From assembly GCF_013408655.1 (NCBI RefSeq), contig NZ_JACCBP010000001.1, positions 1,550,001 to 1,614,000 on the forward strand: DNA of 64,000 nucleotides, written 5' to 3'. The notes under the pieces are model-generated. The model was not told where the DNA came from. It saw only the letters and a program-made list of their open reading frames with translations, and ran no database searches. This document shows, piece after piece, positions 1 to 64,000 of the stretch. Each line of letters opens with the position of its first letter. Position 1 is the stretch's first letter. This DNA is from Pigmentiphaga litoralis (lineage in GTDB: Bacteria; Pseudomonadota; Gammaproteobacteria; Burkholderiales; Burkholderiaceae_B). Made by a program: the position numbers and the translations under genes.

Positions 1-93
1 AAGCGCAGCCATGACGGCGGACTGTTTCTGGTCGGCCGGGAACTTGGTCAGTTCGCGGTCGATCTTCTTGAAGGCCTGTTCGGAAAGCAGCAT
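1..93 (-). CDS. nuoE: NADH-quinone oxidoreductase subunit E (NuoE), N-terminal part only
   Basis: This is the first 31 codons of a minus-strand gene that continues beyond the left edge. The translation begins MLLSEQAFKKIDRELTKFP and continues to a QSAVMAAL stretch, typical of the N-terminus of betaproteobacterial NuoE. NuoE is the 24-kDa thioredoxin-like subunit carrying the N1a [2Fe-2S] cluster in the peripheral arm of complex I. The cluster cysteines lie outside the window. It starts 35 bases after the nuoD stop, in the standard nuoA-B-C-D-E order. The identification rests on a short segment plus context. Confidence 0.85.
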   Translation of the reverse strand, partial: MLLSEQAFKKIDRELTKFPADQKQSAVMAAL

Positions 94-128
94 GGTGTGA
101 TCCGGTATTGACTCGGTAGTGTCGTGAA

Positions 129-1382
129 TTAGCGATCGATCTCGCCGAACACGATGTCCTGCGTGCCGATGATGGTGACGGCGTCGGCGATCATGTGACC
201 GCGCGCCATTTCATCCAGGGCCTGCAGGTGGGCAAAGCCCGGTGCACGAATCTTGAGCCGATAAGGTTTGTTGGCGCCGTCGGACACCAGGTAGATGCCG
301 AACTCGCCCTTCGGGTGTTCGACCGCCGAATAGGCTTCGCCCGGCGGCACATGGAAGCCTTCGGTAAATAGCTTGAAGTGATGGATCAGCTCTTCCATGC
401 TGGTCTTCATCTCGGCACGCGATGGCGGCGCCACCTTGTGGTTCGAGGTGATGACCGGACCCGGGTTGTTCCGCAGCCATTCCACGCATTGTTTGATGAT
501 GCGGTTGGACTGGCGCATTTCTTCGACGCGGACCAGGTAGCGGTCGTAGCAGTCGCCGTTGACGCCCACCGGAATGTCGAACTGCATCAGGTCGTAGACT
601 TCGTAGGGCTGCGTCTTGCGCAGGTCCCACTCGACGCCCGAACCCCGCAGCATGGGGCCGGTAAAGCCCAGCGCCTTGGCACGGTCGGCCGTCACGATGC
701 CCACGTCGACCAGACGCTGTTTCCAGATCCGGTTGTCGGTCAGCAGCGTTTCGTATTCGTCGATATAGCCCGGGAAGCGGTTGGTGAACGACTCGATGAA
801 GTCCAGGAGCGACCCCGACCGTTCGTCGTTCATCGCCCGCACTTCCTTGGCGCTGCGGTACTTGCTGTCGCGGAACTGCGGCATGGCGTCGGGCAGGTCG
901 CGGTACACGCCGCCCGGACGGTAGTAGGCCGCGTGCATACGCGCGCCCGAGACCGCTTCGTAGCAGTCCATCAGGTCTTCGCGTTCACGGAAGGTGTACA
1001 GGAACACAGCCATCGCGCCCACGTCCAGCGCGTGCGAGCCCAGCGACATCAGGTGATTCAGGATGCGCGTGATCTCGTCGAACATGACGCGGATGTACTG
1101 CGCGCGCAGCGGCACTTCCAGACCCAGCAGCTTTTCGATCGCCATGACGTAGGCGTGCTCGTTGCACATCATCGACACGTAGTCGAGACGATCCATGTAG
1201 GGCAGCGCCTGCAGGAAGGTCTTGTGCTCGGCCAGCTTTTCGGTCGCGCGATGCAGCAGGCCGATGTGCGGGTCGGCACGCTGGATGACTTCGCCGTCGA
1301 GCTCGAGCACCAGGCGCAGCACGCCGTGCGCAGCCGGGTGCTGGGGGCCGAAGTTCAGCGTGTAATTCTTGATTTCTGCCAT
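129..1382 (-). CDS. nuoD: NADH-quinone oxidoreductase subunit D (NuoD, 49-kDa subunit)
   Basis: This 417-residue protein is the 49-kDa subunit of complex I, which forms part of the quinone-binding pocket with NuoB in the connecting module. The N-terminus ([19 protein letters not shown]) is the family signature, and its GPQHPAAHG loop holds the conserved quinone-site histidine. The C-terminus ends [13 protein letters not shown], as in full-length homologues. It is a separate gene rather than a NuoCD fusion, as is usual in betaproteobacteria. It follows nuoC with only 3 bases between them, so the two are probably translationally linked. Confidence 0.98.
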
Positions 1383-1385
1383 GAT

Positions 1386-1979
1386 TTACCGTCCTGCTCC
1401 GTAGCCGTCTTCGCGGATCACACGCGGGATGATCAAACGCGGTTCGATGGTCACGGGCTGATAGATGACCCGGCGTTGTTCCGGGTCGTAGCGCATTTCA
1501 ACGTTGCCGGTCACCGGGAAGTCCTTGCGGAACGGATGGCCGATGAAACCATAGTCGGTCAGGATCCGGCGCAGGTCGGGATGGCCTTCGAACAGGATGC
1601 CGAAGAAGTCGAACGCTTCTCGCTCGTACCAGTTCACGCCAGGCCAGACGTCGACCAGCGACGCCACCACCGGCAGGTCCGGATCGTCGGCAAAGGTGCG
1701 CACGCGCAGGCGCCAGTTGTTCTTGTAGGACAACAAGTGCAGCACCACGCCGAAGCGCGGACCTTCATTGACGTCGTTGCCGTACGCCGAATAATCCACG
1801 CCGCACAGGTCGACGCAGCTTTCGAAACCCAGGTCGGGGTTGTCGCGCAGGGTCAGGCACACCTGCATGTATTGCGCAGGCGGCACTTCGAGCGTCAGCT
1901 CGCCCAGGGCAGCGCTGACACGGACCGTGTCGCCGAACAGGCTCAGCAGGCGTTGATTCAGGGTTTCAAGCTTGGTCAT
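1386..1979 (-). CDS. nuoC: NADH-quinone oxidoreductase subunit C (NuoC, 30-kDa subunit)
   Basis: This 197-residue protein is the 30-kDa complex I subunit in the peripheral arm next to NuoD. The segment [20 protein letters not shown] followed by [19 protein letters not shown] is the diagnostic NuoC motif region, at about residues 117-155. Length and both ends match stand-alone betaproteobacterial NuoC. There is an 84-base gap to the nuoB stop upstream and 3 bases to nuoD downstream, all in one minus-strand operon. NuoC itself carries no redox centre. Confidence 0.97.
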
Positions 1980-2063
1980 GAAGCGTCCGAGCGAAAGATG
2001 GCAGCCCGCCCGGTGGTGGGGCGGACAAGGTCAAACGAAACAGGGGCGACACGCATCGTCCGG

Positions 2064-2540
2064 TCAACGGGCGATCGTGTTCGTGCGGCGGATCTTGTTC
2101 TGCAGCTGGAGAAGCCCGTAGATCAAGGCCTCGGCCGTAGGCGGGCAGCCCGGCACGTAGACGTCGACTGGCACGATGCGATCGCAGCCGCGGACCACCG
2201 AGTACGAATAGTGGTAGTAGCCGCCGCCGTTGGCACAGGAGCCCATCGACAGCACCCAGCGCGGTTCGGGCATCTGGTCGTACACCTTGCGCAGTGCCGG
2301 ACCCATCTTGTTGCACAGCGTGCCGGCCACGATCATCAGGTCGGCCTGACGCGGGCTGGGGCGAAAGATGATCCCGAACCGGTCGAGGTCATATCGCGCC
2401 GCGCCGGCGTGCATCATTTCGACCGCGCAACAGGCGAGGCCGAATGTCATGGGCCAGAGCGAACCTGTCTTGGCCCAGTTGATGACCTTATCCGCCGTGG
2501 TGGTGATAAAGCCTTCGTTCAGAATTCCGTCGATTGCCAT
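2064..2540 (-). CDS. nuoB: NADH-quinone oxidoreductase subunit B (NuoB, PSST subunit)
   Basis: This 158-residue protein carries the N2 [4Fe-4S] cluster, the last iron-sulfur centre before quinone. The cluster ligands are visible as the tandem cysteines C37-C38 in [13 protein letters not shown]102 in [10 protein letters not shown] and C132 in [11 protein letters not shown]. The conserved [14 protein letters not shown] stretch precedes them. Length is normal. The start lies 36 bases downstream of the nuoA stop. No residue needed for N2 binding is missing. Confidence 0.98.
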
Positions 2541-2576
2541 TGCTAAAACCCAGTGTCCTTCGGTATGCCGACGGGA

Positions 2577-2936
2577 TCATTCCCAGTCGAGCGCGCCTTT
2601 TTTCCACTCGTAGATGAAGCCCACCACGAGGATGGCGAGAAAAACCATCACCGTTCCGAATCCGAGCAATCCAACTTGGTTGTTGGCCATGGCCCAGGGG
2701 AAGAGGAAGGCGATTTCCAGATCGAACAAGATGAACAGGATCGCCACGAGGTAGTAGCGAACGTCGAACTTCATGCGCGCGTCTTCGAAAGCTTCGAAGC
2801 CGCATTCATAGGGAGACAGCTTTTCCGCGTCGGGCCGGTTGGGGCCGATGGTCGACCCCAGGAACAGCAACGCAAACCCGACGACACAGCCCATGACGAT
2901 GAACAGCAGGACGGGAAGATAACTCTCGAGTTCCAT
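2577..2936 (-). CDS. nuoA: NADH-quinone oxidoreductase subunit A (NuoA)
   Basis: NuoA is a 119-residue integral membrane subunit of complex I at the junction of the membrane and peripheral arms. Three hydrophobic segments are visible at about residues 7-27, 62-82 and 88-110. Between the first two lies the conserved loop with [20 protein letters not shown], which carries the family's YECG motif. It is the first gene of the nuo operon. Its promoter must lie in the gene-free stretch at 2937-3446. In many betaproteobacteria nuoA directly follows secG and tRNA-Leu; here those genes are about 17 kb away. Confidence 0.97.
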
Positions 2937-3446
2937 CAGGAGACCTGTTTGCTGGACCGCGTGGCCAGAGGGGCCGGCGCGATCGGTAATTGGCAGGAAT
3001 ACACGTTATGACTGGCCAACAGGCCGGGCAGGCGGTGCGGTAAAACAGGGCAAGGGCACTACAGGACTACACGAGACGGCAGCCACCGTCGCAACACGTA
3101 GCGCGGGTTACCAGGATACATACAAGGGTGAATGTTTGCGGACGCAATGGGCGGGACGACTACCCCACAACTATCTTTACGGATATCCCATTACGCCGAC
3201 AGTCGCGGCCTGTCGGTACTGCTGGCTAGGGAACCACAACGCGGATCCAGCTCGGTCGTTGTTGCGTGGTCTCTATCGCTTCGTCTTTATTGCTTCGTCT
3301 TGATTTCTTCGTTTTATTCTGGCGCGGGCCTGATGGCATGCAGCCAAAAATTAACGTTTACCCGACCAAGAGTATAGCGCAATCCGGCGGCCGACCCAAA
3401 GCCGGAAACCACTCGGGTTACGAGGAGAACCCACCGCCAATTCCCC
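2937..3446. other. Gene-free stretch between nuoA and the chemoreceptor gene
   Basis: About 510 bases with no convincing coding region, between nuoA (minus, upstream side) and the end of the chemoreceptor gene (minus). It should hold the nuo promoter. T-rich runs occur at 3280-3320 and an A-rich patch at 3346-3352. No clear sigma-70 pair, tRNA or strong hairpin was recognised. I looked for a duplicated tRNA-Leu 3' end here and found none. Confidence 0.5.
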
Positions 3447-5111
3447 TTACGCGACCCTGAACAAACGCAGCTGCTCATCCACTTCGCGGGCCGCGTCGCG
3501 CATGCGCTGGGCGCAGCCGGCGGTTGCTTCAGCCGCAGCGCCGTTATGGCCCGCCATGGCGGCGACCGTGTCGACGTTGGCAGCCACTTCGCCGTTCGCG
3601 TCGGCCTGCTGGCGCACCAGCACATGAATACCCGCCACGGTCACGGCGGCCTGTTCGGCCCCGGTGCGCAGCAACTGCATGAAACCGCCCGCCTGCCCGG
3701 CCAGTTCACGGCTGGCGCCGACTTCGGCCACGACCGCCTGCATCACGGCAATCGCCGACTGCGTGTCGGCGGCCACCTGTTCGACCGTTGCGGAAATGAT
3801 GCGGCTCGACTGTCCGCTTTGCTCGGCCAGGCGGTGCACCTCGTTTGCAACCACGGCAAATCCGCGCCCTTCATCGCCGGCGCGGGCGGCCTCGATCGCG
3901 GCGTTCAGCGCCAGCAAGTGGGTCTGCCGGGCAATGTCGGAAATCAGCCCGGACACGTCCCGGATGGTCTTGCCATGGGCATCCAGGGCCGCCAGGGTGT
4001 CGGCGGCATGGCCGACCCGATCAGTGACCTCCTGCATGCGACTGCCGATTCGGGCGATCAGTTCCCTGCCCTCTTCCGCCTGACCGCTGGCCAGGCGTGA
4101 CGTATCGGCCGCCCGGTCCACCGACGCGTCCACTTCGGCCAGGACGGCGGTCAGTCCGCCTACCGCGCCGGCCATGCTGCCGGCCGACGCGGTCTGCTGG
4201 CGTGATCGCTCTGCCACCGCGTCGGCGGCCCGGGTCACTTCCTGAGCCGAGGCCTGCATGCCCTGCGACAGGCTTTGCACCGCCCCCAGTGCATGGCGAA
4301 GGCGATCGAGCAAGGTATTGAGCGCCCGCGCCATGTCGTCGATTTCGTCGTTGCCGCGCACCGGTGCGCGGCGCGTGACGTCCAGATCGGCCGCGACGGC
4401 CATCAGCACCGACCGCAACTGGGCAATGGAGCCGCTGATGGCGCGTGACGAATGCCAGGCCCAGGCAAGCAGACAGGCGGCGGCCACCGCGCCGATCACC
4501 GCGATTAACAGGCGGACCCGCAGGCTGGTGGCATCCAGCCCCGCCGCTTCCTGCGCGGCCCCGGCGGCAAGCACGTCGGCCAGCGTGCGCATGGCGGCCT
4601 GGGCCTGGTCATAGGCAGGTTCCTGGGCCGAATAGGCCGCCTGGTATTTGATGAACAGGAACGCCTGGTCGGCCGCTGACGCCACCGACGTAAGCTGCGT
4701 CAGCAGGTCGGTCAGCGCGGCATCGCGGGCCGCCCACGCCGCGAAAGTGGTATCGAAGGCATCCAGGGCAGCCTGTTCATCCTCGGTATGCGGCAGTCCC
4801 GCCAATGTCTGGCGCGCGGCGTCGACGGCCTGCCAGTTGCGCGCCTTGGACTGCAGCATGCGCGTCCACTCATTTTGGGCCTCGACCGAAAACTCGGCGG
4901 CCCATTGCAGCGGTTCCAGCGTATGGCGGGCGACCTGCACCTGGCCTTCCCGCATCGCGCCCAGCGCCACGAGCGCGGGAATCCGTTGAACGGCCAGGCT
5001 GTTCACGGTGCGGGTCAACTGGTGCAAGCCGAACAGACTGGCTGCCACGACAACCAGCAAGGCGAACATGGCGGCGGAGCCGAGGATGAACAAGCGATAC
5101 CTGATGGTCAT
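3447..5111 (-). CDS. Methyl-accepting chemotaxis protein
   Basis: A 554-residue transmembrane chemoreceptor that passes ligand signals to CheA/CheW. Visible parts in order: a first membrane segment at about residues 8-30, a periplasmic helical ligand domain of roughly 165 residues rich in Ala and Gln, a second membrane segment at about 200-218, a HAMP domain to about 275, and a long coiled-coil signalling domain. The CheA/CheW-contacting tip is clear in [20 protein letters not shown] followed by [16 protein letters not shown]. There is no C-terminal CheR-tethering pentapeptide; the protein ends EQLRLFRVA. The ligand cannot be told from the sequence. It stands alone, with no other chemotaxis gene in the window. 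Confidence 0.95.
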
Positions 5112-5309
5112 GACGGCGTGATGACTTTACAAAGCAGAAATGGAAACGGCGACATGCGTAAAGCCCTGTCGCCGTGGTGCCGTCGCTATATCGGGTTTAT
5201 ACGTAGATAACTTGAATGAAGCTTTTGTTGCAGCAGGCACGACCCATGCAGCGGAGAGCCGTGCAGCGCTCGGGCCCCTGCCGGCCCGGGCCGCCTTTCG
5301 GAGACCGTC

Positions 5310-6221
5310 ATGACATTCGAACGAGTTGGAACCCTGCATAACGCGACGGGGGAATGCCCGGTATGGCATCCCGGCGAACAGGCGTTGTACTGGACCGATA
5401 TCCCTTCACGATGCCTGTGGCGCTGGGATGCGGCCAGCGGCCAGACACGCAGCTGGACCCTGCCCGAAATGGCCGGGTGCATTGCGGCCACGGGCGACGA
5501 CGCCTGGCTGCTGGCTGCGCAGACCGGACTGTTTGCCGCCCCGCACCTGGCCCCCGACGCCGATGCGGCCACGTTGCACCGGGTCGCCGACGTCAACCAC
5601 GCCGCGCCCGGCATGCGCTTCAACGACGGCCGCACCGACCGCCAGGGGCGCTTCTGGTGCAGCACGATGGTCATGGACGCCGACGCCCGATCCAACGCCG
5701 GCAAGCTGTACCGTTATGACCTGGACGGACTGTCGACGCCGGTGCTTGACGACTTGATGATCCCGAACGGCCTGGCCTTCAGTCCCGACGGCCATCGCAT
5801 GTATCTGTCGGACTCGCATCCCGACCGTGGGGCGGTGTGGGTGTTCGATTACGACAGCGACGATGGAGTGCCGTCCAACCGCCGTCTGTTCACCGACCTG
5901 CATCCGCGCACCGGCCGGCCCGATGGCGCCGCCGTGGATTGTGATGGGGCGTACTGGACGTGCGCCAATGGGGAAGGCGTGCTGCTGCGGTTCACGCCCG
6001 ATGGCGTCCTGGATCGCACGATCGACCTGCCGATGCGCGAGCCCACCATGTGCGCCTTTGGCGGCTCCGACATGCGCACCCTGTTCGTCACGTCCGCCAG
6101 ACCCCAGGACGGCGACATGACCAAAGACCCGCTGGGCGGCGCCGTCATCGCCCTGCAGGTCGGTGCACGGGGACTGGCTGATACCCCTTTTCCGGGCATC
6201 GGGTCCGCACGTCACGCCTAG
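5310..6221 (+). CDS. SMP-30/gluconolactonase/LRE family protein
   Basis: A 303-residue six-bladed beta-propeller of the senescence-marker-30 / gluconolactonase family. Members hydrolyse sugar lactones using one divalent metal. Likely metal residues are the Glu in TGECPVWHPG near residue 14, the Asn in RFNDGRTDRQGRFW near 105, the Asn in IPNGLAFSPDG near 152 and the Asp in DGAAVDCDGAYW near 210. Length and blade motifs are complete. The start is supported by a GGAG ribosome site eight bases upstream. It is not clearly in an operon, as the ABC exporter starts 83 bases later. The substrate is unknown. Confidence 0.9.
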   Translation: MTFERVGTLHNATGECPVWHPGEQALYWTDIPSRCLWRWDAASGQTRSWTLPEMAGCIAATGDDAWLLAAQTGLFAAPHLAPDADAATLHRVADVNHAAPGMRFNDGRTDRQGRFWCSTMVMDADARSNAGKLYRYDLDGLSTPVLDDLMIPNGLAFSPDGHRMYLSDSHPDRGAVWVFDYDSDDGVPSNRRLFTDLHPRTGRPDGAAVDCDGAYWTCANGEGVLLRFTPDGVLDRTIDLPMREPTMCAFGGSDMRTLFVTSARPQDGDMTKDPLGGAVIALQVGARGLADTPFPGIGSARHA

Positions 6222-6304
6222 TCACCGGATCGCAGACCACGGACATGCGCGCCGCCGCCCGGATGGCGTAAGGTAGCGGGCTCTGCGCCCTATCTTGAGC
6301 TGTC

Positions 6305-8158
6305 ATGCCCGAACACCGCCGCCGCGGCATTTACGAACGTTTCGAATCCTTCATCGACCCCTTCCGGCCCGCGTCGGAAGGCATGCCGCCCAAGTCCGTC
6401 GTCCGCTTCTACTGGCACTACCTGGTGCAGGTATGGCCGCTGTTTGTCGTGCTGATGGTCGTGGGGCTGGCAGTGGCCCTGGTGGAAGTGGCCCTGTTCG
6501 GATTTCTGGGCCGGATCGTGGACCTGGCGCAGGCGTCAACAGGGCGCGAATTCTTTACCGAGCATCGCAACGAACTGCTGTGGATGGCGTTTGTCGCCAT
6601 GATCATCCGGCCGGTCGTGACGGGTCTCCATGATCTGCTGGTGCACCAGACCATCAGCCCGGGCCTGACCACCATGATCCGATGGCAGAACCATCGGTAT
6701 GTGCTGAAACAGGGCCTGTCCTTCTTCCACAACGACTTTGCCGGCCGGATTGCCAACCGCATCCTGCAGACGGGCAATGCGCTGCGTGACTCGGCGGTGC
6801 AAGCGGTCGACGCCTTGTGGCACGTGGCGATCTACGCCGTCACCTCGCTGGTGCTGTTTGCCGAAGCGGACTGGCGGCTGACCCTGCCGCTGCTGTTCTG
6901 GATTGTCGGCTTCACCCTGGCGATGATCTATTTCGTTCCGCGCGTGAAAGAACGATCGGTGATTTCGTCCGAATCCCGCTCGCAGCTGATGGGGCGGATC
7001 GTTGACGGCTACACCAATATCGGCACGCTCAAGCTGTTCGCGCACAGCCATCACGAAGAAGAACACGCCCGCGAAGCCATGGCCGACCAGACGCACAAGG
7101 CGCAACTGGCGGGCCGCGTCATCACGTCGATGGACACGGTGATCACGGCGCTCAATGGCATCCTGATCACCGGCACGACCGGCCTGGCCTTGTGGCTGTG
7201 GAGCGAAGACCGCATTTCGCTGGGTGCAATTACGCTGGCGACCGGGCTGGTGATCCGCATCAACAACATGTCGAGCTGGATCATGTGGGTGATCAACGGC
7301 ATCTTCGAAAACATCGGCAACGTGCAGGACGGCATCAACACCATCGCGCGGCCGCAAACGCTGGTGGATGCGCCGGATGCGACGACGCTCAAGGTCAACC
7401 AGGGACGGGTGCAGTTCGAGGACATCCACTTCCACTACGGCAAGACGTCCGGCGTGATCGGCGGCCTGAGCCTGGACATTGCGGCCGGCGAAAAGATCGG
7501 GCTGATCGGCCCGTCGGGCGCGGGCAAGTCGACCCTGGTCAACGTGCTGCTGCGGCTGTACGACCTGCAAGGCGGCCGCATCCTGATCGACGGCCAGGAC
7601 ATCGCCAAGGTCACGCAGGAAAGCCTGCGGTCACAGATCGGCGTGGTCGCGCAGGACACATCCCTGCTGCACCGATCGATCCGCGAAAACCTGTTGTACG
7701 GCCGGCCGAATGCTACCGACGGCGACATCATCAAGGCCATGCGGCAGGCGCGCGCCGACGAATTTATCCATCGCCTGACCGACAACAAAGGCAATACCGG
7801 CCTGGACGCCTATGTGGGTGAACGCGGGATCAAGCTGTCGGGCGGCCAGCGCCAGCGGATCGCGATTGCACGCGTGCTGCTGAAGGACGCGCCTATCCTG
7901 GTGCTGGATGAAGCCACGTCAGCGCTCGATTCCGAAGTCGAAGCCGCCATCCAGGAAAGCCTGGACACGCTGATGGAAGGCAAGACGGTGATCGCGATCG
8001 CCCACCGCCTGTCCACCATTGCCCGGATGGATCGGTTGGTGGTGATGGAACAAGGCAAGGTGGTGGAGGTCGGCACGCATGCCGAGCTGATCGCCAAGGG
8101 CGGACTGTACGCCCGGCTGTGGCAGCACCAGACCGGCGGCTTCATGGGCGTGGATTGA
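6305..8158 (+). CDS. ABC transporter, fused permease and ATP-binding protein (type IV exporter half)
   Basis: A 617-residue half-transporter. The membrane domain covers about residues 35-330 with roughly six helices. The nucleotide-binding domain has Walker A GPSGAGKST near residue 400, the signature LSGGQRQR near 510, Walker B ILVLDEATSALD next to it, and the switch histidine in AIAHRLST near 565. This architecture (MsbA/MdlB-like) forms homo- or heterodimers exporting lipids, peptides or drugs. No partner half lies beside it, so it is probably a homodimer. The N-terminus starts with a polar stretch of about 45 residues before the first helix. The substrate is not predictable. Confidence 0.95.
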   Translation: MPEHRRRGIYERFESFIDPFRPASEGMPPKSVVRFYWHYLVQVWPLFVVLMVVGLAVALVEVALFGFLGRIVDLAQASTGREFFTEHRNELLWMAFVAMIIRPVVTGLHDLLVHQTISPGLTTMIRWQNHRYVLKQGLSFFHNDFAGRIANRILQTGNALRDSAVQAVDALWHVAIYAVTSLVLFAEADWRLTLPLLFWIVGFTLAMIYFVPRVKERSVISSESRSQLMGRIVDGYTNIGTLKLFAHSHHEEEHAREAMADQTHKAQLAGRVITSMDTVITALNGILITGTTGLALWLWSEDRISLGAITLATGLVIRINNMSSWIMWVINGIFENIGNVQDGINTIARPQTLVDAPDATTLKVNQGRVQFEDIHFHYGKTSGVIGGLSLDIAAGEKIGLIGPSGAGKSTLVNVLLRLYDLQGGRILIDGQDIAKVTQESLRSQIGVVAQDTSLLHRSIRENLLYGRPNATDGDIIKAMRQARADEFIHRLTDNKGNTGLDAYVGERGIKLSGGQRQRIAIARVLLKDAPILVLDEATSALDSEVEAAIQESLDTLMEGKTVIAIAHRLSTIARMDRLVVMEQGKVVEVGTHAELIAKGGLYARLWQHQTGGFMGVD

Positions 8159-8206
8159 GGTAAATCCGGGGTGCGACTCGTTCCATGGGTCGCTCCACGC
8201 CGCTAT

Positions 8207-8404
8207 ATTCACCATTCAGTTAATTGGACGAGTCGAGATGACGGTCTTGCGCTCCGCTGTCGACGCGCCCGCGCCCCCGGCAAAGCCAGCGGGCTTCCAG
8301 GCGCCATCATCCTTATTCCCTTGGTGAAACCCCTAGCCGTCGGAAGCCGTGCGATCGGTTGACAGGCGCCCCATTGCCGCCCACAATTCACTCAATGGTT
8401 AATT
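8207..8404. promoter_or_regulatory. Direct-repeat pair and promoter upstream of the DUF993 catabolic operon
   Basis: The gene-free stretch 8159-8488 contains ATTCAC-N6-GTTAATT at 8207-8225 and again at 8386-8404, with identical spacing and 13 of 13 fixed positions matching. A sigma-70 candidate has TTGACA at 8359-8364 and CACAAT at 8382-8387, separated by 17 bases. The second repeat begins inside the -10 element and includes the 8-bp palindrome TTAATTAA with its next bases. This layout suggests repressor binding with possible DNA looping over 179 bases. The regulator is unknown; the TetR-type protein at 13988 is the nearest candidate. Confidence 0.45.
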
Positions 8405-8488
8405 AAGCCGGACACCTACCGGCACCGCAGGCGTCGCACCGCTCGCAGCAGGCCGGCGCTCCCTTTCGACAAGAGAAGACATCCAGAC

Positions 8489-9652
8489 ATGACCACCAGA
8501 CAACTCGGCATCATCATGCACGGCGTTACCGGCCGCATGGGTATGAATCAGCACCTGATCCGCTCGATCGTTGCGATTCGCAACCAGGGCGGCGTCACGC
8601 TCTCGAACGGCGACAAGGTCATGCCCGACCCGATCCTGATCGGCCGCAACGAAGAAAAGATCGCCGCGCTGGCGCGCCGCCATGGCATCGAACGCTGGGG
8701 CACCGATCTGGATGCCGCACTGGCCAACAAGAATGACACCATCTTCTTCGACGCTGGCACGACCCAGATGCGCCCTACCCTGCTCGCCAAGGCCATCCGC
8801 GCCGGCAAGCACGTGTATTGCGAAAAGCCCATCGCCACCAACCTGAACGAGGCCGTGGAAGTCTGCCGCATGGCGCAGGAATCGGGGCTCAAGCACGGCG
8901 CGGTCCAGGACAAGCTGTTCCTGCCAGGCCTGCGCAAGCTCGACATGCTTCGCCGCAGCGGCTTCTTCGGCCAGATGCTGTCGGTACGCATCGAGTTCGG
9001 TTACTGGGTGTTCGAAGGCGATCTGCAGCCCATCCAGCGCCCATCGTGGAACTACCGCAAGGAAGACGGCGGCGGCGTGATCCTGGACATGATCTGCCAC
9101 TGGCGCTATGTGCTGGACAACCTGTTCGGCGAAGTGCAATCCGTGTCGTGCCTGGGCGCGACCCACATCCCGAAACGCTGGGACGAAGAAGGCAAGCCCT
9201 ACACGGCCACGGCCGATGACGCTGCCTATGCAACGCTGGAACTGAAGGGCCACAACGGCGAACCGGTCGTTGCACAGATCAACAGTTCGTGGACGACCCG
9301 CGTGCGCCGCGATGACCTGGTCACCTTCCATGTGGACGGCACGCTCGGATCGGCCGTGGCCGGCCTGACGGACTGCCGCATCCAGTCGCGAGTCACCACG
9401 CCGCGTCCGGTGTGGAATCCCGACCAGAAGCAGGAAATGGACTTCTTTGACCAATGGCAGGAAGTGCCCGACACCGAACCGTTCGACAACGGTTTCAAGA
9501 TCCAGTGGGAACACTTCATTCGCCACGTGGTGGAAGACGCACCCTACCGCTGGACCCTGCCCGAAGGCGCCAAGGGCGTGCAACTGGTCGAAGCCGCGCT
9601 GGAAAGCTGGAAAGACCGCCGCTGGGTCGACGTGCCCTCGCTCGGACTGTGA
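8489..9652 (+). CDS. Gfo/Idh/MocA family oxidoreductase
   Basis: A 387-residue NAD(P)-dependent dehydrogenase of the glucose-fructose oxidoreductase / inositol dehydrogenase superfamily. The N-terminal Rossmann region starts with IIMHGVTGRMGMNQHLIRS rather than the usual GxGxxG, a known variant of the DUF993-associated branch. The conserved EKP catalytic lysine motif is in VYCEKPIATNLNE near residue 112. The C-terminal half carries the GGGVILDMICHWRY stretch expected to hold the active-site His. It is first in a five-gene plus-strand cluster; the next start lies 8 bases beyond its stop. It probably oxidises or reduces a sugar-like or polyol-like substrate, which is not identified. Confidence 0.9.
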   Translation: MTTRQLGIIMHGVTGRMGMNQHLIRSIVAIRNQGGVTLSNGDKVMPDPILIGRNEEKIAALARRHGIERWGTDLDAALANKNDTIFFDAGTTQMRPTLLAKAIRAGKHVYCEKPIATNLNEAVEVCRMAQESGLKHGAVQDKLFLPGLRKLDMLRRSGFFGQMLSVRIEFGYWVFEGDLQPIQRPSWNYRKEDGGGVILDMICHWRYVLDNLFGEVQSVSCLGATHIPKRWDEEGKPYTATADDAAYATLELKGHNGEPVVAQINSSWTTRVRRDDLVTFHVDGTLGSAVAGLTDCRIQSRVTTPRPVWNPDQKQEMDFFDQWQEVPDTEPFDNGFKIQWEHFIRHVVEDAPYRWTLPEGAKGVQLVEAALESWKDRRWVDVPSLGL

Positions 9653-9660
9653 GCCGGATC

Positions 9661-10848
9661 ATGGCGACCACCCTCACCCTTCCCGACCTGCATGGGCGGT
9701 TGACGCCCTACACCCTGCGCGACGCCGAACCCATCCGCGCGTCGGCGCCCACCGCGCCCTTCAATCGAATCGCCTATTCGGCTGCGCACGTAGTGGCCGA
9801 CCCGCTGGCCGCCATCGATCCTTTCCTTGAAAGCCGCATCGATTGGGACGCGACGATTGCCTATCGCCAGCGGCTGTGGTCGCTGGGCCTGGGCGTGGCC
9901 GAAGCCATGGACACCGCGCAGCGCGGCATGGGCCTGGACTGGCCGACGTCGCTGGAACTGATCCGGCGGTCGCTCGACGCAGCCAGGGACGTGCCCGGCG
10001 CGCTCGTGGCATCGGGCTGCGGCACCGACCACCTGGCGCCGGAAGACGCCAAGTCCGTCGACGATGTCATCCGTGCCTATGAAACGCAGATGGAAGCGAT
10101 CGAATCTCTGGGTGGCAAGCTGATCGTCATGGCCAGCCGCGCGCTGGCACGGGTCGCCACCGGACCGGCGGATTATGAACGGGTCTACGACCGCATCCTG
10201 TCACAGGCGAAGCAGCCGGTCGTGCTGCACTGGCTGGGCAGCATGTTCGATCCGGCCCTGGCCGGCTACTGGGGCACCGATGATCTGGACGCCGCCATGG
10301 ACACGGCGCTTGGCATCATTGCCGCGCATCCGGACAAGGTGGACGGCATCAAGATTTCCCTGCTCGACAAAGACAAGGAAATCGCCATGCGGCGCCGCCT
10401 GCTGCCCGGCGTGCGCATGTACACCGGTGACGATTTCAACTATGCCGAATTGATTGCGGGTGACAACGAAGGAGCGTCGCCCAACCACGGTCAGAGCGAT
10501 GCGCTGCTCGGCATTTTCGATGCCATCGCTCCTGCCGCCAGCGCCGCGTTGCAAGCCCTGGCCGTGGGCGACACCGACCGCTTCCACGCAATCCTGGCGC
10601 CTACCGTGCCGCTGTCTCGCCACATCTTCAAGGCCCCTACCCGTTACTACAAGACGGGCGTGGTCTTCATGGCCTGGCTGGGCGGGCATCAGCGCCATTT
10701 CACGATGGTGGGTGGCCAGCAAAGCGCGCGGTCCCTGCCGCACTTTGCCGAACTGTTCCGCCTGGCCGACGCCGCCGGTTTGCTGGAACGGCCGGACCTG
10801 GCGGTGCACCGGATGAAGCTGCTGCTGGCCCAGCACGGCGTCGAATAA
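9661..10848 (+). CDS. DUF993 (dihydrodipicolinate-synthase-like) family protein
   Basis: A 395-residue protein matching the DUF993 family, which has a DHDPS/NanA-like aldolase barrel. Distinctive segments are DYERVYDRILSQAKQPVVLH and LDKDKEIAMRRRLLPGVRMY followed by TGDDFNYAELI. The lysine in VDGIKISLLDKDKE near residue 230 is in the place of a Schiff-base lysine in the class I aldolase superfamily; this is an inference. The ATG at 9661 follows the dehydrogenase stop by 8 bases, so I chose it over an upstream frame that would overlap that gene. Clusters of DUF993 with Gfo/Idh and sugar-isomerase genes suggest a dedicated but uncharacterised carbohydrate or sugar-acid route. Confidence 0.85.
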   Translation: MATTLTLPDLHGRLTPYTLRDAEPIRASAPTAPFNRIAYSAAHVVADPLAAIDPFLESRIDWDATIAYRQRLWSLGLGVAEAMDTAQRGMGLDWPTSLELIRRSLDAARDVPGALVASGCGTDHLAPEDAKSVDDVIRAYETQMEAIESLGGKLIVMASRALARVATGPADYERVYDRILSQAKQPVVLHWLGSMFDPALAGYWGTDDLDAAMDTALGIIAAHPDKVDGIKISLLDKDKEIAMRRRLLPGVRMYTGDDFNYAELIAGDNEGASPNHGQSDALLGIFDAIAPAASAALQALAVGDTDRFHAILAPTVPLSRHIFKAPTRYYKTGVVFMAWLGGHQRHFTMVGGQQSARSLPHFAELFRLADAAGLLERPDLAVHRMKLLLAQHGVE

Positions 10849-10870
10849 CGAACGAGCGATCGGAGTCAGC

Positions 10871-11890
10871 ATGAGACAACTCGACAGCTACGCGCACATT
10901 CTGCCGCGCGCCTATTTCGACCGCATGGCCGACATGGCCAAGGACAAGGGCGCGATCAAACGCTGGCTGACCATCCCGGTGCTGTATGACCTGGATGCCC
11001 GGCTGAAGATGATGGACGGACACCCCGACTATCAGCAGATCCTGACGCTGTCGAACCCGCCGATCGAACTCGTTGCCGGGCCGGATCAGTCGCCTGAGAT
11101 GGCAAGGCTGGCCAACGACGAAATGGCCAAGATTCGCGATGCGCATCCGGACAAATTCCCGGCGTTCGTTGCGTCCCTGCCGATGAACAATGTGCCTGCC
11201 GCGCTGGAAGAAATGGACCGCGCGATCAACGTGCTGGGCGCGCGCGGCATCCAGGTGTTTACCAACGTCAATGGCCGGCCACTGGATGATCCGGAATTCT
11301 GGCCGATCTTTGAACGCGCGGTGTCGCATCACGACGTGCCTGTCTGGATGCATCCTGTGCGCGGCGCCAACATGTCCGACTACCTGACCGAGACCAAGTC
11401 GAAGTTCGAAATCTGGTGGACGTTCGGGTGGCCCTATGAAACCAGCGCCGCCATGACACGCATGGTGTTCTCGGGATTCTTCGACAAGCTGCCAACCCTG
11501 AAGGTGATCACGCACCACATGGGCGCCATGATTCCGTTCTTTGACGGGCGGGTCGGGCCTGGGCTGGACCAGTTCGGCAGCCGCACGTCCGATGAAGACT
11601 ACGAAGGACTGCTCAAGTCAATGCCAAAGCGGCCGATCGACTACTTCAAGATGTTCTATGCCGACACGGCGCTGGCGGGCGGTAGCGCCGGCATCCGCTG
11701 CGGCCTGGAATTCTTCAGTGCCGACCATGTGCTGTTTGCGACCGATTGCCCCTTCGATCCGGAGGGGGGACCGATGTTCCTGCGCACGATTCCCGAAGCG
11801 ATCGACAGCCTGGATTTGTCGGAAGACGACCGGGAAGGGATCTATTTCAAGAACGCGCTGCGCATGTTGAAGATGCCCTGCGACTGCTGA
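10871..11890 (+). CDS. Amidohydrolase family protein (ACMSD-like), altered metal motif
   Basis: A 339-residue TIM-barrel protein of the amidohydrolase 2 / ACMSD subfamily. These are metal-dependent decarboxylases and hydrolases of unsaturated or aromatic acids. The later metal and catalytic positions are visible: VWMHPVR near residue 163, ITHHMGAM near 217, FYADTA near 263 and FATDCPFD near 295. The first metal motif, normally HxH, reads Tyr7-Ala8-His9 in LDSYAHILPR, so one expected metal ligand is replaced. It lies 22 bases after the DUF993 gene, with a GGAG ribosome site. The change may mark a different metal site or a hydratase-like activity. The substrate is unknown. Confidence 0.85.
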   Translation: MRQLDSYAHILPRAYFDRMADMAKDKGAIKRWLTIPVLYDLDARLKMMDGHPDYQQILTLSNPPIELVAGPDQSPEMARLANDEMAKIRDAHPDKFPAFVASLPMNNVPAALEEMDRAINVLGARGIQVFTNVNGRPLDDPEFWPIFERAVSHHDVPVWMHPVRGANMSDYLTETKSKFEIWWTFGWPYETSAAMTRMVFSGFFDKLPTLKVITHHMGAMIPFFDGRVGPGLDQFGSRTSDEDYEGLLKSMPKRPIDYFKMFYADTALAGGSAGIRCGLEFFSADHVLFATDCPFDPEGGPMFLRTIPEAIDSLDLSEDDREGIYFKNALRMLKMPCDC

Positions 11891-11970
11891 CGGTTTTGCC
11901 CCGCTGATTTGCCCCGCTGTCTTGCCAAGGACGCTTCCGACAGAGAAGCGCCGCCCTCCAGGAGACGTTG

Positions 11971-12933
11971 ATGAACCCGAGACTCACGATGGTAGCCGTG
12001 GCAATCGCCGCGCTGCCCATGACCACGCATGCGCAGGCCTATCCCAACCATACCGTCCGCATCATCGTGCCCTATTCCCCCGGGGGTACGGTCGACCTGG
12101 TCGCGCGGGTGCTGGCGCAGCGGCTGACCGAACAGATGGGGCAGACCTTCATGGTGGAAAACCGGGCAGGCGCCAGCGGCGCGATCGGCAGCGAGGCCGT
12201 GGCACGCGCCACGCCGGACGGCTACACCCTGCTCGTCCAATCGCCCACCCTGATCGCCAATCCGCTGTTGATCAAGGCGACGCCTTACCAGGTGAGCCGC
12301 GACTTCACGCCGATCTCGCTGTTGGGCGAAGTGCCGATGGTGCTGGCCGCCTATCCCGGCGTGCCGGCATCAAACCTGAAAGAGTTCGTCGCGCTGGCTA
12401 AAGCAGCGCCGTCCAAGTATGCGTTCGGCACGTCCGCCTTGGGCTCGCCCATGCACATCGCCCAGGAAGCCATCAAGTTCGAAAGCAAGATCGACATTCC
12501 CATCGTCGCCTACAAAGGCACTGCCGGCGCGTTGAACGACGTGCTGGGAGGACAGATCAGTGCACTGATCGATGCGATTCCGTCGTCGTATCCGCATATC
12601 GAAAGCGGCAAGCTCAAGGCGCTGGCCGTCACCACCCGCGCGCGAGTCGCCAGCCTGCCCAATGTGCCGACGGTGGCGGAATCGGGCTTGCCGGACTTCG
12701 ACATGTCGAGCTGGTATGGCCTGTGGGCGCCGGCAGGCATTCCGGCCGATGTCACCCGCAAGCTGTCCACCGAAGTCGCCAAGGCCATGCGGTCGTCCCA
12801 GGTGGAAGAGCGCCTGAAGCCGCAGGGCTTCATTGCCAACGGCAGCACGCCGCAGGAGTTTTCCGGCTTTATCGATAAGCAGACCACCATCTATGCACGG
12901 GTCATCAAGGAAGCGAACATCCGCGTGGACTGA
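11971..12933 (+). CDS. Tripartite tricarboxylate transporter substrate-binding protein (Bug family)
   Basis: A 320-residue periplasmic solute receptor. A signal peptide of about 23 residues ends at THAQA before YPNHTVRIIVPYSPGGTVDL, the classic Bug start. Further family marks are QTFMVENRAGASGAIGSEAV and VARATPDGYTLL. Bug receptors bind carboxylates or other small acids, either for TctAB permeases or for sensing. No TctA or TctB gene is in the window. The ATG at 11971 fits the AGGAGA ribosome site better than the in-frame TTG just before it. Its place between catabolic enzymes suggests it captures the operon's substrate. Confidence 0.93.
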   Translation: MNPRLTMVAVAIAALPMTTHAQAYPNHTVRIIVPYSPGGTVDLVARVLAQRLTEQMGQTFMVENRAGASGAIGSEAVARATPDGYTLLVQSPTLIANPLLIKATPYQVSRDFTPISLLGEVPMVLAAYPGVPASNLKEFVALAKAAPSKYAFGTSALGSPMHIAQEAIKFESKIDIPIVAYKGTAGALNDVLGGQISALIDAIPSSYPHIESGKLKALAVTTRARVASLPNVPTVAESGLPDFDMSSWYGLWAPAGIPADVTRKLSTEVAKAMRSSQVEERLKPQGFIANGSTPQEFSGFIDKQTTIYARVIKEANIRVD

Positions 12934-12999
12934 AGGATGCGCTTGCTGATCTTGATTGCCGCTCAATATTGAACAACACGCTTTTACCGGATTCACCCC

Positions 13000-13878
13000 A
13001 TGCGCAATTTTTCCGACAGCCATGAATGGCTTTCCATCAACACCGCCACCCTGCGCCGGCAGGAAGGCCGCGAGGTGCCACTGCTGGACATCCTGGACCA
13101 ATGCGCCAAGCAAGGCGTGCGGGCCATTTCACCCTGGCGCGACCAGGTGGCGGCAGCGGGACTGGCGGCCACGTCGCGCGCCGTCCGTTCCCATGGCATG
13201 GCCTTGTCGGGCTATTGCCGGGGCGGCATGTTCACGTACACCGACGCCCCAGGCCACCTGGCGGCGCGATCCGACAACCGGCGGGCCGTCGATGAAGCCG
13301 CCGAATTGAACGCGGCTTGCCTGGTGCTGGTGGTGGGCGGGCTGCCGGGCGCACTGGCCGGCAAGGCGGCCTACACCGACATCACGCGCGCCCGCGCGCA
13401 GGTCGAAGAAGGCATCGCCGAACTGCTGGAGTACGCCAAGGGCGCGCACATGCCCGTCGCCATCGAACCCCTGCACCCCATGTATGCGGCCGACCGCGCC
13501 TGCGTCAACACGATGGAACAGGCCCTGGATATCTGCGATCGCCTGGACCCGGGCAAGACGGGTGCGCTGGGCGTGGCGGTCGATGTCTATCACGTGTGGT
13601 GGGACCCGAAGCTGCGCGAACAGATCGCCCGTGCCGGCAAGTCGCGTCTGCTGGCCTTTCACGTGTGTGACTGGATGACGCCCACCACCGACTTGTTGAA
13701 TGACCGCGGCATGCCGGGCGACGGTGTCATTGATATTCCGTTGATCCGCGGCTGGGTCGAAGCGCAGGGATTCGCGGGCTACAGCGAAGTCGAGATCTTT
13801 TCGCAAGACAACTGGTGGAAGCGTCCGGGCGCCGAGACCCTGGCCACCTGCATCGAACGGCATCGCAGCGCGGTTTGA
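13000..13878 (+). CDS. Sugar phosphate isomerase/epimerase family protein
   Basis: A 292-residue TIM barrel of the xylose-isomerase-like AP endonuclease 2 family. Metal-site candidates are the Glu in MPVAIEPLHPMY near residue 150, the Asp and His in GVAVDVYHVWWDP near 193-196, the His in LLAFHVCDWM near 217, and the Glu in GYSEVEIFSQDNWW near 262. The set is complete, so the enzyme is probably active. It lies 66 bases after the Bug gene and ends the plus-strand cluster that starts at 8489. Together with the dehydrogenase and the DUF993 protein it suggests epimerisation or isomerisation of a sugar-like intermediate. Confidence 0.9.
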   Translation: MRNFSDSHEWLSINTATLRRQEGREVPLLDILDQCAKQGVRAISPWRDQVAAAGLAATSRAVRSHGMALSGYCRGGMFTYTDAPGHLAARSDNRRAVDEAAELNAACLVLVVGGLPGALAGKAAYTDITRARAQVEEGIAELLEYAKGAHMPVAIEPLHPMYAADRACVNTMEQALDICDRLDPGKTGALGVAVDVYHVWWDPKLREQIARAGKSRLLAFHVCDWMTPTTDLLNDRGMPGDGVIDIPLIRGWVEAQGFAGYSEVEIFSQDNWWKRPGAETLATCIERHRSAV

Positions 13879-13891
13879 CGACGGGTCCGGC

Positions 13892-13918
13892 ATGGCCGGG
13901 TTGTATAATCGCGGCCAT
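13892..13918 (+). promoter_or_regulatory. Inverted repeat around the -10 element of the TetR gene
   Basis: The arms ATGGCCG (13892-13898) and CGGCCAT (13912-13918) are exact reverse complements separated by 13 bases. A consensus -10 TATAAT sits inside the spacer at 13904-13909. The best -35, TTGACG at 13875-13880, lies 23 bases away, too far for a standard promoter, so the -35 is uncertain. The layout fits autorepression by the downstream TetR-type protein. Confidence 0.5.
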
Positions 13919-13987
13919 TCCGGAGCTTGATTTGACCCTCTCGTCGCGCATGTCCACCCGTCCCTTCCCGTCGTCCGCGGCACGCTG

Positions 13988-14638
13988 ATGACCAGCGACG
14001 TCACGGCAGACCCCCGTCAGCGATCGCGCGACGCCGATCGCACCCAGGCAGAAATCCTGCTGGCCGCCCGCGATGAATTTGCCGAATACGGCCTGGGCGG
14101 CGCGCGCGTCGACCGCATCGCCGAACGCGCCAAGGTCAACAAACGGCTGATCTACTACTACTTCCAGAACAAGGAAGCCTTGTTCCTGGCCGTGCTGGAA
14201 GCCGCCTACGACGACATCCGCGCCGCCGAGCGCAAGCTCCACCTGGAACACCTGTCGCCGGCCGACGCGGTGCGCAAGCTGACCGAATTCACGTGGGAGT
14301 ATTACCTCGCCCACCCCGAATTCATCACGCTGCTCAATAGCGAAAACCTGCACCGCGCGCGGCATCTGGCGCAGTCCGACAACGTGCAGAACGTCAACTC
14401 GCCCCTGATCGAAACGTTGGCCGGCATCCTGGAACGGGGCCGTGCGGCAGGCGTGTTCCGGGGCGGTGTGGACCCCGTGCAGCTGTATGTGTCCATCGCG
14501 GCCCTGTCCTATTTCTACCTGTCGAACAACCACACCCTGTCGTCCGCCTTCGGCCGCGACCTGCTGTCCGCGAAGGCCAAGGCCGAACGCATCTCGCACA
14601 TCAACGAAGTGATCATGGGGTATATCCTGCGGGATTGA
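13988..14638 (+). CDS. TetR/AcrR family transcriptional regulator
   Basis: A 216-residue repressor-type protein. The N-terminal helix-turn-helix covers about residues 18-64, with EILLAARDEFAEYGLGGARV, a recognition part DRIAERAKVNKRLIYYYF, and then QNKEALFLAVLE. The C-terminal half is a helical ligand and dimer domain. The effector cannot be predicted. It follows the catabolic cluster and shares a plus-strand unit with the VOC gene 15 bases downstream. It may control either or both. An inverted repeat on its own -10 suggests self-repression. Confidence 0.93.
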   Translation: MTSDVTADPRQRSRDADRTQAEILLAARDEFAEYGLGGARVDRIAERAKVNKRLIYYYFQNKEALFLAVLEAAYDDIRAAERKLHLEHLSPADAVRKLTEFTWEYYLAHPEFITLLNSENLHRARHLAQSDNVQNVNSPLIETLAGILERGRAAGVFRGGVDPVQLYVSIAALSYFYLSNNHTLSSAFGRDLLSAKAKAERISHINEVIMGYILRD

Positions 14639-14653
14639 TGCCAAGGACGCGCA

Positions 14654-15034
14654 ATGATCGATCACCTCGACCACCTGGTGCTGACCTGCACCGACCCCGA
14701 CGCCACCATCGCGTTCTACACCGGCGTGCTCGGCATGCAGCTTGAAACGTTCCGCGGCGGCCGCCAGGCTTTCCGCTTCGGCAATCAGAAGATCAACCTG
14801 CACGTCCGTGGCAGCGAGTTCGAACCCAAGGCGCATTTGCCCGTGCCCGGCGCGCTGGACCTCTGCTTTATTGCCGACCGCCCGCTGGACGACGTGATCG
14901 CCGCCCTGAACGCGGCCGGTGCGACCATTATTGATGGCCCGGTCGAACGCACCGGCGCCACGTCCCGCATCCGGTCGGTGTATCTGCGCGATCCGGACCT
15001 GAATCTGATCGAGATTTCGGAACTGATGGCGTGA
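14654..15034 (+). CDS. VOC (glyoxalase/bleomycin resistance/dioxygenase) family protein
   Basis: A 126-residue single-module vicinal-oxygen-chelate protein. Metal ligands are expected at His7 (IDHLDHLVL), the His in INLHVRG near residue 53, and the Glu in NLIEISEL near 122; all are present. Two beta-alpha-beta-beta-beta modules can be traced. Such proteins are glyoxalase-like lyases, ring-cleavage relatives or resistance proteins, and the sequence does not decide between them. It is cotranscribed with the TetR gene (15-base gap), so it is possibly part of the TetR response. Confidence 0.88.
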   Translation: MIDHLDHLVLTCTDPDATIAFYTGVLGMQLETFRGGRQAFRFGNQKINLHVRGSEFEPKAHLPVPGALDLCFIADRPLDDVIAALNAAGATIIDGPVERTGATSRIRSVYLRDPDLNLIEISELMA

Positions 15035-15167
15035 TTTGTACGCCCCCGGTTGAAGGATTGTCCAAAACGGGATATCTTGGCGACAGATAGATGATTCGGG
15101 GCCTTCAAGGCGTCTATCTGCCCCCTGCGTGCAGGGTCCAGCCGTGCTGGTATCAAGAGCTCCCGCC

Positions 15168-15193
15168 ATGAAGCCTCGTTTACGGGGCTTCAT
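15168..15193 (+). terminator. Hairpin downstream of the VOC gene
   Basis: ATGAAGCC (15168-15175) pairs with GGCTTCAT (15186-15193) around a 10-base loop, plus a possible T-G pair. A T-rich stretch with interruptions (TCGTTTC ... GGGTTTTCC) follows on the plus strand. It separates the VOC gene from the convergent gene at 15199. Confidence 0.6.
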
Positions 15194-15198
15194 TCGTT

Positions 15199-15921
15199 TC
15201 AGCTTTGGGTTTTCCAACCCCCGGACGGTCGCGGATCCCTGACGGAATCGCCACGCGATATTTTAGCGGCCAACACTTTGAACCGCACTTTGCCCTTTCG
15301 GTGGTGCGGGATGGTCGGGCCCGTTGTTCCCGGCATGCGCACGTAGGCACTCTCTATCACCATCCGCAGCGCATTGATCCGATCACGGCGCAGCTGAAAA
15401 TAGATTTCGTAAGACAGTTGGTGGCCCGCGTCATCGATTAGCTCCACGACCAACCAGTTCTTGGAAGCACTTCCTGTGTAGTAGCAGACGCTGTTTTCCA
15501 GGGAACGGACGATTCGGGGAAGCTGAAGCGACCACTGATACCGCCTTGGACAAAAGGCACGCGCTACGCGGCGGTGGTCGAGGATCTTACGGTCCATTCC
15601 AAGCACACCAAAGTCGAGTTGCTGTCCGTGTTTCGGACCGAACGACACGCAATGGGACGTGAATTCGACGTGAATCTGCAGGGAGACCTGGGGATGCCGG
15701 GGCGTGGCCTCGATCACTAGTTCGACTATCATCCCGGCGAGATGGGCGAGCGAATGGTAGACGCCGTCGACACGGATAAACGCTCGTTTCCGAATTTGCA
15801 CCCAGTCCACAGCCGCAGCCTTACTCGCATTGACGCTAACCAGCGAAGCAGCGGAGTATGCGGCGAGCTGAAAGCCGTGGAAATTGGGCAAAATTGTCTG
15901 CGTGGGAACCGGTATCCGCAT
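15199..15921 (-). CDS. Hypothetical protein, unrecognised family
   Basis: A 240-residue soluble-looking protein with no signal peptide or membrane segment. I do not recognise the family. Residue composition and codon pattern look like real coding sequence: the LVVELIDDAGHQLSYEIYF and KGKVRFKVLAAKISRGDSV stretches alternate as beta strands would. It is rich in His and Arg. The start ATG at 15921 lacks a strong ribosome site, so the true start could differ. It is divergent from the Hsp70-like gene, with 104 bases between. Base composition is less GC-rich than its neighbours, which could reflect transfer. Confidence 0.6.
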   Translation of the reverse strand: MRIPVPTQTILPNFHGFQLAAYSAASLVSVNASKAAAVDWVQIRKRAFIRVDGVYHSLAHLAGMIVELVIEATPRHPQVSLQIHVEFTSHCVSFGPKHGQQLDFGVLGMDRKILDHRRVARAFCPRRYQWSLQLPRIVRSLENSVCYYTGSASKNWLVVELIDDAGHQLSYEIYFQLRRDRINALRMVIESAYVRMPGTTGPTIPHHRKGKVRFKVLAAKISRGDSVRDPRPSGGWKTQS

Positions 15922-16025
15922 GGATGCGACAGCTTGCCGGACTTACCACGCCATCGGTCAGCTTGCGTTTACACTGGCGGGCCGTCGCGACAGGCGACGC
16001 GAATTTACGTGAGTTGTATACCTTG

Positions 16026-17279
16026 ATGATGTCTACCGCATGCGGCGTCGACTTTGGCACGTCCAATTCCACCGTGGGATGGAGCCGGCCAGGACACCCG
16101 GCCCTGCTCGACCTGGAGCAAGGCAAGCCGACGCTCCCTTCCGCCATCTTCTTCCATGATGAAGACGCCGAAATCAGCTACGGCCGCGCCGCGCTGGCCG
16201 ATTACCTGGCCGGTTACGACGGGCGGCTGATGCGGTCCATGAAGAGCCTGCTGGGCAGCTCGCTCATGGAAGGCCATACCGAAGTCCAGGGCCGTGCCCT
16301 GCCCTTTCGCACCCTGCTGGCCAAGTTCATTGGCGAACTGAAGCACCGCGCGGAATCCGCCGCGGGCCGCCGCTTTGATAGCGCCGTGCTGGGCCGTCCG
16401 GTCTTTTTTGTCGATGACGATCCGGTGGCGGATGATCTGGCGCAGACGACGCTGGCCGAGATCGCGGCGTCGGTCGGCTTCAAGCACATTGAATTCCAGT
16501 TTGAACCGATGGCTGCCGCATTCCATTACGAATCGCAGATCGACCGCGAAGAACTCGTGCTGGTCGTCGACATTGGCGGCGGTACGTCGGACTTTTCGGT
16601 GATCCGGCTGGGCCCGGACCGCGCGACCAAGCTGGAACGGCGCGACGACATTCTGGCCAACGGCGGTGTGCACATCGGCGGGGTCGACTTCGACAAGTAC
16701 CTGAGCCTGGCGACCGTCATGCCGCGTTTCGGCCTGGGCAGCAAGCTGACGAGCGGCAAGGACGTGCCGTCGACTCAGTTCAATAATCTGGCCTGCTGGC
16801 ACACCATCAACCTGGCCTACAGCCGCAAGGCGTGGGCGCACCTGAACGATATCTACGGCGAGGCGGCCGAGAAGGACAAGCTGGCGCTGCTGCTCGGCAT
16901 GGTCAAGGAACGGTCGGGGCACTGGCTGGCGATGCAGGTCGAAGAAGCCAAGATCGAGCTGTCCGATGCGGGTCAGGCGGTGATCGATCTGTCCCGCGTT
17001 GCACCAGGCCAGTCGGTGGACGTGACACGTGCCGTCTTCGACAAGGCGGTCGGACATCTGGTCGACAAGGTGGAAGTGACGGTGCAGGACGTGCTGCGCA
17101 AGGCGGGCGTCGCGCCGGCGGACATCGACACGGTGTTCTTTACCGGCGGCTCCAGCCGCCTGCCGCTGTTGCGGGAACGGCTGTCGGCCGTGGTGCCCAG
17201 CGCCCGCAGTGTCGAAGGTGACGTGTTTGGAAGCATCGGCGCGGGTCTCGCGCTGGACGCGATGCGCAAGTTCAATTGA
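16026..17279 (+). CDS. Hsp70 family protein, YegD-like (ATPase domain only)
   Basis: A 417-residue actin-fold ATPase resembling E. coli YegD. Phosphate-1 motif: GVDFGTSNSTVGW near residues 7-19. Phosphate-2 motif: VVDIGGGTSDFSVI near 182-195. Adenosine motif: FFTGGSSRLPLL near 373-384. The FQFEPMAAAFHYE segment before phosphate-2 is also shared with YegD. There is no C-terminal peptide-binding domain or DnaK-type tail, so it is not a classical chaperone; the YegD role is unknown. Two ATGs (16026, 16029) are adjacent. The gene stands alone and is followed by the palindrome cluster. Confidence 0.88.
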   Translation: MMSTACGVDFGTSNSTVGWSRPGHPALLDLEQGKPTLPSAIFFHDEDAEISYGRAALADYLAGYDGRLMRSMKSLLGSSLMEGHTEVQGRALPFRTLLAKFIGELKHRAESAAGRRFDSAVLGRPVFFVDDDPVADDLAQTTLAEIAASVGFKHIEFQFEPMAAAFHYESQIDREELVLVVDIGGGTSDFSVIRLGPDRATKLERRDDILANGGVHIGGVDFDKYLSLATVMPRFGLGSKLTSGKDVPSTQFNNLACWHTINLAYSRKAWAHLNDIYGEAAEKDKLALLLGMVKERSGHWLAMQVEEAKIELSDAGQAVIDLSRVAPGQSVDVTRAVFDKAVGHLVDKVEVTVQDVLRKAGVAPADIDTVFFTGGSSRLPLLRERLSAVVPSARSVEGDVFGSIGAGLALDAMRKFN

Positions 17280-17285
17280 GGAAGT

Positions 17286-17395
17286 CAGTGCACTGATCGT
17301 CAGTGCACTGCTGCCAAGCGCGGCGAAGTTGCCTGCAGTGCACTGATGATCAGCGTGCTGCTGTTCATTGCAGTGCACTGACATTCAGTGCACTG
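17286..17395. repeat. Cluster of five identical 10-bp palindromes
   Basis: The perfect palindrome CAGTGCACTG occurs at 17286-17295, 17301-17310, 17336-17345, 17371-17380 and 17386-17395. A degenerate sixth copy, CAGCGTGCTG, is at 17351-17360. Start-to-start distances are 15, 35, 15, 20 and 15, all multiples of five. The cluster lies between two convergent genes (Hsp70-like and AMP nucleosidase), where a promoter is not expected. It could be a protein-binding array or an unusual transcription-end structure. Confidence 0.85.
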
Positions 17396-17421
17396 GGGTT
17401 ATGTGCAGCGCCCGGCTTCCT

Positions 17422-18936
17422 TCACTGAAACGCCGTTTCCATGAAGTTGCGCAGCTTGCGTGAATGCAGCCGTTCGGGCGGCATTTCGCGCAGCAGTTCC
17501 AGCGCGCGAATCCCGATATCCAGATGCTGTCCGACCTGCCGGCGATAGAAGGCGCTTGCCATCCCCGGCAGCTTCAGTTCGCCGTGCAGCGGCTTGTCGG
17601 ACACGCACAGCAGCGTCCCGTAGGGCACCCGGAAACGGAAGCCGTTCGCAGCAATCGTTGCCGACTCCATGTCCAGCGCGATCGCGCGTGACTGCGCAAA
17701 GCGCTGCACCGGCTCCAGCTGCTCGCGCAATTCCCAATTCCGGTTGTCGATCGTCGCCACGGTGCCGGTCCGCATGATGCGCTTCAGTTCCCACCCGGAC
17801 AGTCCAGCCACCTGTTCCACCGCCTGTTCCAGTGCGACCTGCACTTCGGCCAGGGGCGGCACGGGCACCCAGGTCGGCAAGTCCGCATCCAGCACGTGAT
17901 CGTCACGCACGTAGCCATGCGCCAGCACATAGTCGCCCAAGCGCTGCGACGTGCTCAGACCGGCGCAATGCCCCAGCATCAGCCAGGCATGCGGACGCAG
18001 TACGGCAATATGATCCGTAATCGTCTTGGCGTTGGATGGCCCGACGCCAATGTTGACCAGTGTCACGCCGGAATTATTGGGGCGCACCAGGTGATACGCC
18101 GGCATCTGCGGCAGCCGCCCCACCGCGACCCGATTCGGCTCGCTTTCGCCATGACGCGTGATGCGATTGCCGGGCTCCACCAGTGCGTCGTACTCGCCGC
18201 TACCCACCAGCGCGCGCGCCCGTTCGCAGAATTCGTCCACATAGAACTGGTAGTTGGTGAACAGCACGTAGTTCTGGAAATGCGTGGGCGCCGTGGCCGT
18301 GTAGTGCTGCAAGCGATGCAAGGAATAATCGATCCGCGGCGCGGTAAACGGCGCCAGGGGGCGCGGCGACGTGTCATTGCCAAACCACGTGCCGTTCACG
18401 ATCGCGTCATCGGTAATCGCCAGATCGGGCACGTCGAACATGTCACGCAGCGGCCGCTTCAGCGCCTCGATCTGCTCGCCCTCCACATACGTACCATCGG
18501 GAAAGGCAAAGTGCAGAGCGATCGGCACGTCCGACTCGCCCACATCGATGGCCACGCCATGGTTCTGGATCAGCAGCTTGATCTGCTCCGTCAGGTATTC
18601 CTCGAACAAGGCTGGCTGCGTGACGGTGGCCTGGTAGACGCCGGGTTCAGCCACGTGGCCGTACGACAGGCGCGAGTCCACCGAATCGTAGGTGTCGACA
18701 CGGATGCGGATGAAGGGGTAGCAGGCCCGTACGCGCCCGGCCTCGGCGGCTTGGGCGGCCACGATGTCCTTGAACGACGCCACGAGCCACGACGTGTTGC
18801 GCTCGTAGATGGCGATCAGCCGCGCCACGGCAGCGGTCGCGTCGCGAAAGGATTCGGTAGGCCAGGGAGTGGGCAGTGCTGGCTCGACAGGATGAGCGGG
18901 CGGGGCGGAAAGCGGAACGGAATTAGTCATGGGCAT
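17422..18936 (-). CDS. amn: AMP nucleosidase
   Basis: A 504-residue enzyme that splits AMP into adenine and ribose-5-phosphate and so helps control adenylate levels. The N-terminal regulatory domain (about residues 1-190) carries the FIRIRVDTYDSVDSRLSYGH stretch. The catalytic phosphorylase-like domain has IGVGPSNAKTITDHIAVLRP and LMLGHCAGLSTSQRLGDYVL, then the purine-site DMESATIAANGFRFRVPYGT region with its Glu and Asp. It is slightly longer than E. coli Amn (484). The start may be the ATG at 18930, two codons in. Single-gene transcript. Confidence 0.96.
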   Translation of the reverse strand: MPMTNSVPLSAPPAHPVEPALPTPWPTESFRDATAAVARLIAIYERNTSWLVASFKDIVAAQAAEAGRVRACYPFIRIRVDTYDSVDSRLSYGHVAEPGVYQATVTQPALFEEYLTEQIKLLIQNHGVAIDVGESDVPIALHFAFPDGTYVEGEQIEALKRPLRDMFDVPDLAITDDAIVNGTWFGNDTSPRPLAPFTAPRIDYSLHRLQHYTATAPTHFQNYVLFTNYQFYVDEFCERARALVGSGEYDALVEPGNRITRHGESEPNRVAVGRLPQMPAYHLVRPNNSGVTLVNIGVGPSNAKTITDHIAVLRPHAWLMLGHCAGLSTSQRLGDYVLAHGYVRDDHVLDADLPTWVPVPPLAEVQVALEQAVEQVAGLSGWELKRIMRTGTVATIDNRNWELREQLEPVQRFAQSRAIALDMESATIAANGFRFRVPYGTLLCVSDKPLHGELKLPGMASAFYRRQVGQHLDIGIRALELLREMPPERLHSRKLRNFMETAFQ

Positions 18937-19209
18937 TCTTCACGTTGGACGCGGCAGGCGTGCTGCGATAGCGGCGTCGAAACGAAAGGCCACGTCGGCG
19001 GCCTTGCGCGTCGCGACGACAAGGCCATGATACCGGTGAATGTGGACGGATTAATGGCTGAGCGGCTTGCCAACCGAGTTCAAGCCTTAAACCTTGGACG
19101 TTGCAGAGCGTCAAGACGGCAAGCGTGGTGGAATTTGAGGTGATGAAATGCGTCAGCCGACACGCCGTAGTCTCGCGGTCGCGAAGCTACATTATTATTA
19201 GGACGTCTT

Positions 19210-19647
19210 ATGTTTCTTGGCGATGACAGAAAAGCATTTTTAGAATACTTGAGGAACCTGACGCCTCAAATATTCTTCTTCAGCCTTACCATCGGTATGG
19301 GCTCAAGACTAGGGTCAACCGATTATCAATGGAATTCAAATAGCTGGATCCTCGCGTCCTCCACCTTGGCTTTCTTCGGGATATTCCTCGGCTCTATGAT
19401 TGCGAATGCCACGTTGTTCATAGAGACGGTTTTCGCGCCCCGTAAGGAGTTCTCACGGCAAGTTGCCTTGGTGTGGAACTCAGACGGCAAGCTCTTGCTC
19501 CGACTACTACGAACAGTTCGTGCCGCCTGGATTCAGCAAAACCGGCTGTTGCTGACTTTATTTGTTGCAGCACCAATCATGCAGTTTGCTCTTTACGGCG
19601 TTCTCGCCACTGCGATCATTCATTCGCGAGCGTTCAAGGTCGTTTGA
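19210..19647 (+). CDS. Hypothetical membrane protein
   Basis: A 145-residue protein with about three hydrophobic segments near residues 20-35, 46-70 and 118-138. I do not recognise the family. Its base composition is clearly more AT-rich than the flanking genes (for example around 19190-19340), which suggests acquisition by transfer. A possible AGGACG ribosome site precedes the ATG. It lies just beyond the terminator of the tRNA-Leu/secG unit, on the opposite strand. No neighbour gives a functional hint. Confidence 0.65.
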   Translation: MFLGDDRKAFLEYLRNLTPQIFFFSLTIGMGSRLGSTDYQWNSNSWILASSTLAFFGIFLGSMIANATLFIETVFAPRKEFSRQVALVWNSDGKLLLRLLRTVRAAWIQQNRLLLTLFVAAPIMQFALYGVLATAIIHSRAFKVV

Positions 19648-19675
19648 AATAAGTTTAAGCCGCCCGTTCAAGACA

Positions 19676-19711
19676 ACAAAAAACCCGCGCATCTGACGAT
19701 GATCGCGGGTT
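19676..19711 (-). terminator. Rho-independent terminator after tRNA-Leu(GAG)
   Basis: Read on the minus strand, AACCCGCG (19711-19704) pairs with CGCGGGTT (19689-19682), followed by a run of six or more T. It ends the tpiA-secG-tRNA unit just past the tRNA. Confidence 0.8.
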
Positions 19712-19750
19712 CAATGTGTACTGCAACTGCTGCTGTACTTTTCAGTACCT

Positions 19751-19835
19751 TGGTGCCGTCGGCGAGACTCGAACTCGCACAGCTTTCGCCACTACCCCCT
19801 CAAGATAGCGTGTCTACCAATTTCACCACGACGGC
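19751..19835 (-). tRNA. tRNA-Leu (anticodon GAG)
   Basis: An 85-base tRNA with encoded CCA. The acceptor strands GCCGTCG and CGACGGC pair fully. The anticodon stem CTATC/GGTAG encloses the loop TTGAGGG with anticodon GAG. A long variable arm typical of leucine tRNAs is present, and the T loop is TTCGAGT. It lies 64 bases downstream of secG, as in many betaproteobacteria, where nuoA normally follows. Confidence 0.97.
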
Positions 19836-19899
19836 ATTTGTTCCAAGCCCGCTAGTATATAGGAAATCTGACGAGGGTGTCGCCAGACTTCCCACATTT

Positions 19900-20313
19900 T
19901 TAGCTGCGCGTTGCGGGTGCAGCGGGTGTGGCTGGCGCTGCAGGCGCGGTCGGTGCAACCGGGACCGAGTTGTCGTTACCGGGGACCGGCGGACGGGGCA
20001 AACCGGGAACCGAAGGCACGGAACGGTCGGTCGGGACGGCGTCCATCACGCCGCCTTGAGGCGCAACGGATGCGGCCGGGCGGCCAAGGTAGGCCAGGCC
20101 AGCGGTGGTGACGAAGAAGACGACCGCGGCCCACTTGGTGGCGCGTGACAGGAAGTTCGCTGCGCCGGTCGCGCCGAACAGGCTGCCTGCGGAGCCGCCG
20201 CCGAATGCCGAGCCCATGTCGGCGCCCTTGCCCTGTTGCAGGAGCACCAGGACGATGATGGTGATGGCGGAAATGACCTGCACGACCAGCAGGACGGTAA
20301 ACAAAACAGACAT
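19900..20313 (-). CDS. secG: Preprotein translocase subunit SecG
   Basis: A 137-residue inner-membrane component of the SecYEG channel. Two membrane helices (about residues 3-25 and 58-76) flank the conserved GADMGSAFGGGSAGSLFG loop, which is diagnostic. The C-terminal tail (about residues 80-137) is rich in Pro and Ala and probably disordered, longer than E. coli SecG (110). The ATG at 20313 shares its A with the tpiA stop codon (TAATG), so translation is coupled. An upstream in-frame extension would overlap tpiA and lacks family similarity. Confidence 0.96.
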   Translation of the reverse strand: MSVLFTVLLVVQVISAITIIVLVLLQQGKGADMGSAFGGGSAGSLFGATGAANFLSRATKWAAVVFFVTTAGLAYLGRPAASVAPQGGVMDAVPTDRSVPSVPGLPRPPVPGNDNSVPVAPTAPAAPATPAAPATRS

Positions 20314-21104
20314 TAAAGACTCCGGGTTGACGCGCCCGCCTCGGCGATGCGCAAGAATTCGTCGGCGACCAGGGCGGCACCGCCGATCAGCCCACCGTCG
20401 ATGTCGGCCTGCGCGAACAAGGTGGCCGCGTTGGCTGCCTTGACGCTGCCGCCATAAAGAATACGGACGCCGGGGCACTTGACGGCGACCAGCGCGGCGC
20501 GGATCGCGGCGTGCACTTCCTGCGCCTGTTCGGGGCTGGCGGTCTTGCCGGTGCCGATGGCCCAGACGGGTTCATAGGCCAGTACCATGCGCGAGACGGC
20601 TTCGGAGCCCAGGGCGAGCACGGGAGCAAGCTGCGCGTGGATCACGTCAAGGAAGCGGCCGCTTTCGCGTTCTTCCAGGCTTTCGCCGATGCAGACGACC
20701 GGGGTCAGGCCGGCGGCCAGGGCAGCCTTGGCCTTGTCGGCCACGACGTCACTGGATTCGGCATGCATGCTGCGGCGCTCGGAATGGCCCACGAGCACAT
20801 AGCGGCAGCCGAAGTCGGCGAGCATGGTGCCCGAGACTTCGCCGGTGTAGGCGCCCTTGTCGAAGCGGCTGATGTCTTGCGCGCCCCAGGCGATGTCCGA
20901 TCCGTGCAATGCGGATTCGGCTTGCGACAGGTACGGAAACGGAACGCAGACGCCGACGTCGCACGCAGCGGCATTCGAAGACTGGTTCCAGCCGGAACGA
21001 ATAGCGGACAGGAGCTGCGCGTTGGCGGCAAGCTCGCCATGCATTTTCCAGTTGCCAAGGACGAGACGGCGAATATTCTGCTGAGTAGTGGTCATCGAGT
21101 GCAC
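20313..21104 (-). CDS. tpiA: Triosephosphate isomerase
   Basis: A 263-residue (or 260 if starting at the second ATG, 21095) TIM-barrel enzyme interconverting dihydroxyacetone phosphate and glyceraldehyde-3-phosphate. The substrate and catalytic residues are visible: the Lys in [10 protein letters not shown], the His in VLVGHSERR, the catalytic Glu in [15 protein letters not shown] with loop 6, and the phosphate-binding YGGSVKAAN and GGLIGGAAL. Complete. It is the first gene of the tpiA-secG-tRNA-Leu unit. Confidence 0.98.
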
Positions 21105-21198
21105 ATCGAAAATTGCCCCGAATGTTCAGCCGGACGGCTTGGGCAAAAGATCGATTGTATCGGCTTCTGGCCTCTCGCTACAGCACCTGTCGTAAAAA

Positions 21199-22179
21199 CT
21201 AGATCGTGAGCATGATCTTGCCGACCTGTTCACCCGCTTCCATCATGGCGTGGGCCTTGGCGGCATCGGCCAAAGGGAAGGTGGCGTGAATGATCGGCTT
21301 GAGCTTGCCGGCTTCGAGCAAGGGCCAGACGTGCTCGCGCAGCGCGGTGGCGACGCTGCCCTTGAAGGCGGCGTCACGCGGGCGCAGCGTTGACCCGGTC
21401 AGGGTCAGGCGGCGACGCATCATCAGGTTCAGGTCGAGCTGTTCGGCCTTGGTGCCGCCCAGCGTCGCGATCATGACGATGCGGCCGTCATCGGCCAGAC
21501 ATTGCAGGTCGCGGGCGATGTAGTCGCCGGACACCATGTCCAGGATGACGTCGACACCCTTGCTGTCGGTCAGGCGCTTGATCTCGGCCACGAAGTCCTG
21601 GGTCTTGTAGTTGATACCGGCCACGGCGCCCAGTTGTTCGACGGCGCGAACGCGGTCGTCACTGCCGACGGTGGCGTAGGTGGCATGGCCCATGGCCGTG
21701 GCCATCTGGACGGCCGTGGTCCCGATGCCGCTCGCGCCGCCGTGCACCAGGAAGCTTTCCTTGCCGGACAAGCGACCGCGCATGAAGACGTTGCTGTACA
21801 CGGTGAAGTACGTTTCGGGCAGGCCGGCGGCTTCGATCATGGACAGGCCGGCAGGTATCGGCAGGCATTGCACGGCCGGGGCGACACAGTATTCGGCGTA
21901 GCCGCCGCCGTTGACCAGGGCGCAGACCGAATCGCCGACCTTGAAGCCGGCGGCTGCCGCGTCGCCGCCGACGATGACGCCGGCGACTTCCAGGCCGGGC
22001 AGATCGGACGCGCCCGGGGGCGGCGGGTAGCTGCCTTTGCGCTGGAAGACGTCGGGGCGATTGACGCCAGCCGCCACGACCTTGATCAGGACCTCGCCCG
22101 CAGCGGGTTCGGGAATGGGCCGTTCGACAGGCTTGAGGACTTCCGGTCCGCCGGGCTGGCTGATTTCGATCGCGATCAT
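21199..22179 (-). CDS. NAD(P)H-quinone oxidoreductase (zinc-free MDR family, PIG3-like)
   Basis: A 326-residue medium-chain dehydrogenase/reductase of the quinone oxidoreductase group. The N-terminal GroES-like domain has VKVVAAGVNRPDVFQRKG-like features (here LIKVVAAGVNRPDVFQ). The Rossmann domain has VHGGASGIGTTAVQMA, whose AxGxxG-type motif binds NADPH. The zinc ligands of alcohol dehydrogenases are absent. The ATG at 22179 has an AGGAG site seven bases upstream and is preferred over an ATG nine codons earlier. It lies 94 bases upstream of tpiA on the same strand, an arrangement common in relatives. Confidence 0.92.
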   Translation of the reverse strand: MIAIEISQPGGPEVLKPVERPIPEPAAGEVLIKVVAAGVNRPDVFQRKGSYPPPPGASDLPGLEVAGVIVGGDAAAAGFKVGDSVCALVNGGGYAEYCVAPAVQCLPIPAGLSMIEAAGLPETYFTVYSNVFMRGRLSGKESFLVHGGASGIGTTAVQMATAMGHATYATVGSDDRVRAVEQLGAVAGINYKTQDFVAEIKRLTDSKGVDVILDMVSGDYIARDLQCLADDGRIVMIATLGGTKAEQLDLNLMMRRRLTLTGSTLRPRDAAFKGSVATALREHVWPLLEAGKLKPIIHATFPLADAAKAHAMMEAGEQVGKIMLTI

Positions 22180-22223
22180 GTGTGGGCTCCTGAGTTGATG
22201 GAGCAATCATACGGCAAGGAAAA

Positions 22224-22422
22224 GCCCCCCCCTAGGCGCTGCGCGCCTCCCCCCAGGGGGCAGCACTGGCGGACCGGGGGACCCGAAGGGTTACGCCCCC
22301 CCTTGGCGCTACGCGCCTCCCCCAGGGGCAGCACCAGCGGACCGGGGGACCCGAAGGGTTACGCCCCCCCTAGGCGCTGCGCGCCTCCCCCCAGGGGGCA
22401 GCACTGGCGGACCGGGGGACCC
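22224..22422. repeat. Three tandem copies of a ~70-bp GC-rich repeat
   Basis: Copies begin at 22224, 22295 and 22363 (71, 68 and about 60 bases). Each runs from a C-rich start through GGCGCTGCGCGCC-like and CCCCAGGGG palindromic parts, then CAGCACTGGCGGACCGGGGG and ACCCGAAGGGTTACG. Copy 2 differs by a few substitutions and a shorter C run. The third copy lacks its end. Such GC-rich palindromic intergenic repeats resemble BIME/REP-type elements. The repeat lies between the divergent quinone oxidoreductase and nbaF genes, so it is not a simple terminator. Confidence 0.85.
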
Positions 22423-22606
22423 GGATCCGCTGTGCTCTCGATTGGGGGCGGGGTTGATAACCCGCGGCGGCGCGGCGGCCGCCATTCCTATATTGAATAC
22501 CTGGACACCAAATCGCTTGTGTTCTTTTGTACGTATCAACCCTAGACTCTGCCGGTGCGACGCTGGCGTGCATGCCGCGCGCGGAACTTCAGGATACGAG
22601 ATACCC

Positions 22607-23023
22607 ATGACGACACAAGCGCAGGTCATCGAAGGCAAGGCCACTCCTCGCGGAAAGTATCCGCATATCAAGCGGGCGGGGGATCTCCTGTTCGTGTCGG
22701 GGACGAGTTCGCGCCGTGCCGACAATTCGTTTGCTGGTGTGGAAGTGGACGCGATGGGTACGACGCGCCTCGACATTCGCGCACAGACGCGGGCCGTCAT
22801 CGAGAACATTCGTGACATTCTGGCAACAGCGGGCGCGTCGCTGACCGACGTGGTCGAGATCAGCACCTTCCTCGTCGACATGAATGACTTCGGCGGCTAC
22901 AACGAGGTGTACGGCGAATTCTTCGACTACACGGGCCCGGCCCGCACCACGGTCGGCGTGCATCAGCTTCCGCATCCTCACCTGCGCATCGAGATCAAGG
23001 CGATCGCATACAAACCCCTTTGA
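22607..23023 (+). CDS. nbaF: 2-aminomuconate deaminase (RidA family)
   Basis: A 138-residue RidA/YjgF-fold protein. It closely fits 2-aminomuconate deaminase (AmnD/NbaF): [39 protein letters not shown] and [20 protein letters not shown] are characteristic. The enzyme releases ammonia from 2-aminomuconate in the 2-nitrobenzoate / 3-hydroxyanthranilate (kynurenine) degradation route. Gene context supports this over a general RidA role: the ACMSD decarboxylase of the same route starts 17 bases later. Start at the ATG at 22607, with an AGGA site upstream. The dioxygenase (nbaC) and dehydrogenase (nbaE) of the route are not in the window. Confidence 0.85.
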
Positions 23024-23040
23024 CCTGTCAGGTGACGACC

Positions 23041-24054
23041 ATGAAAATCGACATGCATTCCCACTTCTTTCCGCGGATCACGCAGGCCGAAGCCGCCGCC
23101 CTGGACCCGGTCCGCGGCCCCTGGCTGCGCGTGGATGACGGCGGCAAGTCCGGCCAGATCATGCGCGCCGACCAGCCCTTCCGCCCCGTGTACGACGCCC
23201 TGTGGGACGTGGATGCGCGGCTGGCCGAAATGGATGCGCAGAAAGTGGACATCCAGGTCACGTGTTCGACGCCGATCATGTTCGGCTACGAGTACCCGAC
23301 CGAGCGTGTCATGCCCTGGGTGCAGCGCATGAACGAACTGGCGATCGAGTTCTGTGAGCCGACCAAAGGCCGCGTGATCGCGCTGGCGCAGGTGCCGCTG
23401 CAGGACATTGACGCGGCCTGCCGCGAGGCGTCGCGCGCCATGTCGATCGGCCATCATGGCGTGCAGATCGGCAACCACATGGGCGATCGCGACCTGGATG
23501 ACGAAGGCCTGGTCACCTTCCTGCAGCACTGCGCCAATGAAGACATTCCTATCCTGGTCCATCCGTGGGACATGATGGGCGGCGACCGCATGAAGCAGTG
23601 GATGCTGCCGTGGCTGGTATCCATGCCGGCCGAGACGCAACTGGGCATCCTGTCGCTGATCCTGTCGGGCGCGTTCGAGCGCATTCCCGAATCGCTCAAG
23701 ATCTGCTTTGGCCATGGCGGCGGCAGCTTTGCCTTCCTGCTGGGCCGCGTGGAAAACGCGTGGAAGCATCGCGACATCGTGCGCAAGGATTGCCCGAAGC
23801 CGCCGTCGGAATACGTGAAGCGCTTTTTTGTGGATTCGGCCGTGTTCGATCCGGGCGCGCTGCGCCTGCTGGCCGACGTCATGGGCACCGACCGCATCAT
23901 GCTGGGCTCGGATTACCCGTTCCCGCTGGGCGAACAGCAGATCGGCCAGCTGGTGGCCGATCACCCGGACCTGACCGACGCCGACAAGAAGGCGATCTGG
24001 TCCGACAACGCCATCGACTTCTTCAACATCGACGTAAAGGGCGTTGCCGCCTGA
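23041..24054 (+). CDS. nbaD: 2-amino-3-carboxymuconate-6-semialdehyde decarboxylase (ACMSD)
   Basis: A 337-residue zinc-dependent decarboxylase. Zinc ligands are visible as His6-Ser7-His8 in [10 protein letters not shown], the His in [11 protein letters not shown] near residue 175, and the Asp in [13 protein letters not shown] near 292. The catalytic-loop His is in [14 protein letters not shown] near 226. Match to Pseudomonas ACMSD is strong along the whole length. The enzyme removes the carboxyl group from ACMS, diverting it from quinolinate/NAD formation to catabolism. It is translated just after nbaF in one operon. All expected metal residues are intact, unlike the related protein at 10871. 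Confidence 0.95.
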
Positions 24055-24110
24055 CCTGACGTTCCTTAGATTCCTGACCCACCCTGCCCTGCACCCAAGG
24101 AACCACCACC

Positions 24111-25109
24111 ATGAAGTTTGTCCCCTCGTTGAGCCGTGTGTCGCGATCTGCCTTGTCGGTCAGCCTGACCGCGCTGTCGGTCGTTGCGGCCGCACCTGCA
24201 TTCGCTGCCGACTACCCTGACCATGCGATCCGCCTGGTCGTGCCCGCGCCCCCGGGCGATGGCACCGACATTCTTGCCCGCAGCATTGGCAAGGTGCTGG
24301 GCGAGCGGCTTGGACAGAGCGTCGTGATCGAAAACCGGCCAGGCGCGGGCGGGGGCATTGCCGCCGACGCGGTGGCAAAGGCCGCGCCGGATGGCTATAC
24401 GCTGATGATGGGCAATGCCAGTTCGCATGCCGTGACGCCGGGCCTGTACAAGAAGCTGTCGTGGGATCCGGTCCGGGACTTCACGCCGATCGCGCTGGTC
24501 GCCAGCGCACCGAACGTGCTGGTCGTGAACCCCAATCTGCCGGTCCGGAACATTCAGGAATTCATTGCCTACGCCAAGGCTAACCCGGGCAAGCTGAACA
24601 TTGCGTCGGGCGGCAATGGCAGCCTGTCGCACCTGTCGGCCGAGTTGTTCAATTCGATGGCCGGCACGCAGATCACGCACGTGCCGTACAAGGGCGCGGC
24701 GCCTGCCGTGACGGCGTTGATGGGCGGTGAAGTGTCGGCGTTGATGATCAATATTCCGACCGTGACGCAGCACATTGCGTCGGGCAAGCTGCGCGGCCTG
24801 GCCGTCAGCGCCAAGACGCGTTCGCCGCAATTGCCGGATCTGCCGACCCTGGACGAAGCCGGTCTGAAAGGCTACGACACCGAAGCCTGGTTTGGCCTGT
24901 TTGCGCCAGCCAAGACACCGGCTGCCGTGATCACCAAGCTGCAGGCCTACACGCGCGCCTCGTTGGCCGACACGGCCGTGCAAACGCAGATGCGCAACAT
25001 GGGTGCGGTCAAGTCCGATCTGCAGGGCGCCGCGTTTGGCACCTTCATGCAGCAGGACCTGAACAAGTACGGCGCCATCATCAAGTCGGCGAACGTCCAG
25101 GTCGACTGA
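24111..25109 (+). CDS. Tripartite tricarboxylate transporter substrate-binding protein (Bug family)
   Basis: A 332-residue secreted solute receptor. The signal peptide spans about residues 1-34, ending at APAFAA before DYPDHAIRLVVPAPPGDGTD. Family marks include VVIENRPGAGGGIAADAVAK and AAPDGYTLMMGNASSHAV. It lies 56 bases after nbaD on the same strand, so it probably binds a carboxylate connected to that pathway (for example an aromatic or muconate-type acid). No TctAB permease gene is nearby. It is a paralogue of the protein at 11971. Confidence 0.93.
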   Translation: MKFVPSLSRVSRSALSVSLTALSVVAAAPAFAADYPDHAIRLVVPAPPGDGTDILARSIGKVLGERLGQSVVIENRPGAGGGIAADAVAKAAPDGYTLMMGNASSHAVTPGLYKKLSWDPVRDFTPIALVASAPNVLVVNPNLPVRNIQEFIAYAKANPGKLNIASGGNGSLSHLSAELFNSMAGTQITHVPYKGAAPAVTALMGGEVSALMINIPTVTQHIASGKLRGLAVSAKTRSPQLPDLPTLDEAGLKGYDTEAWFGLFAPAKTPAAVITKLQAYTRASLADTAVQTQMRNMGAVKSDLQGAAFGTFMQQDLNKYGAIIKSANVQVD

Positions 25110-25115
25110 CCGGCA

Positions 25116-25601
25116 TTACAGATCGGCGGGCGACGGCAACACCACGATGCCGTCCTCGTCGCTGTACAGGTAGTGTCCGGGTTCGAACGTAACGCTGCCG
25201 AAGTACACGGGAATGTCGACGATCCCGTCGCCGCGTTTGGCGCTGCGGCGTGGATTGGTGCCCAGCGCCTTGACGCCAATGGCCAGGCTGTCGATCAGCA
25301 TCGAATCGCGGATCGCGCCATACACGACCACCCCGGCCCAGCCGCTGTCGACGCCGCTGCCGGCCAGCATGTCACCCATCAGTGCACTGCGCATCGACCC
25401 GCCCCCGTCCACCACCAGCACTTCGCCTTTTGACGGCTGCGCCAGCGTCTGCCTGATCAGGCCGATGTCTTCCAGCGTGCGCAAGGTGCGGATGCGGCCT
25501 TCAAAGATGCGGTGCTTGCCGAAGCTGCGGAACTGGATATCGCACGACGCGGCGTGGGGGTACATGTCGGTGATATCGCTGGTACGGGCCGAACTGGACA
25601 T
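25116..25601 (-). CDS. rraA: RraA-like protein (regulator of ribonuclease E activity / HMG aldolase family)
   Basis: A 161-residue protein of the RraA fold. Family stretches are MRSALMGDMLA, VVYGAIRDS, GVKALGTNPRRSAKRG and YLYSDEDGIVVLP. RraA binds RNase E and inhibits it. Close relatives are 4-hydroxy-4-methyl-2-oxoglutarate aldolases, with an Arg-Asp pair as in GAIRDS. Both assignments are possible. The short length fits RraA, while the position next to catabolic genes would fit an aldolase. It is convergent with the Bug gene, leaving 6 bases between stops. Confidence 0.85.
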   Translation of the reverse strand: MSSSARTSDITDMYPHAASCDIQFRSFGKHRIFEGRIRTLRTLEDIGLIRQTLAQPSKGEVLVVDGGGSMRSALMGDMLAGSGVDSGWAGVVVYGAIRDSMLIDSLAIGVKALGTNPRRSAKRGDGIVDIPVYFGSVTFEPGHYLYSDEDGIVVLPSPADL

Positions 25602-25667
25602 AGGACTTCCGGAGAATCTGGTGAAGCCTTAGTCTAGCGGTTTCGCCTTCCCCTCGCCTTCGTCCCC

Positions 25668-26114
25668 ATGTCTTTGAATCGACCTTTTGCAACTCGTTTT
25701 ATCTTCGTCGCCGCTGGCGCCGCAGCCTGCCTGATTGCGGGTGTGGCCCACGCCCAGGCCGTCATCCACGTCACCGTGCAGAACGACAGCCCGCGCGCTG
25801 TCAGCCGCGTGTCGAGCAGCGCCGGTACGGCGCAGGAAACCGCGCCTGCCTCACGCATCGGGGTGGGCAGCAATGACCGGTATAGCGTCATGGCGCGCGA
25901 TGCCGGACCGCTGCAAGGCAGCGCAACGTATGCGTCGGCGGATGACCGGTATCAGTGCCGCTTTGTTTATGCGGTAACGCCGCGTGGCGGGGACCGGTGG
26001 GGATTCGAGCACAACGGCACGTCGGTCGGGCCCAGCCCGGTCACCTGCCGTGTGACGATGCAATCGTCGGATGCGCGCGCGGGCACGCAGTCGCTGTTGC
26101 TGACGATACGTTGA
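25668..26114 (+). CDS. Hypothetical exported protein
   Basis: A 148-residue protein with a signal peptide of about 29 residues (hydrophobic core FIFVAAGAAACLIAG, cleavage after AHAQA). The mature part is about 120 residues, Ser/Arg-rich, with likely beta strands (VIHVTVQNDS, YQCRFVYAV, VTCRVTMQ) and two cysteines that could form a disulfide. I do not recognise the family. It is divergent from rraA and convergent with the small membrane gene that ends 4 bases beyond its stop. Confidence 0.75.
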   Translation: MSLNRPFATRFIFVAAGAAACLIAGVAHAQAVIHVTVQNDSPRAVSRVSSSAGTAQETAPASRIGVGSNDRYSVMARDAGPLQGSATYASADDRYQCRFVYAVTPRGGDRWGFEHNGTSVGPSPVTCRVTMQSSDARAGTQSLLLTIR

Positions 26115-26117
26115 GGG

Positions 26118-26480
26118 TCAGCGCAGCGGCGGGCCGTCGTTGGCGGCGCGCCGGTCGGCACGTGCCGCCCGGCGCACGGGCAGGTTCGACACCCGCGACA
26201 GCACCAGGCAGATGCCAAGCAGGATCACGGCGACCGGCAGGATCAGGTTCCAGCTGAACCAGCGCTCGTGGTAGGCATACCAGCCGGCGCCGGCGAAGAT
26301 CAGCATCGGCCCATTGACGACCGACGACTTGGTAAACCCTTCGAGCGCCAGAACGAGCACGCCGGCTAGCGCGAGCGCGGCGGCGCCCAGCACTTCCCAT
26401 TCGATGCGCCAGCCAAGTTCGTGCAGCAGCCAGGCAATTCCCAGCAGGACAAGAATGAGAGGGCCAGCGGTATTTTTCAT
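26118..26480 (-). CDS. Small multi-pass membrane protein (LiaF/DUF5668-like N-terminal region)
   Basis: A 120-residue protein with about four hydrophobic segments at residues 6-20, 28-45, 54-68 and 74-94, and a basic tail (VRRAARADRRAA). The pattern LILVLLGIAWLLHELGW followed by paired helices is like the membrane part of LiaF/DUF5668 proteins; this is a resemblance only. The ATG at 26480 was chosen because the upstream extension is Pro/Arg-rich and poorly coding. Function unknown. Confidence 0.7.
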   Translation of the reverse strand: MKNTAGPLILVLLGIAWLLHELGWRIEWEVLGAAALALAGVLVLALEGFTKSSVVNGPMLIFAGAGWYAYHERWFSWNLILPVAVILLGICLVLSRVSNLPVRRAARADRRAANDGPPLR

Positions 26481-26541
26481 CGTGCCTTGGTCAGGTGGAA
26501 AGCGAGCGCGCCCGTAAGGACCCAGGCGCGGGAGCGGTTTG

Positions 26542-26934
26542 TCAGCGCAGGGCGGCGCGCGCACCGATCAGACCCAGCAACTGGCTGGTCTGCGTGCTGG
26601 CGTCGGTATCCGGGGCGGCCTGCTGGAACAATTTGGGGCCCAAGGACTTGACCGACGCGCGGCGCAACACGTCGTCCGCTTCGCGGCCCGACGTGAAGTC
26701 CTTCATGGTCAACGCGGGATTCAGATTGCCCGCCTGGATGCGCGCAATGGCGACACCGTGGATTTCCTGTTCGTTCGCAAAGTACGCGGACATCAGCCCG
26801 GCGTCGTCCAGTCCGCCGCCGAAGTGCGACCACAGCACTTCGCCGGAGATGGTCGCGAGGAACAGGTTGCCGTGATACTGAACCTGGAAGGTCAACGTGT
26901 CGTTGAGCGTCTTGAAAGTGGGATAGCCGTTCAT
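26542..26934 (-). CDS. DUF1488 family protein
   Basis: A 130-residue protein whose first 75 residues match the DUF1488 pattern: a DTLTFQV strand, then ATISGEVLWSHFGG and a later RIQAG. The C-terminal 50 residues are an extension with no clear family. DUF1488 proteins are small, cytosolic and uncharacterised. The start at 26934 is the first ATG giving the family N-terminus. A second, shorter DUF1488 protein lies at 33358-33600 and shares the ISGE-LW-FG core. Confidence 0.75.
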   Translation of the reverse strand: MNGYPTFKTLNDTLTFQVQYHGNLFLATISGEVLWSHFGGGLDDAGLMSAYFANEQEIHGVAIARIQAGNLNPALTMKDFTSGREADDVLRRASVKSLGPKLFQQAAPDTDASTQTSQLLGLIGARAALR

Positions 26935-27219
26935 GGAGCGGTCATGATAAGAATTGTCCGTGCATGTAGCGCTCAACGGACTAGGTTTATGGCACAAGCC
27001 CGCTTGCTGCGAACTGCTACATCGTGTGGGCGCGAAGATAGCGCAAACCGCCAAATTACGGCAATCATTTAACAAGTCCATACACACCGGAGCGCACGGT
27101 ATAGCGTCGTTTGCGCCCGGTGGGAATGCCTGTTGGTGATCCTTTCGTGAGACTTGTCCTGACAAGTTGCGCAGACATGACACGCATCAGCATGACTGGC
27201 CAGTCTAGGTTCCAACGGA

Positions 27220-27999
27220 TTACTGCTGGCCCATGTCCGCTGTCCAGTGGTGCAGGTTGTTCCCGACCCGCGCGCCAATGAACATTTCGGTCGTCCATTT
27301 GAGCAGGATGTCGTTGTAGGCCGCCTGGCTCAACTCCCCGGTCAGGGCGTGGTCGGCGCCGTCCAGAATCCGATGCGTCAGGGAATGGCTTTTGATGAAG
27401 GCCGCCCGGTAATTCATGATGGTCTGATGTGGGATGAAATCGTCGTGCTCGGATTCGACGATCAACACATCGCCTTCGAACGACGCGCAAGCGGACAAGG
27501 CGCGATTTTCATCCGGGGACACGGGCGACCGGCGGTAGCGCGCGATGTCGTCCCGGTCCAGCGACCGTTTTGGCACGTCCCATTCGGTATCCCGATACAG
27601 GGCCGGCACATGCAGCGCAAGCCACTTGACCGGCCGCAACGTGGTCAGGATGGCGGACAGGTAACCGCCGTAGCTGCTGCCCACCACCGCGATCGATGCG
27701 GTGTCGATCGAAGGATGCGCGACCAGGCAATCATAGGCGGCGAGCAGGTCGCTCAGATTGTCATTGCGCGACACCGTCTTGCGTTGATCCAGCGTGCGTT
27801 CATGGCCGCGCAGATCGAACGTCAGGCAGACGCAGCCCAGGCCCGCCACCCCTTTGGCGCGGACCAGATCGCTTTGCTGGCTGCCGCCCCAACCGTGCAC
27901 GAACAGCACGCCGGGAACCTTGGAATCCGGCGCCAGAAATGTCCCGGCGATCGCTTCGTGATCGACCGGGATATTGACCTTCTCATTACGTATTGCCAT
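27220..27999 (-). CDS. Alpha/beta hydrolase (dienelactone-hydrolase-like)
   Basis: A 259-residue serine hydrolase. The nucleophile elbow is GSSYGG with Ser109. The oxyanion region is VLFVHGWGG near residue 33. The acid residue is probably the Asp in SEHDDFIPHQ near 202 and the His is in GADHALTG near 234. Fold and triad are complete. Its start overlaps the end of the DUF3182 gene by 14 bases, so the two are cotranscribed and probably act together. The substrate is not known. Confidence 0.9.
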   Translation of the reverse strand: MAIRNEKVNIPVDHEAIAGTFLAPDSKVPGVLFVHGWGGSQQSDLVRAKGVAGLGCVCLTFDLRGHERTLDQRKTVSRNDNLSDLLAAYDCLVAHPSIDTASIAVVGSSYGGYLSAILTTLRPVKWLALHVPALYRDTEWDVPKRSLDRDDIARYRRSPVSPDENRALSACASFEGDVLIVESEHDDFIPHQTIMNYRAAFIKSHSLTHRILDGADHALTGELSQAAYNDILLKWTTEMFIGARVGNNLHHWTADMGQQ

Positions 28000-29110
28000 A
28001 CCTGCCTGCCATTACAAACTTGGTGATGAAACCGACGTCTTCGTCTTCGCCGCGAAAGGTGACACAGGCGCCTTCGGGCGCGTGTTGCGACGGGCCGTAC
28101 AGTTCGACCGTGGACGCCCGCACGACGTTCAGCGCGGGGTCGGCCGCAAAGGATTCAAGCGCGACCACTTCGGCCCCGCTGGCCCCGCCAATGCGCCACG
28201 ACTGCTCCAGCACGCCGCTGCACGACTGTCCTTGCGCATCGATGCCCTGGGCAATGTCGTAGTTGCGGCGCGACGCCAGCAGCCCCGGATAATGTTCGGA
28301 GGCCGCGTCGTCAAAGATGCGCCCTTGTTCGACCGCCTTGCGCACCGGGGGATCCAGTTCGAGCGCGAGCAAGGCATCGAATCCGCCGCGCACCACACAC
28401 AGGTCCGACCCGCCATAAACGTCTTCACCGCCGTTGTCGGGTGTCAGCCGCTGCGTGCCCCAATAGCTGGCCACCAATCCGGCGACCCTGACCTGCCCCA
28501 CGCTGTAGGTCACGACCTGGTCCAGGTTTTCTTCCAGCACAACGCCGCAGCTGGTCAATTCGTCGGACGCCAGGTCTTGCAGGGCGGCGTCGAGTTCGTC
28601 GGCGCCATGCACCACCGTCTGCCCGCGGCCGCCCGTTGCCAGCACGGGCTTGATACGGATGGCGCCGCCTTCGAGCAAACGGCGGCCAGCCTCGCGTGCG
28701 TCGTCCATCGTAAAGGCGGTCAGGCCACGCAAGGTCGCATCATGGACCGCATCGGCAAAGGCGGTGGACCACCCTTCCGGCGCGGCCGCGTCGCCGCGCA
28801 CCAGCGGATGCGAGATCGCTTTGGTGGCGATAAAGGCGTAAGGCACGACGGCGCCAAACAGATCGTCTTCGGTCCGTATGCCGATGCCGCGCGCCATGTC
28901 GATGCCGACAATGGTGCCGGTCGGAATGTAGTAAGTGTCAGCGGCGCTTTGCGTGCCGTCGTGGATGCCGCCAAACTGGCGGCCATGCAGCGCGGCAATG
29001 CGCGTGGCCAGTGCGTTATGCACGGCACGTTCGTGGGATGGCACGTTCTTGCGGGCGGGATAGATCACGACTTGTCCTGCCGGGGAAGCGGATGAATGGA
29101 GCGTTGCCAT
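27986..29110 (-). CDS. DUF3182 family protein
   Basis: A 374-residue protein that fits DUF3182 (opening VVIYPARKNVPSHERAVHNA; later AIRIKPVLATGGRGQTVVHG). The GGRGQ loop between strands and the VVLEENLDQVVTYSVGQV segment are like ATP-grasp enzymes, so ligase activity is an inference from fold resemblance. No signal peptide. A CTGGAG ribosome site precedes the ATG. It is the first gene of a two-gene unit with the alpha/beta hydrolase and is divergent from the Ku gene. DUF3182 genes often occur beside stress genes; its role is unknown. Confidence 0.8.
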   Translation of the reverse strand: MATLHSSASPAGQVVIYPARKNVPSHERAVHNALATRIAALHGRQFGGIHDGTQSAADTYYIPTGTIVGIDMARGIGIRTEDDLFGAVVPYAFIATKAISHPLVRGDAAAPEGWSTAFADAVHDATLRGLTAFTMDDAREAGRRLLEGGAIRIKPVLATGGRGQTVVHGADELDAALQDLASDELTSCGVVLEENLDQVVTYSVGQVRVAGLVASYWGTQRLTPDNGGEDVYGGSDLCVVRGGFDALLALELDPPVRKAVEQGRIFDDAASEHYPGLLASRRNYDIAQGIDAQGQSCSGVLEQSWRIGGASGAEVVALESFAADPALNVVRASTVELYGPSQHAPEGACVTFRGEDEDVGFITKFVMAGRYGNT

Positions 29111-29366
29111 CGGAAATCTCCAGAGTTGGGCGAGACGGTGGAGCCTTTTTTAGAAGCTACCTGCTCTGGCGTGTTTCCGGTAAGCCTTTCGGGTGAGCAA
29201 ATGATTAACAATGTAATTTTCTCCGCTTGGCTGCCTTCCGTATTGTCGCGCAGGAAATATTTACCGGTATCGCGATCCGATCCCTCGGCATCCCCATGGC
29301 AACGCGCGGCTGCGCAATCCGGAATGATTATTGCTGGGCAATAGGAAAAACCCCGGGGCGGACATC

Positions 29367-30437
29367 ATGGCGACATCAAGCAGGCGCGTGCTTTGGAAAG
29401 GCGCGATTTCTTTCGGACTGGTTCACATCCCCATTGCCTTGCACTCTGCCACCAGCGAACAAGGCATTGATTTCGATTGGCTCGACAAACGGACCATGGA
29501 TCCGGTCGGGTACAAACGCATCAACAAAAAAACGGGCAAGGAAATCGACCGGGAAAACATCGTCAAGGGCGTCCAGTACGAAGACGGCCAGTATGTGATC
29601 GTGTCCCAGGATGAGATCGAAGCCGCCTATCCCAAGACCACGCAGACCATCGAAATCGAAGCCTTTGTCGATGCGGGCGAAATCCCGTTCGTGTATTTCG
29701 AGCGGCCGTATTACATCTCGCCGATCAACAAGGGCGCGAAGGTATATGCCCTGCTGCGCGAGGTCCTGCTCAAGACGAACAAGGTTGGCATTGCCAAGGT
29801 GGTGATCCAGACCAAGCAGCACCTGGCGGTCCTGGTGCCGTCCGAAAAGGCGCTGGTGCTGAATCTGCTGCGCTGGGGAGATGAGATCCGCAGTCTGGAC
29901 GACCTGGACCTGCCCGGCGCGGGCGTGTCGAATGCGGGGATCTCGCCCAAGGAAATGAAGATGGGCGAGCAGTTGGTCGAGGACATGAGCGACTCGTTCA
30001 AGCCCGATGAATTCACGGATTCGTTCCGGGAGCAGATCCTGAAACTGGTGGACGAGAAGGTCAAGGCGGGCGATACCGAAACGGTTGGCCCGATCGAAGA
30101 AGTGGAAGAGGAAGCCGCGGGCGCCAAGATCTACGACCTGACCGAACTGCTGCAACGCAGTCTGAAAAAGGGCAAGAGCGCGGCGGGCGGCAAGGCGGCG
30201 GCTGTGGAAGACGACGCCGACGAGGACGACAGCGATGACGACGGCGACGAGGCGCCGGCACGCAAGGGAGCCAGTAAGTCAGCAAGCAAGGCGTCGGGCA
30301 AGACCGCATCGAAACCGGCGGATACGAAAACCGCTGCCAAAGCATCCGGCAAGCCCGCTGCAAGCAAAACCGCTGGCAAGACCGCCGCCAAAAAGACCGC
30401 AGCCAAGCCTGCGCCCGCCAAACGCCGCTCTGCCTGA
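29367..30437 (+). CDS. ku: Ku protein (non-homologous end joining)
   Basis: A 356-residue bacterial Ku, which binds double-strand DNA ends as a homodimer and recruits LigD. The core (about residues 1-250) opens SSRRVLWKGAISFGLVHIPI, the family signature, and contains VYFERPYYISPINKGAKVYA. The C-terminal tail (about residues 265-356) has an acidic run near 290 followed by a Lys/Ala/Ser-rich stretch (KTAAKASGKPAASKTAGKT), typical of DNA-binding Ku extensions. The ATG at 29367 gives the normal start. The LigD gene starts 6 bases after its stop, so the two form an operon. Confidence 0.97.
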   Translation: MATSSRRVLWKGAISFGLVHIPIALHSATSEQGIDFDWLDKRTMDPVGYKRINKKTGKEIDRENIVKGVQYEDGQYVIVSQDEIEAAYPKTTQTIEIEAFVDAGEIPFVYFERPYYISPINKGAKVYALLREVLLKTNKVGIAKVVIQTKQHLAVLVPSEKALVLNLLRWGDEIRSLDDLDLPGAGVSNAGISPKEMKMGEQLVEDMSDSFKPDEFTDSFREQILKLVDEKVKAGDTETVGPIEEVEEEAAGAKIYDLTELLQRSLKKGKSAAGGKAAAVEDDADEDDSDDDGDEAPARKGASKSASKASGKTASKPADTKTAAKASGKPAASKTAGKTAAKKTAAKPAPAKRRSA

Positions 30438-30443
30438 TGCGCC

Positions 30444-33314
30444 ATGAGTGAATCGCTGAAGACCTACCGCGCCAAGCGCAATTTCGCGATCACGTCCGAA
30501 CCCGAGGAAGGCGGCGAGCCCAATGCCGCGCATCGGTCTTTCGTGATCCAGAAGCATTGGGCGACGCGCCTGCACTACGACTTCCGGCTGGAACTGGACG
30601 GCGCCATGAAGAGCTGGGCGGTGCCCAAGGGCCCCAGCTACGATCCGGCGGACAAGCGGATGGCGGTCCACGTCGAAGATCACCCGATTTCCTATAACCA
30701 GTTCGAAGGCGAGATCCCGGCCAAGCAGTATGGCGCGGGCAAGGTCATCATCTGGGACAAGGGGGTCTGGGCGCCGCTGGGCGATCCGGAACAGGGCTAC
30801 CGCGACGGCAACTTGAAGTTCGAATTGTTCGGCCACAAGATGCGCGGCAAGTGGGTATTGGTGCGCATGAAGGGCCGCGGCGAAAAGCAGGAACCGTGGC
30901 TGTTGATCAAGGAGAAAGACGGCTACATGCAGGACGCCGGCACCTTCAGTGTGGTCGACGAATTTCCGGACAGCGTCGCCGCCCTGCCCTTGCCCGACGA
31001 GGCCCTGGCGCGGATGGCGAAGTTCGAAATGCCGCGGGAAACCAAAACACCACGGGCAGCCGACGTGCCCCGGGAAGCCAAACCGGCCGCAGTTGCCAGC
31101 CCGAGCAAACGGCGCAGCAAAAAGGCTGCTGCAAGCGGACCTGCCCTGCCGGAAGACGCCGTGCCTGCGGATCTTCCAGCGACCTTCCAGCCGCAGTTGG
31201 CAACGCTGGTCGACGGTCCGCCGTCCGACAGCAGCGACTGGGTGTACGAGATCAAGTTCGATGGCTACCGGATGCTGGCGCGGATCGAAGGCAAGACGGT
31301 CACCCTGTTCACCCGCAACGGCAATGACTGGACGCACAAGCTCAAGCCGCTTGCCGAAACGATGCAGGGCCTGGGCTGGCCCGATGGCTGGTACGACGGC
31401 GAAATCACCGTCTTGAACAAGCGCGGCGTGCCGGATTTCCAATCCCTGCAGAATGCGTTTGACAAGGCCGCCACCAAGGACATCGTTTTCTACCTGTTCG
31501 ACGTGCCGTATTGCGATGGGCACGACCTGCGTTCGGTGCCGCTGACCGAACGCCGCGCTTACCTGCAAAGCCTGTTCACCGAGGACACACCCGAATCGCT
31601 GCGCTACAGCGACACCTTCGATGCGCCGCCCGTGGATGTGGTCGCGTCCGCCTGCCAGCTCGGCCTGGAAGGCGTGATCGGCAAACGCAAGTCGTCCACC
31701 TATGTGTCCCGGCGGTCGCGGGACTGGATCAAGCTCAAGTGCAGCAAGCGCCAGGAGTTCGTGATTGGCGGCTACACGGATCCGCAAGGCGCGCGCACCG
31801 GCTTCGGGTCGCTGATGCTGGGCGTGCACGATGATGCAGGCAAGCTGCAATATGCCGGGAACGTGGGCACGGGGTTCAACGACAAGACGTTGACCGAAGT
31901 GACCAAGCGGCTGGAAGCCCTGGCGACCAAGACCCGGCCGTTTGCCGCGACGACGGGCATCGACCGCAAGGCCCATTGGGTCGAGCCCACGCTGCTGGCC
32001 GAAGTGTCGTTTGGCGAGTGGACGGGGGACGGCCGTATCCGTCATGCCGTGTTTCACGGCCTTCGCAGCGACAAGCCTGCCAAGGCGATCGTTCGCGAAG
32101 CGCCCACCCCCGCGGCCGAGGCCGACACGGTCGATTCCGACACGGACAATGAGACCGAGGACACGATGACAGCAGTCAAGAAAACGGCCGCCAAGAAGGT
32201 GGCAAACAAAGCATCGGCAAAGAAAGCGCCCGCGAAACAAGCGGCTGAGAAACAAGCCGCCGAAGAAGAAGTCGCTGTTAACGATACAGCCGCTGAAAAG
32301 ACAGCCGCTAATAAGACGGCCGTTAATAAGACGGCCGTTAATAAGACGGCCGTCAAAAAAGCCGCCGTCAAGAAAGCCAGCACCAACAAGTCGGCGAAGC
32401 CCGACGCGGATTCCGCCGACCTTCCGGCAGGCTTCAAGGTCAGTCATCCGGACCGGGTCATCGATACGTCGTCCGGCACCACCAAGCTCGACGTGATCAA
32501 GTACTACGCGCTGGTTGCGCCGCTGATCCTTGAACACCTGGTGGACCGGCCGGTCTCGTTGGTGCGCGCGCCAGAAGGCATCGGCGGCGAGCTGTTCTTT
32601 CAGAAGCACATGGAAGCGGCAAAAATGCCCGGGGTGACGCTACTGCCCAAGGCGCTGGACCCTGGGCACGCGCAACTGATGGAAATCACGACCGCAGCGG
32701 GGCTGCTGTCGGCGGCGCAAATGAACGTGCTTGAATTCCACACCTGGAACGGGACCAAGCAGGCCATCGCCAAGCCGGATCGCATGACCTTTGACCTGGA
32801 CCCGGGCGACGGTGTGGCGTGGCCGGCCATGCAGGAAGCCGCGCACGTGGTCCGCGCCATGCTCGAACAACTGGAAATCGCATGCTTTGTGAAGACCAGT
32901 GGCGGCAAGGGCCTGCATGTGGTCGTGCCGCTGCAACGCCGATATGACTGGGACACGGTCAAGGATTTTTCCCAAGCCATCGTGCAGCATCTGGCCAAGA
33001 CGCTGCCCAAACGTTTTTCAGCCAAAAGCGGTCCGAAAAACCGGGTCGGCAAGATCTTTGTGGATTACCTGCGCAACGGATTCGGGGCCACGACCGTGTC
33101 GGCATGGTCTCTGCGGTCGCGCCCGGGGCTGGGGGTATCCGTTCCCTTACGATGGGAAGACGTCGATACCCTGGAAAGTTCGTCGCAATGGAATCTGATG
33201 AATATCCAGTCCCGCCTGGACGAGGGCAATGCGCCGTGGGCCGATTATGCCGATTCCGCGCAAAGCATTACCCAAGGCATGAAGATTCTGGGCTTCAAGC
33301 CTGCCAAAAGTTGA
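30444..33314 (+). CDS. ligD: Multifunctional ATP-dependent DNA ligase LigD
   Basis: A 956-residue end-joining enzyme with the order phosphoesterase (about 25-170), ligase (about 245-560) and polymerase/primase (about 670-950). The phosphoesterase part has HYDFRLELDG. The ligase nucleophile is Lys271 in VYEIKFDGYR, with IGKRKSSTYV further on. The polymerase active-site aspartates are in TFDLDPGDGVAW near 783, and GKGLHVVVPL follows. Between ligase and polymerase lies a Lys/Ala-rich linker of about 90 residues including NKTAV three times in tandem. Together with Ku it seals double-strand breaks. Confidence 0.97.
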   Translation: MSESLKTYRAKRNFAITSEPEEGGEPNAAHRSFVIQKHWATRLHYDFRLELDGAMKSWAVPKGPSYDPADKRMAVHVEDHPISYNQFEGEIPAKQYGAGKVIIWDKGVWAPLGDPEQGYRDGNLKFELFGHKMRGKWVLVRMKGRGEKQEPWLLIKEKDGYMQDAGTFSVVDEFPDSVAALPLPDEALARMAKFEMPRETKTPRAADVPREAKPAAVASPSKRRSKKAAASGPALPEDAVPADLPATFQPQLATLVDGPPSDSSDWVYEIKFDGYRMLARIEGKTVTLFTRNGNDWTHKLKPLAETMQGLGWPDGWYDGEITVLNKRGVPDFQSLQNAFDKAATKDIVFYLFDVPYCDGHDLRSVPLTERRAYLQSLFTEDTPESLRYSDTFDAPPVDVVASACQLGLEGVIGKRKSSTYVSRRSRDWIKLKCSKRQEFVIGGYTDPQGARTGFGSLMLGVHDDAGKLQYAGNVGTGFNDKTLTEVTKRLEALATKTRPFAATTGIDRKAHWVEPTLLAEVSFGEWTGDGRIRHAVFHGLRSDKPAKAIVREAPTPAAEADTVDSDTDNETEDTMTAVKKTAAKKVANKASAKKAPAKQAAEKQAAEEEVAVNDTAAEKTAANKTAVNKTAVNKTAVKKAAVKKASTNKSAKPDADSADLPAGFKVSHPDRVIDTSSGTTKLDVIKYYALVAPLILEHLVDRPVSLVRAPEGIGGELFFQKHMEAAKMPGVTLLPKALDPGHAQLMEITTAAGLLSAAQMNVLEFHTWNGTKQAIAKPDRMTFDLDPGDGVAWPAMQEAAHVVRAMLEQLEIACFVKTSGGKGLHVVVPLQRRYDWDTVKDFSQAIVQHLAKTLPKRFSAKSGPKNRVGKIFVDYLRNGFGATTVSAWSLRSRPGLGVSVPLRWEDVDTLESSSQWNLMNIQSRLDEGNAPWADYADSAQSITQGMKILGFKPAKS
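32310..32354 (+). repeat. Three tandem 15-bp repeats in the ligD linker
   Basis: AATAAGACGGCCGTT occurs at 32310-32324 and 32325-32339, and with one change at 32340-32354. Each copy encodes Asn-Lys-Thr-Ala-Val, in frame in the linker between the ligase and polymerase domains of LigD. Copy number can probably vary by slippage without breaking the frame. Confidence 0.9.
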
Positions 33315-33357
33315 CTATCGGTCATCAGGAAACCCCGGCGATGGACGCCTGGATCAA

Positions 33358-33600
33358 TCAAAAATCGGATTGGTCCAGCGTCGGGCACGGCAACCCATCT
33401 TCAATCTTGCGGCGCGCAACGTGGTGAATCCGCGGCGCGTTGATCAGGTAGGACTGTTTCATACCGTCCTCATCGGGCGGCGATCCAAAGCGCGCCCACA
33501 AGGCCTCGCCCGAAATGCGCGCCTTGTGCCATTCGCCATCCACGCTGACAAGAAAACTCAGCGTGTCGCCATCGGATTCGAATTTGGGGAAAGTGTGCAT
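33358..33600 (-). CDS. DUF1488 family protein (short)
   Basis: An 80-residue protein consisting of just the DUF1488 domain: DTLSFLVSVDGEWHKARIS, then GEALWARFG and HHVARRKIEDG. It is related to the protein at 26542 by the shared DTL-F-V and ISGE-LW-FG pattern. No signal peptide or membrane helix. It is convergent with ligD, 43 bases beyond the ligD stop. Function unknown. Confidence 0.75.
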   Translation of the reverse strand: MHTFPKFESDGDTLSFLVSVDGEWHKARISGEALWARFGSPPDEDGMKQSYLINAPRIHHVARRKIEDGLPCPTLDQSDF

Positions 33601-33703
33601 GCCGTGCTCTCAGGTCGAGTGGGGCTCCCTACTCGCGGATTATAGGGTCGGCACCGCGACATTCCCACTAGCGGGAACATCATCCATTTGCTGTAGACAA
33701 AGC

Positions 33704-33727
33704 AACGCCCCCATGACAGGGGGCGTT
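33704..33727 (-). terminator. Hairpin downstream of the DUF4142 gene
   Basis: AACGCCCCC (33704-33712) pairs with GGGGGCGTT (33719-33727) around a 6-base loop. On the minus strand it follows the DUF4142 stop by about 25 bases. The downstream run is only weakly T-rich (GCTTTGTCT), so efficiency is uncertain. Confidence 0.65.
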
Positions 33728-33752
33728 GAAACCGATCTCGCTGCGGGCGGGA

Positions 33753-34334
33753 TTATCGCGTCGCAGGTGCGCCCATTGGCATGGTCGACGACGAACGGGC
33801 CGGCGCCTTGCCAGCGTCTTTCAGTGCGGTCTTGATGGCTTCACCCTTTTCCAGGTGCGCCTTCAGGCTAGGCAGCGTCTTGGCGGCAAAGGCCTTGATA
33901 TCCGGGTCCTTGGCATCCTTGGCGGTGCTTTCAAACAGTTTGACGGCGTCCTTATGCGCATCGACGGCAATCTCGTCGGCATATTTCTTGTCGAAATCCG
34001 CGCCGTCGGTGCGTTTGGCCAGGCTATCCAGCTTGGATTTCACGCTGCGCGTCGGCTGCGTCGGCACAGCGACCGATTTGGACGATGCCAGGCTCTTCAG
34101 TTCGGTATCCACGGCGGTATGGTCGGTCACCATCATCTGGGCAAACGACTTGATATCGGCGTGCGAGGCCTTCGTTGCCGCCATGCGGCTGGCTTCGATT
34201 TCCAGATAGCCGGACTCGGCAGCCTTTTCAATGAACTGCTTGTCTTTACGGGCGAGTTCAGCGGCGCTCACGGCGTTAACACTGAATGCAGCCAGCAACG
34301 CTGCGCAAACTGCTGCCAGATGGATCTTTTTCAT
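33753..34334 (-). CDS. DUF4142 family exported protein
   Basis: A 193-residue protein. The signal peptide spans about residues 1-24 (KKIHLAAVCAALLAAFSVNA, cleavage near SAA). The mature part is a helical DUF4142 domain of the ferritin-like type: KDKQFIEKAAESGYLEIEAS, then KSFAQMMVTDHTAVDTEL. A GGAGG site six bases upstream of the ATG at 34334 sets the start. Such proteins are periplasmic or outer-membrane-associated and uncharacterised, often near stress genes. It stands alone with its own terminator. Confidence 0.85.
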   Translation of the reverse strand: MKKIHLAAVCAALLAAFSVNAVSAAELARKDKQFIEKAAESGYLEIEASRMAATKASHADIKSFAQMMVTDHTAVDTELKSLASSKSVAVPTQPTRSVKSKLDSLAKRTDGADFDKKYADEIAVDAHKDAVKLFESTAKDAKDPDIKAFAAKTLPSLKAHLEKGEAIKTALKDAGKAPARSSSTMPMGAPATR

Positions 34335-34583
34335 GGTCTTCCTCCAGATGTTGATATCCGTGGATGAGCAAGGGCCGTGCCCAGCCCTGTCCGGCGCTAT
34401 CCCCACCCCGGACATCTCCAGCAGCGACACGGGTTCCCATTACCCGCACCCTGTTGTTCATCCCTATTATCCAAACACCTGACAGCCTTTCAGCCGAGGG
34501 TAAATCCGGAGGCCCCATGGTAAAAATTCCTGGACTCAAGGCGGGTGGAATCATCCATTTCCTTTCCAGTATTCCGGACACTC

Positions 34584-34838
34584 ATGAAGCGCACTTTCCA
34601 GTATCGGCGGCCGGCTGCGACAGCGGACAGGTTCGAGATCGAGATCACGATGGAACCCCGCGGCGGCGACGGCTTCCATCCGCGCGTCCAGGTCTATCGG
34701 GAAACGCGCGGCGTCCGGTCGCTATTGAAGCGAATGGAAGGCGGCGGCGGCCCCTACCGGGACTGGGAACGCGGCTATCGGGATACCCTGACCCGCGTCT
34801 GTTGTGCCATTGAAGCGGGCCAATTCACGCCTTCTTAA
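34584..34838 (+). CDS. Small hypothetical protein
   Basis: An 84-residue basic protein beginning MKRTFQYRRPAATADRFEIE. Likely strands (FEIEITMEP, HPRVQVYRE) are followed by a C-terminal helix (DTLTRVCCAIEAG). I do not recognise it. Another start 13 codons upstream is possible. It ends just before the promoter of tRNA-Leu(CAG). Real coding status is probable but not certain, as no ribosome site is strong. Confidence 0.45.
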   Translation: MKRTFQYRRPAATADRFEIEITMEPRGGDGFHPRVQVYRETRGVRSLLKRMEGGGGPYRDWERGYRDTLTRVCCAIEAGQFTPS

Positions 34839-34855
34839 AATAATTTGCCGAACGC

Positions 34856-34885
34856 TTGGCAAAGTGCCAAAAACTTCTATATACT
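34856..34885 (+). promoter_or_regulatory. Promoter of tRNA-Leu(CAG) with inverted repeat
   Basis: TTGGCA at 34856-34861 and TATACT at 34880-34885 are separated by 18 bases. The -35 element is one arm of a perfect inverted repeat, TTGGCA-AAG-TGCCAA (34856-34870). Transcription would start near 34892, giving a leader of about 80 bases before the tRNA. Confidence 0.6.
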
Positions 34886-34933
34886 CTTGGTCTTGCTACA
34901 GGATGCAGCGAAACGCAGCCAGGTAGCAAAAAC

Positions 34934-34974
34934 AAAGCAGTACAAAGCAAAGCAGTACAAAGCAACAAAGCAGT
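34934..34974 (+). repeat. Short tandem repeat in the tRNA-Leu(CAG) leader
   Basis: AAAGCAGTACAAAGCAA occurs at 34934-34950 and again at 34949-34965 (15-base period), followed by a partial AAAGCAGT at 34967-34974 that runs up to the tRNA. It lies between the promoter and the mature 5' end, so it would be removed in processing. Confidence 0.8.
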
Positions 34975-35059
34975 GCCCAGATGGCGGAATTGGTAGACGC
35001 GCACGGTTCAGGTCCGTGTGCCGAAAGGTGTGGAGGTTCGAGTCCTCTTCTGGGCACCA
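34975..35059 (+). tRNA. tRNA-Leu (anticodon CAG)
   Basis: An 85-base tRNA with encoded CCA. The acceptor arms GCCCAGA and TCTGGGC pair fully. The anticodon stem CACGG/CCGTG holds the loop TTCAGGT with anticodon CAG. A long variable arm follows, and the T loop is TTCGAGT. It has its own promoter and terminator. Confidence 0.97.
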
Positions 35060-35070
35060 ATAAATTCATG

Positions 35071-35104
35071 AAAAATAGCAGCCTCCGGGCTGCTATTTTT
35101 TTGC
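35071..35104 (+). terminator. Rho-independent terminator of tRNA-Leu(CAG)
   Basis: AAAAATAGCAGCC pairs with GGCTGCTATTTTT around a 3-4 base loop, and the T run continues to 35102. It is a strong intrinsic terminator 12 bases after the CCA end. Confidence 0.9.
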
Positions 35105-35245
35105 CTGGTCATTTTGCCTGTTCAACCCCGTTTGCCTGTTCAACCCGGGCACGCCCCTTGCTGTAAGACACTGGCAACAATAACCGCAGCGTACTCTTCA
35201 TGCTGCCCTGCCAAGCAGTTTCAGCACAAACCCGGGACACACAAT

Positions 35246-35392
35246 ATGCTCAGAAAACTCATCTTCTTCGCGATCACCTCTGGCCTGGCCTCGCGCATGC
35301 TCAAGTCGTATACCCGCAGCCGTAACAACGGCCCGGTGCGCAACGCGTCGGCACCTCCGCCAGCCCGTTCGCGGAACGATTTCAATTCCTGA
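35246..35392 (+). CDS. Small hypothetical protein (48 residues)
   Basis: A short protein beginning MLRKLIFFAITSGLASRMLK, with one weakly hydrophobic stretch at residues 4-14 and a basic, Pro/Asn-rich end. It could be a small membrane-associated protein. Evidence is limited to an open frame and a hydrophobic-basic pattern. No family recognised. A hairpin at 35509-35528 (CGCCCGC/GCGGGCG followed by TTGTTG) could end its transcript. Confidence 0.4.
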   Translation: MLRKLIFFAITSGLASRMLKSYTRSRNNGPVRNASAPPPARSRNDFNS

Positions 35393-35508
35393 TCGGCTTT
35401 GGTGAATTCTGCGGCGGCATGATGGGGATGGCCGGCAAGTCCGGTCAACAAGTCCAACAACCTTCCCGCAGCGCTGCAGTTCACTGAGTACGCGCCAAGA
35501 AGCAAAAG

Positions 35509-35533
35509 CGCCCGCCCTGCCGCGGGCGTTGTT
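35509..35533 (+). terminator. Possible terminator hairpin
   Basis: CGCCCGC (35509-35515) pairs with GCGGGCG (35522-35528) and is followed by TTGTTG. The T run is weak. It could end the transcript of the small gene at 35246. Confidence 0.45.
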
Positions 35534-35612
35534 GCATCTGGCGGGCGCCCTGCCCCTGCGCAAAGTGGCATCGGCATGTCATGATGAGTCTCCCTTTCAG
35601 GAGATGCCCCTC

Positions 35613-35909
35613 ATGCAACGTGATTCCCATACCGTCGTCCTGCTGCTTCGACTGCTGCGCGAAGCCGAGACGTCTTACGTCGGCACCACGGCGCTGTCTG
35701 AAGGTCTGGCGGATATCGCCGGCGACGACGACGTGCCGGAAGGCTGGACGCAGCACCATCTTGAAATCATGAGCGACATCGGTCTCGTCAAGCCGAAGCA
35801 CCCGGGTCCGGTCACGTCCAGCACGGAATGGCGTCTGGCCTGGGAAGGCTACAACGCCGTGGAAGACAGCGGCGATGACGACGAGGATGACGACACCCTC
35901 GACGACTGA
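35613..35909 (+). CDS. DUF2513-like small protein
   Basis: A 98-residue protein. The pattern MQRDSHTVVLLLRLLREAE, a central HHLEIMSDIGLVKP and a final WRLAWEGYNAVED is like the winged-helix-type DUF2513 family of unknown function; this is my inference from pattern alone. The last 15 residues are strongly acidic (Asp/Glu run). A CAGGAG site precedes it; an ATG three codons earlier (35604) is also possible. It is convergent with the phosphoethanolamine-transferase-like gene, which ends directly at its stop. Confidence 0.65.
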   Translation: MQRDSHTVVLLLRLLREAETSYVGTTALSEGLADIAGDDDVPEGWTQHHLEIMSDIGLVKPKHPGPVTSSTEWRLAWEGYNAVEDSGDDDEDDDTLDD

Positions 35910-37634
35910 TCACTTGACGAAGGACTCGACCTTAGCGGGCAGGGCCGGCGCCCGCCACCGGTAGGCGTCGCTGAGCACATCGCGCGAGGCCTCGTAGCCC
36001 TTCCACCGGATATCCAGCAGGTGGGCAACGGTCATGTCCGCCCAGTCGGCGCGGAACGGCCGATCGTCAATGTCCGCCGGCAAGGTATCGCGCGGCGCGG
36101 ACTGCCAGATCATGGCGGGAATGCGATAGCCCGCCGCGGTCGTCTGGCTATGGCCGGCATGATTGATCTGATGGCCGACTTCCTGTCCATGATCGGACAC
36201 GAACATCCATGCACGGTATTCGTTGGATGCCGCGCCCTTCCGGGTCATGTCGAGCAGGCTGGACATGACGGCGTCCTGCGTCAGCAGCGCCGAATCGTAT
36301 TCGTCCCGCGCACGGCGCAGCCATCCCGGGCGGCCAGCGTGCTGCATGCCCTGGTCCACCCCGTCGGAATAATCGTCAAACGGATTGGCCTTGTCGGGAA
36401 AGCGCAGGCGGTAATGTGGATGCGCGCCCATCAGGTGCACCACGATCAGCTTGTGCGGATGCGGATCGGCCATGGCCGACTGCAGCGGTTCCAGCACGGC
36501 CGTGTCCGGGGACTGGCTGCCGCGCCCCGGCGTCCGGTTCACCAGATGCAGTTCATCGGCAAATCGGGCGTGCAGGTTTTCAATGGCGATGTCGTCCTGG
36601 TTGCCGATCCACCAGACGCGATAGCCGGCGGCCTTGGCCAGGGCCAGCAGATGCTGCGGCGGCTGGCCTTGCGCGTTGTCCATCAGCATGAGGCTGCGCA
36701 GGCCCGGCAAGGTCGTTGCGTCGACCGACCAGGCGTTCTTGAGCAGAACGAATTCGGCATCAAGCGCATCGTGGCGCGCCCGCATGGTGGGCGTCGTTGC
36801 ACGGGGGTACCCGTACATGCCCAGATTGTCGCGGTTGATGCTTTCGGAAATTACGAGCACCACGGTCGACGGCGCGGCGGACGCGATGACCGGCTCGGCA
36901 TCCCTGGCGCGTTGCAAGGCGAGTTCGCGCGCGGCTTCGTGGTGCGACCAGCTATGGCGCAGTTCCTGCACAGACTGGCTCCAGCCGGCCCAGAACAGCA
37001 CCGGATGCAGCCGGCGCCAGGGCTTGCTGACGTAGCCCGCGGCGCTGACCAGCAGCGCGACGCCAAGCACGCCGACGCCAATGCGGGACAGCATGGAAGG
37101 ACCGTAGCCGGCACGGCGGGGCGCCGGAACGCCACTGGCGCGCGCGACGGCATGCCACATCAACAGGGCGGCGACGAACAGCGCCGCGGCCCACGCGACC
37201 GCTGGCCGCCAGTACATGGCCAGGTATTCGGCGCTTTCCTTGGCACTGGTGTTGGCCACGGCGCCAATGACCATGCCGCTGTCGGCGGCGGCCTGATAGC
37301 TGTCGGCCAGGTAGGCGCGGGCAATGCCGTCGACCACGAAACTCATGCCCAGCGTCCACACCGTTGCGGCGCGCACGCGCCGCCAGCCACGCGAGCGAAC
37401 CGGCCACAGCAGCCAGGCCAGCGCCGGCAGCGCGAGGGCCATCAATTGCGCAATGCGGCGGCCATCGTGTCCGAGCGCAACGAAGGCCAGCACGGTCAAA
37501 GCCGCAACGCCGAACGCGATGCGGGCATCGGTCAGGCGGGCAGTGTCAGGGGATCCGTCGGCCTCGGGGCGAGGCGGACGCGCAAAGAAAAGGGAATTCA
37601 GTCGCGCTGCATGGGCGCGAGCATGTTGTCGCAT
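35910..37634 (-). CDS. Phosphoethanolamine transferase-like (sulfatase superfamily) membrane protein
   Basis: A 574-residue inner-membrane enzyme. About four to five membrane segments lie in residues 38-215. A periplasmic alkaline-phosphatase-fold domain follows. The metal and nucleophile region is LVISESINRDNLGMYGYPRA near 270-290, and the distal metal site is VSDHGQEVGH near 495. Relatives (EptA, CptA) transfer phosphoethanolamine to lipid A or core sugars. The nucleophile after the conserved Glu is Ser rather than the usual Thr. Whether the acceptor is lipid A, core or another glycan cannot be told. It has no operon partner. Confidence 0.85.
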   Translation of the reverse strand: MRQHARAHAARLNSLFFARPPRPEADGSPDTARLTDARIAFGVAALTVLAFVALGHDGRRIAQLMALALPALAWLLWPVRSRGWRRVRAATVWTLGMSFVVDGIARAYLADSYQAAADSGMVIGAVANTSAKESAEYLAMYWRPAVAWAAALFVAALLMWHAVARASGVPAPRRAGYGPSMLSRIGVGVLGVALLVSAAGYVSKPWRRLHPVLFWAGWSQSVQELRHSWSHHEAARELALQRARDAEPVIASAAPSTVVLVISESINRDNLGMYGYPRATTPTMRARHDALDAEFVLLKNAWSVDATTLPGLRSLMLMDNAQGQPPQHLLALAKAAGYRVWWIGNQDDIAIENLHARFADELHLVNRTPGRGSQSPDTAVLEPLQSAMADPHPHKLIVVHLMGAHPHYRLRFPDKANPFDDYSDGVDQGMQHAGRPGWLRRARDEYDSALLTQDAVMSSLLDMTRKGAASNEYRAWMFVSDHGQEVGHQINHAGHSQTTAAGYRIPAMIWQSAPRDTLPADIDDRPFRADWADMTVAHLLDIRWKGYEASRDVLSDAYRWRAPALPAKVESFVK

Positions 37635-37822
37635 CGACGTCTACTCATTGGCGGCTTGCCCACAGCAGCAAGCCGCGACGGCGGCACGAAACGCCGCGTG
37701 GAATGAAGACGTGGCGGTTGCAACGGGCAAGACAGGGGCCAGGGCCGGCACAGGGCCGGCCGCTCGGCAGGCCTTGAGGGCCTGGGCGAAGTGGCCGAAG
37801 TTTAGCCGATTTCGCGGAGGGG

Positions 37823-38446
37823 TCAGGTTCGGATGTCGTCGTCGCCAGGAAGCTCGGCCGTCATCGACAGGTCGAAAAACAGATCGTTGCTCCAGGCGCC
37901 CAGGCCGATATCGTCCAGCACTTCGGGATGCAGGTCGCCCGACAGGTCGTCATGGCTGGGGCCGAACAGCTTGCCAAGCAGGCCGTGCGGTTCGGCGGCA
38001 GGCGCGTGCAGCGCGGCAATGATGTCGTCCTCTTCGGCGCCGGCATCGGCGATCTCCACCAGCAGGTCCTGGTTCTGGGCGCCCAGGTCGTCGCCCTGCA
38101 TTTCAAAGATCTCCCGGCTTTCCAACACGATATAGGTCGAGACGTTTGCCGTGTCATCCAGGAACGCCAGCGTTTGCTGGATCACGGGCTGCGCCGAGGG
38201 CACGTCGATCCGCGCGAGAAATCGCTTCAGTCGAGCCACGCCTTCGGCGTAGTTGCCCGCGATGGCGATGTCTTCGTCCGACTCCCAGATCGATGACGGA
38301 CACACACGCGGCTGTCCGGAGACCAGCAGTTTGTACACAAGCGGGATGTCATACGCCCATTCCGACAGGCCGATGCGGGCAGCCGTCTCGCACCCCTCTT
38401 CTCCTGGCAGGCAATGCGTCGAATACAGATAGCTACGATTGGCCAC
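37823..38446 (-). CDS. Hypothetical protein, GTG start
   Basis: A 207-residue acidic cytosolic protein. The start is GTG at 38446, set by an AAGGAG site six bases upstream. The N-terminus ANRSYLYSTHCLPGE and later ESREIFEMQGDD resemble proteins annotated only as hypothetical; I do not name a family. No signal peptide or membrane segment. It lies between the transferase gene and the thioredoxin gene on the same strand, with gaps of about 190 and 145 bases. Confidence 0.65.
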   Translation of the reverse strand: MANRSYLYSTHCLPGEEGCETAARIGLSEWAYDIPLVYKLLVSGQPRVCPSSIWESDEDIAIAGNYAEGVARLKRFLARIDVPSAQPVIQQTLAFLDDTANVSTYIVLESREIFEMQGDDLGAQNQDLLVEIADAGAEEDDIIAALHAPAAEPHGLLGKLFGPSHDDLSGDLHPEVLDDIGLGAWSNDLFFDLSMTAELPGDDDIRT

Positions 38447-38592
38447 GGCGTCTCCTTGCGTGCGGGCGGTTCACCGCGCGGCGGACGGCGCGGTGTCCTT
38501 GCACCTTACCAAGCAGACGCCCGTTCGCCGGGGTGAAACACGCACTGAAACGTTTGTTGTCGCCGGTTGCGAGATCGCGGCGGCAAACGGCG

Positions 38593-38919
38593 TCAGGCAG
38601 CGCCGATCTGTGCCAGCGCGTTGCGCACGTCGGCCGGGTCGCCCGGGCGCACCAGCCGGGTGACTTCCACGCCATCTTTCAGGAAGACCAGCGTGGGCCA
38701 CAGCTTGACCTTGAAGGTGCGGCCCAGCGGCCGGCCCTTGCCATCTTCTACCTTCAGATGCGGCACGCCGGCTGCGTCAGACAGGCCTTGTTCGATGACC
38801 GGCGCGGCAGCCTGGCAGAAGCCGCACCAGTTGGTGCCGAAGTCCAGAACGACCGGACCCGCCATGGCATCCACATCGGCACGGGACGGCTCGGCTGCGC
38901 TATAGGGAACTCGGGACAT
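38593..38919 (-). CDS. Thioredoxin family protein
   Basis: A 108-residue thioredoxin-fold protein with active site Trp-Cys-Gly-Phe-Cys in FGTNWCGFCQAAAPV (residues about 30-34). The cis-Pro is in LWPTLVFLKDG near 74. The canonical CGPC is changed to CGFC, which normally alters redox potential. No signal peptide, so it is cytosolic. The ATG at 38919 has a GAGG site upstream; an in-frame ATG ten codons earlier is less likely. It probably reduces disulfides during oxidative stress, in keeping with the manganese catalase next door (divergent). Confidence 0.9.
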   Translation of the reverse strand: MSRVPYSAAEPSRADVDAMAGPVVLDFGTNWCGFCQAAAPVIEQGLSDAAGVPHLKVEDGKGRPLGRTFKVKLWPTLVFLKDGVEVTRLVRPGDPADVRNALAQIGAA

Positions 38920-39176
38920 GCTGACCTCACTGGAAAAGGTTGAAGACAAGTGATCTGGCGATCAGCAAACGATAGCCAAGCCGCGGACCGCGTGCCGTAA
39001 CCGATTGCGTGAAGCCTGCGCGTGGACGAGCAGGACCGGGGACGTCGGCCCTTTCCGATGAGCGCGATCTACCACGCCGCTGCGCTGCGCCCTGCGGTTT
39101 CCTGGCAAGCGCAAGCATGCGGTGTCAGGCACACACGATGCGCGGGTGCTGCGGTCACCCTTCAAAGGAAAGCATC

Positions 39177-40082
39177 ATGTTCGCGCACAACAAGCGATTG
39201 CAGTACACCGTTCGCGTTTCGGGCAGCAACCCGGGCCTGGCCAATCTGCTGCTGGAACAATTTGGCGGCCCGCAAGGCGAACTGGCCGCCGCGTGTCGGT
39301 ACTTCAACCAGTCCATTGCCGAAGACGATCCAGGCCGTCGCGACATGCTGATGGACATCGCCACCGAAGAACTGAGTCATCTGGAGGTGATCGGCAATCT
39401 GATCGCCATGCTCAATAAGGGCGCCAAAGGCCGACTGTCCGAAGGCATCGAAGAAGAAGCCGAGATGTACCGCACGATCAGCGGCGGCGGCAATTCGTCG
39501 CACGTGACGCAGGTGCTGTACGGCGGCGGGCCGGCGTATATCAACTCGGGCGGCCAGTTGTGGAACGCAGGCTATATCGATTCGATTGGCGATCCGACGG
39601 CCGACCTGCGCTCAAACATCGCAGCCGAAGCGCGCGCCAAGATTGTGTATGAACGCCTGATCAACGTGACCGATGATCCTGGCGTCAAGGACGCGCTGGG
39701 TTTCCTGATGACACGCGAAGTGGCCCACCAGCTGTCGTTCGAAAAGGCCTTGTACAGCCTGACGCCGAATTATCCCCCGGGCAAGCTGCCGGGCGATGCA
39801 CGCTTCACCAACGTGTACTTCAACATGTCGCAAGGGGAAGGCGACGCCTCGGGCCCCTGGAACAATCCGGATGACTTTGTCGTGGTATCCAATCGGGAAG
39901 ATCAGGGCGGCTTCGACGGCGGCGGCATCGCGGAGACGACCTTGTCGCCGGACGAAAGCGAAGCCGTGGAAGCCATGGCGCAGCGGACGATGTCGGATCC
40001 CACCGTCAATCCCACCACAGGCGCTGAACTGGGCGCGTCCGCCACCGTCAAGACCGGTCTGGGCACACCGCCGTCGGTGTGA
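39177..40082 (+). CDS. Manganese catalase
   Basis: A 301-residue non-haem catalase with a ferritin-like four-helix core. The dimanganese ligands fit Glu35 (GELAAACRYF), Glu65 and His68 (IATEELSHLE), Glu151 (IAAEARAKIVYE) and His184 (REVAHQLSFEK). All are present. The C-terminal 80 residues form the flexible tail typical of the family. It breaks down hydrogen peroxide without haem. The ATG at 39177 has an AAAGGA site. Divergent from thioredoxin. Confidence 0.96.
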   Translation: MFAHNKRLQYTVRVSGSNPGLANLLLEQFGGPQGELAAACRYFNQSIAEDDPGRRDMLMDIATEELSHLEVIGNLIAMLNKGAKGRLSEGIEEEAEMYRTISGGGNSSHVTQVLYGGGPAYINSGGQLWNAGYIDSIGDPTADLRSNIAAEARAKIVYERLINVTDDPGVKDALGFLMTREVAHQLSFEKALYSLTPNYPPGKLPGDARFTNVYFNMSQGEGDASGPWNNPDDFVVVSNREDQGGFDGGGIAETTLSPDESEAVEAMAQRTMSDPTVNPTTGAELGASATVKTGLGTPPSV

Positions 40083-40107
40083 TCGGCACGTGTTGCAGCG
40101 GGTGCCG

Positions 40108-40440
40108 TCAGCAGCGGTACTCCTGCCCCCACGATCCGGCAGCGTCGCATCGCTTGCACATCACGGGCGCGGAACATCCGCCGCCCGCGGTCTGCACGCC
40201 CGGACACCACGTATGCACCTGGCCGACCTGCACTTTGGTAAAGGCGTCGACGTCACAGGATGCGGGACCGGTTCGAAAGCTCGAGAACGGACGTGGACCG
40301 GGTGACGATGGGGACGATGCCGCGCTACCGGCGGACGGGGTATCGGCAGCCAGCAGGACGGGCCCGTTCGCCATGGCGGGCATCAGGAGCGCACTTGCCA
40401 GCGCAAGCGCGACGGTGCAGCGACCGAGTAGATTTTTCAT
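40108..40440 (-). CDS. Cysteine-rich exported protein
   Basis: A 110-residue protein with a signal peptide of about 25 residues (LLGRCTVALALASALLMPAMA, cleavage after MANG or near). The mature protein is Ser/Pro-rich, then has six cysteines in VDAFTKV- and CKRC-containing stretches (SCDVD, HTWCPG, GGCSAPVMCKRC, EYRC), which could form disulfides or bind a metal. I do not recognise the family. An AGGAAA site sits before the ATG. It is convergent with the manganese catalase (25 bases apart). Confidence 0.7.
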   Translation of the reverse strand: MKNLLGRCTVALALASALLMPAMANGPVLLAADTPSAGSAASSPSSPGPRPFSSFRTGPASCDVDAFTKVQVGQVHTWCPGVQTAGGGCSAPVMCKRCDAAGSWGQEYRC

Positions 40441-40620
40441 GGATGTTTCCTGGCGAATGACGTGCTGCCATTGAATGATGGGAAGAACCGAGGGAGCGCC
40501 GGCACAAGGATGCAAGAAACGCGCCGCTACACCTCCAACGGTTCTGCCACGTTTTACGCAACTGGTTGTGAGTATTTCGTGATTTAATCCGTAAACAGGT
40601 CGGCAGACCAGGAGACGGTG

Positions 40621-41265
40621 ATGGACGACGACACTCGCGATTGCGCCGTTCGATGGGCCAACAGCCTGCGCCTGACCTTTCCAGCGGGCATCCCGGTTCA
40701 TGCGTCCTGCGACGGCGCCGGCCCGGTCAACACCATGCTCCGTCATATTGCGCGCAACAGCTGCGCGCGCATCTTTCTGCCAGGCGGCGGGATCCAGCAC
40801 CTGACGGACATGCGCCGTTCCCCGTTCGATCTGTGTGCCCTGGAGTGGCGGCAGGATGGCCCCAAGGGCGTATCGGCAGCCGACGCCGTCACCATGGTCT
40901 GGCCCGAACGTATTGCCTTTCATTGCCCGGCCCACAAGCCCCGTCTTGCCTATTTCATGCTGCAGGTCGGCCCCATGGACTTTGGCGGCGATCCGGCGCG
41001 CCCTTTGCGCGAAGACGTGGCGCAGCGTTGGGATGGCACCTTCCAGCCCCTGGATGAACTGCAGGAGCGTGCCATCTTTGAAGGCATTCCGTTTCCGCAC
41101 GGCACGCGGCGCGTCACCCGGTACGTCAAGGCCGCCACCTTCATCATCTGTTCGCGGGTGTCCGACTACAACGAAGTGGACCTGCCCGGCGCCGCCGCCG
41201 ACACGTCGCCACCAGACGAATATGCGCAGTTGCTGATACGGCTGCGCAGCACGCGGTCGTCCTGA
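40621..41265 (+). CDS. Hypothetical protein
   Basis: A 214-residue cytosolic protein, unrecognised. It has no signal or membrane helix. It carries several Cys (residues about 9, 30, 49, 68, 101) and a central AFHCPAHKPRLAYFMLQVGP stretch. The AGGAGA site favours the ATG at 40621. It is preceded by the divergent Cys-rich exported gene and followed by hemerythrin in the same direction. The Cys-His arrangement might bind a metal, but no known motif fits. Confidence 0.6.
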   Translation: MDDDTRDCAVRWANSLRLTFPAGIPVHASCDGAGPVNTMLRHIARNSCARIFLPGGGIQHLTDMRRSPFDLCALEWRQDGPKGVSAADAVTMVWPERIAFHCPAHKPRLAYFMLQVGPMDFGGDPARPLREDVAQRWDGTFQPLDELQERAIFEGIPFPHGTRRVTRYVKAATFIICSRVSDYNEVDLPGAAADTSPPDEYAQLLIRLRSTRSS

Positions 41266-41437
41266 CCGGACACGCGTCGCCGGCCAGCTGCACGGATTGC
41301 GAGGTTGCGGCGACGGCATCAAAGGCTTACATCCTGGCGTTGCAGCGGCCGACATCGGCCGTCATGCTGTCGAGCATGCACAGACCGCGGTGCGGTCTTG
41401 TCGCGCCCTTCTTTTTCCCTTACCTGGATCTGCCCTC

Positions 41438-41884
41438 GTGAAAATTTTCGAAGCCCTGCGCCAAAGCCACGACGTGCAACGCGAACTTGCCCGCCAACTG
41501 GTCGAAACCAGTGGCGACACGCCTGAACGCGCCACGCTGTTCAAGTCCTTGAAGACCGAGCTGGCGGCGCATGCGCTGTCGGAAGAACGGCATTTCTATG
41601 CCCCGCTCATGGTCGAGGATTCGGGCATCGACCTGTCACGTCATGCCATCGCGGAACATCATGAAATGGACGAGATGGTGGAAGACCTGGAAGCGACCGA
41701 GCCGTCCAGCCCGGCCTGGTTGCCGCTGGCGAAAAAGCTGGCGCACAAGGTGCACCATCATCTGGAAGAAGAGGAGCATGGTTTCTTTCAAAGCGCCGGC
41801 AAGATCCTGACCGACAAGCAGAAAGATGCGCTGGCCGTGGCCTACCTGAAGGACTACGAAGCCGACAAGGCCAAGGCGGCCTGA
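41438..41884 (+). CDS. Hemerythrin HHE domain protein (GTG start)
   Basis: A 148-residue four-helix protein. The iron-binding pattern fits His in LRQSHDVQREL (near 11), His-Glu in HALSEERHFYAP (near 46-53), His in AIAEHHEMDEM (near 72), and His in AHKVHHHLEEEEHGFF (near 105-114). Such proteins bind a diiron centre and respond to oxygen, NO or iron stress. The start is GTG at 41438; the upstream frame is poorly coding. Monocistronic. Confidence 0.88.
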   Translation: MKIFEALRQSHDVQRELARQLVETSGDTPERATLFKSLKTELAAHALSEERHFYAPLMVEDSGIDLSRHAIAEHHEMDEMVEDLEATEPSSPAWLPLAKKLAHKVHHHLEEEEHGFFQSAGKILTDKQKDALAVAYLKDYEADKAKAA

Positions 41885-42004
41885 CCCGCTATCAGTACGG
41901 GCTGGCGTACCCCAAAAGCCCGTGGCGCGGTGTGCAATACGCGCCACACCTCGAGAACTTAAAGCGATTTCGAGACGCTTCCCATTCCGGCAAAGGCCTG
42001 CCTA

Positions 42005-42024
42005 TACTGTATATCCATACAGTA
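42005..42024 (+). promoter_or_regulatory. LexA (SOS) box
   Basis: TACTGTATATCCATACAGTA is a 20-base near-perfect palindrome with the CTGT-N8-ACAG core of proteobacterial LexA sites; only the central two bases break symmetry. It ends 19 bases before the ATG of the gene at 42044, inside the promoter zone. The pair at 42044-42631 is therefore likely induced by DNA damage. Confidence 0.85.
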
Positions 42025-42043
42025 TTTGAAAGGAGGTTCTTTG

Positions 42044-42274
42044 ATGGAACAGTACAAGGACTACGCCGTTGACATCCGCACCACGGCCACTGCCGGCGGG
42101 TATTGCGCCCGCCTGGCCCTGCGCCGTGGCGGCGCCCGCCCCCGCCGCGCCGCCATTTATTTCCCTCCCCTGGGACCGCAGCCCACGGCTGCCAGCGCCG
42201 CCGATCACGCGCTGCGATGGGCCCAGGCTTTCATCGACGAAAACGCGACGCCCGCGCACCCCATCCAGCCATAG
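42044..42274 (+). CDS. Small SOS-controlled protein, unknown function
   Basis: A 76-residue protein, MEQYKDYAVDIRTTATAGGY at the start, then an Arg-rich centre (LRRGGARPRRAAIYFP) and a helical end (ADHALRWAQAFIDENA). No family recognised. The AGGAGG ribosome site is ideal. A LexA box lies just upstream. The next gene starts 12 bases after the stop, so they form one unit. Small size and basic centre would allow nucleic acid binding, but this is speculation. Confidence 0.7.
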   Translation: MEQYKDYAVDIRTTATAGGYCARLALRRGGARPRRAAIYFPPLGPQPTAASAADHALRWAQAFIDENATPAHPIQP

Positions 42275-42286
42275 CCGGGGTGTGCC

Positions 42287-42631
42287 ATGCATTGCATCGT
42301 TCAACGTACCCACCGGCAGGGTCAACCTCTGGAGATCGGCCGCATGGACGGCCCCTATTCGGGCCGGGTCCATATGTATTCGCAATACCGGGCCGACCTG
42401 CGGCGCCAGGTCGTCATTATGGAACTGGCCGCCGAGGGCAATCCCGGCCAACCCAACTACCGCCAGGCCATTCCGCAACTGCTCGACCCGGCCATGCTCA
42501 CTTTCAATTCCGAAAAAGGCATGGTCATAACCGGGTTCGAAGAATTGAGCGGCGCGCGGTACTACCAGGGGTGGTGGCTGCAGTGGTATCACCAACTGCC
42601 AGACTGGTTCCTGGCCACCACCCGCAACTGA
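42287..42631 (+). CDS. Second gene of the SOS unit, unknown function
   Basis: A 114-residue cytosolic protein, MHCIVQRTHRQGQPLEIGRM at the start. Aromatic-rich near its end (YYQGWWLQWYHQLPDWFLAT). I do not recognise the family. It has no signal or membrane helix. It is downstream of the 76-residue gene, with 12 bases between, and so probably under the same LexA box. Function unknown; the neighbour has similar codon use, so both look native rather than phage-derived. Confidence 0.7.
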   Translation: MHCIVQRTHRQGQPLEIGRMDGPYSGRVHMYSQYRADLRRQVVIMELAAEGNPGQPNYRQAIPQLLDPAMLTFNSEKGMVITGFEELSGARYYQGWWLQWYHQLPDWFLATTRN

Positions 42632-42802
42632 ATCTGCGACTCGCAAACGGCGACACCGGGACTGCTTGACCCTTCAGGATGGCATGCCTATGATTGGATC
42701 GCTTTCATTATTGAGCATAGTCAAAATTAAGCTTGATCAATAAAACGGATCGATAAAAATACGCCTGCCGCCATGTAGTGGCGGGCGCTGGAGGAGACCC
42801 CC

Positions 42803-44542
42803 ATGAACACCGGATTCCCGTCCCACATGTCGAAGGTGGCGGGCGGCGCCCTGCTGTTGTCGCTTGCCGCGTGCTTTGGCGGCGGCGACGACGATGACGC
42901 CCCCACCCCGCCCCCGGCCGGCGGTGCCCGCACCCTGTCCGAAGCATCCTGTACCGCCATCGGTTCGCGTACCTACACGAACAGCCCGGTATTCGGCGCC
43001 AGCCGCTGGGTTGCCGACGGCGCCGAAAAGGCCGCCACCACGGCCACGACTGCCCTGCCCGCCCACTGCGTGGTCCAGGGCACCATCGCGCCGCGCACCG
43101 GCGCAAGCGGCGTGCCCTACGGCATTCAATTCGAACTGCGGCTGCCCGCCGCGTGGAACGGCCGCTTCTTCTTCCAGGGCGGCGGCGGCACCGACGGGTC
43201 CGTCTCGCCCGCCACCGGCATCATCAACAGCGCCGACGGCGGCAACAACGTGGCGCTGTCGCAAGGCTATGCCGTCGTGTCCACCGACGGCGGTCACCAG
43301 AACAGCACGCTAGCCACCACCGCCGCGTTCGGCGCCGACCCGCAGGCCCGCATCGACTGGGGCTATAACGCGATCGACAAAACCGCCGTCACCGCCAAAT
43401 CCATCATCCAGGGAAGCTACGGCGCCGCGCCCGACAAGTCCTACTTCCTGGGTTGCTCCAACGGCGGACGCCAGGGCATGATGTTCACCCAGCGCTTTCC
43501 CGATGCCTTCGATGGCGTGGTTGCCGGCGCGCCGGTCATGGACCTTGGCAGCATCACCGCCGCCGAAATCTGGGGCCTGCAGCAGTTCGCCAAGGCCGCC
43601 CCGCGCGACAGCACGGGCGGCATCGTGTGGTCGCAATCCTTCTCGCCCGCCGACCGGCAACTGTTCACCGACGCGTACGTCAAGGCCTGCGACGCCACCG
43701 ACGGCGTAGCCGACGGCATGGTCCAGAACCCGTTTGCGTGCAGCTTCGACCCCGCCGTCCTGCAATGCACCGGCGCCAAGAACGACACCTGCTGGACGCC
43801 CACCCAGGTCGCCGCCGTTAAGGCCACGGTCGCCGGCCCGATCACGTCCAGCGGCGGGCCGGTCCGCGTGCCAGGCTACTCTCTGCCGCGCGAAACGCCT
43901 GTCGAAGGCTACGTTGTCGACACCGGCTGGATGACGCCATCAGGCCAGCCGTCCCGGCTGATCGGCACGGCCACCTCCTTGCCCGGCGACTTTGCATTCG
44001 GCGCGGTCCAGGTGCCCTACTTGCACATCACGCCGCCCGACCCCACCTTCGATCCCCTGGGCATCAACTGGGACACCTACCCCAACCGCATGACCATCGA
44101 CCCGCCGTGGCTGTCGACCCGCCTCGACATCTCCGCCTACAAGGCGCGCGGCGGCAAGATGATCTTCTATCACGGCATTTCCGACCCCGGCCCCAGCGTG
44201 TCCAACACCATCAACTACTACAACCGGCTGGTGCAGTTGAACGGTGGCCTCACGCCCACCCAGGCCTTTGCGCGACTGTTCATGGTCCCCGCCATGACAC
44301 ATTGTTCGGGCGGCCCGTCGACCGATTCGTTCGACCCGCTGACGGCGATCGTGAACTGGGTGGAAAAAGGCGTCGCCCCCGAGCAGATGGTGGCCAAGGC
44401 CCGCGCGGCCAATGCCAGCGGCCTGACCTCGGTCAAGCCCGCGATCCCGGCCGACCGCACCCGGCCGCTGTGCGCCTATCCGAAGACGGCGGTGTACAAG
44501 GCGGGGAATGTGGAAAAGGCGGAGAGTTTTGTGTGTCAGTGA
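42803..44542 (+). CDS. Tannase/feruloyl esterase family lipoprotein
   Basis: A 579-residue secreted hydrolase. The signal peptide ends in a lipobox (LSLAAC, Cys24), followed by an Asp run and Pro-rich linker, so it is a lipoprotein. The tannase fold begins near residue 45. The nucleophile Ser is in FLGCSNGGRQGM near 218; the acid is in FYHGISDPGPS near 457 and the His in TNHCSGGPSTD-like MTHCSGGPSTDSF near 500. The Cys-Ser and His-Cys pairing (GCS and HCS) is the tannase-family signature disulfide. It splits ester bonds of gallic or ferulic acid type substrates, or mono-ester analogues such as MHET. GGAGGA ribosome site. Confidence 0.9.
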   Translation: MNTGFPSHMSKVAGGALLLSLAACFGGGDDDDAPTPPPAGGARTLSEASCTAIGSRTYTNSPVFGASRWVADGAEKAATTATTALPAHCVVQGTIAPRTGASGVPYGIQFELRLPAAWNGRFFFQGGGGTDGSVSPATGIINSADGGNNVALSQGYAVVSTDGGHQNSTLATTAAFGADPQARIDWGYNAIDKTAVTAKSIIQGSYGAAPDKSYFLGCSNGGRQGMMFTQRFPDAFDGVVAGAPVMDLGSITAAEIWGLQQFAKAAPRDSTGGIVWSQSFSPADRQLFTDAYVKACDATDGVADGMVQNPFACSFDPAVLQCTGAKNDTCWTPTQVAAVKATVAGPITSSGGPVRVPGYSLPRETPVEGYVVDTGWMTPSGQPSRLIGTATSLPGDFAFGAVQVPYLHITPPDPTFDPLGINWDTYPNRMTIDPPWLSTRLDISAYKARGGKMIFYHGISDPGPSVSNTINYYNRLVQLNGGLTPTQAFARLFMVPAMTHCSGGPSTDSFDPLTAIVNWVEKGVAPEQMVAKARAANASGLTSVKPAIPADRTRPLCAYPKTAVYKAGNVEKAESFVCQ

Positions 44543-44572
44543 GGGTTGATCTGACGTGACATGCTGATGTGG

Positions 44573-44600
44573 AAAACGGCCCTTTATGGGCCGTTTTTTT
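44573..44600 (+). terminator. Rho-independent terminator after the tannase gene
   Basis: AAAACGGCCC pairs with GGGCCGTTTT around TTTAT, followed by further T residues to 44600. A strong intrinsic terminator 30 bases past the stop. Confidence 0.9.
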
Positions 44601-44726
44601 ATTGGACGCGTCGTCTGTTCATAGCGCTTTCTGACTTGTCCGGTTCTTCGTTCGGTCCGGTGTTTCAGCCAGGACAGGGACTGGCCGCCCCAGTGGCAAC
44701 GGGACATTCGCCTACGGCGGCGCAGG

Positions 44727-45116
44727 TCAGCGTAAGGCCCACCAGCGCCATGCCAGCCACGCCGTCACCAGCCATAGCAGCACGATCACCACGGCACCTG
44801 TGTGGCTGCGCGGCTTCTTGCCCTGCTCCGTCATCCAACGATCCGCCTCGATCCGACTCGCGGCAATCACGTCGACCGGTGCCAGCCGCACCGCCAGCCA
44901 GATCATCGCCGGCAGCAGGATCACGTCGTCCAGGTAGCCAAGGATAGGGATGAAGTCGGGGATCAGGTCGATCGGGCTCAAGGCATAGGCGACGGCGACG
45001 ATGCCGACGACCTTCGGCAGCCACGGCATGGCCGGGTGGCGGGACGCGAACCACAGGGTGACAGCGTCGCGTTTGATGCGGCGCGCCCAGGTTCGGAGAG
45101 AGGCTAGGAGTGGCAA
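44727..45116 (-). CDS. YkvA/DUF1232 family membrane protein
   Basis: A 129-residue protein. The DUF1232 core is ALSPIDLIPDFIPILGYLDD (residues about 44-63) and the segment before it is hydrophobic. A C-terminal membrane helix (AVVIVLLWLVTAWLAWRWW) is present. Function unknown; DUF1232 proteins are small bacterial membrane proteins. It is the last clearly native gene before the degraded island at 45.1-50.4 kb. Confidence 0.88.
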   Translation of the reverse strand: MPLLASLRTWARRIKRDAVTLWFASRHPAMPWLPKVVGIVAVAYALSPIDLIPDFIPILGYLDDVILLPAMIWLAVRLAPVDVIAASRIEADRWMTEQGKKPRSHTGAVVIVLLWLVTAWLAWRWWALR

Positions 45117-45433
45117 AGTAGATTTTGCGTTCGGCAGTTTGTGATCGGCGCAGGCGGGATTCGAATAAGGGATAACCGTTGCGAACGGGCAATGTAGCCG
45201 TTCTGACGGGTTAACACATAGAACGTCCCGTTAAAGTAATGCCGAGCTATGTATGTCGTCCATCGGATCCTTATCGGAGCGCGATCACCGCAGCATCTTG
45301 AAGGACATCGACTCCATGATGAATATCCATTCAATGCGTGGCACACGTCATGGCCACAGGCTTGCGATTCTGGTCACTTCGGTTCAAATGCACTCGCGTC
45401 TTCCAAACAAGATTGAGGTCACAAAGGATCAAC
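45117..45433. other. Gene-free stretch at the left edge of the degraded island
   Basis: No convincing gene. Base composition falls compared with the left flank. A GGATTCGAA sequence at 45157-45165 recalls a tRNA T loop, but no tRNA fold could be built. I saw no credible HicA toxin remnant before the truncated hicB. Confidence 0.5.
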
Positions 45434-45703
45434 TTGCTCTACCCAGCTTATCTGCATCAAGACAACGAATCGGCCTATAGCTTGATATTTCCGGACCTAC
45501 CGGGATGCTACGCTGCGGCCGACGAACGGGCGGACCTGACAGCAGCAGCTCAGGAGGCGGTGGAGGCCCATTGTTATGGCGAGCCCGACATACCTCTCGC
45601 AAGCGAGCCCGCAGCATGGGAAACACATCCGGACTACAAGGGCGGAGCCTGGGTGTGCATAGACCTCGATCTAACGAAAGTGGCGCTGGGATCACCTAGC
45701 TAG
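45434..45703 (+). pseudogene. hicB: Truncated HicB-family antitoxin (lacks DNA-binding domain)
   Basis: The 89-residue product opens LLYPAYLHQDNESAYSLIFP and continues DLPGCYAAADERADLTAAAQ, EAVEAH, the HicB RNase-H-like neutralising domain. It ends at LDLTKVALGSPS, where family members carry on into a ribbon-helix-helix DNA-binding domain of about 40 residues; this is missing. The start is probably TTG at 45434, preceded by AAAGGA at 45423-45428. No HicA toxin gene is seen on either side. It is most likely a decayed orphan, though a shortened working antitoxin cannot be excluded. Confidence 0.65.
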
Positions 45704-45970
45704 CTGCAGAACGTCGCAGTCTGAAAGCGTACCTGTTCACGCGACAGAGCCTACCTTTTCCGTGGCGGCATTTTTCGATAAGCAGCGGTCAATGCCGTGG
45801 TCACGTATTCATCAAGAATCGGCTTGGCCTGAAGCTTGACATCATCGCGTCAGCGGGCACCTCCAAAGTCGCGACGCCGCTACGTCGCGGGAATCACTGG
45901 TGGGTAGTAAGCCTTGCTGCTACAACATGCTTGGGCAACGCGTTCCCGCACCCTCACTGAAGGATTAAGC

Positions 45971-46120
45971 ATGGCAACGACCAAGAAGTCCAACGAAACC
46001 ACCTCAGCAAAGGCAGCCACTGCTGCATCGAAGACGCTTAAAGACCCAAAATCGTCGAAAGACGCGAAAACGGCATCCGGCTCTGCTTTGACGCAGAAAG
46101 TGAAGGGCAAAAGCAAGTAG
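45971..46120 (+). CDS. Small Lys/Ala/Ser-rich protein
   Basis: A 49-residue basic protein (ATTKKSNETTSAKAATAASK start, then a SALTQKVKGKSK end). Similar short proteins with AASKTL-type and SGSALTQ repeats occur widely in proteobacteria in accessory regions; function unknown. A GAAGGAT site lies 7 bases upstream of the ATG. Nothing functional can be deduced beyond a possible nucleic-acid affinity from its charge. Confidence 0.6.
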   Translation: MATTKKSNETTSAKAATAASKTLKDPKSSKDAKTASGSALTQKVKGKSK

Positions 46121-46272
46121 TTAGTCATTATCGGATAGTCCCGTTACAGCTGCATGAGCAACATCCCAGCCGTGCTCAGCGGGTGGGCACATTACTCCCG
46201 CCGACCTTGTAAAGGCCGTCGGGAAGCTTTTCTAATGCGGCCAAGGCTACAACTCTCCTGAGGAAAGAAAGT

Positions 46273-46317
46273 ATGCATAATTCTCTCTACGGCGAAGCAC
46301 TGCGAACCGCTGCCTAA
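46273..46317 (+). other. Possible 14-residue leader ORF
   Basis: ATG at 46273 preceded by GAGGAAAG and followed by 14 codons (MHNSLYGEALRTAA) and TAA, 26 bases before the next gene. Could be a leader peptide, but no attenuator-like structure was found. Low support. Confidence 0.2.
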
Positions 46318-46343
46318 CTTATCAACCTTATACGGAGTGTTCA

Positions 46344-47018
46344 ATGCAGATGTCCCTGTCGCGACGGCTTTCTGAGGCTGTAGGAAGTTGGCTGCACTTC
46401 GAATTCTGTTGCCACCGCGCGGGACTATTTTCCGAATCAGCCTTGAAATCGGCGGTTGGCCAAGTCATTAGCTCTTTGCCGGCGAATATCAAGGGGGCTC
46501 GTGTTTACGCGGACGCAAAGCATGCGGGGCTCCCTCGAAGTTCGAATCGCGGTCGGCCTCCGTCTGTCGACTTTGTGCTGGTGCTGCCTAATAATGGCCT
46601 CGGATCTAGCGACGCAGAGGTGGTAGTTGAGACGAAGTGGGCTGGTTCGAGCCACTGCACGGCTGCGAGAATCTTTCGTGACTTCGTACGGTTGGCGCTT
46701 ATCAAGCACCACAGTCCAAGTGCTAAGTGCATCTTTCTACTAGCCGGCAACAACCGGGAGTTAGCCGCAGTCTTAGCTGCGTCCCCGTTTACTTCTGCAC
46801 GTCTCACCCATGGCATCAGCAAAGGGAATCTAAGGAAAGTGAGATTAAATAAGTTCAGCCTGCTCCAGTCATCTGTAGCAGACGACGCAATGCGAGGCTG
46901 GCAAGGCGTGCCAGCTGATCTTGCATTTCTGACTAGTTGCAGCGGAATCCATCCAGCGCCCACGGATGGGAATCGTTATGATTTCGGCGCTATCGCTTGG
47001 GAAATTGGCCTCCAATAA
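46344..47018 (+). CDS. Hypothetical protein with PD-(D/E)XK-like motif
   Basis: A 224-residue protein. The pattern VDFVLVLP followed by AEVVVETKWAG places Asp76, Glu96 and Lys98 in the D-X(n)-E-X-K layout of the restriction-endonuclease-like fold, with strands on both sides as expected. Several conserved-looking helices follow (IFRDFVRLALIKHH). I do not recognise the family. The ATG (46344) follows a GGAG site. It is more AT-rich than the chromosome core and lies in a degraded island, so it is probably acquired. A role in defence or DNA processing is a guess from fold only. Confidence 0.6.
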   Translation: MQMSLSRRLSEAVGSWLHFEFCCHRAGLFSESALKSAVGQVISSLPANIKGARVYADAKHAGLPRSSNRGRPPSVDFVLVLPNNGLGSSDAEVVVETKWAGSSHCTAARIFRDFVRLALIKHHSPSAKCIFLLAGNNRELAAVLAASPFTSARLTHGISKGNLRKVRLNKFSLLQSSVADDAMRGWQGVPADLAFLTSCSGIHPAPTDGNRYDFGAIAWEIGLQ

Positions 47019-47929
47019 AATCGGTAGTAGACGCTGGTTTGAGCCGCGCTTACCTAGTATCTCAACGGTGGGATGCAACCGAATGTCGGCGTTCTTGCGA
47101 AATTCGCGGAAGTTTTAGGTGCGCCTCTTCGGATATCAGCCCTGACTTCGCTGCGCAGATAAATCGAATTGCGTCCCTTCTGCCGGGGGGCACCTGCCAG
47201 CGCTCGGGCACGAGAAGCGAAGAGCTTTGAAGTTCCCACCAACCACTCCGGAGGGACAGGTCGATGGCCGTTCACGCGGATACGTGAAGAAGACGTACAC
47301 GCGCTGTCGCAAGACGATCGGACAACAATCGATAGAGCTTTGACCCTGGCCACTGCTTAGGTGGGGTGAACGTACTCGTGGCCGATCCGCCTGGGGCGGC
47401 CCCCCGCGCCAAGGCCGCCAAGGTCGTCTGCGACGCCAGCGCAGCGGCCGCGAACGATGCGGACCACATTGCGATCCGGACGGTTGTCGTCAAGATCGCG
47501 CCCTGCATTGCTGGATTTGATACCGTGCGACAGCGCGATGTGGTATCGGTGGCAGTCAGTTTCTAGCCAAACAGTGGGTACAGAAGCACGGCTACCGCTG
47601 GAAAGCGCACTATGCCACGGCTGCTCAAGGTATGAGCACGTGGCTGCGAGTGTAGGAAGAGGACATCACCGTATTCAGCAGAAATAACACAACTCAGCAA
47701 GCTGACGAAGTCTTTGCGATTAACCATGAAGGCGAGATTACTATCAACTGCTAAAAAAGCGCTTGGGAAATTGATAGCTGTACTCGGATAATGACGACCA
47801 GCAGCGATATTTGCCGACTATGTTCTCCACACTGGCCGTTAACACTGATCAAGTGGTCTTACCTTCAGGCTGACACTCCAGATCGTTCAAACGCTGCATT
47901 CAAACCAATAAGCTTCACACGGGGTACAC
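47019..47929. other. Gene-free degraded stretch
   Basis: About 900 bases with only short open frames and no family signal. Some frames show coding-like runs (for example around 47580-47650), which could be remnants of decayed genes, but I cannot assign any of them. No tRNA or repeat found. Confidence 0.5.
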
Positions 47930-48127
47930 ATGAGCAATTCTGATAACTCGAAGCCTACAAGACCGAAGCCGTCCCAGCATGGGGACGTGACTGTAAACAA
48001 AATCCAACGTAAGGATACGACCGATGGCCACGTCGTTAATTCGAACACGATCTTCAGAACCCAGCCCAGAAGAACTGATCCAACTGGAGGCGGAGACAAA
48101 AAAGATCCTTCAAACAAAGGAAAGTGA
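47930..48127 (+). CDS. Small polar protein, first gene of a two-gene cassette
   Basis: A 65-residue low-complexity protein rich in Lys, Pro, Thr and Asp (MSNSDNSKPTRPKPSQHGDV, ending GGGDKKDPSNKGK). No fold or membrane segment expected; probably disordered. Its stop TGA overlaps the start ATG of the next gene (TGATG), so the two are translationally coupled. The pairing of a short polar gene with a 2-TM gene suggests a working unit. No strong ribosome site at 47930. Confidence 0.55.
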   Translation: MSNSDNSKPTRPKPSQHGDVTVNKIQRKDTTDGHVVNSNTIFRTQPRRTDPTGGGDKKDPSNKGK

Positions 48128-48627
48128 TGTCAGACCCAGCCAGCGAGCTTGAATATGACCTTCGTATTAGCATTAACTACCATCGTAAGCGTGAGTTTTT
48201 CTTCCGTTGCGTAGAGGGCTTTTCGAAGGCGGTATCGCTGCTGGCACTAGCGTCACTTGGTTTTGACGTTAATTGGTTTACATGGAGTATTGCGATGCTG
48301 AGCGCCGGGTTCACGATCGCAACCATCGTGATCGATTGCTCGGGACTTGCCGCCAAACATAAAGAGCTGGCGGGTAGATTCTGCGACATCTTAGCTAAAA
48401 CTCCAGTGGCCAACAGCATCCCAGAGTTGCGAACCGAGTTCTTCAAGGTTTCAGGTGATGAACCACCGAGCCTTCATGGGCTAAGTCAGTTGTGCCAAGA
48501 CGAGCAAGACGCAGCAGAAGGAAGAGCCGTCGATCCGAAACGTTTTACTTGGGGCCGGAGAACGGCTGCACAGTTCGGCTTTGGGCAAAGAGATATCGAC
48601 TTCCCGAAGCAGAGTGCCGACGTCTGA
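48127..48627 (+). CDS. Two-transmembrane protein, SLATT-like
   Basis: A 166-residue protein. An N-terminal helix (LRISINYHRKREFFFRCVE) leads into two membrane helices (about residues 33-47 and 52-70), a long cytosolic helix (AAKHKELAGRFCDILAKTP), and a DEPPSLHGLSQLCQDEQ region. This helix-2TM-helix layout recalls SLATT-type effector proteins of nucleotide-signalling defence systems; that is inference, not a match. The ATG at 48127 overlaps the previous stop; GTG at 48124 is an alternative. It is intact, while its neighbours in the island are broken. Confidence 0.6.
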   Translation: MSDPASELEYDLRISINYHRKREFFFRCVEGFSKAVSLLALASLGFDVNWFTWSIAMLSAGFTIATIVIDCSGLAAKHKELAGRFCDILAKTPVANSIPELRTEFFKVSGDEPPSLHGLSQLCQDEQDAAEGRAVDPKRFTWGRRTAAQFGFGQRDIDFPKQSADV

Positions 48628-48934
48628 AGACGAGCAACGAAGACGACAATTTCCCTCGGCTATTTTTTCGCCAATTCAAGCTCACACATAACAGCATCCC
48701 CAACTCGTATGCGCTGGACGGTCTGCTATAAGCAGTTCCACTGCTGCGCAAATGCTCTAGCAGTACGTCGAATTCTACCGAGCCGATCCATTTGCGATCT
48801 AGAACAGCAACGCCTTTACTCTTCCCTTATTTGCTCACAGCCGGACTTTGTGCCAAGCCTCGGTAAGCGTATCTGCAGTCGCGCATTCTAACGAGGCAAT
48901 ACCGAAGTCGAGTGGTCGTAGGCGATGGCGCCTT
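48628..48934. other. Gene-free stretch before the phage methyltransferase remnant
   Basis: About 300 bases without a convincing gene between the 2-TM gene and the first recognisable part of the methyltransferase remnant. Nothing else seen. Confidence 0.45.
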
Positions 48935-49704
48935 AGCCTTAAGTCGTGGTCAGCTATTCCGCCAGAACAGCATTGGCAGCATGGCTTATCAGCCTGTGCA
49001 CACCATCACCGCCAGCGGCGGTAACAGTGACCGGCCGGTACCGGTGGCGCCATGGGCGTGGTCGGCGCCATCCTGCCAAGGCACTAGACCGGCATTGTCG
49101 GTACGGACTTGGACGACCCAATCGGGACCGTAACCGCGATCGATCATCACTCACTAGTGACAGCACATTTGCTGTGTGCCATGGGCGCCAGCATCGACCA
49201 CTTGGCAAGATGACGCACTCGGCAAGGTCACGGCAGAGGGCGGCGGAAAAGCAGCGCTGGTCACTAGCCGCATTGCCGAATTGCTGGGCGCCAGGCCGGA
49301 CGGGCTGCCCGTAGACGCGCCGTTCCACACCGTCAGCGCAGGCGGCAATCACCATGCCAAGGTGTGTGCCTTCCTGATGGCGTATTACCGCACAGGCCAA
49401 GCACCACAGATCCACGGCCCGCTGGCACGGTGACCGCGCGCGACCGCTTCGGCCTTGTGACAGTGCACGGCCAGGACTATCAGATCGTGGACATCGGCTT
49501 GCGCATGCTCATGCCACGCGAGTTGTTCCCCGCCCCGGGGCTTCCCTGACACCTACAGCATCGGCGACGACCGTTACAAGGCCTGTCGCTCATCGAGAGC
49601 GCCCAGGTGCACATGTGCGGCAACAGCGTCTGCCCATTCATGTCCAAAGCGCTCACCCGTGTCAACCTCACCTGGGAAGCAGCAATTCAGAAAGTCGCAG
49701 CATG
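48935..49704 (+). pseudogene. Degraded phage DNA cytosine methyltransferase (C-terminal part)
   Basis: Family-like pieces are spread over different frames: PVHTITASGGN near 48988, then a part with LPVDAPFHTVSAGGNHHAKV near 49300-49360, then DRFGLVTVHGQDYQIVDIG and LRMLMPRELF near 49440-49530, and finally SAQVHMCGNSVCP at about 49600-49640 ending in AAIQKVAA and a stop at 49702. In intact phage enzymes these occur in this order in the target-recognition and motif IX/X end. The QGFPD-type motif has become PGLPDTY. Catalytic motifs I and IV are missing, so the gene is dead. Confidence 0.75.
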
Positions 49705-49983
49705 ATACGAGCCACCGCCATCTCCTTTCGCGGGCTCACGCGGCTGTTGGACATCCCGGTGGGTACGCAGATTGACATTGCCAAGCGAAGTTTGTACCGC
49801 GCTTATCACTTTGCTCGCTGCGCATACCTGTGGCTCAACAAAGCCGCATACGCCCGCGATTGCGTCGGCCCGTACCACTCCACATCGAGCTGGGGCATGA
49901 GGGCCGAAGGCTGCCCCCACTTCATCCAACTGCCGCCCAGCGCGAACGACGGAGGCGTCTATGTCGATCAACCCACTCGCTAA
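49702..49983 (+). other. Open frame between phage remnants, not recognised
   Basis: A frame of 93 codons (MIRATAISFRGLTRLLDIPV start) lying between the methyltransferase and dUTPase remnants. Its end overlaps the dUTPase start region. It may be a small phage gene or part of a broken one. No family recognised and the frame is not clearly under selection. Confidence 0.3.
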
Positions 49984-50300
49984 TGTTTATTTCAAGGTAA
50001 GGCGTGGAGCCACGGGCCATCCTCCTGCAGTACAAGTCGGCCGGCGCATCCTGCTTCGACCCGCACGTCATTTTGCCTGAAGGCGAAGGGCAAACGGTCT
50101 GATACCGCGACTCACTTGTCATTGGCACATGCCTAGCCTTCGTACCGCAGGAAGGCTATTCGATCGAGGTGTACAGCCGCAGTGGGCACGGATTCGACAG
50201 CAGCGTCCGCTTGGCTAACGACGTCGGCCATACTGACCAAGACTGCCGCGGCGAGATCATGGTCAAGCTGACACCCGACACCTGGGTCGCAGCCACTTAG
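49961..50300 (+). pseudogene. dut: Degraded phage dUTPase
   Basis: From 50031 the frame reads YKSAGASCFDPHV (motif I), VPQEGYSIEVYSRSG (motif II) and DQDCRGEIMVKLTPD (motif III), the dUTPase core. An in-frame TGA at 50100-50102 interrupts it. The N-terminus (from the ATG at 49961, MSINPLANVYFKV) is in another frame, so a frameshift lies near 50000-50013. The catalytic Tyr of motif III is changed to Cys. The enzyme would cleave dUTP to dUMP; this copy cannot. It sits against the tRNA-Ser terminator and supports a prophage remnant. Confidence 0.85.
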
Positions 50301-50360
50301 CCGCGCACGCAAACAACGTCACGTTTACGGCACAAGCTGTGGACCTACCAACCCTGGAAG

Positions 50361-50387
50361 TAAAAAAGCCGCTGGGGGCAGCGGCTT
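50361..50387 (-). terminator. Rho-independent terminator after tRNA-Ser
   Basis: On the minus strand AAGCCGCT (50387-50380) pairs with AGCGGCTT (50373-50366), followed by a run of T. It lies 28 bases past the tRNA-Ser 3' end. Confidence 0.85.
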
Positions 50388-50414
50388 CAAGTACTTGATT
50401 TACAACGGGAATAT

Positions 50415-50502
50415 TGGCGGGTGCGGTGAGATTCGAACTCACGAAACGTTGCCGTTCGCCAGTTTTCAAGACTGGTGCCTTCAACCACTCGGCCACACAC
50501 CC
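50415..50502 (-). tRNA. tRNA-Ser (anticodon UGA)
   Basis: An 88-base tRNA with encoded CCA. The acceptor GGGTGTG/CGCACCC pairs, with one T-G wobble. The anticodon stem CCAGT/ACTGG holds the loop CTTGAAA with anticodon TGA. A long variable arm marks serine type II tRNA. Its 3' end faces the degraded island with phage remnants, the usual orientation of an integrase target site. Confidence 0.97.
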
Positions 50503-50550
50503 ATTTCACGTCGGCGCACTGGGGCGCCGAGCGCGTAATGATAGCCGATT

Positions 50551-52440
50551 TCAGGCGACGCTTGCCTCGAAGCGCGGGACGGCGGAGAGCAATTTGCGGG
50601 TGTAGTCGTGGCGGGCGTCGCGCAGGACCTGCTCGGCGGAGCCGGCTTCGACGATGCGGCCGCCCTGCATCACGGCGATGTCGTCGGCCAGGTATTCGAC
50701 CACGCCAAAGTTATGCGTGATGAACAGGTAGGCCATGCCCAGTTCGGCCTGCAGATCGTGCAGCAGATTCAGGATCTGGGCCTGGACCGACACGTCCAGC
50801 GCCGAGGTGGGTTCGTCGCACACCATCAATCTGGGCTCAACGGCCAGGGCGCGGGCGATGGCGATCCGCTGGCGCTGGCCGCCTGAAAATTCATGCGGAT
50901 ACCGGTTGACGGCGTCTTTGCGCAGGCCGACCTGGTCGAGCAGGCGGGCGACGCGGGTCTGGCGCTCAGGCAAATCCTGTTCGGGATGCAATGACGCAAG
51001 GCCTTCGTCGAGGATGTCGCCGACGCGCATGCGCGGATTCAGGGACGCAAAGGGATCCTGGAAGATGATCTGGATGTCGCGCCGCAAGGTGCGCAGTGCG
51101 GCGGGCCGGGCGCTCAGCAGGTCGCGGCCTTCCCAGGTGGCCTGCCCGGTGATGTCGGCATTGCCATCGAGCAGGCGCAGCAATGCCTTGCCGGTGGTGG
51201 TCTTGCCACAGCCTGACTCGCCTACCAGGGCCAGGGTGCGGCCTGCGGCAAGCGAGAAGTTGATGCCGTCAACGGCTTTGACGACGCCGACGGTCCGGCG
51301 CAGCAGGCCTTTGCGGATCGGGAAGTAGACCTTCAGGTCGCGAACCACCAGCAGGGGCATGCTGGCCGAGGCTGGCATGACCAGGGGTGCGGGTTCGGGA
51401 ACGTGGACGGCGTCAACGATTTCCTTGCCGGAAGCGTCCTGCGCGGCGGAGGCTTCGATGGCGTCGATGCGTACGCACCGCACGCCGTGCTGCGCGTCGG
51501 TCCAGATCAGGGGCGGCGGCGCGGCGTCGCAGATGCTCTGGTGCGCGGGGCATCGGTCGGCAAAGCGGCAGCCGGTAAAGATCTGGTTCAACGGCGGAAC
51601 GGTGCCGGGAATGGCGGCGAGCTTTTCGCCGCGGCGGTCCATGCCGGGCAAGGCGGCGAACAACAGGCGCGCATACGGGTGACGCGGGTGGTTGAAGAAG
51701 GTGTCAGCCGGCGCGGTTTCAACGATCTGGCCGGCATACATCAGCGCGACGTGGTGGGCCATGTTGCGCACGACGCCCAGGTCGTGGGTGATGAGCAGCA
51801 TCGCCATGCCCAGTTCGCGCTGCAGGTCGCCCAGCAGGTTGAGCACCTGCGCCTGGATGGTGACATCGAGCGCGGTAGTGGGTTCGTCGGCGATCAGGAC
51901 GTCGGGTTCGGCAGCCAGCGCAATGGCGATCATGACGCGCTGTTTCTGCCCGCCTGACAGCTGGAAGGGGTAGTCGTCGATCCGCCGTTCGGGTTCGGGA
52001 ATGCCGACGCGGCGCAGCCAGTCGATGGCCTTTTCGCGCGCCGCGGAACCGCGAAGTGCGGTATGCGTATGGATGGTTTCGACGATCTGGTCGCCCACCC
52101 GCATGACGGGGTTCAGGCTGGTGGCGGGTTCCTGGAAGATGATGCCGATCTTGCCGCCGCGCACCTTGCGCATCTCGTATTCGGGCAGGCGGTTGACGTC
52201 GACATCGCGCAGGCGGGTCTGGCCGCCCACGATGCGGCCGGCGTCGGGCAACAGGCGCAGCAGGGCCAGCGCGGTCATGCTCTTGCCACAGCCGGACTCG
52301 CCCACCAGCGCGAAGGTCTTGCCTTCGGCAATCGTCAACCGCAAGGCGTCGACGGCGTGAACCAGGCCATGGTCGCTATCGAGCACCACGCTCAGGTCGT
52401 TCACATCCAGCAAGGGGGAATCTTGGATCATGGCGTTCAT
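50551..52440 (-). CDS. Oligopeptide ABC transporter, fused double ATPase (YejF-like)
   Basis: A 629-residue protein with two complete ATP-binding domains. Domain 1 has Walker [10 protein letters not shown] near residue 46, signature LSGGQKQR and Walker [14 protein letters not shown]. Domain 2 has [13 protein letters not shown] near 397, FSGGQRQR and [13 protein letters not shown]. Between them lies the oligopeptide-type linker with [10 protein letters not shown] (iron-sulfur-like Cys motif of Dpp/Opp ATPases). It powers peptide uptake for the permease pair next door. The ATG at 52440 overlaps the preceding stop (ATGA). Confidence 0.95.
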
Positions 52441-53906
52441 GGGCGGACCGTCCGGGTGACGCGCTTGCGAGCCCACGAGGGGCGGAAGGCGCGCGCGCGG
52501 GGATCGAAGGCTTCCCGGACGGCATCCGCAAACAGGTTGGCCGACAGCACAAGTGCCAGCATGAAGACGAAGGCGGACAGCAGGTTCCACCAGATCATGG
52601 GGTCACGCGACATTTCCAGCCGCGCGAGGTTGATCATCGACCCGAACGAATTCATGGACGGATCGACACCCACCCCCAGGTAGGACAGGACGGCCTCGTA
52701 CAGCACCAGGGTGGAAAATTCCAGGACGACGGTAATCAGCACGATGTGCATCACGTTGGGCAGCAGGTGCCGGATCATGATGCGCGCGTTGGATACGCCA
52801 AAGGCCCGCGCGGCCTGCACATAATCCAGCTCGCGCAGCTTGAGTGTCTCGGCCCGCAGCAGCCGGCACAGCCCTGCCCAGCCCGTCACGCCCAGGATAA
52901 TGCAGAGCAGAAACAGACGCAGGTCGGCGCGTTCGGCCCCGGTGGCGAACATCTCGGGATTGTTGTCGATGAAGACCTGCACCATCAGCACGCAGGCCGC
53001 GATCAGCAGCACGCCGGGAATGGAGGTGAGCGTGGTGTAGACGTACTGGATCAGGTCGTCGACCCAGCCCTTGAAGTAGCCCGCCATGATGCCCAGCGAC
53101 AGGGCCAGCGGCAGGGTTGCCAGGGTGGTCAGGCTGCCGATGATCAGTGCCGTCCGGAAGCTCTTGATGGTCTGCACCAGCACGTCGTTCCCGGTGCTGT
53201 CGGTGCCCATGACGTGATAGCCGGTGGACAGCGACGCCGCCACGCCGGTCAGCAGACACAGGACCCCGAAGGTGATCATCATGGCGCGCCACGGCACCGG
53301 CGTGCGGCGTTCGGCGATGGCGTCCCACGTGGCCCGCGGCGTCAGGCCCCGCACATGCGAGATGGCCGCGCCGACCAGCAGGCACGCCACAAAGGCCACC
53401 AACGCGCCGCCGACGAGCCCCGTCAGGCCACGCCGGAGCACGTCGCCCAGCCACTGCGCGTCCGGATCTTTCAGGTGCGCGCCGCCAAAACGAAGCCGCG
53501 GAAAGTCGCGCACCGGCTGGCCGTTGACCAGCACCGATTCCTTGTTGAACTGGCGCACGGCCAGCGGCGCGGAGTAGGTCTTTTCGCGTCCGGCCACCGG
53601 TTTTTCAAGCAGCGCGTCGAGCACGGACTTGGTCACCGGCGCATAGGCGCGCGCCGACGTGCCGCCCTTGGCGCCTTCCACCTTGACGGCTTCAAGCAGC
53701 GGGCGATAGTGCAGCGAGTCCAGCACGCCGATCAGCACGAACGCGCCCAGCACAACCGCCGCGCACATGGCGGGCGTATCTTGCGCCACCCTGCCCCACG
53801 TGGCGCGCAGATTGGGCGACCGATAGGCGCGCCACGCGTAAAAGGCCACTGCCACCAGCAGCAGGAACAGGGCGATGTCGGTCCACAGCAGAACGATCTT
53901 GGGCAT
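52437..53906 (-). CDS. Oligopeptide ABC transporter permease (YejE/OppC-like)
   Basis: A 489-residue inner-membrane permease. About 6-8 membrane helices with the EAA-type ABC loop near residue 385 (EYVQAARAFG-like ELDYVQAARAFGVSNARIMI). The N-terminal 200 residues include a soluble part (about residues 85-150), longer than typical OppC. It works with the YejB-like partner at 53912 and the double ATPase. The start ATG at 53906 is 5 bases after the partner's stop. Confidence 0.92.
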   Translation of the reverse strand: MPKIVLLWTDIALFLLLVAVAFYAWRAYRSPNLRATWGRVAQDTPAMCAAVVLGAFVLIGVLDSLHYRPLLEAVKVEGAKGGTSARAYAPVTKSVLDALLEKPVAGREKTYSAPLAVRQFNKESVLVNGQPVRDFPRLRFGGAHLKDPDAQWLGDVLRRGLTGLVGGALVAFVACLLVGAAISHVRGLTPRATWDAIAERRTPVPWRAMMITFGVLCLLTGVAASLSTGYHVMGTDSTGNDVLVQTIKSFRTALIIGSLTTLATLPLALSLGIMAGYFKGWVDDLIQYVYTTLTSIPGVLLIAACVLMVQVFIDNNPEMFATGAERADLRLFLLCIILGVTGWAGLCRLLRAETLKLRELDYVQAARAFGVSNARIMIRHLLPNVMHIVLITVVLEFSTLVLYEAVLSYLGVGVDPSMNSFGSMINLARLEMSRDPMIWWNLLSAFVFMLALVLSANLFADAVREAFDPRARAFRPSWARKRVTRTVRP

Positions 53907-53911
53907 GCCGT

Positions 53912-54889
53912 TTACTCGAACCGCACGCGGGGGTCCGCGAGCGTGTAGGAAATATCGGCAAGGATCAGGCCGATGATGTAAAGGACCGAACCGATGAACA
54001 CCATGGCCCGGACGATGGCAAAGTCCTGTGCGTTGATCGCGTCCATCGTGAAGCTGCCCAGGCCCGGAATGCCGAAGAAAGACTCGGCGATCAGGCTGCC
54101 CATGAACAGCAGCGGGATGGTCGCGATAGTGCTGGTCAGGATGGGCAGCATGGCGTTGCGCAGCACATGGTGGAACAGCACCAGCCGTTCCGACAGGCCC
54201 TTGGCGCGCGCCGTGCGCACGTAGTCCTTGCCGACTTCTTCAAGGAACAAGGCGCGATAGAAGCGGGCTTCCGGTCCCAGCCGTGCGATCAAGGCGACCA
54301 GCACGGGCAAGGCCAAAAAGCGCAAGGCGTCCAGCCCCGCCGCATAGCCCGACAGGGGCACCAGCCGCAGCGTTTTGGAAAACAGGAACTGCCCCGCAAT
54401 GATGTAGAACAATGACGAGATGGACAGCATGGCCACGCACAGCACCACGCCCCAGAAGTCCAGATAGGTCCCCCTGAAGAACACCAGCATCAAGGAAAAC
54501 GCCACGCTGGCGATCAAGCCCAATATGAAGGTCGGCAAGGCCAGCGCCAGGCTGGGCCCGGCGCGTTGCCGGACTTCGTGGCCGATATCGCGCCCGGCAT
54601 CGGACGCGCCAAAGTCCAGCGCGAACAGCTTGACCGACCGTTCGAAAAAGATGGTGTCGGTCACCTTCTTGACGCCGTCGGCCTGGCGGTTGATCAGCAT
54701 CGGCTTGTCGTAGCCGCGCTCGACCTTCCACTTTTCGATGGCATCGGCGCTGACCCGGCGACCGCCGATCGACAGCCGCGCCATGTCATCGGGTGTGTTC
54801 ACCGCAAAGAACAAAAGAAAGGTGAACAGGTTGACGCCGACCAGGATCAGCGCCCCGTACAGCACACGGCGAATGATGTACGCGGTCAT
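53912..54889 (-). CDS. Oligopeptide ABC transporter permease (YejB/OppB-like)
   Basis: A 325-residue permease. First helix in YIIRRVLYGALILVGVNLFT, about six membrane helices, and the EAA loop in EVGKDYVRTARAKGLSERLV near residue 220. The large periplasmic loop (about residues 30-95) is typical of OppB. Its ATG overlaps the stop of the upstream substrate-binding protein gene (ATGA at 54886-54889), so translation is coupled. Confidence 0.94.
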   Translation of the reverse strand: MTAYIIRRVLYGALILVGVNLFTFLLFFAVNTPDDMARLSIGGRRVSADAIEKWKVERGYDKPMLINRQADGVKKVTDTIFFERSVKLFALDFGASDAGRDIGHEVRQRAGPSLALALPTFILGLIASVAFSLMLVFFRGTYLDFWGVVLCVAMLSISSLFYIIAGQFLFSKTLRLVPLSGYAAGLDALRFLALPVLVALIARLGPEARFYRALFLEEVGKDYVRTARAKGLSERLVLFHHVLRNAMLPILTSTIATIPLLFMGSLIAESFFGIPGLGSFTMDAINAQDFAIVRAMVFIGSVLYIIGLILADISYTLADPRVRFE

Positions 54890-57189
54890 GGCTGGCCCTC
54901 CTCGCCCGTGTGCAGCGCGGTGGCGCCTTCACGCCGCCGCAGCATGCGCACGGCTGGCACGATCATCAGGGCCAGCACGGCCACCACCAGGATCAGCGGC
55001 CACCATACCGGCCGGTTCCATTCGTCGATCTTGCGCGCACGCAGCACCGGATCGAGCTTCATGTATTGAAGGTTGTTGCGGATCATCTGGGTCGGCTTCC
55101 CGTTCCCCACCCACTGGTGGTAGGCGCCGCCCGACTTCGGAAAGTAGCCGAACATCCAGGGTGCGTCCTGCTGCACGATGGCGGTCATGCGTTCGATGAT
55201 CTTCTCCTTTTCCGGACCATCGTCCAGGAACTTCATCTGCTCGAAAAGCTTGTCGAATTCGGGGTTGGCGTAGTTGGACGCGTTTTCGCCGCCCGACGTG
55301 GCCTTGCCATTGGGCCCATAGAGCAGGAACAGGAAGTTTTCGGCATCGGGATAGTCCGCGTTCCAGCCCCACAGGTAGATCTGGGCCACCCCGCGCAGCA
55401 TCTTGTCCTGGAAACGGTTGTAGTCGGTGGTGCGGATTTCGAGCTGGATGCCCAGCTTGGCGTATTGGCGCACCATCCAGTCGAACTGCGATCGCGCGGC
55501 CGGCGACACACCGCCCATCGCGTCATAGTTCAGGACCAGGGGCTGCCCGGTGACGGCATTGCGGCCGGCCGGATAGCCTGCCTCGGCAAGCAGCTGTTTG
55601 GCCACATCCAGCGATTTGCGCTTGACGCTGCTGCCGTCGATGTCATACACGACAGGATTGGCGCCCGCGGGCACGTCGCGATAGCCGAGCAGCCCCGGCG
55701 GCAACGGGCCATGCGCGACCTGCGCCTGGCTGTTTTCAAAGATGGTAACGTACTCTTCCCAGTCCACGGCAATGCTGATGGCCTGGCGCAGCTTGCGGTT
55801 GCGTTCCTGCTGCTCGGGCGTCTCGCCCTTCCCCACCACCGGATCTTTCCAGTTGAAGCCCATATACCAGTTCTGGGTTTCGACCGTGGTCGGCAGCCGG
55901 ATAGCGCGGTCCGCGAACAGCGCCGCCTTTTCCTTGGAATCGCCGATCGCCACCAGATAGGCCACGCCGTATTCGCCGCGATCCGCTTGCGGCACATCGT
56001 AGTAGCCCTGCATGAACTTGCCCTGCAGCGGCACCCCTTCCTTTTCGATGTTGAAGACAATGCGGTCGATGAACGGCGTGGGCTTGCCGCAATCGGCCAG
56101 CAGCCCTTGCGCGCGGTCTTCGTCCGACCCGTCGCAGGGATACGGCTCGCCCCGGTAATTGGGATTGCGAGACAGCACGTGCCGCCGGTTTTCCTTGTAT
56201 TCCGTCAGCATGTACGGGCCGGTGCCAACCGGCCAGTAATTCAACGTCAGGTTCTTGGCCGCCATGCCGGGCTGGTTGTAGAACTGGTCCGCTTCCCAGG
56301 GGATCGGCGAAAAGAAGGTCATCGCCAGCCAGTACTTGAACTGCGGATACTTGCCCTTGATGCGGATGCGCAGGGTATGCGGGTCCAGCGCCTCGGCGCC
56401 TTCGAACGCGTACTGGCGCAGGTCCAGCCACGGCAGGTCGCGGTTGGTGGGGTCCAGGCCCTTGCGCATCTCCTTGTCGATCACGCGCAGGCGATCGCCA
56501 TACTCTTTCAGGCCGACGATGTAGTCGGTCATGTGCGCATAGATCGGCGACGTGACGCGGGTCGTGGCCAGCCGCCGGATGGCATAGACATAATCGTCCG
56601 CTGTCATTTCGCGCGTGCCGGTCTGGGGAAAGTCCGGGACGCCGTACTTGTCTTCGAGGTCGGCGGCGGTCAGATGCCGATAGACATCCTTGCCCTGCGC
56701 GTCGACGGCAAAGGCCGGATGCGGCTGGAAGCGGATGCCCGGCTTGATCGGAATGTCATACACGCTTTGCGCGACCTGATCGCCGGGCACGTCGGCCGGC
56801 AGCGGCTTGCCCTGGGCATCGAGGTAGGTGGGCTCGACGACCTCGCGCGCGGCGCGCGGGGTCAGCTGGTACGGCCGCTTCAGGTAGTGGTAGCCGTAAA
56901 GCGTTTCGTAGATGTTGTAGGTATAGGGCGTCTCGTCGACCGAATACGAACTGGTGGGATCGAGGTACTTGGGAGAGCGCTGCGTGAATGCGGTGTACAT
57001 CGCATTCTCGCGCTGGGCGTCGGCGGTGTAGGGGCTGTTGAGCGGGGTTCGCTCGTCGGGGTCGCCCGATGAACAGGCCACCCCGGCGACAGCGACAGCA
57101 GCCAGGCTAGCCACCAGGACAAGGCGTCGTATGCCGGACCACGCCCCACGAGCGTTCGTTGTTGCACCACAAGCGCGCGTCAAGCGCAT
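54886..57189 (-). CDS. Oligopeptide ABC transporter substrate-binding lipoprotein (family 5)
   Basis: A 767-residue solute-binding protein, long for family 5 (usually 500-650). The signal ends at a lipobox (VAGVAC, Cys39). Type-5 features: YTAFTQRSPKYLDPTSSYSV, then YWPVGTGPYMLTEYKENRRH and VYDIDGSS. An extra C-terminal membrane helix lies at about 736-754 (LILVVAVLALMIVPAV) before a basic tail. So the protein is held both by lipid and by a helix. ATG at 57189 with a GGAGAGGG site. It starts the four-gene operon. Confidence 0.92.
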   Translation of the reverse strand: MRLTRACGATTNARGAWSGIRRLVLVASLAAVAVAGVACSSGDPDERTPLNSPYTADAQRENAMYTAFTQRSPKYLDPTSSYSVDETPYTYNIYETLYGYHYLKRPYQLTPRAAREVVEPTYLDAQGKPLPADVPGDQVAQSVYDIPIKPGIRFQPHPAFAVDAQGKDVYRHLTAADLEDKYGVPDFPQTGTREMTADDYVYAIRRLATTRVTSPIYAHMTDYIVGLKEYGDRLRVIDKEMRKGLDPTNRDLPWLDLRQYAFEGAEALDPHTLRIRIKGKYPQFKYWLAMTFFSPIPWEADQFYNQPGMAAKNLTLNYWPVGTGPYMLTEYKENRRHVLSRNPNYRGEPYPCDGSDEDRAQGLLADCGKPTPFIDRIVFNIEKEGVPLQGKFMQGYYDVPQADRGEYGVAYLVAIGDSKEKAALFADRAIRLPTTVETQNWYMGFNWKDPVVGKGETPEQQERNRKLRQAISIAVDWEEYVTIFENSQAQVAHGPLPPGLLGYRDVPAGANPVVYDIDGSSVKRKSLDVAKQLLAEAGYPAGRNAVTGQPLVLNYDAMGGVSPAARSQFDWMVRQYAKLGIQLEIRTTDYNRFQDKMLRGVAQIYLWGWNADYPDAENFLFLLYGPNGKATSGGENASNYANPEFDKLFEQMKFLDDGPEKEKIIERMTAIVQQDAPWMFGYFPKSGGAYHQWVGNGKPTQMIRNNLQYMKLDPVLRARKIDEWNRPVWWPLILVVAVLALMIVPAVRMLRRREGATALHTGEEGQP

Positions 57190-57257
57190 CGACCCTCTCC
57201 CCGTGTGAGCTGAGGGGAAGAATAGCAAAATCCGGGCCGATGACGCGGCTGTTTGCC

Positions 57258-57989
57258 TCAGAACGAGTAGGTCACGCCGACCACGGTCACGATCGGGTTG
57301 AGCCGGGTCTTGGTTTCGCTCGCGATCACGGCGCCGGTCGGCAGCGTGGTCTTGAGGTTGATCGTGGTCCGCAGCGGCAGATAGGACATCGACACACCCA
57401 CGCCCCAGCGGTCGGTGATCTTGTAGCCGGCACCGATGTTGAAGACCGGAACGAACTTGCTGTCGATGTCGGCTTCGGTGCGGCCCGCCGTGGTGGCGCC
57501 GCCTGTATAGCGGCTGGACAGCACGCCCTGGAAACGGTCCGTCAGGGTCACGTTGCCGTACCAGACGCGGCTGATGCCCAGGCCAACGAATGGCCGCAGG
57601 CGTTGCGATGGTTCACCGAAGTGATAACGCAGCAGCACCGACGGACTGTATTGCTTGGCCGACCCCAATTCGCCCACTGGCTCGAGCGCCTTGGCGCCTT
57701 GCAAGTGATAGCGCGGCGGAATGCCGAACACGGCTTCGACCGCGACCTGATTGGTGATGAAGTATTCGACCGTCAGACCCAGCGTGTTGGCATTGCCGAC
57801 GCTGGACCCGGTATTCGGGACTTCGCCCGCGATTGCCGAAGGTGACGTGATACGCAGCGGCTCGCCTTTTTCCTGCGGGCTGAGCCTGTACCAACCTGCC
57901 CCCAAAACAATGGATCCGGCCTGATCTGCATATGCCGACGCCCCCGCCAGCATCATTGCCGCGCCCATTATCCCAGTCAGTACTTTCAT
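57258..57989 (-). CDS. ompW: OmpW family outer membrane protein
   Basis: A 243-residue small beta-barrel porin. The signal peptide spans about residues 1-21 (cleavage after SAYA). Eight alternating strands follow, ending in the outer-membrane signature Phe in VVGVTYSF. Family marks: GLTVEYFITNQVAVEAVFGI, then LLRYHFG and FVGLGISRVWY. It forms a narrow channel for small hydrophobic molecules. Monocistronic, with its own promoter region upstream (57990-58111). Confidence 0.9.
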   Translation of the reverse strand: MKVLTGIMGAAMMLAGASAYADQAGSIVLGAGWYRLSPQEKGEPLRITSPSAIAGEVPNTGSSVGNANTLGLTVEYFITNQVAVEAVFGIPPRYHLQGAKALEPVGELGSAKQYSPSVLLRYHFGEPSQRLRPFVGLGISRVWYGNVTLTDRFQGVLSSRYTGGATTAGRTEADIDSKFVPVFNIGAGYKITDRWGVGVSMSYLPLRTTINLKTTLPTGAVIASETKTRLNPIVTVVGVTYSF

Positions 57990-58111
57990 GGTGGTCCTTG
58001 ATCACGAAGATGGCGACTTCGGACACGCCAGGACAGGTCGTACCACGAAGCTCGTAGGACCGTTTTACTCCAAATGGCTTAAACAAGGACTAGTGCGATC
58101 CCTTACTAACC

Positions 58112-58696
58112 TCAGCTTGCGCGTATGCCGTTGTTTTCCGAGGAATCGGCCCTTGACGCTTCCGGGTCGAGCCAGTTACGCAGCACCTTGGAAACGAGCG
58201 GGATCAGCCCGAAGACCATGACCGGCGTCAGCAGCGCGGTACTGACCAGGACGCGCCAGAAGAGCGGCAAGGCGCCCAGCGGTTCGGCCAGGAAAATGGC
58301 GAAGATCAGCGACACTGGAAAGTAGCCAATCCAGATCGTGATTGCCTGCTTCCAGCGCGGTGGCCGCTGGCCGGCGCCGAACCAGGTTTCCAGTCCCATG
58401 GCGCGGCGCACGCGGCTGGTCCGCACCAGGCCTTCGCCGCGCCGCAGCCAGGCCTGGCGTTCCGGCGAATTGGCCCAGGCAGCAAGCTGCCGTTCGTCGG
58501 CAAACCGGTAGACCATCTGGAATTCGTTGCCCCCCGGGGGCGGCGCCAGCACGCCCGAACCCAGATACCCCGGAAACGACGCGGCCAGGTCTTCGCCTTC
58601 CTGCATCCAGGTGCGGAACTGGTCGTAGCGTTCGGGAAGGATCGTGCGGGTGACGAGCAGCGTGACGGGCGGCGTGGCCGAGGGCGGGAACGTCAT
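58112..58696 (-). CDS. Antibiotic biosynthesis monooxygenase-like protein with C-terminal membrane helices
   Basis: A 194-residue protein. The N-terminal 95 residues are a ferredoxin-like ABM domain (VTLLVTRTILPERYDQFRTW, then PGYLGSGVL and FQMVYRFADERQLAAW). The C-terminal half has two membrane helices (about 122-140 and 152-172). Such ABM-2TM proteins are widespread and uncharacterised. The ATG at 58696 fits the domain start. No operon partner. Confidence 0.8.
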   Translation of the reverse strand: MTFPPSATPPVTLLVTRTILPERYDQFRTWMQEGEDLAASFPGYLGSGVLAPPPGGNEFQMVYRFADERQLAAWANSPERQAWLRRGEGLVRTSRVRRAMGLETWFGAGQRPPRWKQAITIWIGYFPVSLIFAIFLAEPLGALPLFWRVLVSTALLTPVMVFGLIPLVSKVLRNWLDPEASRADSSENNGIRAS

Positions 58697-58903
58697 GGCG
58701 GGGGACTCCAGGGGTGGGGCGTCGGGGGCTGTGGCGCGCAGTCCGGGTAGGACGGTCCACCCAATCCGGGGTAAGGACTGGTGAATCGATTGAATCAAAA
58801 ACCCCCGCTGCTGGCAATCGCCAATTGCGTCGGATTGTTTTTGCTGCTGACGCATCCCCCCGCTACGCTGAAAATAACAACACCCCCACGCTTTCCACTG
58901 CCC

Positions 58904-59843
58904 AATGAACCTGCCCCCCTGGATCGACAAGATCCGCCAGAACGTCGCCGTCAAATTGTTCCTGGATGCCGCGGAACGGTGGTCGTCCCACCGCGCTTCC
59001 AGCAAGGGCGCCGCGTTGGCGCTGTATATGGTCTTTTCCCTGGCGCCCACCCTGCTGCTGGTGATTGCGGTGGCCGGTTTCTTTTTTGGCGACGAGGCGG
59101 TGCGCTCGCAGCTGGTCAACGAAATGCGGGGATTGCTGGGCACGGAGGGAGCCGAAGTCATCCAGACGGTACTGGCCAGCGCCAAGCATTCGGACAACGG
59201 CCTGATCGCCGCGATGATCTCGGCTGGCCTGCTGATATTTTCTTCAACGACCGCCTTCAATGAATTGAAGGAAAGCCTGGATGAACTGTGGGATGTGGAA
59301 CCGGGCCGCAAATCAGGCGCCTGGGGACTGATGCGCACCCGCGTGCTGTCGTTCGGCCTGGTGCTCGTGCTGGCGCTGTTCCTGTTGATGTCGCTGGTGG
59401 TGGATGCGGGCCTGGCGGCCTTGCAGAATTACTGGGGCGATATGTGGCTGGGGTCGGCCTACGCCGTGACGGCGCGCGTGATTTCGAATGTCTTTGCGTT
59501 CGGGGTCGTGGTGACGCTGTTTTCGGTGGTATTCAAAATGCTGCCGAGTACCCGTATTGCCTGGTCCGATGTGATTTCCGGCGCGTTGGTCACAGCCGCG
59601 CTGTTTACCGTCGGCAAGGTGCTGATCGGTATCTATCTGGGTCAGGGATCGATCGCGTCGTCATATGGCGCGGCGGGGTCGGTCATTGCGCTGATTTTGT
59701 GGATCTATTATTCCGCCCAGATTTTCTTTTTCGGCGCCGCATTTACCCGCCAATATGCGCTGACCTTCGGCAGCAAACAGCACGAAGCGCCGGAACATCC
59801 GCCCGACCAGCGCACGCCCCCCGGGCAGCACGCGGCGACCTGA
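58904..59843 (+). CDS. YihY/BrkB family membrane protein
   Basis: A 312-residue inner-membrane protein with about six helices (residues 35-60, 100-125, 140-165, 185-210, 220-240, 250-275). Family signature: KGAALALYMVFSLAPTLLLV near 35-54, then the FNELKESLDELW loop and YGAAGSVIALILWIYYSAQI. Originally named after serum-resistance BrkB of Bordetella, which was later seen as not specific to that role. The polar C-terminal tail is 40 residues. The coding start is the ATG at 58905. Function not established. Confidence 0.92.
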
Positions 59844-59849
59844 CACCGG

Positions 59850-60755
59850 TCAGGCGGCCTTGGCGCCCTTGACCATGGTCTTCCACCGCTTGTCGAAGGC
59901 GGACACAAAGCTCATGCCGGCCCGCGAGGGCGGACAGAACATGCTGTGGACGATCTGCACCTTGACCTTGGCCGCAACCTTGTAGGGCTTCACGACGAGG
60001 CCCGGAAAGGCATCGCCCGCCACTGTCAGGGCATCCACCACCGCCACCCCCGTCCCAGCGGACGCAAACCAGCAGGCGCTGTGGCTGGCGTGCACTTCGA
60101 CGCTGACGTCCAGCCGGTCCAATGCCTTTTCGTACACCTGCGCCTGGCTCAGCCCATAGAACAGCGTGTGCGGAAATTCGATCAGCTTGTGGCCGATCAG
60201 GTCGGCCGGCACGATCACCCGCTTGGCCGCCAGCGGATGGTCCGGATGCATCACGCAAACCAGCGCGCATTCATAACGCGCCAGCGTCGAGACATTCGGA
60301 TGGTCGATCGGCAGCGACGTGACGGCCAGGTCCGCGTTCTGGTCCAGCACGCTTTGGTCGAGGTCTCCGCCCACGTGGAAATCGACACGGGTCATGAGGT
60401 CGGGTTCCTGCGCCTGCAGGTCGGCGATCAGTCGGGGCAACAGGCTCACGCCCAGGCTGGGTGACGTCACGACCGACAGGCGGCGGCTGACCGGATTGGC
60501 CAGATCATGCGACAGCATGCGGATCTTTTCGACCTTCTCCCACAGGTGCGCGACTTCGGCGTACAGACGCTTGGCATCTTCGGTCGGAATCAGGCGGCCC
60601 TTGACCCGGTCGAACAGGCGCAGGCCGGTGCGTTCTTCGGCGCTGGCCAACACCTTGCTGACGGCAGGCTGCGAGACGTGCAGAAACTCGGCCGCGCGGC
60701 CGACTGCACCGGTCAGCATCACGGCTCTGAACACTTCCATCTGGCGCAAATTCAT
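59850..60755 (-). CDS. LysR family transcriptional regulator
   Basis: A 301-residue regulator. The helix-turn-helix is at about residues 2-60 (LRQMEVFRAVMLTGAVGRAA, SQPAVSKVLASAEERTGLRL). A substrate-binding effector domain covers about 90-295. The effector is unknown. It is convergent with the YihY gene (6 bases between stops) and divergent from the small gene at 60905, which it may control. Confidence 0.94.
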   Translation of the reverse strand: MNLRQMEVFRAVMLTGAVGRAAEFLHVSQPAVSKVLASAEERTGLRLFDRVKGRLIPTEDAKRLYAEVAHLWEKVEKIRMLSHDLANPVSRRLSVVTSPSLGVSLLPRLIADLQAQEPDLMTRVDFHVGGDLDQSVLDQNADLAVTSLPIDHPNVSTLARYECALVCVMHPDHPLAAKRVIVPADLIGHKLIEFPHTLFYGLSQAQVYEKALDRLDVSVEVHASHSACWFASAGTGVAVVDALTVAGDAFPGLVVKPYKVAAKVKVQIVHSMFCPPSRAGMSFVSAFDKRWKTMVKGAKAA

Positions 60756-60904
60756 GCCAACACATTCCTGCGGATAACGTTAATGCCGCTGCGCGACAAG
60801 GGATGGCAACTGCGCCGTATTCCGACACACATCGCACGGCCATGCAATAGATATCAGTGGCTAGGCAGTAGTAGCATGGATTATCGAAATCACAGGGGGA
60901 TACC

Positions 60905-61213
60905 ATGGCCGAGCTGCATCCTTATATCCAGTTTCTCGGCGGCCTGCCGCAGTTTGAAATCGATCACCGGGCCGGGACCGCGGTGGAAATGCGAACCGGC
61001 GCCGTGGTCAGCAAATACAACGGCAGCGCGCCGCATCATGCACACTGTCTGGCGATTGTCTGGCCCGGCCAATCCAGCGATCAGCCGGTACTGGTCTCGG
61101 CGACCAAATATGTGCCGCTCCAGGTGAGCCTGGCGATCCAGCTGGGCGCGCCCCGCGCGGACCTGCTTGCGGCCAGCCGACACATCTTTACCGAGGCCGG
61201 CGAAGCCCACTGA
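60905..61213 (+). CDS. Small hypothetical protein
   Basis: A 102-residue cytosolic protein, MAELHPYIQFLGGLPQFEID at the start. Alternating strands and a C-terminal helix (RADLLAASRHIFTEA). Unrecognised. The divergent LysR regulator lies 149 bases upstream, so LysR control is likely by position. A GGGGGATA site precedes the ATG. Confidence 0.6.
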   Translation: MAELHPYIQFLGGLPQFEIDHRAGTAVEMRTGAVVSKYNGSAPHHAHCLAIVWPGQSSDQPVLVSATKYVPLQVSLAIQLGAPRADLLAASRHIFTEAGEAH

Positions 61214-61430
61214 CACGTAACCGGCAGATGTAGCCGCCGCAGAAACAGTAATTGCGTTCGGTTACCTGCTCCTGGGCCGGCAGCGCCCCACGTGAGGATT
61301 CGGCCGATACAATGCGTAGCGTCCCGTAACCGCGCTGCCGGCCTGGGCAACTGCTCTAGAGTTGCTACAGGGTTCTCGCGCGCGCGGCGTATCCATTGCT
61401 GCTGTCCTTCCCGCTGCGTCGTCCCTGACT

Positions 61431-64000
61431 ATGAATCCCTCGCGTCACCTGAAGCCGCTGCACCTGTATTTCATCATCCTGGCCATGCTGGGCGCGGTAT
61501 TCGCCGCCGATGCGGCCACGCCGCTGGGGATCGCGGTCTGGATCTTCTATCTGGCGCCGGTGATCGTCTGCCTGCTGTCGTCGGACCGCTACACGCCGTT
61601 TTACGTGGCCGCGTCGGCCAGCCTGCTGCTGCTGATCGGCTATTTCATCTCGCCCAACGTGACGTTGAGCAACGCCTGGAATCCCGCCATCAATCGCGTC
61701 ATGGGTGCCCTGACGGCCTGGTCGCTGGCGTTCGTGGCCCATCTGTACATCACGTCGAGCGCGACGCTGCGCCGGCTTGCGTGGATCCAGCAAGGCCGCA
61801 TGCTGTTCAGCCAGGACATGCAGGGGGAGCTGACGGCCAAGGACATCGCCGGCAAGGTGCTCGGCACCATGTCCAAATACCTGGATGCCAAGGTCGGTGC
61901 GCTGTATGTGCTGGAAGGCCAGGTGCTGCGCCGCGCGGGTGCGTGGGCCTTGCCTGACGACGATGCCGCCCCCGCCAACGTGCGTGTGGGGGAAGGCCTG
62001 TTGGGCCAGGTGGTGGCCGACCGCAAGGCGGCGGTGGTGGACAACCTGCCGGCCGGCTACCTGAAGGTGGGCAGCGCGCTGGGCGAAGCAACGCCCGCGC
62101 GCGTGCTGATCGCACCGTTGACGGCCGATGGCCGCGTGGTGGGCGCCGTCGAACTGGGCTTCATGACCGCCAAGGCCGACCTGAAGGATGAACTGGAAGT
62201 CGTGGAGTCGTCGGCCGAAAGCATCGGCGCGGCCTTGCGGTCGGCGGTGTACCGCACCCGTCAGGAAGAACTGCTGGAAGAAACGCAGCGCCAGAGCGAG
62301 GAGCTGCAGGTCCAGCAGGAAGAACTGCGTGTGTCGAACGAGGAACTGGAAGAACGCAGCCGCGCGCTGATGGATTCGCAAGCCCGCCTGGAAACGCAGC
62401 AGGCCGAGCTGGAACAGACCAATGTGCAGCTGGAAGAACACACGCAAAGCCTGGAGCGCCAGAAGCGGCACCTGATCGAAGCGCAAAAGCGGCTGGCCGA
62501 AAACGCCGACACGCTGGAACGGGCGAATCAGTACAAGTCGGAATTCCTGGCGAACATGTCGCACGAATTGCGAACGCCGCTGAACAGTTCGCTGATCCTG
62601 TCCAAGCTGCTGGCCGACAACAAGGACGGCAACCTGACGAGCGAGCAGGTGCGCTACGCCAGCACCATCTATTCGTCCAATACCGACCTGCTGGTGTTGA
62701 TCAACGACATTCTGGACCTGTCCAAGGTCGAGGCCGGCCACATCGAGATCACGCCGGAACCGATCGCGTTGAGCACGGTGCTGTCATCGCTGCAGCAATC
62801 CTTCCAGCCAGTGGCCACGCAAAAGAAGCTTGGGCTGCGGATCGAAAAAACCGACAACGCGCCGGAAGTGCTGGTGACGGACAATCAGCGCCTGCAGCAG
62901 ATCCTGAAGAACTTGCTGTCCAACGCGTTCAAGTTCACCGACACGGGCGAAGTGGTGCTGCGTGCGTCGGCCGTGGACGCCGATAACGTACGCTTCGACG
63001 TGATCGACTCCGGCATCGGCATTCCGGCGGCGCAGCAGGACGTGATCTTCGAAGCCTTCCGCCAGGCCGATGGCACGACCAGCCGCAAGTACGGCGGCAG
63101 TGGCCTGGGGCTGTCGATTTCGCGCGAATTCGCTCACCTGCTGGGCGGCGAAATCACGGTGACCAGCGCGCCGGGCCAGGGCAGCACCTTCTCGTTGACG
63201 GTGGCGATTCGCGCCGAGGCATCGAACCCGGCGGAGCTCAAGGCAGCTCCCGCCACGCATGCCGCACCGGCCAGCACACCGGCGCCGTCTGCCCGCCCCC
63301 GCGCCACGACCACGTCGTCGGTGGGTGTGCACGCCCCCGCGTCGCAGCCGCGCCCTCTTACGACGGCGTCAGACCCGCTGCCGGTCGTGGTGGCGCCCGA
63401 CGACATTGCCGATGACCGCAACAACCTGACGCGCGGATCGCGCCTGATTTTGGTCATTGAAGACGATCCCGACTTTGCGCGGATCCTGTATGACCTGGCG
63501 CACGAACTGGATTTTGACTGCGTCCACGCCAACACGGCGGCCGAAGGCATCCGACTGGCGCAGACCATGCGCCCCAGCGGCATCCTGCTCGATATGGGCC
63601 TGCCCGACAATTCCGGCCTGCTGGTGCTGGAACGCCTGAAGCGGGACCCGGCCACGCGTCACCTGCCCATCCATGTGGTGTCGGTGGCCGACCATACCGA
63701 AACCGCCCTGCTGCTGGGCGCCATCGGCTACACCTTCAAGCCGTCGGCACGCGACGAACTGGCCCAGGCCATCCTGTCGCTGGAAGCCAAGCTGCGCCAG
63801 CGCATGCGCCGCATTCTGGTGGTCGAGGATGACCCGGCGCTGCGCGAGAACATCCAGCTGCTGCTGCAGACCCAGGACGTGGAACTGGAAGGCGTGGGCA
63901 CCGTGGCCGATGCGCTGGAACGCCTGCGCAGCAAGACCTACGATTGCATGGTGATGGACCTGGTGCTGCCCGACGGGTCGGGTTACGACCTGCTGGAACA
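61431..64000 (+). CDS. Hybrid sensor histidine kinase with two or more receivers (partial, runs off right edge)
   Basis: At least 856 residues, still open at the edge. Order: three or so membrane helices (about residues 10-95), GAF domain (about 130-270), long coiled coil (about 275-370, Glu/Gln-rich), HisKA with the phosphorylated His378 in SHELRTP, HATPase (about 480-600, with SGLGLSISRE), Pro/Ala-rich linker (about 610-670), receiver 1 with Asp721 in LLDMGLPD, receiver 2 with Asp843 in VMDLVLPDGSG. Membrane-anchored sensor with a phosphorelay; signal unknown. No response regulator gene is seen to the left. Confidence 0.93.
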   Translation, partial: MNPSRHLKPLHLYFIILAMLGAVFAADAATPLGIAVWIFYLAPVIVCLLSSDRYTPFYVAASASLLLLIGYFISPNVTLSNAWNPAINRVMGALTAWSLAFVAHLYITSSATLRRLAWIQQGRMLFSQDMQGELTAKDIAGKVLGTMSKYLDAKVGALYVLEGQVLRRAGAWALPDDDAAPANVRVGEGLLGQVVADRKAAVVDNLPAGYLKVGSALGEATPARVLIAPLTADGRVVGAVELGFMTAKADLKDELEVVESSAESIGAALRSAVYRTRQEELLEETQRQSEELQVQQEELRVSNEELEERSRALMDSQARLETQQAELEQTNVQLEEHTQSLERQKRHLIEAQKRLAENADTLERANQYKSEFLANMSHELRTPLNSSLILSKLLADNKDGNLTSEQVRYASTIYSSNTDLLVLINDILDLSKVEAGHIEITPEPIALSTVLSSLQQSFQPVATQKKLGLRIEKTDNAPEVLVTDNQRLQQILKNLLSNAFKFTDTGEVVLRASAVDADNVRFDVIDSGIGIPAAQQDVIFEAFRQADGTTSRKYGGSGLGLSISREFAHLLGGEITVTSAPGQGSTFSLTVAIRAEASNPAELKAAPATHAAPASTPAPSARPRATTTSSVGVHAPASQPRPLTTASDPLPVVVAPDDIADDRNNLTRGSRLILVIEDDPDFARILYDLAHELDFDCVHANTAAEGIRLAQTMRPSGILLDMGLPDNSGLLVLERLKRDPATRHLPIHVVSVADHTETALLLGAIGYTFKPSARDELAQAILSLEAKLRQRMRRILVVEDDPALRENIQLLLQTQDVELEGVGTVADALERLRSKTYDCMVMDLVLPDGSGYDLLE

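Follow-up and report, generated by a model that had tools for sequence, protein, structure and literature searches.

A LexA-type box precedes two small genes of Pigmentiphaga litoralis, one of them from a phage protein family often encoded beside SRAP

The closest described arrangements are found in temperate phages. As set out in the accessible part of PMC3121763, the Gifsy prophages carry a LexA box, a dinI homologue and an antirepressor, and Tum of phage 186 and AntC of N15 are also LexA-controlled antirepressors. A second point of comparison is provided by the SRAP proteins (YedK/HMCES, PF02586), which shield abasic sites (PMC8424206, accessible portion). SRAP has been noted in proteobacterial prophages and is reported beside small, mostly β-strand ImuB-C proteins, which stand alone in SOS neighbourhoods (both in the available portion of PMC3765255).

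We analysed a window, that is, one whole stretch of 64 kb from the 6.17 Mb genome of P. litoralis, in which a LexA-type box is followed by two small genes, denoted A and B. The unit resembles the Gifsy dinI–antirepressor operon, 186 Tum and N15 AntC in combining a LexA box, a small first gene and a second small gene (PMC3121763, in its accessible part). Its features are as follows.

41979..42008, + strand: predicted sigma-70 promoter TTCCCA-18-TATACT, from a promoter scan; the -10 element overlaps the box
42005..42024, no strand assigned: LexA-type SOS box TACTGTATATCCATACAGTA, a near-consensus match that is unchanged in P. litoralis L001
42031..42036, + strand: AGGAGG ribosome-binding site of gene A, from the sequence
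42044..42274, + strand: gene A, 76 aa, basic, predicted β-β-β-α, from its open reading frame and constraint
42287..42631, + strand: gene B, 114 aa, phrog_5560, predicted six strands and a C-terminal helix, from the PHROGs match and constraint

The box at 42005–42024 is the sole exact instance of CTGT-N8-ACAG in the window. With one mismatch allowed the same pattern occurs 16 times against 16.6 expected by chance, thus the loose motif alone says little. Scored against the 20-nt symmetric consensus, however, the box has 2 mismatches out of 20 and the next-best position in the window has 8; a base-composition model predicts 4e-6 sites with two or fewer mismatches in 64 kb. The ATG of gene A (42044) is separated from the box by 19 nt, and gene B starts 12 nt after gene A. 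These positions bear out the sequence-only reading, which had described a near-consensus LexA site 19 bases before two tightly linked genes of 76 and 114 residues. Two promoter-like sites were found in 41880–42810 (0.3 expected), and the predicted -10 hexamer is overlapped by the near-consensus palindromic LexA-type operator. Since a LexA-type site precedes both genes, A and B are likely to be switched on by DNA damage; judged from the sequence they form one predicted operon, whose transcription LexA probably blocks until damage occurs.

Similar boxes precede known SOS genes of the same genome. The 16-nt core CTGTATATATATACAG, scanned with up to three mismatches, occurs 15 times, compared with once for a control read backwards. 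Such boxes precede recA (L003), lexA (L006) and imuA-imuB-dnaE2 (L007, L260), as well as a UvrD-like helicase (L009) and a radical-SAM photolyase-like gene (L017), all proteins being assigned by reading. A–B is therefore a predicted member of the host LexA regulon. An identical core, CTGTATATCCATACAG, is present twice more in this genome, at C1:387287 (L005) and C3:139451 (L011); a 64-aa open reading frame with no Pfam or PHROGs match begins 53 nt past the L005 box. At C1:4407795 (L010) a box lies 92 nt upstream of a 312-aa open reading frame.

Codon changes were counted against L001, a contig of P. litoralis KCTC 22165. Gene B differs by 26 silent and no replacement changes and gene A by 18 silent and 2 replacement changes, so that both genes appear real and constrained. 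The 80 nt from 41945 to 42024 differ at one position and the box is identical. Gene A encodes 8 Arg in 76 residues (pI 9.5), in agreement with the earlier description of the first protein as Arg-rich, and is hydrophilic overall (GRAVY −0.42; B, −0.59). A near-identical copy of A was found only in G006, from the same genus; there is in addition one clear distant relative, in L251.

Gene B had been described as belonging to no recognisable family. This does not hold: in PHROGs v4, residues 23–98 match phrog_5560 (E 2.8e-7), a widespread, uncharacterised phage family whose function is not given. The B relatives of the type I and type II loci described below match the same entry, which carries no note of function or SOS control; the window copy differs in being chromosomal. 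In Pfam neither B nor 50 members of the B family had a match, NCBIfam gave none for B, and a literature search (titles and abstract openings, with most subscription journals outside its range) returned no paper about the family. An all-β fold, loosely PH-like, is predicted for B. The PH superfold (RanBD, EVH1, PH) is a barrel of seven strands with a C-terminal helix as its cap, compared with six predicted strands and a C-terminal helix in B. The stand-alone ImuB-C proteins are likewise small, mostly β-strand and reported with SRAP (accessible text of PMC3765255); hhalign of B against a single ImuB C-terminus, that of the same genome, gave no profile match (probability 0.7%).

Counting the genome of the window itself, B occurs in 7 of 61 relatives and in 52 of 268 genomes (13 of 43 genera) of the taxonomic family, some of the latter matches being partial. 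In the class-level set of 369 genomes B was found in the genome of the window alone, and in the phylum-level set in 4 of 398, this genome included, the other three matches being partial or weak. A search with the seed alignment found 105 viral contigs with B and one with a Pseudomonas phage member found 143; 80 of each were kept, and the two sets may overlap. Named phages with B are Bordetella phage vB_BbrS_PHB09 and Pseudomonas phages pAN, PG1 and Medea1. No B was found in a search of plasmids. Two more B copies lie amid phage-like genes in P. litoralis G006, at C1:1842519 and C2:913718 (L026, L028); a box adjoins the start of one, but no box lies within 45 nt of the other. In G015 (L024, L027) a B copy is broken by a frame change, yet a LexA-type box still precedes it and SRAP lies upstream.

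The loci with B relatives fall into type I, type II and pAN-type layouts; identity to the window B is 38–47%, 23–27% and 30% respectively. In the same comparison R7, R40, E85, Y92, Q94 and W96 are invariant. In type I the box stands directly before B, 14–17 nt away in most loci. An exact CTGT-N8-ACAG lies within 45 nt of B in 84 of the 107 loci for which upstream sequence was available, and in 100 of 107 when one mismatch is allowed; after removal of near-identical upstream DNA the counts are 36 and 43 of 49, and the reversed-pattern control gave 0 in both sets. When 31 non-redundant sites are aligned, information content reaches 2 bits at the CTGT and ACAG positions and is at most 0.62 bits further than three or four bases from the ends of the 20-mer. 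Type II loci have the order box, a gene of the 80–88-aa class, B. Here an exact box lies 254–295 nt before B in 62 of the 68 loci with 330 nt of upstream sequence (control, 0). The helical-looking 80–88-aa-class gene was seen, by reading, in 70 of 71 loci (L155–L225) and corresponds to phrog_6137 (function not given) in both examples tested. With 262 nt between box and B, the window is laid out like type II, although its B is most similar to the type I proteins. Its first gene is another one: as read from the sequences, gene A appears dissimilar to the first gene of type II. In the pAN type (pAN, PG1 and nine viral contigs) only 2 nt separate SRAP from the B that follows it, and the available upstream sequence, up to 1.2 kb, showed no exact box.

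A LexA-type switch is thus found repeatedly with B in phages, most of the cases being in viral contigs, and also in a chromosome; the boxes of the type I and type II loci indicate that the switch travels with the gene. It had been asked whether box and gene pair stay together in related genomes. The box does stay with B in most type I and type II loci, but the first gene differs and a near-identical A is confined to G006. One could still argue that the box is a chance match and that A and B lie outside the SOS response, and in keeping with this no exact box was found within 1.5 kb on either side of the distant A relative in L251. We consider this very improbable, given the minute number of such sites expected in the window, the unchanged box in L001 and the recurrence of boxes before B with a control of zero. 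Host regulon, constraint and the boxes before B relatives together give the proposal of an SOS-controlled unit of two small genes good support from sequence and comparison.

The window copy itself is set among chromosomal genes. Ten neighbours were scanned and seven have a Pfam match, including Mn catalase, hemerythrin, tannase/feruloyl esterase, DUF1232 and a HicB-like antitoxin. PHROGs matched four of nine neighbours and none of the four is an integrase or structural phage gene, which places the window copy outside any recognisable prophage; the nearest tRNA genes are ∼ 7–8 kb away. We infer that the B copy in the window is phage-derived. The sequence downstream may be a short variable stretch: at 45338–48627 the HicB-like antitoxin is accompanied by two genes, of 224 and 167 aa, that have no Pfam match. 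The 167-aa gene matches phrog_11791 (function not given). The surroundings had been called rich in repair genes, and Ku and LigD are indeed present by reading at 29.3–33.3 kb of the window. However, ∼ 9 kb of sequence containing other genes separates them from A–B; they are therefore not linked to it in an operon, and they give no evidence for the function of the pair.

SRAP is a common neighbour of B. Of the 102 type I loci with enough sequence, 81 have it next to B and in the same orientation (78 upstream, 3 downstream), and the other 21 have none beside B; a further 10 loci were too short to count. SRAP and B occur in three gene orders: SRAP-box-B (for example L064), box-B-SRAP (for example L023) and SRAP-B (pAN, PG1). 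Counted over whole records, some of which may be fragments, SRAP is present in 24 of 26 type I, 2 of 2 pAN-type viral and 3 of 4 named-phage records, and in 0 of 18 of type II. In the same records the S24 domain of self-cleaving repressors, a domain match that marks candidate repressors, is present in 20 of 26, 2 of 2, 4 of 4 and 2 of 18, respectively. No SRAP was found beside the window copy, and in the genome of the window it occurs only at C1:3620175 and C2:552869. The contig 2 locus (C2:552457–555472; L004, L143) has a box with a perfect core, AACTGTATATATATACAGTA, a 118-aa reading frame and then SRAP split into two frames.

The distribution of S24 bears on the possibility that either B or the small gene preceding it serves temperate phages as an antirepressor under LexA control, like Gifsy GftA/GfoA, 186 Tum or N15 AntC. 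If B had this role, the phages with it would be expected mostly to have no self-cleaving repressor. The window pair would then be a stranded induction switch that could act in trans on other prophages. The order LexA box, small gene, second gene is shared by the window and type II with the systems described in the accessible part of PMC3121763, and 16 of the 18 type II records have no S24 domain, so that type II phages may need another SOS input; in these phages an antirepressor role could fall just as well to the first gene. Most type I phages, in contrast, have S24 and would not need one; S24 is present in the pAN-type viral and named-phage records, too. Moreover, a Pfam scan up to E 10 gave no DinI match in A or B, unlike the Gifsy unit. 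Different phage types share a conserved B, but an antirepressor would, we infer, be expected to track its repressor; the window copy is constrained and lies in no recognisable prophage. On balance we think an antirepressor role, the main alternative, unlikely.

It may also be that SRAP is a mere neighbour in a shared accessory region, and that B is an SOS-induced factor that takes over or modulates the host (through RecA, replication or cell division, for instance) and is switched on at phage induction. The accessory position is in line with this, B having integrase or lysis genes as neighbours in pAN, PG1 and Medea1 (both kinds in Medea1), as are the variable first gene (SRAP, the 80-aa-class gene or A) and the lack of SRAP in type II. 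Yet SRAP stays by B in all three gene orders, over type I and pAN-type loci, and B matches no known modulator in Pfam, NCBIfam or PADLOC; we rate host takeover, too, as improbable. For a division blocker or a toxin, both suggested earlier, nothing was found: the PADLOC library of known defence families gave no match for A or B up to E 1, and by GRAVY alone both proteins are hydrophilic.

The SRAP linkage in three gene orders, the conservation of B in phages with and without S24 and its constraint in a chromosome, away from phage genes, fit a conserved host or repair partner, and favour a partner in repair or replication over a repressor-specific antirepressor. The reading that we put first, with less than even confidence, is that A–B is a LexA-repressed, damage-induced operon and that B is a small β-rich adaptor in SRAP-linked DNA-damage tolerance. 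In such a scheme LexA would cover the -10 element and repress A–B until RecA-driven cleavage of LexA releases the unit. The partner that B would then bind is expected to be conserved, the likeliest candidates being SRAP and proteins located at damaged single-stranded DNA, and replication could continue while abasic and other lesions stay shielded. That SRAP is reported beside small β-rich ImuB-C proteins (PMC3765255, as far as its text is accessible) makes a small SRAP partner plausible; B is itself not SRAP and is not mentioned in the accessible portion of that paper. The window copy would be a member of a phage family that has come to rest in an ordinary part of the chromosome and acts in trans with SRAP encoded elsewhere; gene A, whose small basic product belongs to another family, would have come under the control of that switch as well. 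Against an SRAP-linked role stand the window copy without SRAP, the type II records and the type I loci in which B has no SRAP beside it. Among the roles proposed from the sequence, repair helper is thus the one favoured through the SRAP linkage, with this reservation for the window copy.

We speculate further, and regard it as unlikely, that B is the missing partner of SRAP (YedK/HMCES): a LexA-triggered, PH-like adaptor of temperate phages that would help SRAP to shield abasic single-stranded DNA while damage-induced replication proceeds. A single bacterial lineage may have adopted this adaptor, together with the new small basic protein A, as a host SOS gene. To our knowledge the partners of bacterial SRAP are little known. 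A B family that has its own LexA-type box, lies beside SRAP in many temperate-phage loci and stands alone in a chromosome offers a concrete, testable candidate.
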